A stretch of 64,000 nucleotides of DNA, from positions 248,001-312,000 of the forward strand of contig OY811993.1 in assembly GCA_963681505.1 (NCBI GenBank), in the 5' to 3' direction. Position numbers and translations under genes: made by a program. This DNA comes from Eunapius fragilis. Lineage: Eukaryota; Porifera; Demospongiae; Spongillida; Spongillidae. A model generated the notes under the pieces. It ran no database searches. It saw nothing but the letters and a program-made list of their open reading frames with translations, and was not told the origin of the DNA. This document shows positions 1 through 64,000 of this stretch, in pieces. Position 1 is the stretch's first letter. Each line of letters opens with the position of its first letter.

Positions 1-27
1 TATGGCATATACTACTTTCTGTTTCAG

Positions 28-167
28 CTTATCTGGTGATAGTAGATGTGTACAAGACAGACTACCCCATGAGGGGGCCACTCCCACAAGGGTTCTCAGG
101 CACCCCAACTCCAGATGAACACAAGTATTTATTTGTCTTTGTGAGGGAACAAGACCCTGCAACATTG
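28..167 (+). CDS. Internal exon of an unidentified host gene, weakly PEBP-like
   Basis: The exon is bounded by a pyrimidine-rich AG acceptor ending at 27 and a GTGAG donor at 168. It enters in phase 2 and leaves in phase 0, reading YLVIVDVYKTDY, then GPLPQGFSG and HKYLFVFVREQD. The GP-x-P ... H-x-Y-x-F-x-x-x-x-x-Q pattern recalls the conserved segment of phosphatidylethanolamine-binding proteins (usually HRYVFLxxxQ), but the rest is too short to decide. Phases fit the exons at 1,102, 1,223 and 2,172, so these are proposed as one + strand gene whose 5' part lies outside the window. Exon reality is fairly likely; the family assignment is a guess. Confidence 0.5.
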
Positions 168-1101
168 GTGAGTTCTTTTGAAGCTGTGCATGCATGTACG
201 TTTCTGAATGAAGTATAAGCACAGGAAATGATATGCATTAGGGAGTGTAAGGTGCTGTTGTAAAAATGGGGAATCCATTATAGTCAATGTTACACAAGTA
301 ATTTTTGTTCTCTACACCGCGCGGTTCTGTGACATAAAACAAAGATGACGCTGCTCTTTTTTGACTTCTAGTTCGATTGCTAACAAGCTAAACGATCCGA
401 TCGTTAGAAGTCTTGTTAGGAGTAATTTAAATGAGATTCATAGTCGGGATCAAATCCTATTAGCATCCATGTGTAGGTGTTTGCCTTTGGCACTACATTG
501 TGACATTTGTAAGTTTATACTGCATGTCACGTACATGTGTACCTCTTATGACTAGTACTCAGAATGGTTTGATAGTTAAAAGGTGTTTGTTTAAAGTTAG
601 CCGTGCTATTTCCATGGCGTCAATGCAAGACTAAGTAAAAGTTGTATTTGTTTGAAGAAGTTTCCATTTAAATTTGAATTGCTCAGTTCTCTTCACCCCT
701 CCCTTAAGAACTAGTTTTGTTGTGAGCAGAACTAATGGGAACGACAAAACCCTTTGTAACTGCACTTAATAACTACAACCATCACGCCGTCCATGAAGCT
801 TGCACTATGTTACTATGCATACTGGTCCCCAGACCATTCCAAAAGTATTACTGTCATATGATAGTTGAGATGTTTTGCTCGTCCTGATATCATACCCGTA
901 CCTCAGGTGGTGGCCAACAAATTAGTACGGCTATGTCAGGTGAGGGTAATTATTCTGTCTTCCCCAGACCTATTTACATGCTTTCCCCCCTCCCCCCAAC
1001 ACAGAATGACCAATGTCAGTCAGTAGACCAAACGGTCTTTTCTTTCCCACCACCCTGTTCAAGGCCAACATAACACGTCAACGTTCCTCTGGTCCTCTCA
1101 G
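168..1101. other. Intron-like stretch with one dispersed-repeat fragment
   Basis: No convincing exon is visible here. Positions 296-465 are an inverted, diverged copy of part of the dispersed repeat at 5,893-6,100 (shared blocks around TTTTTGTTCTCTAC, GACATAAAAC and GAGATTCATAG). The remainder is unremarkable. Confidence 0.5.
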
Positions 1102-1115
1102 ACTGAACCTCCTAC
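1102..1115 (+). CDS. Candidate 14-nt microexon of the same host gene
   Basis: The 14 bases ACTGAACCTCCTAC lie between a CTCTCAG acceptor and a GTAAGT donor. Taken in the phase left by the exon ending at 167, they give TEPP plus two bases that complete a threonine codon with the first base of the exon at 1,223. The phase match is the only support beyond the splice sites. An exon this short can arise by chance. Confidence 0.3.
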
Positions 1116-1222
1116 GTAAGTGGTGAATGCTAACGTGCACATGAATGCACCTTCCCATGATGGTCTAAGGCTGTTGGCATCATTATGTCATCCCTTCACT
1201 CCACGGAGAGTATGGTCTTCAG

Positions 1223-1294
1223 TCAACCTGGGCGGTACTATGCTGGAGGAAAGTGGGTGGAGCTTATGTATGGAACCTTTACTGAATACACAGG
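1223..1294 (+). CDS. Internal exon of the same host gene
   Basis: An acceptor GTCTTCAG ends at 1,222 and a strong donor GTGAGT starts at 1,295. In the frame set by the neighbouring exons it reads QPGRYYAGGKWVELMYGTF and then TEYT, with no stop, and ends in phase 2. The glycine and aromatic-rich sequence looks like a folded extracellular or enzymatic domain, but I do not recognise it. Confidence 0.5.
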
Positions 1295-1496
1295 GTGAGT
1301 TTCCCTCACCGCCATTCCATCATGGACCTCCCTCTTTCCCCATACCACTTCCCTCTTCCTCCCTTATCATGTCACTATCTCATGCCACCTCCTCCCCATC
1401 CCATGCCAGCTCCTCCCCATCCCATGCCACTCCTCCCCATCCCATGCTACCTTCTCCCCATCCTCCCCCTCTGTTTCTGTTCCCTCACATTGTACA

Positions 1497-1980
1497 AAAA
1501 AGAGCACTATGCGATTATAAGGATTACATAACACAGCATAGGCATTGAGTTTAGGCGGGGGGGGGGGGGGGTGAAAAACACTGTGGTCACCTTACCAGAC
1601 TCTACCATCACTTAATATGCTCCCATTGCAGTTAACCAATTACTACATGCATGATTTGAAGGCGGGGTCAAAGACCTGATTTATACAATTAAATCATAGC
1701 TAAATGCAATAGATGCGAGCATATTTTGAGTACCAAAAAGAGCACTATGCGATTATAATAAGGATTATGTAACACAGCATAGGTGTTGAGTTTGGGGGGG
1801 GGGGGGGGGGGTGAAAAACACTGTGCTCACCTTACCAGACTCTACCATCACTGCATATGCTCCCATTGCAGTTAGCCAGTTACTACATGCACGATTTGAA
1901 GGCGGGGTCAAAGAAGGCGGGGTCATAGACCTGATTTATACATTTAAATCATAGCAAAATGCAATAAATGCGAGCATATT
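1497..1980. repeat. Tandem duplication of about 240 bp inside an intron, each unit with a poly-G tract
   Basis: Unit 1 (about 1,497-1,734) and unit 2 (about 1,735-1,980) share the order GAGCACTATGCGATTATAA, a G tract of 14-18 bases, GTGAAAAACACTGTG, CTTACCAGACTCTACCATCA and GCGAGCATATT. They differ by scattered substitutions and a small internal duplication of the AAGGCGGGGTCA block in unit 2. The pair sits in the intron between the exons ending at 1,294 and starting at 2,172. Confidence 0.85.
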
Positions 1981-2171
1981 ATAAAAAGTACACGGGGGAG
2001 GGGTGAGTAGTTCTGAACCCCCTCAGCAATTTGCCAGGGGTGGCCTGAGCCTCATATATCAACCACACACACACCAAACCACTATAACCTGCATCGTTGG
2101 GGGGGGGTGAGGGGTGGAGCTAAAAGTCATGTTTACTTTTTGTGCATAGTGTGTTACTTTTTTGTCATCAG

Positions 2172-2295
2172 GTACAGTCTCCAGACCACTGTCTGTGTCT
2201 ACTGGGCCAATGACAGTGATGCCCTTGTCCCCAATGGCAACAACAACAAAGGAGTATTTGACATCTTCAGGTCACAGGTCTTTGATCCTCTCACG
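2172..2295 (+). CDS. Exon of the same host gene
   Basis: The acceptor TCATCAG ends at 2,171 and the donor GTAAAA begins at 2,296. Entering in phase 1 it completes a glycine codon and reads YSLQTTVCVYWANDSDAL, then VPNGNNNKGVFDIFRSQVFD and PLT, without stops. No family is recognised. Downstream exons are not visible; the next 150 bases are a GT-rich simple repeat, so the gene may end soon after or have lost its end. Confidence 0.55.
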
Positions 2296-2326
2296 GTAAA
2301 AATATTGCAAATGCCTATGTGGAGGT

Positions 2327-2408
2327 ATGTGTGTGTGTGTGGGGGGGGGGGTTGTGTGTGTGTGTGTATGTGCATGTATGTGTGTGTCTGTATATGTATG
2401 TGTGTGTG
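2327..2408. repeat. GT-rich simple repeat with an internal G run
   Basis: The stretch consists of TGTG, TATG and poly-G units. The cysteine/valine and histidine/threonine reading frames across it are by-products of the repeat. Confidence 0.9.
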
Positions 2409-2453
2409 ATACAAGAGACTTGCCTCACTTCTATCAACCAAACAAGAGCAAAG

Positions 2454-2642
2454 CTATGGCTCAACTACTGCTTGGGTAAGATGCTGCCTTAGTTTCTCTC
2501 TCTTGCGCTCTTCCATCATGTGCCTAAGAGGTGCTAGATCATCATAGGGGCGAGCATTCAGATCCAGTGTGATTGATCTTGCTGTTGCAGAAGCCAAGGT
2601 TCCCCAGTATCTGTTCATTAACTGCATCCTTTGTGTGCACAT
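2454..2642 (-). CDS. Probable terminal coding exon, unidentified
   Basis: On the - strand an open frame reads MQLMNRYWGTLASATARSIT, then LDLNARPYDDLAPLRHMMEE, RKREKLRQHL and TQAVVEP before a stop at 2,454. The charged, helix-prone C-terminus and normal composition argue for real coding sequence. A run of AG dinucleotides just 5' could be the acceptor, so the exon may start inside the range given. It is convergent with the + strand gene. No upstream exon could be linked with confidence, and I do not recognise the protein. Confidence 0.4.
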   Translation of the reverse strand: MCTQRMQLMNRYWGTLASATARSITLDLNARPYDDLAPLRHMMEERKREKLRQHLTQAVVEP

Positions 2643-3138
2643 CCATACATCTTACCTTGTACCCATTTTTATTCATATTATGAAATTTAACAGAACAAAA
2701 AAAAACAAAAAAAAAAATCCATACGCAAAGTTATACACATGCAGATAACACGTGGATAACGTGACCTGAATACAGTACTGTATAACAACCCTTTTTACAC
2801 AGTGCATCTAGACACTGCTTACAGCTAGCTACAAATTTCCTGCCATGCATATAAGCCAGCTAGAATTTCAGCCTTAGTCCTGTTGGAGCTAGTTGCAATT
2901 GCAAGGGAGGTGAGAGGCTAGAAGTGTGGTAATTTATTTATTTTTTTGAAATCATTATGCTTTTGGCAAATTGCAGCTTTATTTTATTTTATTTTGAAAG
3001 TGGTGGCTTTGAAAAAAAAAATTGTTCTTTATGCCCAGATAAAGTATTGTGCCTTATGCCCATATAAGGTGGTGGAAACATATCTCATGTCACAATGGAT
3101 CGAAAGGTGCAAACATTACATCCGATGGGAACAAACAG
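2643..3138. other. AT-rich spacer
   Basis: I see A-rich runs near 2,695-2,720 and TTATTTATTTT stretches near 2,932-2,996, but no gene, repeat pair or RNA. Confidence 0.4.
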
Positions 3139-4950
3139 TTATATATAACTTGTTACTGCTGATATTAATGACTGGGTATCTGACTGGTGTATTACACGAA
3201 CGTTTGTCTTAAATTCTGACCACCACTGCTGTGGTGATTGTTCAGGTCGAAGTTCTTGTATAAAACTTCTCATGTTACGTAGTGGCTGATCAAGAGGAAT
3301 TGTTGAATAACGGTTGTCATCATCCATATCATGGTAGTCAAATGATTTTGATGTAATAAATTCATCAGGTAACAATATCCAGAAGGCCATCCAGTAGAGT
3401 TGCATGAAATCAATCTGTTCATAGCTCAATCCACATCTGTACATGCAACTAGTATACAACTTGTTTTGCGACGAAGTTTTTTCATTAGTATTTTTACATC
3501 TTTCAAGATCAATTAGCATGACTGTTCCTTTATTATTTGATACTTTACAACATATATTTGGCAGTCGAACATCTATATGGGCAGCATTAAAGGAATGGAG
3601 ATTAACAATTGCATCCTTAGCACCAATTAATAGCTGCCAAAGGCACTGCTTCGCAACATCACGTGATATTTGATGCAGTCTCTCAAAAACACAATACTCT
3701 AACGTTTCTTTGTCGGATACTACGCACAGCTTATCAAAGCTTAGAAGTGAAAATAGTGCCTTTGATGAAGACCCGTGTAACTTCCGACGTATACGTTTTT
3801 CCATGCAATTAAAACGGTGTACATATGCACCGTGTGATAATGCTTTAAATATATAACCAAGCACACCGTTTGTACTTTTCAAGCCAAACACAAATGATAC
3901 ACAACTTGGAAACTGTTTTAGCTCAGATGAAAAATCACACATATATTGCAATTCTGAAGCATTCTCTACCATAGAACTATAAAGGGTATACCTGGCTGCC
4001 ACTAACTCTGTATCAGTCAATTTGAAAAAGTATCCAAATTCGCCTTCTGAATGAAGCAGATGGTCACACCGATGTTTGATACTTGAGTATATAGATTCCA
4101 TCACTTTTTTGCATTCTAAGACTTTATAATTGATGTCAAATTTCAAAATACTGCAATTCCACTTAACTCTAACCTTGATTGCCGCATTTTGATTTTTACA
4201 TACTAGTGTAGTATGAAAGTTTTTATGATCTTGATGCAAATCAGGCAAGACAAATCCAACCACACTAGAACTATTGTCACCATAAGATCTTCGTAAGCGA
4301 AACAGTTCAATGCATTTTATTGCACACTGTCTTGCAGTACAAAGCAGCTGTTTACCTGAACAGTTTTCTATAATAAGCAAAGGAATTGAACTGCGTTGCA
4401 TTTTATCCAATGCCTTTGACTTTGCATGATCAGGTATGTCATGCTTACACAACTCACCAGTTACAGAATATACAGCAACATCAGGTTTAAGATCTAGATT
4501 ACACAACCAGCATGATAGATTTAGAGCAGGGAACACTTGGCGGTTAGAAGTCACTGCTAAATTTGATTTTGAAATAACACCATTCAATATCCATTCTGTG
4601 CTACTACTTCTATCAGCAATAATGGTAACATTTTGCTTAACTGATACATCTCTTGCATCCACATAACTAGCTACAGCAATTGCAGCAACAATTTCAGTCT
4701 TCTCCCTCCACCCTTCGTACAATGTATCGGTATCAAGTTGGATGTTACAAGATTGAAGGATATCTCGTAAAGAATAAGGCTGAGTTGTTGAAACTACCTC
4801 ACCAAGTTTGAGGTAACTTTCTTCTTCCCGAACAAATAGACAGTCTTGAAAACAAGCTTCATCTAGACTCAATTTTGAAGCTGATTTCAAATTTGTTTCT
4901 CTTGCTCTACTTGATACAGTCCCAAAGAAAACAGGATTTCTTCCTCTTTG
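3139..4950 (-). CDS. Large protein with C-terminal protein-kinase-like domain
   Basis: An uninterrupted frame of about 603 codons runs from a splice acceptor (AATGTAG) at 4,951 to a stop at 3,139. There is no ATG at its head, so at least one upstream exon is missing. A possible first exon with ATG at 5,658 and a phase-0 GT at about 5,517 exists, but its donor is weak. The last third carries kinase-like catalytic signatures: HIDVRLPN fits the HxDxxxxN catalytic loop, and VMLIDLE stands where DFG is expected, followed by a helical lobe. The first half contains KPDVAVYS and, about 30 residues later, PLLIIENCSG, reminiscent of a PD...E-x-x nuclease-like fold with the final lysine absent. That architecture is known in lineage-specific families pairing a restriction-endonuclease-like domain with a kinase. 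The kinase-like part is likely; the nuclease-like part is only a suspicion. Confidence 0.6.
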   Translation of the reverse strand, partial: QRGRNPVFFGTVSSRARETNLKSASKLSLDEACFQDCLFVREEESYLKLGEVVSTTQPYSLRDILQSCNIQLDTDTLYEGWREKTEIVAAIAVASYVDARDVSVKQNVTIIADRSSSTEWILNGVISKSNLAVTSNRQVFPALNLSCWLCNLDLKPDVAVYSVTGELCKHDIPDHAKSKALDKMQRSSIPLLIIENCSGKQLLCTARQCAIKCIELFRLRRSYGDNSSSVVGFVLPDLHQDHKNFHTTLVCKNQNAAIKVRVKWNCSILKFDINYKVLECKKVMESIYSSIKHRCDHLLHSEGEFGYFFKLTDTELVAARYTLYSSMVENASELQYMCDFSSELKQFPSCVSFVFGLKSTNGVLGYIFKALSHGAYVHRFNCMEKRIRRKLHGSSSKALFSLLSFDKLCVVSDKETLEYCVFERLHQISRDVAKQCLWQLLIGAKDAIVNLHSFNAAHIDVRLPNICCKVSNNKGTVMLIDLERCKNTNEKTSSQNKLYTSCMYRCGLSYEQIDFMQLYWMAFWILLPDEFITSKSFDYHDMDDDNRYSTIPLDQPLRNMRSFIQELRPEQSPQQWWSEFKTNVRVIHQSDTQSLISAVTSYI

Positions 4951-5885
4951 CTACATTATTACCAAGACAAAGGTGTTAATGTAATACAAATGCTACAATA
5001 ATATTGATTTCAAATACACCATCAATTAAGTATTCATCAAACAAAAAAATGCATTGGTTGCTGGTTCTAAAGTATTAACCGATTAAGGCCTAAATATGGC
5101 TTGTTATGTAGAGGTTATTTGATCTTAAATGTGGTCACTAAAATTGTTTTGTGGCAGGAAGGGGTAATCCAACGATATCTGCTGAAGCCGTGTTCATGAA
5201 AGATTTCAAATTGGTATAATCTTTCTGTGGTTTGTGGTCATGTCCCCCAAAATACCTTGGTAGCTGTAAACAACTATTTAACGCGAATTTGCGGCTACAG
5301 GACTTAATCGGTTAATAGACAAAAAGATAAATTACCATGGTCTGCAATCGCAGACAAAATTACTGCACAGATTTCAATGTTACATAAGTGCGGTTGTCTG
5401 TGATCGCAGATGGCTGGAGGGAGTCCGTATACTATTATTATCAACCAGAAGCGTACACAACTTAGCAAAATTTTGCTGCTGCATAGTACTGCGAGTAATC
5501 AGGCTTCTATTTTCTACCTCAACTGTGTGGAACAAGTAAGCACAGCATTGCATCTCATCTATTTTATGGAGACATTTATTGCACACTTGAACACGGTGTT
5601 CATAGTGTGACAAAATGAGTTCATTGTTTGCGGTTTGAAAATTAACACTAACAGCCATTCTTTGTGATGATAATATGCTTGTGAACCTGCAATCTCTGGG
5701 GGAGGGGGAAGCAAATATGTTGTATTACACTCAAACAAATGTAACAGAGAATGGCAACAAGGAAAACTACATTCCGAGGGTAGTAAACAATTAACAACAC
5801 GCTATTAAACTTTAAAGAGTGTTGCCACACAAGACGTAGCGGCATTGCCTTCTAATCTTTCTTGATCGAACCCCCTCTAATTGGC
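4951..5885. other. Possible 5' exon and promoter region of the kinase-like gene
   Basis: On the - strand an ATG frame at 5,658-5,380 contains the pattern HYEHRVQVCNKCLHKIDEMQ and could hold the first coding exon of the neighbouring gene. An in-phase GT follows VEVE-like sequence, but this is unproved. No other feature was seen. Confidence 0.25.
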
Positions 5886-6955
5886 TATAACTAATGATCG
5901 GAAGTTTCATTAGAAACTTCCATATAGGATTTGACCCCAACTATGAATCTCATTAAAAATATGTGACCCGTCTTTAACAAGATTCCCGATGATTGGTTTG
6001 TTTAGCTTGTTATAACAATCAAACGAGAAGTCAAAAATGAGCAGTTTTGTCTTGGTTTTATGTCACAGAACTGCGCGGTTGTAGAGAACAAAAATTTTGC
6101 CGTCCTCGTACCCAGTCCCAGAACAAGAGGCGGGTCTCCTCCTTCTTCTTCTTGACTACACATGACTCGGGATAGGAACACTTTTAAAGGATGAAAATTT
6201 CACCACTAGTTTCAGAATTGGCTGGAATATTCACTTTTATATAAAAATAGTCAATATTATACTTTGATACACAATCGACTATACGGCTTGTGTCTTGCAT
6301 AATTAGATGACAATGAAAATTTCACCAATAGTTTCAGAATAGGCTGGAAGAGTCGCTTTCATATAAAATAGCTATATGTTATATTCTAACAATAACGGCG
6401 GCATAAAGCCAGAGGCAAGGCAAGACAGGAAAGTCCTGAATCTGCTCGCTAGGCGAAGAGAGTGCGGTACAGGAGGCTATAAGCGTACACTGCAAAACCA
6501 AACAAGGCCATCGAAAGGGAGTACTACCGATAAAGGTATGTAAATGTAGCTATACCTACTCTTACTAAGCTTAGTTGACATTATGACATTGGTTGCTGAA
6601 CATTACGGCCCAGATCAATTACGATCAATTACACATCGGAATAAAATGCATGAACAAAGAAAAAATGAATGAAACAAGTAAATAAAATACCTTCTCTATG
6701 AGAAAGTTGGTGGGATATAGGATTTGAAGGCAATGGTGGTGTGAAAAGCAAGGAAACAAGAGTCTGTAAAAATGTCATAGTCCTACATTTAGCATGTTTG
6801 TAGCATTACTATGTTCGTGTGCTAAATATAGGACTATGACATTTTCACCTTACTATTACAGACTCTTGTTTCCTTGCTTCTTACACCACCATTGTCCTCA
6901 AATCCTATATCCCACCAACTTTCTCATAGAGAAGGTTTTTTATTTACTTGTTACT
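5886..6955. mobile_element. Dispersed repeat with hairpin head and long fold-back tail (copy A)
   Basis: The copy starts near ATCGGAAGTTTCATTAGAAA, a hairpin with stem GGAAGTTTC / GAAACTTCC, and matches copy B (19,631-20,357) in several blocks: CCATATAGGA, a GACCCG block, AGAGAACAAAAA, and ACTCGG[GT]ATAGGAA followed by TTTTAAAG. It ends in a long inverted repeat (6,674-6,953). There is no open reading frame, so it would be non-autonomous. No TIR or target duplication could be fixed; the superfamily is unknown. Confidence 0.6.
6674..6953. repeat. Long inverted repeat (fold-back) at the tail of copy A
   Basis: Arms of about 115 bases pair around a loop near 6,800-6,825. The left arm carries TACCTTCTCTATGAGAAAG and GGTGGGATATAGGATTTGA; the right arm carries their complements TCAAATCCTATATCCCACC and TCTCATAGAGAAGG. 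Pairing is interrupted by only a few mismatches. Confidence 0.85.
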
Positions 6956-8244
6956 TTTTACAGCCAACCTCTAGTGTATTAAATCTCAGTTACATCACTA
7001 CGTACATGTATGTTGCTAAAAATACATGTTGTCTGGCAAACATATTGTCACTTAGCAACCAAGAAAAACAGCTCATTCTCCGGCTTTTACTTAAGTATTG
7101 ATTATTTAATCCAGGGCATGCTATAGGAAGGTGCATTTCAAAAGTATTGGTTTTTCTGAACCAGGATCAACTTCCTTTTATCTACGTGATAAAATTCATA
7201 CATGTAAGTGTGGACGACTATATTTACACAAAGGTGTGCACAACAGAAAGCCTTTGCATGAAGTTTGTATACATGCATTATCACAAAATTTTATTATTTT
7301 AAACTCTCAGATTTAAATTTTTGTCAGCTATTGACTCCACCCCACAGCAAATTTGACACCTACAGCTTTCCTAAATCCACGAGCAAATCTTTAAGCTCAC
7401 CCCTCAGGGATTTACTGCTCCTATCCCCTATCTACCCCCTGGTTTACAGAATAAACTGTACGATAAACGGTGCAGAGGAAAGGTTTGCCCACCCTCTATA
7501 TTTATTATTTACTAGCGTGTCCCCGTAAAAAATCACGAGCTGATTATTCGTCTCACTGTTATTTGTCTCGCTATTCATTTGCCAGATGAGCAGTTGGTCT
7601 ACCTCCTAGCTCCTCTTTTTTTTTACTGTTTTACCAAATGTTGCATATATAATCTACCACCTGTTCTAACATACGGTTACTACGCAACCTCTATAACATG
7701 CCCGCGCAATACAAATATTACATTATATTATGTCAGATAGTAACTACATGTTCTCGGCCTGTACGATGAGACTTGAGAGTGAACCACAATAGCGTTGCTT
7801 TTATTCTTTCTGCATGTGCTGACATTATTACCTGTACAGGCATATAGGTTTTGTGGCAGGCATGGTCGCGAAGTATGCGTTGCTATGTACCTTTGTGGAA
7901 GGTGGTCGTTCCTATTGGTTGCTAGGTACACGTACGTACCTAGCAACCAATAGGCGCTAGGCTGAGTATATAAATGAGTTACGCGGACGTACATACATAC
8001 GTACGTTGGAAATTATAGTATTAGATTTATATTTCGAAACCCACCCCCTATTGCAAACTTTGCAGTAAATTCCTGACCTTCAAGCTACAGCAACCACCAA
8101 TCTTAAATAGCAATAGTGATTCATCTACTAACAGAGCCAGCCTCTTCAAACTCTTCCAACCCCACCATCCATGTACGTACCACGCTCACTAAAATTGTGT
8201 CTGTTATAAAAGAGTCGTCTACTACCACTACCAGGACACACAAC
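6956..8244. other. Spacer without a convincing gene; contains a CCAAT palindrome
   Basis: No supported exon is present. A perfect 19-bp inverted repeat with CCAAT boxes lies at 7,911-7,954. The rest is unremarkable up to the BEL/Pao target duplication at 8,245. Confidence 0.4.
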
Positions 8245-8249
8245 CTAAA

Positions 8250-8398
8250 TGTTATGAACTGTATTACGTCATATTACGTGTGTATTGCGTGCGCATGCGC
8301 AGTTGTTGTTGAATATATTCCTAAGTGAACGGTTCGGTGCACGGGTGGAACCAGCTGACGACTCAACGAACTAGCTAGAAGTTATTGAATCCCTTACA
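8250..8398 (+). repeat. 5' LTR of the BEL/Pao element
   Basis: It begins TGTTATGAACTGTATTACG and ends GAATCCCTTACA, and it matches 19,470-19,625. It is preceded by the target duplication CTAAA. Confidence 0.92.
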
Positions 8399-10934
8399 TG
8401 GTCCTTCGAGCCGGGATAGCAAGTAACGTCCGCAACTGGAATACGGAATATAGAGCGGTACGTAAATTGATAGTTCTAGATAGTGCCCACTGTGTTGAAC
8501 AACCGCCATTGAGTGTAAGTATGGCCGAGGAATTAGCAAGGAAAAGGAGCATTCGTGGTGCCCATAGAGCGTCAGCAACGAGGCTAATGAACCAGACAGA
8601 ACTGCTCTGGCAGTAAACCCCGTGAACTCCAATGAACTAATATACTGGAGACTGGTTTAGCCAATAAGTTGACTTTGTTGAGGCAGCTGGATGCGAAAAT
8701 AGTCCAAATCACTCCTGAAAATGATCTTGAGGACGAAACAGGAAGAGCTGATGAGTACAGTTACAAGATTCCATTGGTGATACAAACTATCCGTAAGGCC
8801 CTGACAACCCCTCCAGTAACATCATCTCATCGGGAACCGAATCCAACCTCATCCCCAATGCCTGCAACTCGGGAACAGGAAACTGGAGCTCGACAGGAGA
8901 ATGAAACCACTCCACAAGTCCAAACCAATGCCACTTCCAAGGTGAAACTTCCCAAGATCACCTTACCCCATTTCAAAGGGAACCCGGTGTATTGGACAGC
9001 ATTTTGGGACTCCTACGAATCATCAATACATAAGAACAATACTCTCAGTGATGTCGACAAGTTCAACTACCTCCGATCACTTCTTGAAAAATCAGCTTAT
9101 GAGGCCATTGTGGACTGACTCTATCTGCAGCCAACTACAGCGAAGCGATTGAGATCCTGAAAGACGTTTTGGAAGCAAGCAATTAATCGTTTCCAAGCAT
9201 ATGGAAGTTCTGCTGAACTTGGAAGCTGTGACTGGATAACTTGACCTGAAGGGATTGCGTAGTCTCTAAATGAAGTCGAAGCTAGTGTCAGGAGTTTGAA
9301 GGCTCTTGGAGTGAGCAGCGAGTCATATGGAACAATGTTGACACAGGTTTGGTTGACGAAATTGCCCCCTGCAATTCGACTGATAGTGAGTAGGAAGATC
9401 ACTGATGCTGATCTGAACCTTGAAACACTACAGACTGCACTAGAAGAGGAGTTGGTGGCAAGAGAGAGATCAGGTGACCCCACTCGGAATGTTAAACGGG
9501 CACATAACCATATGCCAGCAACTGCTACTACTCTACTCTCTGAAATGCAAGGCTTTGACGGATAACAAATGTGCTGTTATAGCCAACAGACACCTTCCTC
9601 TGGAGATTGTCAGGTGGTGAAGGACATCAACACTCGCAAGAAGATACTGAAGACTAGTGGGCAATGCTTCAACTGCCTTCGGAAGGGACACATAGGTAAA
9701 AAATGCTGTACCACCCCTCAATGTAGATCCTGTAATCGTAAGCACCATCCGAGTATTTGTGACGAGTCAGCATCAGTCAAGAATGTCGTGTCAAACCAGA
9801 CCAATCCAAGGAACATCACTCACTACTCCCTTGAACACCAGTGCATCAGCCTTTGTACCCACTGACACCACAACAGCCATGTGTTCAACACAAGTCAAGT
9901 CCATCTTGTTGCAAACTGCTCGAGCGCTTGTGTGCAACCCCGCAAGACCAGACATTCCGATTCGAATGCGAGTACTCCTGGATAGTGGTAGCCAATGGTC
10001 ATATTTGACAGAAAGAGCGATGAAAATGTTGTCTCTGGCCGCAGTTGGTGAGCAGCAGCTTTCTATTGCAGCATTTGGTACCACACGAGGAGTACCTAAG
10101 GTATGTCCAATAGTAGGAGTGAGTATCTTGCTGCATGGTTCTGGAAGCTTGAATCTTACCCTGTTTGTCGTGCCGATGATATGTAAGCCTTTGGTTAGTC
10201 AACCAATTGAGAATTGTGTAGTCAAAAATCCTCACCTCGCTGGATTACAGTTGGCAGATTGGGCTGATGGAGAGTCAAGTTTAGATGTCAATGTTCTTGT
10301 GGGTTCAGTCATTACTGGGATATAGTAACAGGTGTAATATCTAAGGGTGTAAGTGGACCCACAGCGATCTATACCAAGTTTGGTTGGGTACTTTCTGGTC
10401 CTACAACAAGCGGATCAACATCATGGCATTCCGCAAACCTAGTGACAACTCATGTCATGAAAGCAGACGTACAGCTTAAAATGCTAGATGACAGGCTGAA
10501 GTCATTCTGGGAGCTCGAAGCTCTAGGAATACAAGAACCGGAGAAGACAGTGTATGAAGTTTACCAACACAATTACATTCCTTGGAGATCGGTATGAAGT
10601 CTCCTTACCATGGAAACCATTCCATAACCCTCGACCAGATAACTACAACCTTTCATTGCGCCCACTGACTGGTCTTTTCAGACGCCTGCAGCAGGATCAT
10701 AAACTCTTGAAAGACTATAATGACATAATTCAGCAGCAGGTAGAGAAGGGAATAGTTGAGGATGTCCCAACAACGAAAGACGCTTCGACCCACATTCACT
10801 ATCTTCCTCATCATGCAGTTCTTCGCAGTGATAAAACCAACCACAACCTAGAAGATACATATGCTGATACAACCCTTGGCAGGCACCACAGTGTAGATCT
10901 GAAGGTACTTGGTGTTCCTTGGAACCCTCAAGAG

Positions 10935-11753
10935 CTCAGGGTAGTTAAGGCTGCCTCACAGGAAAAATCATGTTAACACATTGTCAACATTCATGTTCGT
11001 AATTACATCATTATGACGTTATGTGATTCACTACGTTTCACCCTTCATTTAGCGCAAGGACACTATTTCAGTATCGTATTCATACATGTTATGACGTTAC
11101 AGTGATCTAGAGCAAAACGTGTACGAAATGCAAACAAACGCACAAAGGAATAATGAAATGTGCGTGCAGCTGCCAAGCAATACAAATTTGGCGGGTGGTT
11201 ATATTTTAATAACCACTGTACTTTGTATGGGAATATCGGAGATTCAAAACACGGGGATGAAAACGCAGCTCTCAGGTACATTTATTCAGCTAGGCAAGCT
11301 CATCTAGGGTTCTAGTTATTCACTGCGAATGGATTATTGCGATAACTGCATAGGGTATCGAAGATTTATCACATTTCGTACAAGTCGTCGGCCATTTTGA
11401 CCCTTGGTAACGTTTGTTGTGACAACACCAAGCAAACAATTTCCTGCATCCAGTCGATTTAGTGTGTGTGAGCATAGGGAGATTGTTTGTAGCCAATTAG
11501 CTTATTAAAACATCTACCGCCGAATCCCCGCCTACAGCCATATTTGTTTACATAGCCGTTTTCCAAACAGTTTCGTACGATAAGTGTGTTAAAGAGCATA
11601 CAACATAACCATTGAAAGTAGCTGTATTTAACATACATATATACATCAAGTTTTAATCAAGTGGATGGTCCTTGCGTGAAATATAACTTTTTGGTACTAG
11701 CCGCCATTTTATATGACGTAAAATGATTTGGTGGCAGCCTTAACTACCCTGAG
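10935..11753. mobile_element. Non-autonomous DNA element, 819 bp, inserted in the BEL/Pao pol region
   Basis: It has terminal inverted repeats CTCAGGGTAGTTAAGGCTGC (left) and the matching complement ending CCTTAACTACCCTGAG (right), about 21 bp, perfect. The flanks show AG on both sides, which could be a 2-bp target duplication or chance. The interior has no transposase and no BEL-like sequence. The superfamily cannot be set from the ends alone. Confidence 0.75.
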
Positions 11754-12569
11754 AGGACTGTCTACAGTTCAGTATTTCTGATATTGTGCAAGCAGCTGCA
11801 GATATGGATCCAACCAAACGAAACATTGTCAGTATTATTGGAAGGTTCTATGATCCACTAGGGTTTCTGGCCCCTGTTATCATCTCATTCAAGATACTGC
11901 TTCAAGGATTGTGTGGACAGAAACTTGACTGGGATCAACCACTACCAACAGCATTACTAGACAAATGGAAATCACTGATCGGTGATATGCAAGGATGCAA
12001 CTCAGTATCTATCCCAAGAAGCTATCATCACAGTATCAAAGGAGAGAGTGTTGTATCCTACACACTGTGTGGGTTTTGTGACGCTTCTGTTGCATACGCT
12101 GCTGTTGTTTACTTAGTTGTGAAGACTTGCACAGGGATCTACGTTCGATTCGTCACATCTAAATCCAGAGTTGCACCAATGCAACCCACCACGATCCCCA
12201 GACTTGAGCTGTTGTCGGCAGTTTTATTGACGCGACTAATCACAACAATTGCTACCATTCTCCACTCCGTCATTTCTCACCCAACATTGAAGTGTTATTC
12301 CGACTCGCAAGTCGCAATCTACTGGATAAAGGGAGTCAATAAAGAATGGAAACAGTTCGTTCAGAATAGGGTAAGCGAGATACGGCAGAAGACGCACCCT
12401 GACATCTGGAACACTGCTCGGGAAAAACTAACCTTGCAGACCTACCTTCCAGGGGAATGACATTGGATGAGCTGTCCATTAGTAAACTATGGTACTTCGA
12501 TCCAGAATGGCTGACAACAGGTAAAGAACCTCCTAATTGGACTGATCTGAGTGATATGCCTGAAGAATG

Positions 12570-12744
12570 TGTAACGACCTTGGTTAGCGCAACCAAATGT
12601 ATAATCACAGGAAAGACAAAAGACACAATAGTACAGCACGCATACACTTAAATAGTCAATTCCTAGAAGGTTCGAGATGTACATGCATTTCTTGCGCAAG
12701 CGCATTAGTAGCGACAATCAAGATTATTGGAGCCTCCTGTTACA
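12570..12744 (-). repeat. LTR of the Ty3/gypsy element (element 3' end)
   Basis: It matches 17,556-17,730 except at four positions and is preceded by AATG. Confidence 0.95.
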
Positions 12745-15700
12745 CTGCTCCCTCTTCTGAAAGGTTGAACTCCAACATATTACGAGTACGGCACAGCTCC
12801 ATAATAGAGCGGTGCACGACGATTTCGCCTAGGGTACCGATGCTGATTTTGCACCACCTCTTCTTGTGATGGGACCTCCTGTTCTTCATTCTGGATGTCA
12901 CGCTCTAGGGCTTCATGCCCATCCTCATGAGCCTGCAGTTCAGGTAGCTCCTGCTGTCTTGGCTTTCTCATTTGTCCCCTATCCCTTGGCTGTATCTCCA
13001 GAATTTCCTCATCGTCGTCCACAATCCTCAAATCTGTACCCACATGGCAATGCTCCTGCATCAGAGGCAACTGATTTTCTACTTCCTGTGGTTTGTGGTC
13101 CTTCCCAGGTCTTGCTGCTTGCATAGAGGGGCAAGGTTTCAAGCGATCAAAATGGACTACCAACCGCTTGCGCCTGTTTGTGTCTTGAATTCTATAGACC
13201 ACTGTGGAGAGCTTCTTCACAACTCTATAGGGCCCAGTCCATGGACAGTGTAATTTCCTCTTCGCTCCTTTAGGGATAACAGGGTTGTGCAGCCAAACTA
13301 AATCGCCCACCTGATATTCATCCCCATGAACTTTCCTGTTATACAACTCCTTCTGTCGCTCCAGACCAGCCCCTGTGCGATTCCTAACTGTCGAATAAGC
13401 TTCCTCCAACGTTTGCCGCAGGTTTCTGACATACTCCTGTGTTGTCATCTCTTCCATAGGGGCAGTCCCATAAGCAAGATCGACAGGTAACCTCGCTTGA
13501 CGGCCAAACAATAGAAAAAATGGTGAAAAACCTGTGGATTGGTGGACAGAAGTATTATAAGCCATACACACTAGCCTTAACTTTTTATCCCAATCTCCAG
13601 GGTGCTCATGCACAGTTGCAGCTAACATACTCAGAAGTGTCCGATTTAGACGTTCTACCAAACCATCAGATTGGGGATGATAGGCCGTTGTCCGCGTCTT
13701 GTCAATGTGCAGCAATTTGCAAACTTCTTGCATAAGCTTCCCCTCGAACTGTCGGCCCTGATCAGAGTGTAGCTGTTCCGGAATAGAAAATCAGCAAAAT
13801 TATTCTTCCACTAACTTCTCAGCAACTGTCACAGCTTCCTGATTTGGAATAGCCCATGCTTCCATCCATTTAGAGAAATAGTCAGAAACCACAAGCACAT
13901 AGTTATTTCCACTCTGCACTGGTGAAAATGGCCCGACAATATCGACTGCTATAATTTGCATGGGGTATCCCGCCTGCATACTTTGCAGTGGTGCTCGCCT
14001 CCTCTGCCCCGGACTTTTCCTCGCTGCACAATCAGCACAACACCTGCACCACACTTTCATGGCTTCAACATGCCCTGGCCAATAAAAACGCTCCTGAAGT
14101 CTGCTAAAGGTCTTGGCTTCACCTAGGTGCCCTCCCGATGGTGCATTGTGCACTTTGTGTAACACATCATCCCGACTCACCTTGGGCACTATCAGTTGGA
14201 GATGACTATATCCATTGGCATCCTCATGCTGTCTATACAAAACGGCATCTTCAACACAAGCTGGTTCCATTGCTCCACAAGTTGTGTGAATTCTCTGCAG
14301 GCCCCTTTATACTTATCAGGATCCGGTCTCATCCCCTGACACATCGCATGATACAACGGCCCAATGGCTTCATCACTCTGCTGCAGCTGCTGTACTGAGT
14401 GATCTAGTACCGATGTCGAAGCAATGCAAGCTTCTTGACTAGGCTGGATGTTGGATCTGGAAAGGGCGTCGGCATTCCCATGATCCCGCCCCCTGCGATG
14501 AATCACCTCGAAATCAAATTCTTGTAGCATCTCCAGCCATCTAGCCATTTGCCCTTCTAGTTCTTTGAAACTATATAACCATTGTAGTGCACTGTGATCT
14601 GTTCTAAGGACAAAGCGTCGCCCAAGTAAGACCTGAAATATTTCGCAAATGTTACCACAGCCAAAAGTTCTTTCCTTGTTACTGAGTACTTCCGTTCTGC
14701 CTTGTTGAGGACCCAGCTAGCATATGCCACAACCTGCTCGCACCCATTGACTTCTTGTGAAAGCACTGCTCCCAGCCCGTACTCGCTTGCATCTGCATCC
14801 AAAATGAAATCATTGCTAAAATCAGGAAAGATAAGTATGGGGGCGGACACAAGAAGAGTTTTCAATTTCCCAAATGCTTCGGCACATTCTGACGTCCACT
14901 TGAAGTCCCTCCCTTTTTCCGTCAAGCGGTACAAAGGCTTTGCGATACCAGCAAAGTTTTAACATACCGCTTATAGTACCCCGCCAGTCCGAGAAACCTC
15001 TGCAATTCCTGCACTGTTGCTGGAGTCGACCACTTGCTTACAACATCCACTTTGGACGGATCCGTTGAAATGCCCTCACGGGAAATCTTATGACCTAAAT
15101 ATAACACCTCTTTGCGAAAGAATGCACACTTTGACAATTTCATCTTCAGTCCCGCCTCCCTCAACTTATCCATCACTTCGCGTAAATTAAGCAAATGGTC
15201 ATGAAATGACTTCCCCATAACAACTATGTCATCTATATACACTAAACATCTGCTCCATTTAACCCCAGCAAGCACCATATCCATCAGCCTCTGAAAAGTT
15301 GCTGGTGCATTACACAACCCAAACGGCATTACCTTGAACTCGAATAATCCCTCCCTGGTTGAAAATGCTGTTTTTGGCCTGTCTAGCTCGCTCACTTCCA
15401 CCTGCCAGTATCCTGACAGTAAATCCAATGTTGAGAACCATTTCGAGCCCCCTAATGCCTCCAAGGTTTCGTCAAACCGTGGTAGCGGGTATGCGTCTTT
15501 GCGGGTCTCAGCATTTAGTTTCCTGTAGTCAATGCAGAACCGCATTGTGCCATCTTTCTTCTGAACGAGTACAACAGGTGATGCCCAAGGACTTGCAGAT
15601 GGTTGAATGACATCTTTCTGGAGCATTTCGTCCAACAACTTGCGAACCTCATGTTGTCTTGCCACGGGAATCGACCTATTAGGTTGCTTTATGGGTGTGG

Positions 15701-17555
15701 TGTCACCTGTGACAATAGAGTGCTGCACCACTGCAGTACGTCCCAGCTCTTCATCCTTATCGGCTAAAACATCTTCATACATTAACAACAAGGTCAACAA
15801 TTCCTCACGCTCCTCCTCTGACAAGTCATCACAGCTCTGCACACAGTTGTATAACATCTCTCTTTTCTGTGCTGATACTCCACCCACCACCCTATTGTCC
15901 ACAGGACCATGTACAGTCGCTGCAATGTGACTATCTTCAATCCTCTCAGCCCTTGCAACTACCATTCCCTTGTAAACAGTAACTGCTACTGGCGAGGGAT
16001 TTACCATACGCACTGGTATACACCCCAACTCACAATCCTGTATGGGCTTGACAACAGCACCCGCAACAAGAACTTGGGGCACATTCTGGTCTCTCAGGCC
16101 TTCTACCAACCAGGTTCCGCTACCACATAGAGAATTTGTGCTTGCTAAAACTTCAACTTCGCTCCAAGCTGGAACAGTTACATTCTCCATCAGAGTGGCC
16201 ATGGCCTGACACACCAAATCAACCTCCTCACATCCTGCAGTCTCTAATGGAATCTTTAAGCCATGACACTGCATAAACATATTGGGTACATCAATAATAC
16301 AGGCATGTTTTTTCAAAAAGTCAATGCCCAATAGAGACTGACACTTAGTGTACTTACAACAACAAACTCTACTGCAAGCCTTTGACCCCCTACCAATATG
16401 TCCATGCTAACAACACCCTCCACATCAACAGGACTCCCGTTCACACCTACCAACGTCCCCCGTTCCATTGTTCCATTTTAAACTTTGCACCACCAAGTCT
16501 CATCCATTGTTCCTTTCCCAGAAGGGTGACTGCAGCTCCAGTATCAATCATCAACGTTAGGGGAACTTGATGCACAGATGCTGTGATGAAGTAAGATTTT
16601 GAGGGATTAACAGCAAAATTAGTAACAACAAAAGAAGATTGGACCTTTCTGATGCCCTCTTGCGCATGGTCCTCTGCGCTGAGGGCAGTCAGTTTCCCTG
16701 TTTCTTTCTTCGCAGAGCACAACCTCTGGCAAAATGCCCCGCCTTTCCACACCTATAACACAACAGTGTTTTCTTTTCCTGCTCTTCTTTCTTAGTTGTT
16801 CCTTTTTCCGAGGGTAGCTGGTCAGTCTTTCTTTCGTTTTCCAACTTTTCCAACCGTTTTGTGATTGAGTCTAGCAACTGCACGACCCCGGGTTGCACCC
16901 GAACATTGCAAACATCATACCCATTCTCTGGTTCTTCCGCCTGCACCGCTGAGACCCTAGTCGGCTCCTCCTTCCTCATCAGTGCATAGGATTCCATTTC
17001 CAGAGTACACGACACTGCTCCTTCAAGCGTTTCTGACCTCTGCTGACGCACTGCAAGTGCAATATTCGCATCACTCAACTCAACCAAATACCTATCGAGG
17101 GTCAAAACTTCTTTGGCATCCTCGGAGAGGGTTGGAAACGCTTTGTCAGCCAGACACCGCAGCTGGTTGGTGAAGTCACCCCACTGCTCTCCTTTCTTCC
17201 TTTTCCTTAGACGGAACTCCGCCGCGTAACGTTCTCTCTTACTGCTGGGCTCAAACCGGTTACGCAGAGCATCCATAGCAGCCTGAAAGTCTCCTTTCGC
17301 CTCGTCCGATAACCGCTTCCACGCCGTCTGTGCCTTTCCCGTTAACCTCACCGGCAACCAATTCAGTTTAATGGAGTCATCCCAGCCGTTCACCTTTGCT
17401 ACCGCCTCAAAATGGTCGGCCCAGTCGGTCCAGCTGGAATCCCCAGTATAGGCATCGGGAGTCACCACCGGTCTGGTAGCCCTCGTGGGGTGCGCCGTTC
17501 CTGGTCCTCCCGAAGACTCCGGTTGCCTCTCCACCATCCTGCCGACTACGCCACT

Positions 17556-17730
17556 TGTAACGACCTTGGTTAGCGCAACCAAATGTATAATCACAGGAAA
17601 GACAAAAGGCACAATAGTACAGCATGCATACACCTAAATAGTCAATTCCTAGAAGGTTCGAGATGTACATGCATTTCTTGCGCAAGCACATTAGTAGCGA
17701 CAATCAAGATTATTGGAGCCTCCTGTTACA
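17556..17730 (-). repeat. LTR of the Ty3/gypsy element (element 5' end)
   Basis: It is the partner of 12,570-12,744 and is followed by AATG, after which BEL/Pao sequence resumes. Confidence 0.95.
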
Positions 17731-19469
17731 AATGCAACAAGGAGCTGAAAATAGGGAAGGAGCAGGCCCATACACTTCTGCTGTCAGTGCTAGTGCCGAT
17801 GATTGGTAACCTGTTGACTATTGAAAGACATGCTACACTGCAAAAACTCCTGAGAGTAACAGCCCTTGTGTTGAAGGCTGCTAAGCTCTTCAACCCTTCC
17901 AAAGGAAAACAACATGGACGCTCAAGCCATATTACAGCTGAAATGCTCTGAAGCCGAGATCATATGGATTAAGGACACTCAGCAATACCTCACGTCTCAT
18001 AGCACCTTCAATCAATTAGATCGATTCAAGCTCTTTATGGACGAGAATGGCATATGGAGATGTGGAGGTAGACTGGCTAATGCAGATATTCCCTACTACA
18101 CCAAACACCCTGTCATGCTGCCTCGTGATCACCCTTTTGCTGCACTTGTTGTACAAGATGCTCATGCCCGAGTAGGGCTCAATGGAGCTAAGGATACCTT
18201 AACAGAAGTCCGTTCAAATTCTGGATACCAAAGGGTCGCAGCTTAGTCAGGAAGCTTGTTTATCATTGTGTCATCTGCAGGAGAGCTGAAGGAATGCCAT
18301 ATGTCGCTCCACCGCCATCACCTTTGCCAGTTCTCCGTGTGAAGGAGGATCCAGCTTTCACTTACACTGGAGTAGACTTTGCCGGCCCATTGTTTATTCG
18401 GACAAATGGTGCAAACTGTAGTGACAAGATATGGATATGCCTGTTCACCTGCCTTGTTACAAGGGCAGTGCATCCTGACATTGTTACTGACATGTCTTCT
18501 GAGATTTTTATTAGCTGTCTGAAGAGATTTGCTGCTCACAAAGGTCTACCTCACAGGTTTCTCTCAGACAATAGTAAAACGTTTAAGGCAGCTTCAAAGT
18601 ATCTGAAATCCGTGTTTAAAGACGATACAGTGAGAGATCATCTAGCTAATCGCCACAGCAGCTGGACATTCAATATTGAACAGGCTAAGTTTTGAGCGGA
18701 TGGTCAGGTCAACCAAGCGTTGCTTGCAGAAACTGGTTGGTCAAGCTCGATTATCACATGACGAGTTACTAACAACTGTTCTAGAGATCGAGTCAATCAT
18801 CAATTCTTGCCCCTTGAGCTACGTGTCAATGGATGATCTTGAAGAGCCCCTGACTAGGTCGCACTTAATGATTGGCCGCCGAGTTCTCAATCTCCCAGAC
18901 CACTTAGGATACTCTGTTGACACTGGTGATGAGGATTTCACCATAGATGACACTTATCTGACTCGGCGTATGAAGTACCTCAACAACCTGCTGAACCATT
19001 ATTGGATGAGGTGGGGAGGTGAGTATTTGGTTGAGCTAAGGGAAAGCCATCGTCATCTGCTGGGCAAGTCAAAGCGAAAACCCCAGATTGCTATAGGGGA
19101 TGTGTTGATTGTACATGATGAGAGACTCCCACGGAGTTTCTGGAAACTTGGTTGTGTGCAGAAACTAATTGTTGGACAAGACGGGGAGACCAGAGGAGCT
19201 ACTGTACAAGTCATCAACAAGAAAGGCAAGAGTGCTTTGATGAATAGACCTGTACAGTTACTGTACCCAATGGAGATACATGTCACGGAGAATGAATCCA
19301 CTGAACAAAAGATGGCTGGACAGGATGATTCAGAACCAATGGCCCAGCCCAGAAGTCAGCCACGCCCTCAACACTCCGCCGCCAAAAGGGGAGAGGAACG
19401 GCGAAGACTCTGGACCCTTGCATTCGAGGAGGACTAACGTTGACCATTGACTGGTCAACGGGGGGAGTG

Positions 19470-19625
19470 TGTTATGAACTGTATTACGTCATATTACGTA
19501 TGTATTGCGTGCACATGCGCAGTTGTTGTTGAGTATATTCCTTTGAGCTAAGCGAACGGTTCGGTGCACGAGTGGAACCAGCTGACGACTCAACGAACTA
19601 GCTAGAAGTTATTGAATCCCTTACA
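19470..19625 (+). repeat. 3' LTR of the BEL/Pao element
   Basis: It begins TGTTATGAACTG and ends CCCTTACA, followed by the target duplication CTAAA. A purine-rich run GGGGGGAG lies just before it, as expected for a polypurine tract. Confidence 0.92.
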
Positions 19626-19630
19626 CTAAA

Positions 19631-20357
19631 TATCGGAACCTACGCGAGTAGGTTCCATATAGGAATCCTGCAGTATCATGAATGTCATTAAAAAACGCGA
19701 CCCGCGTATAACTCTCGTACCAAGAAACATATAGTTCAGCTCTTTGTTGCTATCAAACCAGAAGGCAAAGACGGTCATTTTAATGTTTTGTTCCAGTCTT
19801 CAAACTGTTTGCTTTAAGAGAACAAAAAAGCTCGTGTTTTCCTCGTCCCCACGCCAATTTTTCTCTGTCATCGTCGTCTTCTCGAGTGAGTATAACTCGG
19901 TATAGGAATGGTTTTAAAGAGCGCAAGTTATACCAATCGCTTTAGAATCTCCTGGAAGGACATCTTCAGGTATCAGATATATGAATAAAGCATAAAACTG
20001 ATATATATAATCATTACGTCATATAGAGTGCTATATTTAACCATTCCCATGGCGACAAAAAAATTTAGGGAACAAGTAACAAAAACATTCTCTATACGAG
20101 AAGGTTGGTGGTATATAGGAATCAAAGGTGATGGTGGTGTAAAAAGCAAGGGAACAAGGCTTCTGATTGAAAAGGAAAAATGAAATAGACCTATATATTA
20201 GCAGCATGTTGTCGTATTTAAATGTGCGTGCTAATATAGGTCTATTTCATTTTTCCTTTTCAATCAGAAACCTTGTTCCCTTGCTTTTTACACCACCATC
20301 ACCTTTGATTCCTATATACCAACAACCTTCTCGTATAGAGAATGTTTTTATTGTCAA
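19631..20357. mobile_element. Dispersed repeat with hairpin head and fold-back tail (copy B)
   Basis: It begins TATCGGAACCTACGCGAGTA with stem GGAACCTAC / GTAGGTTCC and aligns in blocks with copy A (5,886-6,955) and with fragment D (22,757 on). It ends in a long inverted repeat at about 20,078-20,357. The neighbouring BEL/Pao element inserted at or near its left edge. It is non-coding, and the superfamily is not identified. Confidence 0.6.
20078..20357. repeat. Long inverted repeat at the tail of copy B
   Basis: The left arm holds ATTCTCTATACGAGAAGGTT and GGTATATAGGAATCAAAGGT; the right arm holds the complements, ending AACCTTCTCGTATAGAGAAT. Arms of about 125 bases pair around a short loop near 20,203-20,232. 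Confidence 0.85.
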
Positions 20358-21169
20358 ATTACATGTCCACATCTATCCCTTCCACTGGTGTCACCTCTGG
20401 ATGCATTCCATTTAAAGGCGGCAAAAAACCACACATGTACGTTCGTCAGATGATCAATACTAGCAAGCTCCATAAACCACAGACTGTTGCTTCATACCAT
20501 AAATTACATGTTGAATCTAAGCACCTATGAACCCCCATGGGATTTTTTGCTACCAGTAAACGAGTTGTGGGAATTTAAAAAAACTGTTTCTAACAAAGTT
20601 TTGGGCTTGCCCAGCAGAATTTGAGTCCCTGTGGACAGGTTGCATAGAGATGCCCTAGGTCATGCATGTACATGTAGGTGACTAAAGGCGTAAAATACTA
20701 ATGCAAATAGTAATTTTATATATTCAATGGAACTATCTGTGCCATTTATGTATGTTAATAATGTGTTGAGGTTCCAGACACAGCTTGACGCATGCATGAT
20801 ACCTATGCGTGACTGATTTAGTGTTTGGCGTCTGCATTGTGCTTGTGTGCTGTATCCATACCCACGGGGAGACGGCAGGCTTTCTGCCTGTCAAGTCCCC
20901 AGTCCATTAGTAGCAAAGCACCCCTTATGGCCACTGTTGTCATGACAGCAATACTGGTGACATAGTTGGTGTTGCCAGAAATTTTGGACGTATTCCTGCA
21001 AACGTGTGTTAATTTTCTGCGCACGTGTCCATAATGAATTAATACAAACACACATTACAATCAAATAAACACTGCACCTTAGGGTTGAGAATAGCACTCT
21101 TTTGGCTCATGAATTCTGTGCAGCAGTTGACATGTAGACAAAACATGAGGGTTAATAGCAGCACTACAG
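20358..21169. other. Spacer, nothing supported
   Basis: No exon, inverted repeat or simple repeat of note was seen. Confidence 0.4.
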
Positions 21170-21715
21170 CAGGGTTCGACGTAAGGGCGGTCATTAATGA
21201 CATTCATATTTTGATGACGATTGTCGGTAATTATGTAAATTATAAAAAACGTCATAATACGTCACCGTAAAAGGGGCGGTAGTGAATTCGGTTGAAATAA
21301 CTAAAGTATCTATGAGTACATGTACCACGGTTACCAGTCTCACCACGCGTTAACATATATCTATTGCATGAAAGAGGTCTCCATTGTTCAGGTAAACAAT
21401 GGGCTTATTATACAGTCTTACGCACAGTGCTCTGGGTGATTATTACATATCGATACGTATGCATGTATAAACACATTCCCATTGTTCTGCGCTCTGCAAT
21501 GGATCCAGATGAGCCTGTTAGTACAATCACGTGTAAACCTGCTCGCCTATTCTATGACCCATCCTCAGTAAATTTTTTTATCCTTATGGGTTTGTGTGGG
21601 CTGTGGTTGATGACGCGTTGTTATAATAACATATTATGTTAGCTGCATAAACATGCTATGATAGTCATACCGCGTAAATGAATGTCATTAATGACCGCCC
21701 TTACGTCGAACCCTG
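21170..21715. mobile_element. hAT-like MITE, 546 bp, 5-bp target duplication
   Basis: The left end is CAGGGTTCGACGTAAGGGC, continuing through GGTCATTAATGACATTCAT; the right end is its complement ending GTCGAACCCTG (about 38 bp paired). TACAG flanks it on both sides (21,165-21,169 and 21,716-21,720). CAGGG termini are typical of hAT, and a 5-bp duplication matches the other hAT-like elements in this window. No transposase is present. Confidence 0.85.
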
Positions 21716-21720
21716 TACAG

Positions 21721-22061
21721 TGTATATTAAGTTTGTCCTATAATACATTTGTACATGTGTTCACAATCTCCAAAGTCATGACAAAATAAAAACCAAACCC
21801 CCTAACCTAGATTGGTGATTACTACATATATAACCCACACACCCATAAATGTACATGTACATACCATTATGTTGTTCTCCATCTGCACTGTCAGCTGAAG
21901 GATTGACAAATTTAGCTAGCAGAGAATGGAGGATAAAAGAGGAGGAAGACCCATTGTGATGCATGTCATTTGTTTTAGAAAAAATGTGCTTGACACTGTC
22001 AAATGTTAGCTGTTTTGCAATTGATGGAACTCGATGGCTCAAATAAATATGCTGCTCTATA
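21721..22061. other. Spacer, nothing supported
   Basis: AT-rich sequence without a supported exon leads into the tetranucleotide array. Confidence 0.4.
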
Positions 22062-22194
22062 TGTGTGTATGCATGCATGTATGTATGTATGTACGTATGC
22101 ATGTATGTATGTATGTATGTATGTATGCATGTATGTATGTATGTATGTATGTATGTATGTATGTATGTATGTATGTATGTATGTATGTATGTAC
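22062..22194. repeat. (TATG)n microsatellite
   Basis: About 33 tetranucleotide units with a few TGCA/TACG variants. The MYVC-type and HTYI-type frames across it are repeat artefacts. Confidence 0.95.
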
Positions 22195-22690
22195 ATCCGC
22201 GTGGCGCGTAGATGGGCGGCTCATGGCATTGGATTTTCTCCCTTTCCCCCCTTCCTTTATCTACGCGGCCACGTGTAACGTGATGTGTTCGCTGGCCCCG
22301 TCATACTACTACCAACTTTTCAGCTCATCTCGAGGAGTTTCCATCTGTTTTTTCTGGGCAGTGAGCTATAATTGGAATTTCGCGCTTACGCTACCTAGTT
22401 CGCTGCTACCCTACGAGATGCGACAGTGCTGCTCCTACTAAAAACGAGAAAGTTTGTGTCTTATTTCGCCTGCTATATTACTAACGGGCCAGAGTCACCT
22501 TTTGTTGAAGACGATGATTAGTCCTCCAGGTTTGGATGCAGACACGCTCCCATGACTCCACTAGCAAATAAAGCCCAAGTTTTTAGCGGACAGTACTGTT
22601 TCTATCTTGTTGTGTGCTATTATTGTGGACATTAGATACTGCATTGTGCCTATAAACCTCGTCCCCTAACGTGTTTGTACCATGTGCAAA
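22195..22690. other. Spacer with a small inverted repeat
   Basis: GTGGCGCGTAGAT at about 22,200 pairs imperfectly with ATCTACGCGGCCAC near 22,258. No gene was recognised. Confidence 0.35.
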
Positions 22691-22700
22691 TGCGATGGTG

Positions 22701-22701
<1 letters not shown>

Positions 22702-22735
<34 letters not shown>

Positions 22736-22756
22736 GTATGTATGTATGTATGTATG
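22702..22756. repeat. (ATT)n followed by (TATG)n microsatellite
   Basis: A pure ATT array of about 11 units leads directly into TATG units and then into the repeat fragment at 22,757. Confidence 0.95.
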
Positions 22757-22830
22757 TATCGGAACCTATGTGAGTAGGTCCCATACAGGAATCCTGCAGT
22801 ATCATGAAGTGATAAAAAAAAACATCACTG
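22757..22830. repeat. Fragment D of the hairpin-head dispersed repeat
   Basis: ATCGGAACCTATGTGAGTAG and AGGAATCCTGCAGTATCATG closely match the start of copy B. The match fades near 22,830. The head stem is retained with one mismatch. Confidence 0.7.
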
Positions 22831-23980
22831 TCTCTAGCGTGACAGCCAAGAGTCGGGTGTGGCTTTTATGGCCATCTGAATTTATATCTTGTGAATCAGT
22901 GGCCAGAACCATCTTAGGGAGGGAGTTAGCTGTCTATTGAAAGCCGAAACATGCTGAAATGACAAATGCCACTATACAAAATTCTAAAAGAATTATGCAG
23001 TTGTGTGAACCCAAAGTTGAGAGATGTGGGTTTTCTCTACTTTCACCTCTTCCATTTCCAGCTTCTCTTTCTCATTAAGCTCACCTGTTTGCCTTGAAAC
23101 ACTTTTGTCCACTTTCTCTCCTTTCTTTTTGCCTTCTAGTTTCCTCTTTTCGTCATGTAAAATAATGATGGTGAGTATATTACAAAAGAACAAAGAAACT
23201 AACCCACACAATTTCTATCACATGTGAAAAAACAGAACCACCAAAAAAATGGGTAAGATGGGTAAGAAGAAAATTTTTTTTTTCTAGAAACACAAACATG
23301 ATGATGTTGTTGTCACATGATGTGATGCTGAAATACATGTATATATATATATATACATGCTGATTCCATCCTTATAACATATTCTATCGTGGAGATATTG
23401 TACAAAAACTGAAACAATATGCTTTTTCATAATGATTAAAATATAAATTCAAAATTATACTGTATATTCTGTACAACAAACATGAGACACTGACAGCTTC
23501 CATTTTTCAAGGGCATGTGAATGTAACAACCTCCAAACACCCATACACTTAGAACACTGGAGAAATTGTACTTACATGTTCACATGATGATGTTAGCCCT
23601 TCTGCTGCAGAAAAAATTTTAGGATATGGATTATAAACTTTACTATGTAAAATGGGACAGTTTCAGACCAGATATAATGTTATTAAAATGCTTCTCATTT
23701 GGAATGTTTGAGAATTTCTTATGAATAGGCATAACTGAACAGGAGGAGCAATATATGGAATCATTTCACAGGAAACAGGCCAATATTTATTATCCCTTTT
23801 AAACTACAAAATTGCAGTATATTTGTATACCCCAAGTAAAATGCAACCATTTGAATAATATACAGTGTCTCTACAAGTGTTTATACTACTTTGCTTTGTA
23901 TCATAGGTGCTAGCCCATGCAATAAAAAGCAATGCATATTGTAGTTAGGTTAAAGAAATAGACGGATATGCGTGAGAATG
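22831..23980. other. AT-rich spacer with a short (TA)n run
   Basis: A short TA array lies at about 23,339-23,355. No supported exon was found. Confidence 0.4.
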
Positions 23981-23996
23981 GACATGGCTTGCAGGA

Positions 23997-24590
23997 GTGC
24001 GTGGCTGTAAATGCATGTCTCCCGCGAAATGCGTGAGCGTTAGCAGGTCTGAGCTATGCAGACTCCAACCCTCATGGACAAAGGACAAACTGAAGAGTTT
24101 AGGGAGCAAGCGGGTGAAACAAGAAACACAGTACGTTGGCCCTCAGGTAGAATTAAAATACGATATATGGCATACACAGAGCTCATTAAAAATTCACCCA
24201 CTTCAGTGGCGCTTTATGCAAAAACTTAGGGGTTCCCGTGTGAACAGCACCACAGTTAACCTTGCAGTGGACTTCATCTACGGAGATGATAATGATAACA
24301 TCAGCCGCCTTGCTCGGGAAGCCAAAAAACGCTCACTGAATAGAGATCTTAGGTGGAAGGGACTAGCAACTGTGAGATCCCTGGTTTTAAAAAATGACAT
24401 TGCAACCATGTACAGGAAGTATCTAGTGAAACAGAAGGCTTCAATACCTAGGAAGCCACTAATTGGAAAAAGTATGTTTTAAACCATAGCCAACAATATC
24501 ACGGGTGGTGGAAAACAGCAGGCGGCACGGGCAGGAGTGGATTACATAAAAGTTAATTACAAAACAGACAATTTTGCCATTGTAGACAAG
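23997..24590 (+). pseudogene. Unidentified gene, 5' part, broken
   Basis: An open frame with ordinary composition reads WTKDKLKSLGSKRVKQETQY, then LAVDFIYGDDNDNISRLARE and RDLRWKGLATVRSLVLKNDI, to a stop at 24,482. Coding-like sequence resumes just after that stop in another frame (reading through GVDYIKVNYKTDNFAIVDKV) and again changes frame near 24,615. Either introns are missed or the gene is decaying. It lies directly upstream of the acidic-repeat segment and is probably the same gene. Family unknown. Similar spongy, multi-copy, lineage-specific genes are common around transposons, so it may itself be transposon-derived. Confidence 0.4.
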
Positions 24591-24603
24591 GTGATTGATG
24601 TTC

Positions 24604-25615
24604 TTGATCCCTTTGCTTGATGAGCATGAGCCAGCCACACAGGAGGCATTTATCAATCAGGTTCGACACCAGCTCAGCTTGTGTGCAGAAATGAGTGGAT
24701 CTGTGATAGACCAGAGTGAGATTAATGGCGCAACCACACACTCACCAGCATATGCACTAGACCTTGTTCCTGTCAGAAGGCCAAACAGGAATCCCAAGCA
24801 TGGTGGTTACCTAGGGTGCAGTGTTTGCAGGGGAACATTCCTGTTCTATGGCCAGGCTGAGGCATGTGGCTTTAGCCAAGCTGGATCTGAAGGTGAACAG
24901 GATGAGGATGTGCCACAGGATGAGGATGTGCCAGAAGGTGAACAGGATGAGGATGTGCCAGAAGGTGAACAGGATGAGGATGTGCCAGAAGGTGAACAGG
25001 ATAAGGATGTGCCAGAACTTGAACAGGATGACGATATGCCAGAAGGTGAACAGTATGAGGATGTGCCAGAAGGTGAACAGGATGAGGATGTGCCAGAAGG
25101 TGAACAGGATGAAGATGTGCCAGAAGGTGAACAGGATGAGGATGTGCCAGAAGGTGAACAGGATGAGGATGTGCCAGAAGGTGAACAGGACAAAGATATG
25201 CTAGAGGATGAGGATGTGGAACAGGATGAGGATGTGCCAGAATGTGAACAGGATGCAGATGTGCCAGAAGGTGAACAGGATGAAGATGGAGGCGATGCAA
25301 ATGCACAAGCAGATGTACAAGATGAGGATTTGCAAGAAGAGGAGGGTGATGAAAAGGATGGAACACCTGCCCTGCACTTCATTGACTGCATTGTCCAAGG
25401 TGAGCAGAGGGCTGATGGCAATATTGTTCTGTCATGTTTAGAAGCAGCCCTTCATGCTTTGAGACAGCGGTTTCCTCATATTGCCAAAATAATCATGTCC
25501 TCCACCCTAAGAAATCGCAGAGCATCACGGTCTTCAGCTACTGACACCATCAAGAAGGCCTTCTCCACATCAGCAGTCACTTCAACACGGAATAGGCGGA
25601 ATCAAAGTAGTATGT
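24604..25615 (+). CDS. Unidentified protein with a 9-residue acidic repeat
   Basis: The frame opens LLDEHEPATQEAFINQVRHQ, passes two cysteines in GYLGCSVCRGT, then enters about a dozen 27-bp units coding EGEQDEDVP (roughly 24,886-25,290), and continues through TPALHFIDCIVQGEQRADGN and ALRQRFPHIAKIIMSSTLRN. The open frame runs to 25,698, but everything after about 25,615 is antisense to a BEL/Pao reverse transcriptase, so the native C-terminus has been cut off there. It is probably continuous with the segment at 23,997 and may have resumed at 28,598. Function is not inferable; the repeat is strongly acidic and likely unstructured. Confidence 0.45.
24886..25290 (+). repeat. 27-bp coding minisatellite (EGEQDEDVP)
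   Basis: Units of GATGAGGATGTGCCAGAAGG plus TGAACAG repeat about 13-15 times with substitutions and a few shortened units. The length is a multiple of three, which keeps several frames open on both strands. Confidence 0.95.
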
Positions 25616-28520
25616 CCATTATGTTCTGCCCAAAGGTGGGCCCAGCATACAAGCAATCGTTGAGTGATGGTCCATCACTCTTAGCTGAGGCATCATAGAC
25701 AATTCACAGTTTTGTGGTCTGCTTGTCTTCCTGTATGACTGCATGGTGTGGAAGATAATGCGTTTTCCCCGCTGGTCCATTGCATGGTGACTCCACCACT
25801 TCAACTATATTACTCTTTATCTGATCTTGCATGATGGCATCATACTGGCTCAACATTTCTAGCGTTTGCCTGAGCCGCTTCAGGAGATTGAAAAGCCAGT
25901 CTCGGCTGAGATGGTAGTTATCAGGAAGAAATGGGTGTGGCTCCTTCCAAGGAAGACACACGCAATAGCGACCATCCTGGAATGAGACACTTCTTGTGAA
26001 GTTGTCGTAAATTGATTCTTCCTTTTTTATTCCTAGGCCTTCCAGGTCCCTAAACGCTTGAAGCTTCCTGTCTAGCTTGGCAAGGTCATGCACATCCTAT
26101 GTTCAGAACATGAGAACAAAGGATGTTCATATTCGTTGTCTCAGATCCATGACAACAACCAGGAACTGGTCCAGATAGCACCCACCCAAATCTGGTCTCA
26201 ACTGCAGTGGGTCTAACTCGTCCATGTATGATCCTTCCTGTTGTCACTTTCCAATAGTAGTCAGCTCCAATCAGGACACTGATCTCAAGGTTGTTCCCTG
26301 AGTGTCTGGAATCAGCAAGGATCCAAGCCTGCTAAATATGGAAAATGCTCCACTGTCGTATCAACTGCCTGTCCAGTTAGTGGCTCACAGATGAATGGAA
26401 CGGCGTACAGAGTAAGCTCAATATCTGTTCCAGTCTTCACCCTCAGTCCAAGCTTCACAATATCACACGACTACACTCTCTCAGTTTCTGATCCGAAGGT
26501 TTTGATTGACACTGCAACAGACTTCGCACATATGTAGGACTTATGACTGCCACTGTCAAGAATCAGTTTGGCTGTGATGGCATCATCTGGTCTGGTCTTG
26601 TTGTAAACAGCCGTCACTGTTGTCTGCAGGAGTACAGGTGTCTTAACATCAACAAACATCGATAGGATTGAAGTATTTCTTGACCGCGGTGCTGCACCTG
26701 GAGTAGAGGCTTGGCTACGTTGTTCTTGATGAGTTGTGGAATTTGCAGTAGTTTGTCCTGAGGCAATGCAAATACTACTATGGTGTCGTCCATGGCAGTT
26801 TGAACATTTCATGGAAGATCGACAGTCCCTTCCAATGTGGCGTTTCTTCAGGCACACAAAAACATCTGCCAGTCCTCCGCAATATCTGCTTACATGCATC
26901 CTGGTCGATTACTGTTTTGCAGGAAGTAGATGAATGCTGTTCATCACAGTAGCAGCAGATCAGAGGAGAGGGTACAGCTGTGACTTATGATGTAGCTGTC
27001 GGACAATCATGACTACCAGTAGGCCTTCTGATCTGGACAGTGGTATCTGTACTTGTACTTGCTCGCTCCCTTGCTTCAATTTCCCTTTCCACGGTTCCTA
27101 TTAGTTTGTCAATCTTCCAACTTTAATCACCAATCTGTCTGCTGACTGTCACACAGAGTTCTTGAGGAAGTCGCTTCATGATGATGGATGACAGCAGGCT
27201 GCCATATGACTCTTGTGGCACACCAAGCGACTTAAGACTTCATACATGACATTCAACCTTGCTGTATAGACGGCAAAGTCCCTTGAGGTCACGTATAGAT
27301 GCAACAGCATCATGGTAAATCCATATGTCTGTTTACCACTTGTTGTTTATTACCAAAACGTTTCTTGAGCACAGCAGCAGCTTCAGCATAGTTTGCACTA
27401 GACAGAGAGATACCTGAAATTGCATCTGCAGCAGTACCTTCAAGTTTAAGGAGTGCAAGTAGTTAAAGCGATTGATGTCAGAGAGTTCAGGATTGGAGTG
27501 CACTGATGATACGAATACATCCCAGAACATTACCCAGTTGGTAAGGTCACCATTAAATTTCTTCTGCTCCACCTTTGGAAGTTTCACCTTTGGTGCTCTT
27601 CTAGCATCGAGTGCTGGCTCTACTATCACAGATGGATGTACAGTCCATACCTCGCACTAAGGGAAAATTAACATCTCGCACTAAGGGAAAATAAGATACC
27701 GCTATGAAAACTGACAGTTAGCTTAACTCTCTATGAATAACCCTTATTTTAATTAGATACCGCTATGAAAACTGACAGCTTAACTCCCTATGAATAGCCC
27801 TTATTTTCCCTTAGTGCATTAGATACCGCTATGAACACTGACAGTTAGCTTAACTCCCTATGAATAGCCCTTATTTTCCCTTTAGTGCGAGGTGTTAATT
27901 TTCCTTTAGTGCGAGGTATGGATGTTGGGGCTGTAGGATCTTGAGGTGGAGTAGCATTCCCCGTTGGGAGTCTATCGCCATCTAAACTCACTGGAATGTC
28001 ACAGTTCGTCGTAGAGGGACTGATTTCGTCCAACCGTGCTGGTTTCTCGCGGAGAAGCAGAAGATTGCTGACTCTTGTTTGGCTCGTGTCACTCAATAGC
28101 GCAACCGATGATAGCCAATTCCACCTTTTCATGGTAAATGTCTGCCTGCTCGATTTCTTCTTTAATCTCGTCTTCTTCCGTTATGGCTTCAAGAATCTCT
28201 GCATCAAGTTTCGTGATTATAGCTTGCTTTTCCCTAAGAGTTTCGGCCATTCGTTTGAGTACAGCGAGGTTGACTTGGGGAGATTCGATGGTTGTAGATA
28301 CCTGTGCGATAATTTGGGAGGTGGACAACTTATGTCCAGCCAGGATCCGCTTCCTTTTCGCAAAATGTTCAGACATGTTCTTGGCTTCCCGGCTCGAAGG
28401 ACCATGTGCAATAATCTACAAGTTGTGCGATCAATGCAGATTTATTTCTCACACTACGCTATCCAAACTCCTTCAAACTTATTTCTTAATCACGTGAGCA
28501 ATTACACAATGCAATAACAT
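25616..28520 (-). mobile_element. Truncated BEL/Pao fragment
   Basis: On the - strand, parts in order are an LTR remnant (about 28,405-28,520) followed by the primer-binding region TGGTCCTTCGAGCCGGG (28,388-28,404), gag with a coiled-coil-like start (about 28,376-27,333), zinc knuckles and protease (26,899-26,471, with ILDSGSHKSYI), and the start of a Pao-type reverse transcriptase ending near 25,616. RNase H, integrase and the second LTR are absent. It is a heavily broken fossil with many breaks, and a small MITE lies within gag. It interrupts an unidentified gene. Confidence 0.85.
27650..27916. mobile_element. Mariner-like MITE, 267 bp, TA target duplication
   Basis: The left end CCTCGCACTAAGGGAAAATT matches the complement of the right end, with the terminal motif CTCGCACTAA repeated twice in each arm. 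TA flanks both ends (27,648-27,649 and 27,917-27,918). The interior has three tandem copies of a unit with GATACCGCTATGAAAACTGA. It lies inside the BEL/Pao gag. Confidence 0.75.
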
Positions 28521-28597
28521 ATTGAAATAACTGACAGTGTACCCACAGTGTGCTGAGTGTCTCTACCATTTCAAACTACACCAGCTACTTGTGAAAC

Positions 28598-29228
28598 GTG
28601 TGTGGTGGACTAGTGATGTCTCATGATGTGCTCAGTAATGCGATGAAGCATACCAATCAGCTTCTTTCATGGATGGACTTCTCTGTAGAAGGTGTTATAG
28701 ATCGGGCATCAATTTTGTTCAACATTGAGGTGATGTATGCAACTTTTGAGTCCCATTTTTATTCTGGTTGGGCCCATACCAGGAAGTGCATGCATCCAGA
28801 GTTGACTTTGAAGGTAAACAGCATTATACATCAGTGCTGGAAAGCTGGAGTCTACTGAGCTGGGTCAAGTGAAGATCTTTGTTGATGGTTTTTTTGCAAG
28901 GCTTGATGAGATGCAGCTGCAAAAGGTTATTAGGCTAAGTGAACTTCCACTTGCAGGAAAGATCAGAGCAGTGTACCGGAGTATTGGCAGGAAGCCCGAG
29001 GCTCCATGAGCTGGTAGTAAGCATTGATTGATGCAAGGTTGTGATGGACCAACCTCAAGGAAAAAGGAGGCCAGGATAACCTATGAGCAGCTGGATTTAG
29101 AGAAGGACTTGTCCCAGTGGAAGAAGCAAGAATTGGAGGCCTATCTCAGTCACCACAAAATTGCAAAGACAGTGAACAAATCAGAACTCAATGCATGTTT
29201 CAGAACACATGCACACTACTACAATTGA
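28598..29228 (+). pseudogene. Unidentified gene, 3' part, broken
   Basis: Three open stretches in different frames read MSHDVLSNAMKHTNQLLSWM ... SGWAHTRKCMHPELTLKVNS (to 28,858), LGQVKIFVDGFFARLDEMQL ... YRSIGRKPEAP (about 28,860-29,008), and ITYEQLDLEKDLSQWKKQEL followed by EAYLSHHKIAKTVNKSELNA (to 29,228). The last resembles a SAP-like helix-extended-helix tail seen at the C-terminus of many invertebrate transposon-linked proteins. Frame changes show it is decayed or has missed introns. It may be the 3' part of the gene at 23,997-25,615, separated from it by the BEL/Pao fragment. Confidence 0.35.
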
Positions 29229-30152
29229 GCGACAATAGTTTGTAGTTGCTTGTTGTATTGTGTATTGATCTGTAAGGGCACTTTTACTCAGTGGATATGT
29301 ACAAGTACTGATGCTTACGTATCAATATGCAGTGCTTTATGAGCCATTAATTCACTTATTTGCCGTTGATGTTAAATACTTAGGTCTGGGGTTGAGACTA
29401 AAGCTACCTATAGCTACAGTGTACTTAGTAATCGGGCAGGCCCTACTACCACGTCAGTATACAACTGGTTCCAATGGGACAAGTAATGAGTCTAAAGTTG
29501 TACGAAAGTTACGTCTCTTGTTGAGGTAAAAACGTTTGGACAATTGTTTAACTTTTAAAAAGCCCAGAAAAAAGTGTACCTTTTTTCGGGACGGGTCTAA
29601 CCATTTCACATCTAATGAATACTGCAAACGAGCAGAACAATGTACAAAGCTTAGAATTGCGCTAAACATTGTGTGAAAGGTTGGGTTACTACATGTATGT
29701 ACGCATGAACTTGTGACATTTAGCACTCATCCGACTAATTTTCCAAAATGTGAGTTTGACAAAAAAGGCCAAAAAAACATTCAATTTACGTGGAACCGAT
29801 GTTAAAGGTTCATGTGCCTTGTATATATAGTCTCTGTTATGATATCCATTATCCGTTTCTCTGTATGCGCGTTATACGCAGGTCGTGATTTTAATGGCAT
29901 ACATGATACAGCCATACATGATACAGCACACATTTTATATGAGTTATTGCTGTAACTCTCAATATTCACAACCTAAAATCATAATAACCACTTTTAATAC
30001 ATAATAAAATCACACGTTTTAGTCAGAGATATTCACAATATAATAAACCTTTTAATAAAAAAACCATTACTATATGATAAAATTACACGTGTCTTGTATG
30101 CTTGTATAGACCACATGTTTGGTGGTTGGCATACACATACCTTTATCTAACT
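29229..30152. other. AT-rich spacer
   Basis: A short tandem ACATGATACAGC duplication lies near 29,902-29,928. No exon was recognised. Confidence 0.4.
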
Positions 30153-30213
30153 TCAATCTCTTAGAAGTGCCTTCATAACATTGATCAGCAGGTCTTTTCT
30201 TTGATTCTGATGG

Positions 30214-30317
30214 ATGGGATGGGATGGGTTGCGATGGGATGGGATGGGATGGGATGGGATGGGATGGGATGGGATGGGATGGGATGGGATGGGATGGGAT
30301 GGATGGATGGATGGATG
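30214..30317. repeat. (GGGAT)n pentanucleotide and (GGAT)n array
   Basis: About 17 GGGAT units are followed by GGAT units. It lies in the first intron of the adjacent - strand gene. Confidence 0.95.
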
Positions 30318-30352
30318 CTCACATAAACGTAGGATGAGTATGCTATGCTTAC

Positions 30353-30599
30353 CAGCAGTAGGAAAAACTATATTGAACTGTTGCCCATCTGTTATAGAAT
30401 CATCTTCTTCTAATTGTCTATACACATTATACTCAATGTCTAGAATTTGGCAAATGCTAGATTTCCAGTCATCTGCCTCAATGTTAAATTTCAATTGAAT
30501 AGCTTGTAGTAATTCCCTTGTTTCACCAGTAAATGTCACTCTCCTTCTTGTATGGTGATTATCATTGATTGTTACAAGCACTTTCAGAGGAGTTGCCAT
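30353..30599 (-). CDS. First exon of a gene with a ubiquitin/PB1-like N-terminal segment
   Basis: An ATG at 30,599 opens MATPLKVLVTINDNHHTRRR, VTFTGETRELLQAIQLKFNI and CQILDIEYNVYRQLEEDDSI, then ends in phase 1 at a GTAAGC donor (30,352). A basic strand, a helix starting at an ELLQAI-like segment, and an acidic turn before the last strand recall PB1 or ubiquitin-like domains. Such heads are found in several invertebrate-specific gene families. The intron starts with the GGGAT microsatellite. No second exon was found within 1 kb, so the gene may be truncated. Confidence 0.5.
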
Positions 30600-31071
30600 T
30601 TAAGAAAAAAACCCTGCAGATACATGCAGAATTACGAGTACTTTACTACGATATAATACACACAACAACATGATGCTAACCCAACATAATATCAAATAGC
30701 TTGTAATTTATTACATTGACACAATAATGTACACAACTTTTAATAAATAACATGATTTATAAACTACACAATAACTTTGATGGAAGTATGAAAAAAATTA
30801 CTTTACTAGTAAATATTCAATCGTACTTTAAAAGTTGTGACCACAATGTTTTTAATTAACTTTTGAGTTTCAATAACTCACCATTAAATTAAGCATTTAC
30901 TAAATCAAATAGTGAATATTTTTAACTTTAAAGTTAATAATGATGGTCTTTTAAATGATAACTCACTATAAAACTTAAGTCACTTGAAATCAGTGCTGTT
31001 CTACCGCATATTCATGTCTTGTGTTACTTATTAGTAGTTATTAAAATCAACTATCTCTAACTGCAATATTG
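30600..31071. other. AT-rich spacer
   Basis: It could hold the promoter of the - strand exon at 30,599. Nothing specific was recognised. Confidence 0.35.
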
Positions 31072-31090
31072 AATAACTTTGTTAATAGAG

Positions 31091-32547
31091 TTGCAATAGA
31101 TATATGACAAATGCACGTACAGGATAAACAAGTATTTAACTAGTAAACTATGTATGAGTCAACCAACTAAGTAGAGGTCTGAGACTTTAGCACGGGGACC
31201 TGCCCTTGCAAGAAATGCTCTGGCATTCGAGCGCACAAGGGAAAGGTTTAGTCTGGAATAAATGCTGTCCAGAGTGGTGGAAGTGGAGGAGTTAACCTGG
31301 ACTGAAAGGCGGGAAGCAAGTTTCTTGAATGTGTTAGAGGCTAGTTGGCCCCAGGCCCCGAATGATTCAACAACAAGGGGTATGCAACTCCAGCCTAGTT
31401 CATCACAGATCCCTGAATTTGCTTGTATCTTTCGCTGTTCTGTGGCAAAAGCTGCAGAGCCTGCTGTGTGTCCCGCTTCGGAAACTATGTCAGGTTTTAG
31501 CGGAGACGACACAGATAAGTCGAACGCAGCAGGTTTGCCATTGATGCCCCAGTTGTTGACTAGTATGTCTGCAGGTCTAGATTGTTTCTGGTCATGGCCA
31601 AGACCACTGCCAGCTTCCAGCTTAGGGTTGTATAAGGCTCTCTTGAAGAGGTGATGCAAGGTGTCGCGAAGGTGGTTGTTACGCGCAATTACATCACTAC
31701 CCCTCTTGCAGGTTAGGGCGTGGTGAGCCTCAAGGGCTTTGGTTGGGCAAAGGGCACACACAGAGCCAGGCTCACATAGCTGAATACCAAGCCACCATTT
31801 GATGGCAAATTGACATTCGGATGGTGTTAAATGCAAGCCTAAGGCTGGTGATGGGGTAACGCGCAACCAAGAGCTAGCATGTGGGGATGAGACGGAAAGA
31901 AGTCGGGCTCGGTCAGCCAGGGTGCTGCATTGCAAGAGAGATTGAAACTGTTTGTCTTCAAGATTCTGTGACAAAACATGTCGAATGGTGTGGATGGAGT
32001 CAAAGGTTGATGAAAGAGCTTCATCGGGAGAAACAAGGGCATTATAAATATTGATGGCCTTGAGGAGGTATGGTGAATTGATGTGGTCAGGGAAGGAGGC
32101 ACTAATAGAGCTGATGTATGCAGCTGAGCAATGGAGGAAAACAGATCGAAGGCCCAAACCGCCATGCAATAAGCTCAGCGTGGCTTGCTTCCAGGCTGGG
32201 CAGTTAGGTGACAAGTCAATAGCCGTGCACTCCATGAAGCAAGCTCTGACATTATCATCAAATGTAGCGAGAGCGGATTGAATCAAATTTGGAGGTGTGG
32301 TGCATGCAATGTGCGTGAGCTTGCAGAAGGCAGCACACTGGCGAAGTAGAGTTAGGGCAATCTGGGGATCCTCTAGTTTCTGCAGTTGCTGGTGCAAGAT
32401 ATTGGAAGCCCTGATGGCTGATGATGCGAAGTCTTCACAAAAGCTTTTATCTCCAATTGGTGACCCAAGAATGACAAAATTGGGAACGTTGGAGCGTGTA
32501 GTGATAGCATCATGAAATTCAAGTAGGGGGTTTTTGCAAAAAAGTTC
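31091..32547 (-). mobile_element. 5'-truncated LINE with C-terminal restriction-like endonuclease
   Basis: A 1,457-bp insertion is bounded by a 19-bp direct repeat AATAACTTTGTTAATAGAG (31,072-31,090 and 32,548-32,566). Its - strand frame runs from within the end of the reverse transcriptase (about 32,530) to a stop at 31,159. It contains the thumb-like HGGLGLRS motif, a CCHC zinc motif (CALCPTKALEAHHALTCKRG) and RPADI...AAFDLSV, fitting the PD-x(12-14)-D signature of restriction-like endonucleases of the R2/CRE/NeSL type. It has no poly-A tail. The frame is open throughout, so the copy is young although truncated at its 5' end. Confidence 0.8.
31159..32530 (-). CDS. LINE open reading frame, C-terminal part
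   Basis: It encodes the end of a non-LTR reverse transcriptase followed by the endonuclease. The visible order is VILGSPIGDKSFCEDF, the HGGLGLRS stretch, a long helical linker, the CCHC zinc motif and the PD...D nuclease core with RPADILVNNW and DLSVSSP. The normal role is nicking the genomic target and copying the RNA into it. The 5' two-thirds, including the catalytic reverse transcriptase motifs, are absent because the copy is 5'-truncated, so it cannot move by itself. Confidence 0.75.
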
Positions 32548-32566
32548 AATAACTTTGTTAATAGAG

Positions 32567-33329
32567 GGCTTTGAACATCATGGTTTATGAGGCTTTGATA
32601 TAATTATTTTACTGCTTACAATAATTGATGGTCTGTTAGTATTTTCAGAATGACTGCAACATATGTTTAAAAAAAACATTCAATCCTGAGTTATGGGAGT
32701 TTTAAAGCTGTCGATTCTTTCGTGACACCCTGTATACAAGTTCAGTTTGGACTAGATTTGAGAAGGTCCATGGTTTTTGTTGTACTAGACATGGCTTTGC
32801 TCAGTAGCAACCAACATACATATGTAGCAAGCTTCTTGCCATGTTCCAACATACCCTCATACATATCACATGTTCCCTCCACTCAAGATATACATTTCAG
32901 ATTCTTAGGCCAGCTCGATTTATACTACCATGGACCAACGGTACCATTTTACTAATTTCATTTTTTAAGGCTGAGGCCTTAAAAATGAAATTAGTAAAAC
33001 ATGAAATTAGTTAAATATTTAAGGCTGAGGCTTTATTGCTATTGGTACATCCTGGTTAGAACCACATAAAGAGGGGGTGAGCATGTACACAAAGAAATGG
33101 AATAACAACAAACGGAACAGTGTCCAGCGAAATCACCAGTGTGATACATTTTCAAATCTTCCAGGAAAAGCAAAAGAAAAGTAGTGCTTGCATTGAAGTG
33201 TATGGCTAATGCCTCACCTTTGAAAATGTTTGACAGTAAGTAATATCACAAGCAGAATGTCCAAATAAGTGCTCAATCCACAACAAAGACTCCAAACAGG
33301 AACATAGGAACCAGTGTAGTCGCCCAACA
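32567..33329. other. Spacer with one half of a repeat pair
   Basis: Positions 32,866-32,960 match 35,512-35,610 (TATCACATGTTCCCTCCAC, GGCCAGCTC, ACCATGGACCAA, TACCATTTTACTAATTT). A local inverted repeat around TTAAGGCTGAGGC / AATGAAATTAGTAAAA follows at 32,950-33,030. No gene was seen. Confidence 0.5.
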
Positions 33330-33900
33330 GCAGAGAGATGGTAGCAGAGAAATGGTTGAAGGAAGTGAGATGGAGTGAAGGCAGATTGGAGGTGAAGGCA
33401 GAGAGATGTCAGTGAAGGCTGAGATGGTAGTGAAGGCAGAGAGATGGTTGAAGGCAGTGATGGTACTGAAGGCAGTGGTGGTACAGGTGTAGTGAAGGCA
33501 AATAAATGGAGTTTAGACAAAGAGATGTAGGTGAAGACACAAGGAAGGAGGTGGAGAGATGGTAGTGAAGGCACAGGAGAGAGCTAAAGGCACAGAGATG
33601 AGGGTAAATACAGGAGGTGGAGGTGAAGGCACAAAGATGGAGTGACAGCAGAGAGGTGGAGAAGGCAGAGAGATGTTGAAGGCACAGAGATGGAGGTGAA
33701 GGCGCAAGATTAAAGTAAAGGCACAAGATGGGAGGTGAAGGTACAGTGATGAGGTGAAGACACTAGACAGGGTAATGAAGGCAATGCAGTGGATAGAGGT
33801 TGAAGACAGAGATAAAGGCAGAGATGGGGATGAAGACACATGGAGGTGAAGGTAAAGAGATGGGATTGAAGGTAGAGATGAAGGTCGAGAATGTGAGAGG
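33330..33900. repeat. Irregular GA-rich minisatellite
   Basis: Degenerate units of the type GAAGGCAGAGAGATGG and GGAGGTGAAGGCAC repeat for nearly 600 bases, with strong purine bias on the + strand. Long leucine/serine/proline frames on the - strand are its shadow. Confidence 0.85.
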
Positions 33901-35511
33901 AGAGGGGAATAGTTAGAGAGCACCAACAGTGCAGGTAACAATGAATTATGCGCTACTATGATGGCCCGCAGAATAAGAGGAAGGACGACGAGATGAGACA
34001 AAAGGATGGTACCTGAATAATCACAAACTTAAGCTTGCCCTCTGAGTTGCACAGCTCGTGTGGTACTGTTACAGTCGTATACCTTGCAATGCAAGAACAT
34101 TGGCCTACACCCATTGGAGCGAGATAAGACGCTTACTCCAAAACCGCCTCATCTGGAGTAGGTGTGTTGGTTATACGCATGTAACTGCAGCGCGCGCAGG
34201 TTGGCATGAGTTGGCAACTATCTGCAATTCTTTTTACTGTACTGTTTATGTTTATTGATGGTGGATTTTTTAGGATCACAGATATTGTATTTTACTACAG
34301 TGCTTTTAAACATTCCGACATCAAAATTTTTAAAACTCACCTTTGATGGGTACCCTGTATAGTCTAGTCACATATTGGCAATAATTGGGTCTGGCTCCGC
34401 GAGGCTAGGTACCCTGCTACTTGCATTGCGATTCGTCTTGTCATCATGCCAGTCTGCTTAATTCTTATATGTACCTAATTAAGTACTAACGTAAGGCGCT
34501 TACGGTACTTCAAGAGAAGGTGTTTGAATTGTTGCAATCGGAATTAAGTACATGTATAAAGTGCGCGGTTTAATTCTAAAGCCATGTCCTTGTCACCAAA
34601 CACGTACTGTTTGACAGTCTCAGCCTCACCTCCTATGAGTTCTGATGAAGGCAAAAGCACATTTCTAATGAAAATGAAGGAGTCTTGACATACATATTGC
34701 ATACAAAATGCCATACCGACCAAAGAACTAATTGTACAAAGATGAATCAATGTCACGCACACTCATTTATACGCACATGGGAACCATGATGTACACCGGC
34801 CACACCCATGTGACATACAATTATAAACCTGTTTGATAATGATGGCACACACAGAGAGAGCTAAAAAATCGGATGAAACAGAAGTATTGTTGCAATCTGA
34901 GTGAGCGTGGCAAGTTCAGAATAAGACGAGAAAGCTTTATACTAGTACGTATGCGTGGCATTGTGCTACCGGATAACTGCAACGATTCATTTGGATGCTC
35001 TTGCAAGTGATAAGTTTTCTCATGTTAGTTTACCTAAATTTATGTACAGTAGTGTGCAATGCACAAGTGAATACGAGAGAATTAAGTTAGGTCGGTTAGT
35101 TTAGTGTTATTAAAGGCTAATTATCGGCGTAGTAGGACAATAATGGCGCGAATCGAGCGGGAAATGTATATAAACTTAGCACAACTGTATCTCTGTAATG
35201 GAATATGTAAAAATCAACGAACAGCAGAAATCAATAGTGACAGGACTCTTCTACATGCGTACTGAATTTGAAGCAATTTGGACTCACCTGCAGAGAGCTA
35301 CAACGATTTCAAACCCAGCTAGGTATTGTACCTTGCAACGTCGGTAAGGACCAAGTGCAACACACCAAAGTCGATTTTCTTACAGAGCAATGGTGTGGCA
35401 TGAAGTGTTGAAAACGGGAGGTCGATAGCGTTAACGGTTCCAAGGATATAGCAGTTTAAGTTTTATGTTATAAAATAAAATCCAGAAAGGTCAAAATCTT
35501 GTGGAACGTTC
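33901..35511. other. Spacer, nothing supported
   Basis: No exon with convincing splice sites or similarity was seen. Confidence 0.35.
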
Positions 35512-35610
35512 CATATCACATGTTCCCTCCACCCATGCCAGACATTAAAAACCACTTAGGCCAGCTCAATTTATACCACCATGGACCAAAGATACCATTT
35601 TACTAATTTT
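35512..35610. repeat. Second half of a dispersed repeat pair
   Basis: It matches 32,866-32,960 with a short internal difference. Confidence 0.65.
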
Positions 35611-35879
35611 GTTTTAATGCTAAATCTACAAAGTGCGCATACTTGTCCTACAAACGTTTCACAAGTGAAGTTATTACTCATCTAGATTAATACAGGCAAA
35701 CAATGTATGCATAGAAATGAACATTCTCCTAGTTATGATATGCCATGTCACTGGGAAGTGTCAGGTGACTGACACTTGAGTTAATAGCATTGGTACAGTG
35801 CTGACACTTGCATGCATGTATCATCACAGGTGTAAGGTCTATTTTATGTGGTTCTAACCAAGCAGCAAAACCTGTAAGG

Positions 35880-36556
35880 TAAATATTCCATTGTGGCTTA
35901 GAGTTATGTTTATTTCAGAGAAACTTTGAACTTTAATTAACATATGTGAGCGGGTGGAGTAGAAACGACATTTTCCCCCTATTTCAAAGTTTCGAGAAAA
36001 TGCAATTCAAAGTTTATTGTACCAAGTACATGTACGTAGGTCACTATGTGTATATAATGATTGAAATTGTTCAAAATGGCTGGTCCTAAGTCTTCAGAAG
36101 CTAAACCAAAATGCCTTTCATCTGATTTATTTGTTCAAGGTCATACCAAAGCGCCTTACAAACAGACGTGGCGAGTCATGATGTCGACTCTGAGAGTGAA
36201 AGCGCAGGATCAGAAGGGCATGCACAACAGCCAGCAGCAAAAAAGATAGAGTTGTGCCTGTAGCGTTTCTTTGGGAGCACACGAGCAGGCCTTCAAAGCA
36301 ATGAAGGACACTGGCACAGTGCTAAAGATGAGGCAGTGATATAAGGCGAAAGGTGATGCTGACTGCCTGCATCGGGACATAAAGGCACAATACCTGGCTG
36401 CTGGCCAACGTTTTTGATGCAAGTGGCTTGCAATTATTTTTACTGTTTTGCTTGCATTACCTCTGTTCTTGGTGTTTGGGAGAAACATTTGGTAAATATT
36501 CCATTGTGGCTTAGAGTTATGTTTATTTCAGAGAAACTTTGAACTTTATTATTAAT
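35880..36556. repeat. About 60-bp direct repeat flanking a unique 550-bp stretch
   Basis: GGTAAATATTCCATTGTGGC through TTCAGAGAAACTTTGAACTT occurs at 35,880-35,940 and again at 36,492-36,552, almost identically. The stretch between them has no coding signal. Confidence 0.75.
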
Positions 36557-38000
36557 ATATGCAGCTTCCCCACCCACCATTTTAACAATTCATATATAGA
36601 AGCGATATACATGTAGCATTGAAAATTTCAACAAGTATGTACCCAACCATAAAAGCTTCAATAGTACTTTATGTACTGAGGGCCAGCAGCTATTGCTTTT
36701 TGCTCAGCACACCTTATGAGACTTCATGCACAGATAAAAATGCTGTGAAATTGTAACCATATGTAGAAGAGGATAACGGTGCAACAGAGTTTATGCAACA
36801 TTTACATCTTGTATGAAAACCATTATTCGTCTAGAAATAGGGGCAAACATTACAAAGGTGCTTACACATTCTACTTCATACAATGTTCATCCATCTGGTA
36901 CATGTACCCGCACAAAAATGCAATTTGTCAGGTGCTCTCTACTTAGTGACATTATCGTAACCTCTATCCATACATTACACCACCCAAAATGACTGTGGCA
37001 TGGTGCACAACTATTAAAGCACTAAGGTCCACCTCACCTAAGATACAGTTTAACTTGCTAAGCCTTCAATAATAATATTCTTCTTTAGTGACAGCAAAAG
37101 AACTTTAGAAGTCAAGAACAAGTGGAGTACCCAAAGACCAACAGTGGTAGACTCTGAACAAGGATCGATCAGGAGAGGCCAGTGCAAAATATTAACACAA
37201 AGACTATTGTTCATAAACACAAACTCCAAATAGTGTTATTTCTATATATTCAAACATGTGGTAGGCTTCTGACTCACATTTGAATAAGAAAATGATGACA
37301 AACATGACATATACATTTCTATATTCAGGTAAGCTTCAAAGACCAATATGCAGAAACACATGTTCTTAGCTGAAGTTTGTGATGCTTATGATGTAACACA
37401 CTTGTCAAACATCAACAACAATCCCTTGCTTAAGATTAAATCAGTATAATAACTAAGATAGGTCATACAAATATGAGCATTTACACCAAAATCTAAAGCA
37501 TAGCTTCCAACTCTAGTCCCAAATGATATATATTACCTCTCAGCAATACCACAATAACCACCCCCCTCCCCCATCCCCTGAGACATCACTATACATGTTT
37601 TAACCTCTTAGAAGCCAGTAACAAACAAAATAGCAGCCAAGACTCCAGACAGGAACGGAGGAACCAGCAACCTCCAGAACGAACAGTGCAACCAGTAGTC
37701 ACCTAACAGGAAGGATGAAAGTAGTACTCTATAAACCAAAACAGGAGAGGCCAATGAAACCACTGACACATAAACCACAAAGCATGACAGGCACAAAGTG
37801 TAGTTAAATCACTCTCTCAGTCCACATCACAAACTTGGGATTAGGGTGCACTACAATATCACATGACCTCCCACATTTAAACAACCTTACCATCCCTAAA
37901 GGCTGCGGCATACAGCATACAGCCTCAAAATACACATACAGCCTGAAACAGATGGACTACTAAAAGTGCCTTAGATCAGGTGTATCTTTTTTTCTTTTTA
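36494..38000. repeat. Diverged duplication, copy 1
   Basis: It aligns in order with 38,712-40,200: GGCTTAGAGTTATGTTTATT, ACATGTAGCATTGAAAATTT, CTGAGGGCCAGCAGCTATTG, CAGCAATACCACA, CTTGGGATTAG, CACTACAATATCACATG and CATACAGCCTCAAAATA. Several gaps separate the blocks. No gene was recognised in either copy. Confidence 0.8.
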
Positions 38001-38711
38001 TAAATAAGCAGAAGTTTCGCTTCCATATAACACCAAATACGATTTGAGCCATACTAAGCGTTATTCGTATCTGACAGGATTCCTGGCATAAGAATTTTCT
38101 CATAACCAAACAAGAAAACCACAAGGAGCAATAGCAAGTGATGCAACTAATTTAACACAAATATGGTCTAAAACCTACGAAACAGAATATATTGGGCCTA
38201 CACATAGAGTAGGGAGCCAGAAGAGAAACGGATCACTGAACATGGAAAGCATCAAGCAGAGCCAGAAAAGAAACGGGCTGCTAAATGGCAATGGTACTGG
38301 GGGAGTCCTGAACCTGGTCGCTCGACGAAAAGAGTGCATATTACACTGCCATATCAACGAGGTGCGCCATTGAAAGAGTACTATGCCATTCAAGGGTATG
38401 TCATACACGTACACATACGTTTAGCCTAAAATGAGATAGGGGAATCTAAGCATGCCCTAAGGATAATATCGAGCCATCAAAAGAGTACATACATCACCCA
38501 ACGGTATGCCAATGTCATTCTCTTCCCATGCATTGATATAATCTCTTGCTACACATGAAGTATGATGGCGTCTTATGTCTGAGCGTTGGTGTATAGTACA
38601 GCCTACATATATCAAAGGGAGTGAGTTGACTGCTGTGCTTGCATCAATTTGCTTTGTTATATTGTATCACTAATTCACTAATTAGCAGCTTGCATGCAAG
38701 GGCTTGCTAGA
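38001..38711. other. Spacer between the two duplicated units
   Basis: I see no supported gene. The nearly repeated sequences GAGCCAGAAGAGAAACGG and GAGCCAGAAAAGAAACGG (about 38,214 and 38,260) form a short tandem duplication. Confidence 0.4.
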
Positions 38712-39020
38712 GGCTTAGAGTTATGTTTATTTTGCTCTTTATTAACATATCTAGCTTACACACCCACCATTCATATCTTGAAGCAGTATACATGTAGCAT
38801 TGAAAATTTCAACAAGTATGTATCCAACCATAAAAGCTTCAATACTACTTTATGTACTGAGGGCCAGCAGCTATTGCTTTTCGCTCAGCACACCTTAAAA
38901 ATGAGACTTCATGCACAGATAAAATGCTCTGAAAACCAAGGAAAATGGTACAACTGAGTTTAAGCAACATCTTATATGAAAACTCGTGCATTATTCGTCT
39001 AGAAGTAGGGGGAAACATTA

Positions 39021-39565
39021 TGCACCTATCAATGGTAACTGCAACCCCCCCCCATCCGGGACATATAGGGGATTAGTGGGGGATTTGACAGGCTAATCAG
39101 ATTATTGCGGTGCGCATTTGACCGTACACGGGGATTTGACCTCGACCGCGAAAATGAATTTTAATCGTATAACAGCATGTGACCTCCCCCTATCGGCGTG
39201 TTTTGCAGCTCTAAACTTGTGACGACCTTGGCACATTCACGGTAGGTACGCAACGTCATACCTAGCCTGTACCTCACCGGATACAAGAACATGTGCTTTA
39301 CCAAACTACTAGTACAATTATAACTACAACTCTTATAGCGGCACAATATCAGCTGTATACCTACAAAGGCTAACGCACGTTCGTTTTGAATAGCAGGAAC
39401 GAAACCGTAGGTTATAAAAGGTATCAAACATGTAACGGGACTGGGTCGAGGAGGGGTCATTTGACCAGTTATTAGTCCCCAACAGTGGGGCATTTGATTT
39501 AATAAATGTCAAATCCCCCATATGTCCCGGATGGGGGGGGGTTGCAGTTACCAATGATAGGTGCA
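39021..39565. mobile_element. PIF/Harbinger-like MITE, 545 bp, TTA target duplication
   Basis: The left end TGCACCTATCAATGGTAACT, followed by GCAACCCCCCCCC and ATCCGGGACATATAGGGGAT, matches the complement of the right end over about 60 bp. TTA flanks it on both sides (39,018-39,020 and 39,566-39,568). The related duplicated copy near 36,855 reads AACATTACAAAGG with no insertion, which is an empty site. No transposase is encoded. Confidence 0.9.
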
Positions 39566-39947
39566 TTACAAAGGTGATAACACATTCTATTTCGTACATC
39601 CCACCTGGTAACATGTACTCCCCCAAAGGTTTCAGTGTCTAACCTACATTTAGCCTGATTTACCTCCTAGCAATACCACAAAAACCACCCCCTCCCCCAT
39701 CCAAGGAGATTAATTCTTTTTTACCCGACATAGAATTAAAATAGCCTATCACTAGGGCCTTTAATAACATAATACGCACACATGCCAGCATCAGCAGAGC
39801 TAGTGCATTGCAAGTCATCAAATAACCAGCGTGAAGAATCACATCAAGAACTTGGGATTAGAGTGCACTACAATATCACATGGCCTCCCACATTTACCAT
39901 CCCTAAAGGTAGAGGTGTACAGCATACAGCCTCAAAATATGCATACA

Positions 39948-40160
39948 AGCATACACATACAGGTGTACAGCCTCAAAATATGCATACAGGCGTACAGCCT
40001 CAAAATATGCATACAGGCATACAGCCTCAAAATATGCATACGAGCATACAGCCTCAAAATATGCATACAGGCATACAGCCTCAAAATATGCATACAGGTG
40101 TACAGCCTCAAAATATACATACAGGCATACAGCCTCAAAACATGTGTACAGTGTTGAAAC
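39948..40160. repeat. 27-bp minisatellite
   Basis: About eight units of TACAGCCTCAAAATATGCAT plus ACAGGCA with small variants. The corresponding place in copy 1 (about 37,915-37,955) has only one to two units. The repetitive frames across it are artefacts. Confidence 0.92.
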
Positions 40161-40200
40161 AGGCATACTACTAATAGTGCTTTTAGATCAGGTGAAATTT

Positions 40201-40920
40201 TTGGAAGTTAATTCCACCTCATGGCTGAAGTATCTGCTTCAGATGTGTGGTTAACTGGCCGTATATCCACATATGTATGGCTACACATCGATCAGTACTG
40301 GCATAAAAGTGACACAGGAGATAGAGGCTTTCTGTACCAGGTTGCTACAACTTAAGAGTACGTAGCCTGTAGGCTAGCTCTACTGCCCCTATATACATAA
40401 ATGTATTAAATTCCACCTACTTTTTTAGTTGCGGGATAGAACAGATACAGAAAACAGAGCCCTCCCTGGCTGCTCATGTCACTTTGATCAACACAGCTAT
40501 ACTGCTGGCCAACTGATTAAGCCTTTTACCTTCCTGAACCCGTTCGATGTACGGAACGTAATGGATACTAGCACGGCTTGTTTTACGAGTACCAATAGGA
40601 TTAATTTTCTTGGCCAGATCCTAAAAGGACTGGTACTTCGTGTTCGTAGTACTAGTATTCGGTGTAAGTAGATCGCTCGAAAGACCGAACGACAAAACCT
40701 GTTCACCCGGATGTACAATTGTAACCCCCGGGTGGACATTCAGGACAATAGACATTAAGTTATTATAAACGCTCGTTCTTGATGTCGCCATCTTTAGCTG
40801 CTCAAATTGGTGCCCATTTGCTTCTACCCGCACTCGCAAGAATTATAAAACACCGCAAACCCTACAGTCAACAACCGCACAATGAATACTATTTCTAGTT
40901 AAGTTTATACAGTAGCCCAC
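40201..40920. other. Spacer with weak coding signals on both strands
   Basis: A - strand ATG frame at 40,791 reads MATSRTSVYNNLMSIVLNVH and could open a gene. On the + strand a frame flanked by TTTTTTAG and GTAAGT (about 40,429-40,662) could be an exon. Neither is convincing and they overlap, so neither is called. Confidence 0.25.
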
Positions 40921-40928
40921 CACTTTTT

Positions 40929-41158
40929 AGCTTAGGTGGACAGGTTAGCTCCAAACATTGACCCTCTTGGCTAGCATTTTTAGCCTTAGGTTTTAGGTTA
41001 GGTTGGGGTCCTGGGTCCAGGGCCATAACCCTGAGGGTTTTTAGTTTAGGTGGACAGGTTAGCTCCAAACATTGACCCTCTTGGCTAGCATTTTTAGCCT
41101 TAGTTTTTGGTGAGGTGTACATTGTCTTGGGTCCAAGACTACACCAGGTGGACAGGTC
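40929..41158. repeat. Two-copy direct repeat, period about 114 bp
   Basis: The block GGTGGACAGGTTAGCTCCAA through CTTGGCTAGCATTTTTAGCC occurs at about 40,934 and 41,049. It lies at the 3' side of the Penelope-like element. Confidence 0.8.
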
Positions 41159-44035
41159 TGTCTCAGGCTGTTTCCCGACTGGCTAGCTTCAGGTCCCACA
41201 ATAGGATTAGCAGGTGTTGGACTTGGGTCCAAGTTCACACCGACAGGGCTCAATTCCAATAAACAGATTCGCTCAGAGGATTTGCCCCCTAAGGGAGAAC
41301 TCGTGGGTAGTTTAAGTTTTTTTACCATAGGGACATGGGTGTGTATATTTTCAACATTTTTCCTTTTTTCATATTTTTGTGGTGTATCATTTTTTCTTTT
41401 TTCATTTTTTTGTGGTGGATTATTTTTTTCTTTTTTCATTTTTTTCTTCTACCACCACACCACCTGTTTTTTTCACCCCAAATGGTACCGACACAGAAAC
41501 AAGTTCTGCGTGGTTCAAGGGAATCTGGTCAGGTTCCCTTGATCTAAACAGTCCCTCATCCGAGTCTCGCTCAGTTGTACCACGTGTGTCTATAGGAGGT
41601 TGAGGTTGTCCTTCTTTGCCAGAGATGGGATTCGGTTTGGATTTCACAATCTTGTTGGCAATAGAGGGATTCTTCCTAAGTGCCATGATGGGTGGTTTTG
41701 GAAAATGATTTTTCAAAACTCCATCATCATGTAGTTTCGGCCAAAGGTCAAAAATAATCTTTCTGACCTCTGGTGTGGCATCATTGAAAGTTGTGACAAA
41801 TGTGAGGGAAGGGTCTTCCCCATCACACTTAGAACTTTTTCCCTTCGAAGCGAGAGTGGTCTGTCTCTCGTCAAAGGAGATTCGCTCCAAATGTTTGTTG
41901 GTAACCATCAGAATGTATCCTCTTCTCCTAAGCACAGATTTGTGTTTTGATATCATCCGACGATAGTTTTCTTCGTCAGAGTTAGTTCTGAGGTATCTGA
42001 GGGCTTCACCCAACACAATCCCTTTACCCGTCCCCTTGGGGTGGTAGGAACTAGCATGGACATACAACTGCTTGTTTGTGGGTTTGATGTGTGTTTTAAT
42101 ATCCAACACCCCGCACCGCTTGAACCTCTCACCTTTGTACACGGTAGTGTCCAGAAAGGTGACTTCTTCATAAGAGCATTCGGCTGTGAATTTGATTGTA
42201 GGGTGTATGCCATTGATGTCATCCAGGTATTGATTAAATTGTTGCTTGCTTCCTCAAAATGTCATCTATGAATCTCCTCCAAAGGAGAACAAGGTCTCCG
42301 GCCATGGACTGCAGGGTCTTCTCCATGTGACCCATGAATATGCTGGCGTATGCAGGAGCACAGCGGGTTCCCATTGCGCATCCTTGGATCTGGAGATAAT
42401 GTTGGCCCTCAAAACTCAAAGACGTTGTTCGAAAGGATAACATTGATCATGTTTCCTATTACTTGAGGTGGGGGTTGATCCGGATCCAAGTGGTACGTCA
42501 GATAGAGAGCAGAGACTGCACAGTCAATCCCCTCCCTGTGTATGATATTTGTGTACAGAGATGTGGCGTCAATAGAGGCCAATAAACATTCTGATGGGAA
42601 TGTAAGGCCTTCAAGAACATTTATAAACTGTGTAGAGTCTCTCACGTACAAGGGTAGTTGGCGCATGATGGGTTGTAGCCAAATATCCACCAACTGGGAC
42701 AGATTTTCAGTAGCTGAATCAACGCTACTCACAATCGGTCATATGCCCATAGGATTCTTATGGGTCTTTTTCAGAAAGTAGATTCTGGCCGTCCTCACAG
42801 ACTTAGTGGGATGTGCAAAGTCTGCCATCTCTTTGTTTATGAGGCCATCACGGTACATCCTGTTGATAAAATTAATAACTCCCATTTCAACATCCGAGGT
42901 GGTGTCATAAGGTAGTGCTCGTAGGTGATTGAGGAGATCAAGTCCCTCATTTCTCCCAAAACGGACTCCATGGTCTTGTTGTCCGTAGGGCTAGCAATAT
43001 TGCCAGTCTTACGCCTAAATTTAGATTTTTTTATAGGCGCACCTCTGAACTTATACCTAAACCTTAGCTTGCTGACGAATTGATCAAAGTCAGCCATTAG
43101 GCGATCCTTGCGGATACGCCTCGGTGTCGGTACAAACGATAAGCCTCTACCCAACACTTTCATTTCCGCAACACTGAGGCAACGGTGGGACATATTATCA
43201 TCAATTTTTTGTAATGGGTGGGCGTGAGGCCTCTTTTTAATTAAGTCCACACCAATAATAACCTGTGGCCGGATCCGGTCACATTTGGTCATTTGCCTCT
43301 TTTCTCTGCTGGGTCTCTTTTCTCTGCTGGGTCTCGCCCACTTCTTCCTCCTCCTTCGCCTCTCTCCTCCCACGGGCTCCGATCGCCGTACGGTCGAGGG
43401 CATGGTCTCCCTCTGCCTCGGCTGCCTCTTCTCCTTCTGGGATACCTCACTTGTTCCTGTGGGGAGGGGGAACGGTCGTTCCTGGGGTGGGACGTTGAGC
43501 TTCCCACAGTCTCTCTCCTCCTCTGTGAGTAAGGTTTTGAGCCCGAAGATTCCATGCGGGGTCTCTTCGAGGTCTCCGCCCCTCCTCCCTGCTTTAGCTC
43601 CTCCACCTCCCGCGTCAGTCGTTTCATGCCCCTTTGGAGCTCTGACACCATTATCGACAATTGGTTTGTCGTGGAAGGGGAGGAAGTGTGAGTGAGAGGA
43701 GGGGTTCCCTCGTTTTTTGGGGCCACAGTTTTCTGATCTGTCCTACGTTCCGCAGGTGCCCTGTTGGAGGTCTCCAACTTAGAGGCAACCTGCTTTGCCG
43801 GTCCTTACCCTTGCTCTTAGTCACATCTGCATAAGAGGAACCAACTGAAGGGGTCACATCCATTTTTTCCACCACCTCATGGGTAGGTCTACCCATATGT
43901 TTCCCTCTTTGTCCAGGTTGATTGGCTCGTTTATCCTGTTCCAGGTCTGGAACTTTACGGCCAGCAGATGGAGACATATTACTTTTCTCAAGGTTAACAG
44001 CCATGCGACCAATTCGCCTCAAATGGGGAGCAAGG

Positions 44036-45126
44036 CAGGGGCGGATACAGGAATTTGGAAGGGGGGGGGTCTAATAATTATATTCACAAGGGGGCAGAGC
44101 CCCAGAAACCAACGCCTTTTTATTATATCAAGCTCAAAATTCTTCACAAACATGTGCAACAAATATAGTTCCTTACTACATGCACACAACACTCAATTTG
44201 TGAATGGGCTCACAACAAGGACCCCTAACTCGTTCACTGAACACTCACACTTCCCAAACAGCACACAGAACTTGCAATAACCCCCATCATCAGATTCTGA
44301 GTACACTAAACCATTATATTTACTAAGCCATGAGTGCTGAAAGCTTCTCGTCTGCCCATTTATACTACGGCATGGAAATTTGTAGGTTGCAGCTGGTATG
44401 AAGTGCTTCTTTAGAAGGACATACATTTCATTATCAGTCAGGCTACGTTCTGACTTCAATTTAACCACCTTTCCAAAATCTCCTGTCAAAATAACAGGGT
44501 CTACATCATTGTTTCCACGTATAGTTGGCGTTTTAATGAGTGCAATACCCGCGCTGTTTTCAGGTAAAGAAATTTGCTCGGTTTCTTGAATCTCTATAAC
44601 AGTGTGTGGCTCGATTGCCTGCGTATGCTCGACCATATGGTTGACCACAGCTGCTGGCAATGCGGTAGCGCTAACTGTTACAGCCATCGTTAGTGGTGTA
44701 TCTGAGGTTTCGCTTGAAGAGCCACTAGCCTGATCTACATCGGCACCCGGGGCCGGGCCCTCTGTGGGGGTCGTGGCCGTGCCCGTAGAGACTCTACGTA
44801 CACGACACAAGTATAGCGTAAATAGTTACATGCATGTATGATTAACAGGTTATAGAAGCAAGCATGGTGCAGAGAGATACTTACCGATCCAAACTAAAAT
44901 AATCAGTTAAATTGCCTTCTTTTTTCCTCGCTTTACGCTTTTCGCCACCTTGCAACGGAATCGTGCTCTTCGAACGCTTCATAATATTGGAACGTGTGTC
45001 AATTAATTGCTTTTAAAATTAATTTACATTGCTTTAATTATTCATACTTTGTTAATTATTCATAGTTCAATCGGAGCGAGGGGGGGGTCTTTAGACCCCC
45101 TAGACCCCCCCCTGGATCCGCCACTG
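44036..45126 (-). mobile_element. hAT element remnant, 1,091 bp, carrying only a TTF zinc finger
   Basis: The ends CAGGGGCGGATACAGG (left) and the complement of CAGTGGCGGATCCAGG (right) form the TIRs. CAAGG flanks both sides (44,031-44,035 and 45,127-45,131), a 5-bp target duplication. It is inserted in the Penelope-like element. The internal coding part covers only the N-terminal zinc finger of a hAT-type transposase. Confidence 0.88.
44193..44810 (-). CDS. Truncated hAT transposase: TTF-type zinc finger only
   Basis: The - strand frame of about 205 codons ends in FPCRSINGQTRSFQHSWLSK, YNGLVYSESDDGGYCKFCVL and FGK, the TTF zinc finger of the ZMYM/hAT family, which binds transposon DNA. The DDE catalytic core, DUF4371-type region and C-terminal dimerisation domain of a full protein (usually 600-800 residues) are absent. 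A Ser/Thr/Pro-rich head precedes the finger. Near 44,800 a GT-rich boundary suggests a further upstream exon. Possible roles include none at all or repression in trans. Confidence 0.65.
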   Translation of the reverse strand: MCRVRRVSTGTATTPTEGPAPGADVDQASGSSSETSDTPLTMAVTVSATALPAAVVNHMVEHTQAIEPHTVIEIQETEQISLPENSAGIALIKTPTIRGNNDVDPVILTGDFGKVVKLKSERSLTDNEMYVLLKKHFIPAATYKFPCRSINGQTRSFQHSWLSKYNGLVYSESDDGGYCKFCVLFGKCECSVNELGVLVVSPFTN

Positions 45127-45861
45127 CAAGGTCCTTCCTCATACTCTTCTCCAATTCATCCTGGCGCGGCTCAAGGTCTTGATGCGCCTTTGTCAGGAGG
45201 CTGAGGAGACGTTCAGTCTCTCCATCTCCCAGGCCGGCTGCCCTAATGGTCCGAACACGGTCGGTTCGGGCCTTAATGCTTCGGCCACGGCGCACTTCAG
45301 CCGTTTCTTCCAATGGCTCAGGAGAATTCTCATTTTTTTCCTCTCTACCTCCTTTTCCGCATCCTTCCAGGCTTTGACAAGCGCTGGAGGGGGGTCTGGG
45401 AGGGAGATGGGTTGCTCAATATACAGACCCGCCGGATAAGTGTCCAGAGCAATGTGCTCCTGTAACACCTCCACCTGGTAAACAGCCCTCAGGTGGTCCC
45501 TATAGAGGTCCAAGTATTCCTCTGGGTAGGAGTCAAGGAGGTTTTGCACCTGCTGTCTCACCGAGACCGGAATCAAGGGTCCCTGTAACAGAGACCCTAA
45601 CACCATGGGTGTTGCGTGGGCAAATATGGGTTATTTGAAGGACGGTGGTACACAGCATCAACCCTAGATCTACAAGGTGAGAGGACTACCTCAACATACC
45701 CTCTGGTCTAGCAAGTTCCTCCACGGGGGCCGGGATGGTTAGATTGAGCAGACCCCTCACAGCCTCGTCCGTAACCATCTTCAAGTCAGCCACATCGGAG
45801 CTCAACTCAGAACATCGTCTCTCCGAAGGAGAGTTGAGGAGCATCTCGTCCAAGAGGTCCA

Positions 45862-46195
45862 CCTAGCAGTGCAGCAGGGGTGCGCGGGAGTCCCGTGCAA
45901 TAATGGTTGTACAATGGTTGTACGTACAACCCTATAATACCGTAAATACATCTCATATATCGCGCGCGAGTTTCTTATGTACAACCACCTCGATAATTCG
46001 AAATTTGCCAAGCCTCGCCATAGTTCAATTTATCTTTCATCCCTTTAGAAACTTATGGCTGGCTGTCGTAAATACTTATAAAGAGCGAGGGGAAGCGTCT
46101 ACAGACTGCCCACGCATTGATTGGTCAAAACAGAACTTTGTACTCGCTCTTCCGTCGAAGGTGCGTCACTAATCACTATTTTGTACAACGTGTCT
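45862..46195. repeat. Dispersed repeat related to 49,305-49,560
   Basis: Blocks GCAGGGGTGCGCGGGAG, GCGCGCGAGT, TATGTACAACCAC, CTTTCATCC.TTTAGAAA, CAGACTGCCCACGCA and TTTTTGTACAACG-like sequence are shared in order with 49,305-49,560 and its copy after the gap. The family is unidentified. Confidence 0.65.
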
Positions 46196-46199
46196 GCCC

Positions 46200-46246
46200 A
46201 GGGGCGGATCCAGGGGGGGGGGGGGGGGGGGGGGAAACTAGGTAAT

Positions 46247-46281
<35 letters not shown>

Positions 46282-46290
46282 CTGGACCGC
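46200..46290. mobile_element. Mini hAT remnant with long G and C homopolymers
   Basis: CAGGGGCGGATCCAG, the same end as the hAT at 44,036-45,126, is followed by about 20 Gs. A short AAACTAGGTAATT spacer, about 30 Cs and an imperfect complement GCTGGACCGCC follow. The homopolymers pair to a near-perfect hairpin. Confidence 0.55.
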
Positions 46291-47021
<731 letters not shown>

Positions 47022-47119
47022 ACCTTGTCACATAGCTTTGTTGATACACCAACAGGCCTGGGGCAGACTAAATTTCTTTACTGCTACTAAAAATAAATAT
47101 AGGCCTAATTTATTTTGTC

Positions 47120-47420
47120 AAGTCCACTAGGGCCTTCCTTAAAAATCACACACATTTACAGCCACGGGTACGCACACTTACGTTGTCACGGGAGCACTTA
47201 CATACCCATGGATATACTTGCATTCGCTTACATAGCCACAGGTATGCACGCACACATAGCCATGGGGCAAGCTTACGTTGTCACGGGAGCACTTGCATTC
47301 ACTTACATACGCATGGGTATACTACGGTTCGCTTACATAGCCACGGGTACGCTTACACTAGCCTAAATACCCGTGGGGCAAGCTTTCGTAGTCGCGTGCA
47401 CACTTGCAAATGCCTTTCTA
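47120..47420. repeat. Irregular minisatellite with CACTTACATAGCCACGGGTA units
   Basis: Degenerate units containing GCTTACATAGCCACGGGTA and TTACGTTGTCACGGGAGCAC recur about every 35-60 bases. Confidence 0.6.
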
Positions 47421-47440
47421 GCCTTTAGAACAGACATGGG

Positions 47441-48569
47441 CAAGGCCGTAGATAAGGGGGAGCTTGGGGGGGCACGTGCCCCCCAAAAATTTCTGTGAAA
47501 TTTAAAAATTATTACTGTGCAATCACGTGCGTGGCAATCGCAATGTCAATATAGAAGTATATTGTGCCGAAACGGCCCGCGGTATCATCAAAGGAGGATT
47601 CTGATGTCCGACAAACTTCGGGTAATACAGGCTCAGCTCAGGTAATACTTCACTCAAGTGAATCTAGTAGCGAGCCTATAAGCGGGAGTAATGAAGTCGT
47701 AGGCCTATTGGAAGAATGCGGTCATGATGAAGCAAATGCACCTGATTCACCATCCCCCTGTGACCTGTACCAGAATTCTCCCATTAAAGCCCAATCAGCC
47801 CAGGCTGAAGTTTCCTATGAGGCAGTTTGGTAGTAAGCGTCGTAGCTTTTGTTACTCATGGTATGAAAAGTACCGCTGGTTGCATTACAATGAAGAAGAA
47901 AATGCCGTCTTATGCTTCTATTGCGCTACTGCAGTCCAGTTAAAGATGCCAATGAGAGGATACATGGATACAGTATTTAGTACTTCTGGATTCTTTAACT
48001 GGAAAAAAGCATTAGATAAATTCAGCAAGCACGATCAATCAGCATGCCATTGCGATGCTCTTAGCATGGTTGTAGCAGCTTCGACAGAGACAATGAATGT
48101 GGGTACACAACTAAGTGCTGAATATACTGAACATAAAGCTTTAAACAGAAAATGTATTTTTGCAATTATGTCAAACATTCGCTTCTTAGCGCGGCAAGGT
48201 TTGGCTTTACGTGGAGCGCATTATGATGCTGATATGACTTCAGATAGCAATGCACCAATCAAGGTTAAACTGGTGCATGCTATACTGCATGTTCACAAAG
48301 ATGAAACAGACAAGCTTGACCTTGCAACCATTGGCAATGAATTTGCAAGCCGCAATTCCAGTCGCCAAGAAGTGTTTGGTATTTTTCCTTAATGAGTGTA
48401 TATGATAACGCGCGCATGCATGCAAAACATGGTTCAAATCAAATTGTGATCGAAGAATTGTGCCTACATGTAGGCTTTTACGTACATGGCATACCTATAA
48501 AATTTAGACCACATTGACATTCAGACTATATTGTGCCCCCCCAAACTATAAAAGTTATCTACGGCCCTG
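47441..48569 (+). mobile_element. hAT element remnant, 1,129 bp, carrying only a TTF zinc finger
   Basis: The ends CAAGGCCGTAGATAA (left) and the complement of CAGGGCCGTAGATAA (right) form the TIRs. ATGGG flanks both sides (47,436-47,440 and 48,570-48,574), a 5-bp target duplication. The interior encodes only the N-terminal part of a hAT transposase. A near-identical copy lies at 61,013-62,141. Confidence 0.88.
47564..48392 (+). pseudogene. Truncated hAT transposase fragment with TTF zinc finger
   Basis: The first frame, MPKRPAVSSKEDSDVRQTSG onward, is an acidic Ser-rich head. The zinc finger follows in a different frame (one-base shift near 47,790) with PRLKFPMRQFGSKRRSF, CYSWYEKYRWLHYNEEENAV and LCFYCATA, then a helical region to a stop at 48,392. 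A later DUF4371-like start is recognisable in LARQGLALRGAHYDADM. The catalytic core and dimerisation domain are absent. The frame change could also be an unrecognised intron. Confidence 0.6.
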
Positions 48570-48574
48570 ATGGG

Positions 48575-49304
48575 TACCCTCGTTCAAATCCATACATACT
48601 ACGCCATCAGCGTTCTAGGTCACGGGCACACATAAACAAGCTATCATTACTATGAGAAAAACTTAGAGTCACGACACCACTTATGCCTTGCGTTTGTTTG
48701 GCTGCCAATTGAAAATCAATTGATTTAATTGACATACATGTATGGTCCTGGCACGACTTAAATTATCATCTTCCAGTGACTAGCGTTTTGGGCCCAGTGT
48801 TGCACTGTGCAACGAATCCTTGTGGTTAGCGCCAGGTATACGATGATTATATTTGTATGGTTGCTCTGAACAGAGCAGTAATTGTTTAGCACGAATGTCT
48901 ATTTTACTAACATCAAGGCTTGACGTAGTGTACAATAGGTTCAAAGCGCCACTGCATTAGGACGTGTTGTTGGAAGATTGCGTTGTGCTCTGGCGTATCG
49001 TAAGCACCATATAGAACCAATTGCTGCATCAAGCAGACCTCTAGTTACGAGGCAGACCATCCAGCGCGTACACACTGCACACGCACTCCACACAGATATA
49101 AGCTTTGCCCCTCACTCACCTTTTAAAAACCCTCACGTCACTACAATAAGCAGCTACGCTACCTACCAATCTAAATCTTTGAATTTGAAATAGTTACTTA
49201 TAAATAATTCCTTTTAATGCACTTTGTAGCGATTGGCCTTGGTAGCAGAGCTGAGCTGTTTAAACAGGTACGAAGGGTGGGATATACGTGCCGCACATTT
49301 CTGA
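48575..49304. other. Spacer, nothing supported
   Basis: No exon or repeat pair other than the copy after the gap was recognised. Confidence 0.4.
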
Positions 49305-49560
49305 AGGTGCAACAGGGGTACGCGGGAGAGTGTACAACCTATTCCGGAATACAACGCGCGAGTCCCTTTATGTACAACCACTCGATACTTTGAAATTTGC
49401 CATAGCCTTGCCTTACACCTTTCATCCTTTAGAAATGTGTGGCAAAGGTGCGAGGACAGACTGCCCACGCAAGACCGAACTTTGTTCTCGTCTTTTGAAC
49501 TTCCATCGAGGTACGTTCCTAATTACTTTTTTTGTACAACGTCCGCACATATGGCCGTTG
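49305..49560. repeat. Dispersed repeat related to 45,862-46,195
   Basis: It shares ordered blocks with 45,862-46,195 at perhaps three quarters identity by eye. Confidence 0.6.
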
Positions 49561-49771
49561 ATACAAGTTTTTTCTATTAACTAAGCTTCCCACACGACTG
49601 GCGTGCCACCTACGAGCTCAATTCACATCTGCTGGGCCACGTTCAATATTATATCCCTAAGCCGTGCGATTCAAACGCACTACCGTACCTACCTTGTCAC
49701 CTAAATTAAGTCGTTATCCATTAATTAACCAGGCTTCTCTCTCGCGTGTGTGGCGTGTCTTTTACCAACTA

Positions 49772-49780
49772 GCTTCATAC
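49772..49780. repeat. 9-bp target-site duplication, left
   Basis: GCTTCATAC directly precedes the transposon end TAGCCTCG and recurs at 55,161-55,169 directly after CGAGGCTA. Confidence 0.85.
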
Positions 49781-49897
49781 TAGCCTCGTCCCCAGGCCGT
49801 CAATTAAAGTTTGGGAAAAAAGACGGCCTGGTATCCATTGCAACTCTGTTATTGCGCATGCGCTGGCCATTACCAGAAAAAGTGGTAATCGTATATT
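49781..49897. repeat. Left terminal inverted repeat (117 bp)
   Basis: It begins TAGCCTCGTCCCCAGGCCGT and pairs with 55,044-55,160 with one mismatch. It contains its own hairpin CCAGGCCGTC / GACGGCCTGG at 49,792-49,831. Confidence 0.95.
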
Positions 49898-50004
49898 TTG
49901 CTTGTAAACCTTTCCGTAAACTAACTCGCTAGCGGTCTAAAGTTTTTCCGTTTTCAATTAAAATCATATCACGCACGTGCACAAAATACATAGCTACGCG
50001 TAGT

Positions 50005-53000
50005 ATGGCGACGACGTCAAAGTCTTGCAGGATATGTGGCAGTGTTGTGTCTCCTACACATTGTGTTGCACTCTTTTCAAGGGAATCTTTGGCATCCGAT
50101 CTTGCAGACAGGCTCAGCAAGCTTGCCGATGTCCCAGTGGCTCCAGACGATGGTTTGTCCAGATTCATGTGCAGGTCTTGCAAAAACAAACTTGTGTCAG
50201 CAGAGTATTTTAGAACAACAGCCAAGGCTAGCTATGAAAAAAATAAAGACACTCTCATTGCCACTGGTAGTGCCATGGGTTCACTAGTCCAGGTCACAAA
50301 TAAGAGAACCAAGGATACAAGTGGCCCTGGGGCATCTCCTCACACTAGGCAGTGCAGACCTGTGGCTAAGCGGCCGACTCCTGAGCACCCCGGAAGAAGG
50401 CTTACTTATCCTAATTGTGACAACTGTAAGACAAAACATGAATTATTAATAGTTTCATTCAGTAATGTTACCACAACAGCACATACAGATGATTGTACTG
50501 CCATGCCACTGAGTGACAGTTGTAATTCTCAAGCTGGTACAGAGTGCATTACAGATGGTCCCAGAGAACAAGAGATAGATGTGGTAGGCATTACAGATGG
50601 TCACAGAGAACAAGAGGTAGATGTGGTAGGCGTCTCAAACCTTTCACAGAATCCTGCAGAAGGTAGGAACTGTGCATGGAAGTATTCATGAGCCACATAC
50701 AGCCTTACATATAGGTGATGCAAGCTCAACAGTGATAGACACATGTCACAACAGTACGACAGATGCTACAGCTCCTACACCAATCAAAGTAAGCAAGTTA
50801 TAAACATGATACAATCATAACACACATAATGTCACAGATTTCAGTGTACTCACGTACAAAGGCTGCTGAAGTGATGATAATTGTGAGTCCTGAGTTTGAA
50901 AAGGTTGCCAAGGCACTGGCTGGCGGCAATGTGAAGTCTATTTGCAGGGCTCTTTTTGCCAATCCTCGACTTAGACAAGAGGTTGTGTCCAAAGTGTCCA
51001 GTATGGTCAACAAAGAGTGTTCCTTGTTGTGCAAAAAGAAAGCACAGCCAGTGTCACTGTTCCGCCATATGTCCCTGGAGCAGGCTGAGAGCTTCTCCTG
51101 GAATGAGATCATTTCTGAGCTCAATTTCAAGGCACCCACACTATTCCACATCATACACGATTCCATTGTCACATGCTCAGACCATAGGAACAAGCAAAAG
51201 AAAGGGGATTCACATTACCCAAGCTTGTGCACAGCTGTGGCAATTCTGCTGAAGGAGCGCAACAGACAGATGTGTGGATTGCAGTCCTACATATCCAGTG
51301 CTCTCTTTTCCACTAGAATTCACAAGAAGGTATGTGTGTGAATGCAACTTGATAATGTAGTTCATACACAACAACATTACTGATAGCGTATGTTTTATTA
51401 TAGGCTTGGACAAGGCTAAATCATCTCAACGTCACCCTCAGCTACAATGCCATCCTCAAGCGAGTGGACGAAATTAGCAAACAGCATACAAAAATGATGG
51501 ACAAATGGCTAAAAGAAGGGGCTTTTGTTAAGTATGTTGGTGACAATGTGGACAAGCAGTGCAATGTACGAGACATCAGGAGTGACCACCATGGGCAGCT
51601 TAGACACATGTTCAGCCTACTGGTAATCAAGGCTCGCATCCCACCTCCTGCTCCTCTGCCTGTGTTCTCCACACAAAGCCTCACATCAGTAAATGTAGAC
51701 TGTTTTCTTCCATCCCTTGAAGACATGAAGGTTGTCCAGCATGACATGGAAGTGCTTGTTGGTAGAATCATATGTGATTATATAAAGGACATGAGCAAGC
51801 TGAAAAAGTTTGTTGTCACCCATATTCCGCACACCTACAGTGACAATATGGCAGACAAGTCCGAGGTGATTGTGTTGGATGTGCTGCACAAAAATGAGAT
51901 GAAGAGCAGTGACATGGTGCACATAATGAGAGTAATGGCTTCATACCTAGGACCAACATACAACCATGTTGTTCTTACAGGGGGTGACCATGTCACATGT
52001 GAGAGAGAACGGGGTGCAAAACGTCATGTGATGTGCTCAAATACACGCGAGGGCCGACTTGAACAGCTTGAGCCATGTGTAGAAGACTGGCACTGTGTCA
52101 TGAATTTCATGATGGTAAGTAATACTTTCAGTAAACATATATGTCTAAATGACTGTACCTTTACTATCTGTAGCTGATATGGCAAAAACTTTTCAAGATC
52201 AGTCCACGAGACTATGGCTCACTGTACCAACTGTTCACCCGACTTGGACGCTTGCCTAAAGCAAGAAAGCCCAAGGAAGAGATGCATGCATGTCAGGATG
52301 CATTATTCACTGTGTTCAAGGGACACATAGTGGCAGCTGCATGTAAGGAGTTAAGCATTGAAGGACCAAACAATGACATTAAGGGTGTAGAGATCAACCA
52401 GACTTTGTTGGAGGACGTGGCAGTGAAGGTGGTAAAGAAGTTAGCTGTTATCCCAGAGGCCTTCTTAAATGAGTCTGTGGCAGACACTGGAGATGGAGTG
52501 CACAACTATGCACGTGTTCTATGTCATTTTGCCGCTCTAGTATACCTTTTCATTGATGCTTGGAAAGAAGGAGACGGTGAACGTGTAGTGAGGTGTTGGA
52601 AGCTGTTTATGCTACACTTCCATGCTGAGAAAAAGACCAAATATGCAATTGAGGCTCTTAGGCTGCAGTTTCAACTGGTCACTCTCCAGCCATACCTTGT
52701 GCACCAACTGATGTGGGGAAGGTTTGTCAACACACATGGAGGCAAAGGGCAAAACATACCTTGTGACCTCCACAACGAGCACATCAACAAGCTGTACAAA
52801 GAAATCATTGCAAACATGGGAGCTAACTTCACCGAGTTAGCCAGCACTCGTGCAGCAAGGGCAGTGTCATCCCTTGAGAGACTTGCTCTAGCCTTTGACA
52901 AACAAACTGGCATCCATCCCGACGCAACAGCTCACAGCAGGAGGGCAGATGAGAAAGACGTTAAGATGGTTGTTGAAGTTGTGCTAAAGGCCAGAGTGCT

Positions 53001-53208
53001 TGAGGCAATTGAAAACAGATATCACTCCAAGTTTCCCCAATTTTCTCCAAATCCTTTACATACAATAGATAGAGAAAAAATGATAAAGTGGATAGCAGAG
53101 AAGGCTAAACAGTATAGTAACATCCTTGAAACACGACCAGACTCGGATAGTGAGAATGAGAATCATGAGGAAGATAATTCAATAGATGTAGATGAGGTAG
53201 ACTACTGA
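50005..53208 (+). CDS. DUF6589/Academ-type transposase, five exons, about 993 aa
   Basis: The ATG at 50,005 starts MATTSKSCRICGSVVS. Proposed exons are 50,005-50,662, 50,703-50,788, 50,838-51,329, 51,404-52,114 and 52,174-53,208. All introns are GT-AG, 40-74 bases, and phases agree. Residues 8-60 hold a CxxC...CxxC finger (CRIC, CRSC) that probably binds the transposon ends. Residues 249-650 are helical. The core shows VGDNVDKQ (about 457-464), LTGGDHVT (about 603-610) and EDWH (about 639-642), which I take as the successive Asp-containing motifs of the DUF6589 RNase H-like fold. A helical tail ends in an acidic stretch. The protein would cut and join element ends. No frame break is seen. The first two introns are the least certain; the third and fourth have strong sites. 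Confidence 0.8.
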
Positions 53209-53497
53209 TGGCCTCATGCATACACGTACAACATATATACACCCACTGGTTTTCCGATGCTAAGTTGATGTTGATGTGAGAGTACCTGAGTGTGTTATGC
53301 AGATGTCAGAAGGAAATGTCAGTGTATCGGTGATAGAGGGAGATGTCAGTGCGCAGGTGACACATGTACATGAAGGTGTCAGAGTGCATGTGATGGAGGG
53401 AGATGTCAGTAGTAGAGGGAGGTGTTAGTGTGCAGATGTTAGTGTACAGGTGCTAAATGGAGGTGTTGGTGTGCAGTTGTAATAGAGGGATGTATCT
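53209..53497. repeat. Minisatellite-like spacer between the two convergent transposon genes
   Basis: Degenerate units of GAGGGAGATGTCAGTGTGCA and GTGATAGAGG recur about ten times from about 53,270 to 53,490. No shared terminator or canonical AATAAA was seen. Confidence 0.7.
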
Positions 53498-54995
53498 TCA
53501 CTGAAAATTGCCTCGGCAATTGTCACAGCACAGTTCCCTGTTACGGGGTCCCAGGGACATCGCCACAACTGGATCAAAGTACCTGAGCAAGATGAATCTC
53601 CGACAAAGCTCAGTATTCTCAAGATAGTCTCTCACGGCTTTTAATTCCACATTACGGTGAACACTCTGGTCTGCATACAGAGGAACTTCAACTGGTTTCC
53701 AGTAAATTCTGGACATAGATTGTTGGTGATCTCTGCCAGCTCTGCCACTCTCCTGCATGTAGTCTTCAAGAGACCGAGGAGCACCATAATGAATGATGTA
53801 GTCCAAGTTCTTGAAGTCCACCCCCATTCCCAGAGCCATTGTTGCAAACACCACTCTAATAGTACCATCCCTGTGACTAAGACTGGTCATTATCACCTTT
53901 TTATTGTGCTCATCCGTACAGGAATGGAACATTCCAAATAGGCGATTGTCACTGATCTGTTCTGCTCCTGGTGGGTAGTAGCTGGCATCTCGTAGGGAAT
54001 GGAGAAAGTGAGCATATAAAGATGCACACATATCGAGAGATTGACAGTACACCACAACTCTCTGAGCTTTGATGCCATTTTCAGCTACGTCTTTGACCAA
54101 ACATTCAAAGTCCTCCTCAATGGTCTTCTTTCTTACCACTTCATAACAAATGTTTGGCTTGTCAGGAGACTCAGATACTACACAACAGCCAGCCATATCT
54201 AGCTTGTCAATTATGTCGTCCCTCATCAAGCTAGTCACCGTTGCTGTGGTAGCAAGCATTGGAGCACAACATGGCACAAAAGACCTTAGCTCCCTTAGTG
54301 CACCATACGAAGGGCGAAAGTCTTTGCTCCTGTCAATATTAGTAGCACTTGTTATGAATACTAATTTATTTCATGCCACTTACCACTTGAATACACAGTG
54401 TGCTTCATCAACAGCAACTGCCACTACAGTATCAGACAGAGGAGGGCAGACAAAAAGTTGTCTCCATGTGTAGTCTGTACCAAATATGGCCTCCGGAGCA
54501 CTGTACAGCAGACGAAAACGACCAAGAAACACATCTCTCTCTGTAGCAAGTAGTTCTTTGTCCACATCTACACAAATTGAGCAAATTGCACCTCAACCAA
54601 ACATTTAAATCTATATAGCCAACTAGCTAAGAATGCTCCAGGTATCGATGGACCTACTTACCAGTATTTCCAGAGAGAATTGCAGCAGGTACACCCCTCG
54701 TCTGTAACCCAGACACCTGGTCAACCATCAGGGAAACGAGTGGTGAAATAACTAGCACTACACTTCGTTCCGCTTGTGGAACAGTGGTTCGCTTCAGTTT
54801 GAAGTCAAACATGAATGGTATCAGTTGGTAGCAAATCGACTTCCCGTACCCTGTAGGAAACCAAGCGAACACATCCCGACCACTGTACAAATGAAATAGT
54901 GCTTCCTCTTGCTTAGCCTTCAATACAAGGTTCTGTTGATTAACACACAGAAGAGAATAAGCCACCGCTTCACGGAATTCCTCTGTATTCGCCAT
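53498..54995 (-). CDS. RecQ-like superfamily 2 DNA helicase, three exons, about 449 aa
   Basis: The ATG at 54,995 starts MANTEEFREAVAYSLL. Exons are 54,995-54,662, 54,567-54,384 and 54,329-53,498, with GTAAGT donors and AG acceptors, introns of 94 and 54 bases, phases agreeing. Motifs in order: FPTGYGKS (I, residues 46-53), VISPLVSLMVDQV (Ia, about 82-94), DEAHC (II, 165-169), DFRPSYGALRELR (RecQ-specific, about 176-188), LATTAT (III, 198-203), VFATMALGMGVDF (V, about 333-345) and QESGRAGRD (VI, 365-373). CRRFILLRYFD and CCDNC form the RecQ-type zinc site. It is shorter than cellular RecQ (600 or more residues), with no HRDC domain and little winged-helix. It is convergent with the transposase and inside the same TIRs, so it probably unwinds DNA during excision or strand repair. 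Confidence 0.88.
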
Positions 54996-55043
54996 TGTTC
55001 GAGAAGAATAGTTTACGGACAGGATTACAAGCGAAATTACTAC

Positions 55044-55160
55044 AATATACGATTACCACTTTTTCTGGTAATGGCCAGCGCATGCGCACTAACAGAGTTG
55101 CAATGGATACCAGGCCGTCTTTTTTCCCAAACTTTAATTGACGGCCTGGGGACGAGGCTA
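55044..55160. repeat. Right terminal inverted repeat (117 bp)
   Basis: It is the complement of 49,781-49,897 with one mismatch and ends GGGGACGAGGCTA before GCTTCATAC. Confidence 0.95.
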
Positions 55161-55169
55161 GCTTCATAC
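55161..55169. repeat. 9-bp target-site duplication, right
   Basis: GCTTCATAC matches 49,772-49,780. Confidence 0.85.
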
Positions 55170-55690
55170 CTGCAGTGCCATGTATAATTTGAACACACGT
55201 ATGCAGCGCTATTAAAAAGCACTACAGTACCTGCATATGGCCTTGTCACTTAGCTAAGGTTACATGTGCCACGATGGGCTTGTTAGAACGTCTTGATGCA
55301 CTATGGGAAAGACCAACCATCCTTCAACCCACCCAACAGACTTACAAATTTTCCATCCATAAATTCTACTTAAGTTCACATACTGGAACTACATCATTTT
55401 AAGTGTACACTGTATTACATGTCCTTAGTATGTGAAGAAACATCGCATTGCAAATTTAAACTACTAGCAATTAAACAGATTTGTTCACTTAATTGCATTC
55501 ATACTGTTGAACCCACAACTGCTTCGTAAGGTTAAAACATCGCTATAAATAGAATATTTTGTTTATACCAGCGAGGCGCTAGGGAATAAGGTACCCGCCA
55601 AGGTTCATAGCATTACGGCTTTGGGTCCGCTATGTTCCTCCCATAGCAGGGGTTTTCTTAAGCGTTTTTATTTTTGTGTATCGCAACAAT
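55170..55690. other. Spacer, nothing supported
   Basis: It holds one copy of the loose CTGCCGTGCCATGT-type repeat near the left edge and no gene. Confidence 0.4.
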
Positions 55691-57407
55691 ATATGGGTCA
55701 TTCTATATCGATTCAACACACATAAGTTTCATTTTTGGAAGCATTTTTGAGGATGAGTGTAGGCTATTACCCTGTGTATATTTATGTATTATACTAACTT
55801 TTAAATATCAAATGTTCGCAAGTTATTTGGGGTGAAAATGTTGACCACATATGTAAACTATGCTAATTATCTTTGCGAGCGTTACAGCAGTAGCGATGGT
55901 TATTTTCCCGTGCGTACAGAACATCATGACTATCACGCTGTTTAATAAAAAAAGGAACTTCATAATTGAGCTCAACGGAAAATATGCTTTTCGAGCGTAA
56001 TAGTTGCCACCATTTTAAAATACACACTTTTTTTTTGGTTTTTTTTTAATTTTAATGAAAAGCTATCTGTTTGCTTGTTGTGTTTCCAATCGCAAGACGG
56101 AACGCCAAGCCGTTACTAAACTACATCGCATCGAAGCGCTCGTGTTTAGTCTTAAAGAAACCCTTCTAATGTGATAATTGTGGACTAAACAAACTTTATA
56201 ATTGGCCACACATAATGAATTTAATTACTTGTGCTGCTTTAATTTTACAATAGTAAGAATATTCCCTTTTTCAATGACTGCAAACTAAACAAGTCAGTGT
56301 TACCCTCTCCCCCATTGTCCACCATGTCACCCTCCTCCCTCATGGTCCACCATGTCACCCTCCTCCCTCATGGTCCATCATGGTCCACCATGTCACCCTC
56401 CTCCTCATGTTCCACCATGTCACCCTCCTCCATCATGGTCCACCATGTCACCCTCCTACCTTACCTGCGCTTATGATCCACCTTGTCACTCCTCCCTCAC
56501 CCCTCCCTCATGGTCCACCATGTCACCCTTCCACATGAACACAGCACAGGAGGGTGACGTGGTGGACCATGAGGGAGGAGGGTGACATGCTAGACAATGA
56601 GGGAGAGGTGAGGGAGGAGGGTGACATGGTGAACCATGAGCGAGGGGTGAGGAGGAGGGTGACATGGTGGAACATGAGGGAGGGTAAGGGAGGAGGGTGA
56701 CATGGTGGGCCATGAGGAAGGAGGGTGACATGGTGGACCATTGGAGAGGAGGGTGACATGGTGGAACATGAGGGAGGGTGGACAAAGGGGGAGAGGGTAA
56801 CACTGACTTGTTTAGTTTGCAGTCATTGAAAAGGAGAATATTCTTACTATTGTAAAATTAAAGCAGCACAAGTAATTAATTCATTATGTGTGGCCAACTA
56901 TAAAGTTTGTTTAGTCCACAATTATCACATTAGAAGGGTTTCTTTAAGACTAAAACACGAGCGCTTCGATGCGATGTAGTTTAGTAACGGCTTGGCGTTT
57001 TGTCTTGCGATTGGAAACACAACAAGCAAACAGATAGCTTTTCATTAAAATTTTTAAAAAACCAAAAAAAAGTGTTTATTTTAAAATGGTGGCAACTATT
57101 ACGCTCGAAAAGCATATTTTCCGTTGTGCTCAATTATGAAGTTCCTTTTTTTATTAAACAGCGTGATAGTCATGATGTTCTGTACGCACGGGAAATTAAC
57201 CATTGCTACTGCTGTAACGCTCACAAAGATAATTAGCATAGTTTACATATGTGGTCAACTTTTTCACACCTAATAACTTGCGAACAATTGATATTTAAAA
57301 GTTAGTATAATACATAAATATACACAGGGTAATAGCGTACACTCATCCTCAAAAATGCTTCCAAAAATGAAACTTATGTGTGTTGAGTCGATATAGAATG
57401 ACCCATA
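55691..57407. repeat. Large palindrome (fold-back), about 1.7 kb
   Basis: The left arm starts ATATGGGTCATTCTATATCG and the right arm ends with its complement. The arms stay complementary through unique sequence (55,691-56,310 versus 56,785-57,407). They continue through a shared minisatellite, read CCACCATGTCACCCTCCTCC on the left and GGAGGGTGACATGGTGG on the right. The centre is near 56,549, with about 20 unpaired bases. By eye the arms differ at a few percent of positions. There is no transposase and no clear target duplication. Confidence 0.9.
56310..56780. repeat. Inverted minisatellite at the palindrome centre
   Basis: Units of about 27 bases (CATGGTCCACCATGTCACCC on the left, complement on the right) repeat roughly eight times per arm. 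Proline, serine and histidine-rich frames here are artefacts. Confidence 0.9.
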
Positions 57408-60215
57408 TTTATTATATGTGTGTTTTACAGTTACCTTACAAAGGCTAGGTGAAGGTATGTGCCCCTGCATCACTATTTTTGTACGTCTGCCTGCCGTGCC
57501 ACGTACAACCTTTGTACACATCTGCCATGCCACGTGCAATCTTTAACTGTGTTTGCCGTGCTGATTTTAATGCACAACCCCCAAGAACATGAAGGACAAT
57601 ATACAAGGCAATATAGAAGAAGGACAATATACAAGGCAGTATGTATTATCCAAGCTTTACACACGACAGGCGTGGCACTTAAGCTTAATAACATATGCCG
57701 TGCCATGTGAAATCTTTAATCATGCCGATTCTAACGCACTACCCCTCCGCTTGCTTAACAAATTACTGGCATGCCATGTAAAAGCAATATCAGCCATGCC
57801 CAATCTTCGTACACGTCTGCCACGTAATTGAAATGCACTACCCCCACCACCACCACACACACACGCACACGCACATATATGTCACGTAGCCTTTGTCGTG
57901 GATACAGATACACGCTTTGAACATGCCTAAAGGGCAGACCATGTATATGTATTTACCCCTACCAAAAAATGTGCCAGGCAGAGAGACCTTATAAGTTTAC
58001 AGTAGTAAGTAATTTAATTTTAACGAGACTCATTATCTTATAAGTACCCTATGGGCGGTCCTGTTTGACCAGATACATAATGGTATTTGGTCCCATCTCA
58101 CCCAAAATAAGATCTATTAAGATGTAATGGTTTTTGAACACAAATGTCAAGTCTGTTGTCTCTAGCTTCAGACGTTTATGCACACATGCATTATAATTGA
58201 CACATTGCGGACTGCTTAAATATATGGGAACCACCATAACAATAAGATTTATTGAAGCAATAAAATTAATTGTTGGTACTTATAGGTTACTCTTCTACGT
58301 TTCCAGGTGGACCAGCAGTGCTTTAAAGGCATGCATCACATTTCACCCTCATCTGAAAGAAAAAAGAGTTATCACAAAGTGGAACAAAATACAGCCATGC
58401 AAAAAGGCAAATATGAAGGTGACATTCAAGCATTGCGTAACATCAAATGACAGAAGGTATGTGTTACTTGTAATATGGACTGCAACTGAACTATTATTGC
58501 ACACACCTGAATGTGCTTCAAACGTGCCCTCACATAAGCTTCGTACATGTCTTCCTTGGAATAGCTTGTAAGCTTTTATCAGGCATTGCAAGTGTGTATA
58601 ACCTATTTTATGGTGTTCCATCACTTGGCCAACTGTTTGCCTGTGTTCATCATCTTTTAAATAGCAAAGGCATGATGACAGTAAGTAATTTTTAAAATGT
58701 ACCTCTTAGCAAAGGCTGTATAATAAATTGCCACCAGCCCCCTTCTTGTGCATGGTTAATATTACCAGCTTTATCAGCTCAAAGTTCACATTTGCCACTG
58801 GCCATGGCTGTTAAATATAGTACACAAATAAATATAGGTGGTATAGAAAGGATCCTGAATGTTTTAAGGTGGGGCTCTCACAATTTTACCTGGATAAACA
58901 AAGTGAATTGTTAAATCCATACACATCTTACACTTTAAATTTTTTGTTCACACAGTGCACACACACACACATCCTAAACTTGTGTAGGTTGTACCATAAA
59001 CTCTCAATTAGAAGCCACAGCGTCTAATCGGGACTGTAACATTTTAGCATGGACGGTTTGGATGATCACCATAAAAATATCAGCATCGCCAAAACAGTGG
59101 TTGAAGGGTTCACACATGCTTGGATCAACAAGCATTGCTATAAAAAAGATCTGGTGAGGCCAGGGTATGTCGTTACGTCGGTGCTAGGTCCCAGACTACA
59201 CCAGTCCAGTATTTACAACACATGGATGGATGTGGATCTCTTCTAAATAAAGAATGGTGTTGCACTAAGTCCTGAAAATGGAAGGACGTGGGTTGTTTAG
59301 CTCGAAAGATATGAAATTGATGCTAGTTTGTAGTCCTTTATACCACAAGCCTGGTTTAGTAGGCCACAGCATCAAACTCTGAAGCCGTACATGTACTATG
59401 TAAACTACCTTAGTCAGGATAACCACTAATTTGACAGAGGGAGCTGATAATCATAAAACTGTGCTTCTGGGTTTGTACTTGAATATCAATGTCTTTGCCA
59501 ATGCTTGTTACATGATTTTTGAAATAGATGCTGGCCTCATGAAAACACTTGCCCAGGAGACTACTACTGATGTCAGATTTCCATCTTAATGTGAACGTTG
59601 CCCCTCCCCCTGTGTGTGTGTGTGTGTGTGTGTTCCAGAGCCATGACTACCAACCATATTGGAGGAGTAAGGTCTGGAGAAGAGAACGGAGGTCACTAAC
59701 ATGTGCATGAATCAAACTTTTTATGTATGTGTGTTATAGAATTTGTTTGGTAGTGTGAACATTTCAGTTCTCTCCGCATATACTCATTTCTGTTGCAATG
59801 GGCAAATGCACAAATATCAGCACAGCAGGAGACTTTCATGATGATTCACATGTGTGTGTAAGGCATGGCATGAGACATTGTCCTGTGAAACCAGCCTGGC
59901 TACAAAATTGTCTACATGTACATGTAGATGTTACAAATCCATTGGATCTGTTTATACCACATGATCACTGCTGATGTGATGTGGTTAAGAAACCTTATGA
60001 GCATGCAATATCTACATTAATTCACACACACACACAGCCCTGAATATACATCACTGCATGCATGAATTGCTACCAGGACATCCTAAAATATGCACATGTA
60101 CACTTATGTTTTAAAAGTACTGGCCCTGCTATGAGGTTCTCAACGTGACTTAGCAGTATTTGTTGCCATCTTACAGCGTATAAAAATAATAATAAAACGA
60201 TAGCCATACGGGCAT
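57408..60215. other. Mostly repeats and spacer; one weak exon candidate
   Basis: CTGCCGTGCCATGT-type repeats occupy 57,480-57,840. A stretch at about 58,308-58,459 is flanked by TTTCCAG and GTATGT and reads VDQQCFKGMHHISPSSERKK before a stop just short of the donor, so it is too weak to call. GT and CA runs lie at about 59,612-59,632 and 60,024-60,035. Nothing else is supported. Confidence 0.3.
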
Positions 60216-60415
60216 NNNNNNNNNNNNNNNNNNNNNNNNNNNNNNNNNNNNNNNNNNNNNNNNNNNNNNNNNNNNNNNNNNNNNNNNNNNNNNNNNNNNN
60301 NNNNNNNNNNNNNNNNNNNNNNNNNNNNNNNNNNNNNNNNNNNNNNNNNNNNNNNNNNNNNNNNNNNNNNNNNNNNNNNNNNNNNNNNNNNNNNNNNNNN
60401 NNNNNNNNNNNNNNN
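60216..60415. other. Assembly gap of 200 N
   Basis: It is exactly 200 Ns, a typical fixed-size scaffold gap, so its true length is unknown. Confidence 0.99.
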
Positions 60416-60486
60416 GGCATGCCATGTAAAAGCTTACTCCATATCTGCCGTGCCATTCAACACGTATGCAGCGCGAGTAAAATTAA

Positions 60487-60593
<107 letters not shown>

Positions 60594-61012
60594 ACCTTGT
60601 CACATAGCTTTGTTGATACACCAACAGGCCTGGGGCAGACTAAATTTCTTTACTGCTACTAAAAATAAATATAGGCCTAATTTATTTTGTCAAGTCCACT
60701 AGGGCCTTCCTTAAAAATCACACACATTTACAGCCACGGGTACGCACACTTACGTTGTCACGGGAGCACTTACATACCCATGGATATACTTGCATTCGCT
60801 TACATAGCCACGGGTATGCACGCACACATAGCCATGGGGCAAGCTTACGTTGTCACGGGAGCACTTGCATTCACTTACATACGCATGGGTATACTACGGT
60901 TCGCTTACATAGCCACGGGTACGCTTACACTAGCCTAAATACCCGTGGGGCAAGCTTTCGTAGTCGCGTGCACACTTGCAAATGCCTTTCTAGCCTTTAG
61001 AACAGACATGGG

Positions 61013-62141
61013 CAAGGCCGTAGATAAGGGGGAGCTTGGGGGGGCACGTGCCCCCCAAAAATTTCTGTGAAATTTAAAAATTATTACTGTGCAATCACGT
61101 GCGTGGCAATCGCAATGTCAATATAGAAGTATATTGTGCCGAAACGGCCCGCGGTATCATCAAAGGAGGATTCTGATGTCCGACAAACTTCGGGTAATAC
61201 AGGCTCAGCTCAGGTAATACTTCACTCAAGTGAATCTAGTAGCGAGCCTATAAGCGGGAGTAATGAAGTCGTAGGCCTATTGGAAGAATGCGGTCATGAT
61301 GAAGCAAATGCACCTGATTCACCATCCCCCTGTGACCTGTACCAGAATTCTCCCATTAAAGCCCAATCAGCCCAGGCTGAAGTTTCCTATGAGGCAGTTT
61401 GGTAGTAAGCGTCGTAGCTTTTGTTACTCATGGTATGAAAAGTACCGCTGGTTGCATTACAATGAAGAAGAAAATGCCGTCTTATGCTTCTATTGCGCTA
61501 CTGCAGTCCAGTTAAAGATGCCAATGAGAGGATACATGGATACAGTATTTAGTACTTCTGGATTCTTTAACTGGAAAAAAGCATTAGATAAATTCAGCAA
61601 GCACGATCAATCAGCATGCCATTGCGATGCTCTTAGCATGGTTGTAGCAGCTTCGACAGAGACAATGAATGTGGGTACACAACTAAGTGCTGAATATACT
61701 GAACATAAAGCTTTAAACAGAAAATGTATTTTTGCAATTATGTCAAACATTCGCTTCTTAGCGCGGCAAGGTTTGGCTTTACGTGGAGCGCATTATGATG
61801 CTGATATGACTTCAGATAGCAATGCACCAATCAAGGTTAAACTGGTGCATGCTATACTGCATGTTCACAAAGATGAAACAGACAAGCTTGACCTTGCAAC
61901 CATTGGCAATGAATTTGCAAGCCGCAATTCCAGTCGCCAAGAAGTGTTTGGTATTTTTCCTTAATGAGTGTATATGATAACGCGCGCATGCATGCAAAAC
62001 ATGGTTCAAATCAAATTGTGATCGAAGAATTGTGCCTACATGTAGGCTTTTACGTACATGGCATACCTATAAAATTTAGACCACATTGACATTCAGACTA
62101 TATTGTGCCCCCCCAAACTATAAAAGTTATCTACGGCCCTG
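61013..62141 (+). mobile_element. hAT element remnant, duplicate copy
   Basis: It has the same ends, 5-bp flanking ATGGG and TTF zinc-finger fragment (61,136-61,964) as the copy at 47,441-48,569. Confidence 0.88.
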
Positions 62142-63352
62142 ATGGGTACCCTCGTTCAAATCCATACATACTACGCCATCAGCGTTCTAGGTCACGGGCA
62201 CACATAAACAAGCTATCATTACTATGAGAAAAACTTAGAGTCACGACACCACTTATGCCTTGCGTTTGTTTGGCTGCCAATTGAAAATCAATTGATTTAA
62301 TTGACATACATGTATGGTCCTGGCACGACTTAAATTATCATCTTCCAGTGACTAGCGTTTTGGGCCCAGTGTTGCACTGTGCAACGAATCCTTGTGGTTA
62401 GCGCCAGGTATACGATGATTATATTTGTATGGTTGCTCTGAACAGAGCAGTAATTGTTTAGCACGAATGTCTATTTTACTAACATCAAGGCTTGACGTAG
62501 TGTACAATAGGTTCAAAGCGCCACTGCATTAGGACGTGTTGTTGGAAGATTGCGTTGTGCTCTGGCGTATCGTAAGCACCATATAGAACCAATTGCTGCA
62601 TCAAGCAGACCTCTAGTTACGAGGCAGACCATCCAGCGCGTACACACTGCACACGCACTCCACACAGATATAAGCTTTGCCCCTCACTCACCTTTTAAAA
62701 ACCCTCACGTCACTACAATAAGCAGCTACGCTACCTACCAATCTAAATCTTTGAATTTGAAATAGTTACTTATAAATAATTCCTTTTAATGCACTTTGTA
62801 GCGATTGGCCTTGGTAGCAGAGCTGAGCTGTTTAAACAGGTACGAAGGGTGGGATATACGTGCCGCACATTTCTGAAGGTGCAACAGGGGTACGCGGGAG
62901 AGTGTACAACCTATTCCGGAATACAACGCGCGAGTCCCTTTATGTACAACCACTCGATACTTTGAAATTTGCCATAGCCTTGCCTTACACCTTTCATCCT
63001 TTAGAAATGTGTGGCAAAGGTGCGAGGACAGACTGCCCACGCAAGACCGAACTTTGTTCTCGTCTTTTGAACTTCCATCGAGGTACGTTCCTAATTACTT
63101 TTTTTGTACAACGTCCGCACATATGGCCGTTGATACAAGTTTTTTCTATTAACTAAGCTTCCCACACGACTGGCGTGCCACCTACGAGCTCAATTCACAT
63201 CTGCTGGGCCACGTTCAATATTATATCCCTAAGCCGTGCGATTCAAACGCACTACCGTACCTACCTTGTCACCTAAATTAAGTCGTTATCCATTAATTAA
63301 CCAGGCTTCTCTCTCGCGTGTGTGGCGTGTCTTTTACCAACTAGCTTCATAC

Positions 63353-64000
63353 TAGCCTCGTCCCCAGGCCGTCAATTAAAGTTTGGGAAAAAAGACGGCC
63401 TGGTATCCATTGCAACTCTGTTATTGCGCATGCGCTGGCCATTACCAGAAAAAGTGGTAATCGTATATTTTGCTTGTAAACCTTTCCGTAAACTAACTCG
63501 CTAGCGGTCTAAAGTTTTTCCGTTTTCAATTAAAATCATATCACGCACGTGCACAAAATACATAGCTACGCGTAGTATGGCGACGACGTCAAAGTCTTGC
63601 AGGATATGTGGCAGTGTTGTGTCTCCTACACATTGTGTTGCACTCTTTTCAAGGGAATCTTTGGCATCCGATCTTGCAGACAGGCTCAGCAAGCTTGCCG
63701 ATGTCCCAGTGGCTCCAGACGATGGTTTGTCCAGATTCATGTGCAGGTCTTGCAAAAACAAACTTGTGTCAGCAGAGTATTTTAGAACAACAGCCAAGGC
63801 TAGCTATGAAAAAAATAAAGACACTCTCATTGCCACTGGTAGTGCCATGGGTTCACTAGTCCAGGTCACAAATAAGAGAACCAAGGATACAAGTGGCCCT
63901 GGGGCATCTCCTCACACTAGGCAGTGCAGACCTGTGGCTAAGCGGCCGACTCCTGAGCACCCCGGAAGAAGGCTTACTTATCCTAATTGTGACAACTGTA
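63353..64000. mobile_element. Left end of a second copy of the helicase-bearing transposon
   Basis: It begins with the same GCTTCATAC flank and TAGCCTCG end as 49,781 and runs to the window edge. The identical flank means this is a duplicated locus, not an independent insertion. Confidence 0.95.
63577..64000 (+). CDS. DUF6589/Academ-type transposase, 5' part, cut by the window end
   Basis: It is identical over the visible part to the first exon at 50,005, including the CRIC and CRSC finger. The gene is incomplete here only because the window stops. Confidence 0.85.
   Translation, partial: MATTSKSCRICGSVVSPTHCVALFSRESLASDLADRLSKLADVPVAPDDGLSRFMCRSCKNKLVSAEYFRTTAKASYEKNKDTLIATGSAMGSLVQVTNKRTKDTSGPGASPHTRQCRPVAKRPTPEHPGRRLTYPNCDNC

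Follow-up and report, generated by a model that had tools for sequence, protein, structure and literature searches.

AcademH, of the Academ superfamily, reportedly goes back to work by Kojima in 2020. In the excerpts available of two papers, AcademH elements are assigned 9- or 10-bp target-site duplications and an encoded helicase (PMC10045372) with Helicase_C and DEAD domains (PMC10799480), and AcademX elements duplications of 3 or 4 bp together with a nuclease (PMC10045372). As far as the excerpt of PMC9587614 goes, a RecQ helicase is also carried by KolobokH and, on the complementary strand, by the rhodophyte Kolobok-1_CCri, and Kolobok duplications are TTAA-specific and 4 bp long. The initial annotation of the locus studied here had held that cut-and-paste elements seldom carry a helicase, which is broadly fair, but KolobokH has to be added to the exceptions. 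The element described below, from the sponge Eunapius fragilis (contig OY811993.1), is read, at a probability of about 0.8 and with AcademH compared by description only, as an AcademH-type DNA transposon that is autonomous and has copies that moved recently.

Element ends, insertion sites and recent mobility

The window, i.e. the whole 64,000-nt stretch of the contig that was analysed, contains a complete DNA transposon at positions 49781 to 55160, exactly the coordinates that had been annotated initially. Its terminal inverted repeats (TIRs) are 117 bp long (49781 to 49897 on the + strand and 55044 to 55160 on the - strand), differ by a single mismatch at position 72, have the termini TAGCC...GGCTA, and show similarity over ~150 bp at 91% when gaps are allowed. 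A perfect 9-bp direct repeat, GCTTCATAC, abuts both ends of the element as its left (49772 to 49780) and right (55161 to 55169) target-site duplication; this duplication was absent from the initial annotation. Searched for in the 219-Mb genome with 2 mismatches allowed, the 21-base tip of the TIR had 249 + 243 matches and its reversed control 0; the matches of the tip are not due to chance.

Among 16 two-ended loci that were fetched, 14 showed a 9-mer duplication with at most one mismatch (13 by script, and L021 after its proper start had been set), while L015 and L018 showed no 9-bp duplication. In twelve independent insertions the duplication was perfect in 11 and had one mismatch in 1. The target motif was derived leaving out L001 (a duplicate of L002), L015 and L018 for want of a duplication, and L025 (TTTAGTTTC), which has a deviant right tip and one mismatch; with L025 included, position 1 was a purine at 12/13 sites and position 9 a pyrimidine at 13/13. 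The element inserts whole, bounded by its inverted repeats, and its insertion target is weakly palindromic with a 9-bp stagger.

The transposon has been mobile recently, because near-identical copies elsewhere in the genome are flanked by different 9-bp duplications and because an empty site was found for L017. This related copy interrupts a host repeat that is present elsewhere in uninterrupted form: its flanks, joined over one 9-mer, gave unbroken matches at 97-100% identity in at least 40 places, with 40 of 2165 candidates scored. Five other joined flanks gave no match among the 40 of 2165 candidates scored, which has no bearing on those loci. A second identical copy, the start of which lies at 63353 to 64000 on the + strand, is part of a duplication with a 13.57-kb offset and is not a separate insertion, since its flanks and 9-bp duplication are the same. 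The genome further holds a second family with the same layout at 76% DNA identity, several families with a helicase identity of about 33-36%, short TIR-only copies, and copies in which both frames are open (a check that covered loci other than L007, L008 and L009).

The transposase-like gene and the helicase gene

Two convergent genes, predicted from open reading frames and GT-AG splice sites, lie between the TIRs with their stop codons 289 bp apart, which bears out the convergent spliced pair first proposed for this locus. The + strand gene has four exons and a predicted product of 962 aa, in which a zf-AD finger at the N terminus is combined with a DUF6589 core. Exon 1 (50005 to 50662) encodes the Cys-containing zf-AD domain (Pfam, 2.3e-10) and is followed by exon 2 (50845 to 51329); DUF6589 is divided between exon 3 (51404 to 52114; GDNVD at aa 427, TGGDH at 573, VEDWH at 607) and exon 4 (52174 to 53208; EGDGER at aa 750, PCDLHNEHIN at 814), with E-values of 2.8e-12 and 3.6e-30 for the two exons. 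DUF6589 (PF20231) was the sole Pfam match relevant to the identity of the transposase. Wherever the two domains occur together in the genome, at 26 places, they share a strand and zf-AD is on the upstream side.

Acidic residues of the DUF6589 protein are conserved, with candidates for catalysis in GDNVD, GGDH and DLHxEH. Profile searches of the PDB with DUF6589 alignments returned no RNase H-like or transposase structure, and matches to the methyltransferases NSD2/NSD3 (0.017 and worse) were taken as chance. A single-sequence AlphaFold model of exon 3 was discarded at a pLDDT of 34.5. A search for viral relatives with one of the two DUF6589 exons gave one pattern match and zero confirmed relatives. 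DUF6589, to which Pfam assigns no function, was mentioned in none of the papers searched.

The - strand gene has three exons and encodes a predicted RecQ-family helicase of 449 aa, with motif I (PTGYGKS) in exon 1 (54995-54662), the DEAHC box in exon 2 (54567-54384), and Helicase_C and the RecQ zinc-binding domain in exon 3 (54329-53498). Both halves of the pair initially suggested, a DUF6589-type protein and a RecQ-like helicase, were thus recovered by profile searches: the helicase matched DEAD (8.2e-10), Helicase_C (5.7e-15) and RecQ_Zn_bind (2.1e-7; 32 bits against a cut-off of 25) in Pfam, and TIGR00614 recQ_fam in NCBIfam (262 bits, above the cut-off of 219.8). Its closest solved relative in the PDB was WRN (5.8e-51), followed by E. 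coli RecQ (1.9e-46) and RECQ1 (9e-42). It shares the helicase core and the RecQ zinc-binding domain with these cellular proteins but is just 449 aa long, lacks an exonuclease domain, and has nothing after the zinc domain.

Throughout the genome, 58/83 RecQ_Zn matches had a DUF6589 locus no more than 3 kb away, compared with about 0.24 pairs expected by chance; 57 of these pairs were convergent, 1 was same-strand and 0 were divergent. (The number of RecQ_Zn matches above the Pfam cut-off is also 58/83, but this is a different set from the 58 paired ones.) Unpaired were 25/83 RecQ_Zn matches and 32/90 merged DUF6589 loci. Given this proximity and orientation, the pairing of helicase and transposase is no accident of capture, and the genes have stayed together across many diverged families. 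Both genes are under purifying selection: between single copies of the window family and the 76% family, two or three of which were selected for each exon, dN/dS was 0.13-0.18 for the DUF6589 exons, 0.32-0.33 for transposase exon 2 and 0.19-0.20 for helicase exon 3.

Placement of the element and origin of its helicase

AcademH is the best filing for this element because its helicase and 9-bp duplication fit the definition stated in the excerpts cited above, and the initial proposal of an Academ member or sister group is supported accordingly. The agreement extends to the combination of transposase and helicase, to the DEAD and Helicase_C domains (SF2), and to the TIRs, with 9 bp falling within the 9- or 10-bp range given for AcademH. 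AcademX would share a superfamily with the element if DUF6589 is the Academ transposase, as presumed here and in the initial annotation, but its 3- or 4-bp duplications and nuclease, as given in the same excerpt, differ from the 9 bp and helicase found here, and duplication length rules this identity out. An AcademX element that could bridge DUF6589 to Academ within the same genome was sought through XPG_I, of which there were 3 matches, none near DUF6589.

The element may instead represent a sister lineage or separate superfamily, in which a DUF6589 transposase with zf-AD acquired a convergent RecQ gene independently of AcademH proper. The invariant position of zf-AD speaks for this, as does the literature on ZAD and transposases, where no such transposon appeared among the matches listed; since helicase and duplication both match AcademH as defined in the available excerpt, I regard it as unlikely. 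If anything slightly less probable is the bolder proposal that zf-AD/DUF6589/RecQ forms a lineage beside AcademH, with the helicase as an obligatory subunit that opens the palindromic target and sets the 9-bp stagger, and with DUF6589 as a transposase family that has gone unrecognised and whose fold is arranged in its own way. Kolobok elements of the KolobokH or Kolobok-1_CCri type resemble the element in carrying RecQ, in the latter on the opposite strand, but have another transposase, and the duplications found here are 9 bp long and never TTAA; duplication length rules out this identity, which is barely credible.

Capture of a host RecQ gene by one element could account for so clear a RecQ-family protein with WRN as its closest solved relative, but it is hard to reconcile with 57 convergent pairs in the genome, with an identity of only 25-29% between host RECQ1 (a partial row) and the helicases of the window and 76% families, and with a tree that separates 10 element helicases, on one side of a branch (94/92), from RECQ1, E. 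coli RecQ and human WRN. Two of its element rows, A2_C20 and F_C1, belong to loci that have no DUF6589 neighbour inside 3 kb, and B copies with short frames were omitted. The helicase as a captured host RecQ outside any other element, a prospect raised by the initial annotation and checked in part, was rejected on the genome-wide pairing and the tree and is very improbable. The ultimate origin of the helicase likely lies in a very old capture of another RecQ paralogue, for which the tree leaves room because it had only 3 cellular RecQ rows; the host has five RecQ paralogues. Copying by helicase-driven strand displacement, in a peel-and-paste or Helitron-like manner without cut-and-paste, would suit a helicase that is conserved and under selection; long TIRs at both ends, clean 9-bp duplications and the empty site point to two-ended staggered insertion and make it improbable, while circle copy-out followed by paste-in would be expected to leave identical marks.

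Proposed mechanism and significance

In the favoured AcademH-like reading, the DUF6589 protein would be a DDE-type transposase, as its candidate acidic residues suggest, that excises the element and links it to the two target strands at points 9 bp from each other, and the zf-AD domain may help dimerisation or end binding. The RecQ helicase would most likely unwind DNA at the ends of the element or in the intermediate formed during strand transfer, which could expose the ends, or pass the 9-nt gaps and the donor break on to host repair. The short TIR-only copies are probably mobilised in trans.

AcademH elements were already known, but the set in this genome is rich and documents that their two genes remained linked; the presence of zf-AD and the preference for palindromic targets may be new. 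Cut-and-paste elements that carry a helicase depart from the rule that nothing beyond a transposase is needed, and the purpose of the helicase is directly testable because a single genome offers copies with open frames, a family at 76% identity and families at 33-36%. DUF6589 gains a name and a setting.

Structure, copies and insertion of the element

The DNA element at 49781-55160 spans 5,380 bp and is bounded by terminal inverted repeats (TIRs) of 117 bp each with a single mismatch, and the 9-bp direct repeat GCTTCATAC abuts both outer ends. Gene models predicted from open frames and phase place two convergent genes inside it, with 289 bp between their stop codons: a 962-aa DUF6589 protein, the putative transposase, from four exons on the + strand, and a 449-aa RecQ-family helicase from three exons on the - strand, all five introns being GT-AG. 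Transposase exon 1 carries two 42-bp in-frame tandem repeats (50546-50631). A duplication at a 13.57-kb offset (46838-50428 versus 60416-64000, 99.8% identical) takes in the entire element and its flanks, with the remainder beyond the window, and is either a segmental duplication or a duplicate made in assembly. Elsewhere in the window are retroelement remains at 12783-17633 (-), with a reverse transcriptase (5.8e-38), an integrase C-terminal domain and a weak gag, listed together with a DUF5641 frame at 18646-19434 (+); a short tandem array at 24889-25288, with copies ~88% alike, sits within a 367-aa open frame that had zero Pfam matches.

Searching the genome (219 Mb, 24 contigs; the window is G000:C23:248001-312000) with the element returned 120 matches, eight of which are 99-100% identical to the element over 5,190 or more of its 5,380 bases, and a second set at 75-76% identity, the 76% family, showed the same layout. 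Six of the near-identical copies were examined: both frames are open in the window copy, in its duplicate L001 and in L003 and L005, and the helicase is open and the transposase broken in L004 and L006. Both ends were present in 16 of 28 fetched copies, and a script found a repeated 9-mer, one mismatch being allowed, in 13 of these; taking the proper left end of L021 uncovered its duplication, AAGTCTACC, for a total of 14/16, and L015 and L018 had no 9-mer duplication. Without those two, L001 (a duplicate) and L025 (deviant at its right tip), 12 independent insertions remain; the 9-bp duplication is perfect in 11 and has one mismatch in the twelfth. When the flanks of the related copy L017 were joined across one 9-mer copy, they matched uninterrupted sequence at no fewer than 40 places (97-100% identity), and L017 is therefore inserted within a host repeat having an abundant empty form. 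The window element family moves, and its insertion is two-ended with a 9-bp stagger.

The 9-mer began with a purine and ended with a pyrimidine in all 12 independent insertions, a pattern that ~24% of window 9-mers fit (chance of 12/12 ~4e-8); with L025 restored, the counts were 12/13 for position 1 and 13/13 for position 9. Outside the 9-mer, a pyrimidine at -2 and a purine at 12 were each spotted post hoc in 11/12, so that the preference looks symmetric beyond the 9-mer too. Such symmetry in the target is consistent with a two-fold transposase complex.

The 21-base TIR tip had 249 + 243 genome matches with up to two mismatches, and a reversed control had none at the same threshold. Among the first 100 places listed were 37 neighbouring +/- pairs, 26 spanning up to 800 bp and seven of these exactly 537 bp; the short pairs look like internally deleted copies that may be mobilised in trans. 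Four of the 37 span 52-79 bp, with facing tips at G000:C3:2202922, C3:7717404, C4:13266440 and C6:8526972, and are hairpin-like minimal copies of the element ends.

Pairing of the helicase with the DUF6589 protein

Pfam placed a zf-AD domain at the N-terminus of the + strand protein (2.3e-10) and DUF6589 across exons 3 and 4 (2.8e-12 and 3.6e-30). The - strand protein contains DEAD, Helicase_C and RecQ_Zn_bind domains and exceeded the TIGR00614 recQ_fam cut-off, scoring far under the cut-off of bacterial RecQ equivalog models; its closest solved structures were WRN (5.8e-51), E. coli RecQ (1.9e-46) and RECQ1 (9e-42).

RecQ_Zn_bind had 83 genome matches at E ≤1 (58 above the Pfam cut-off), and 116 DUF6589 matches merged into 90 loci, with prokaryote controls at 0/14. 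A different set of 58 of the 83 had a DUF6589 locus no more than 3 kb away (~0.24 expected by chance), leaving 25 RecQ_Zn_bind matches and 32 DUF6589 loci unpaired. Pairs were convergent in 57 cases, divergent in none and same-strand in one, which adjoins a small inverted fragment. Of 85 zf-AD matches, 26 preceded DUF6589 by up to 4.5 kb on its own strand, none of the 85 adjoined it in any other arrangement, and 59 were away from it; three of the 26 were weak (E 0.48-0.74), yet correctly placed in diverged families.

The layout is common to families with ~33-36% helicase identity to the window helicase, and break positions are constant across families (helicase after DEAHC..W, transposase at residue 619), consistent with shared introns. 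Comparing the window copy with chosen single copies of the 76% family gave dN/dS values of 0.32-0.33 for transposase exon 2, 0.13-0.17 for exon 3, 0.15-0.18 for exon 4 and 0.19-0.20 for helicase exon 3; the low values in the transposase exons and helicase exon 3 indicate that both proteins were kept working. The helicase and the DUF6589 protein thus belong together, and both are maintained under selection.

Helicase origin, mechanism and classification

A branch in a 15-row tree (94/92, narrowly below the level that the program stars) had the 10 element helicases on one side and host RECQ1, E. coli RecQ and human WRN on the other. The tree, in which the RECQ1 row was long and only 47% filled and host BLM, WRN, RECQ4 and RECQ5 were absent, does not support a recent capture of the helicase from host RECQ1. 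Host RECQ1 lies at G000:C5:3892036, and a shorter RECQ1-like stretch ~118 kb off at C5:4010590. A further group comprised L054 (G000:C9:7810237) and L059 (C18:6245389), RecQ-type helicase domains in 1564- and 1241-aa open frames that are 48% alike and set apart from AcademH helicases; they may belong to a further kind of mobile element that carries such a helicase.

The DUF6589 protein would act by DDE chemistry, for which GDNVD, GGD(H/Q) and the Glu of PCDLHxEHxN are the best candidate catalytic residues. GGD, EDWH, EGDG and PCDLHxEH are retained in aligned diverged families (GGD and EDWH in four rows, from two close and two distant families; EGDG and PCDLH in five rows), and GDNVD was found solely in two close families. 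More tentatively, the helicase might act at the element ends or at a strand-transfer intermediate.

According to Kojima (2023, PMC10045372), AcademH duplications are 9 or 10 bp and those of AcademX 3 or 4 bp, with links to a helicase and a nuclease; compared by description only, the 9-bp duplication, helicase and TIRs of the window element all match AcademH. Bivalve Academ elements average 5,565 bp, near the length of the window element (PMC10294476), and the duplication of the window element rules out Kolobok as characterised in PMC9587614. Filing the element as AcademH by duplication, helicase and TIRs is very probably correct (roughly 85%); the literature searched yielded no mention of DUF6589. 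AcademH is reportedly, going by the title of a 2020 paper, already known in animals and fungi, and the window element therefore adds a member to a known group.
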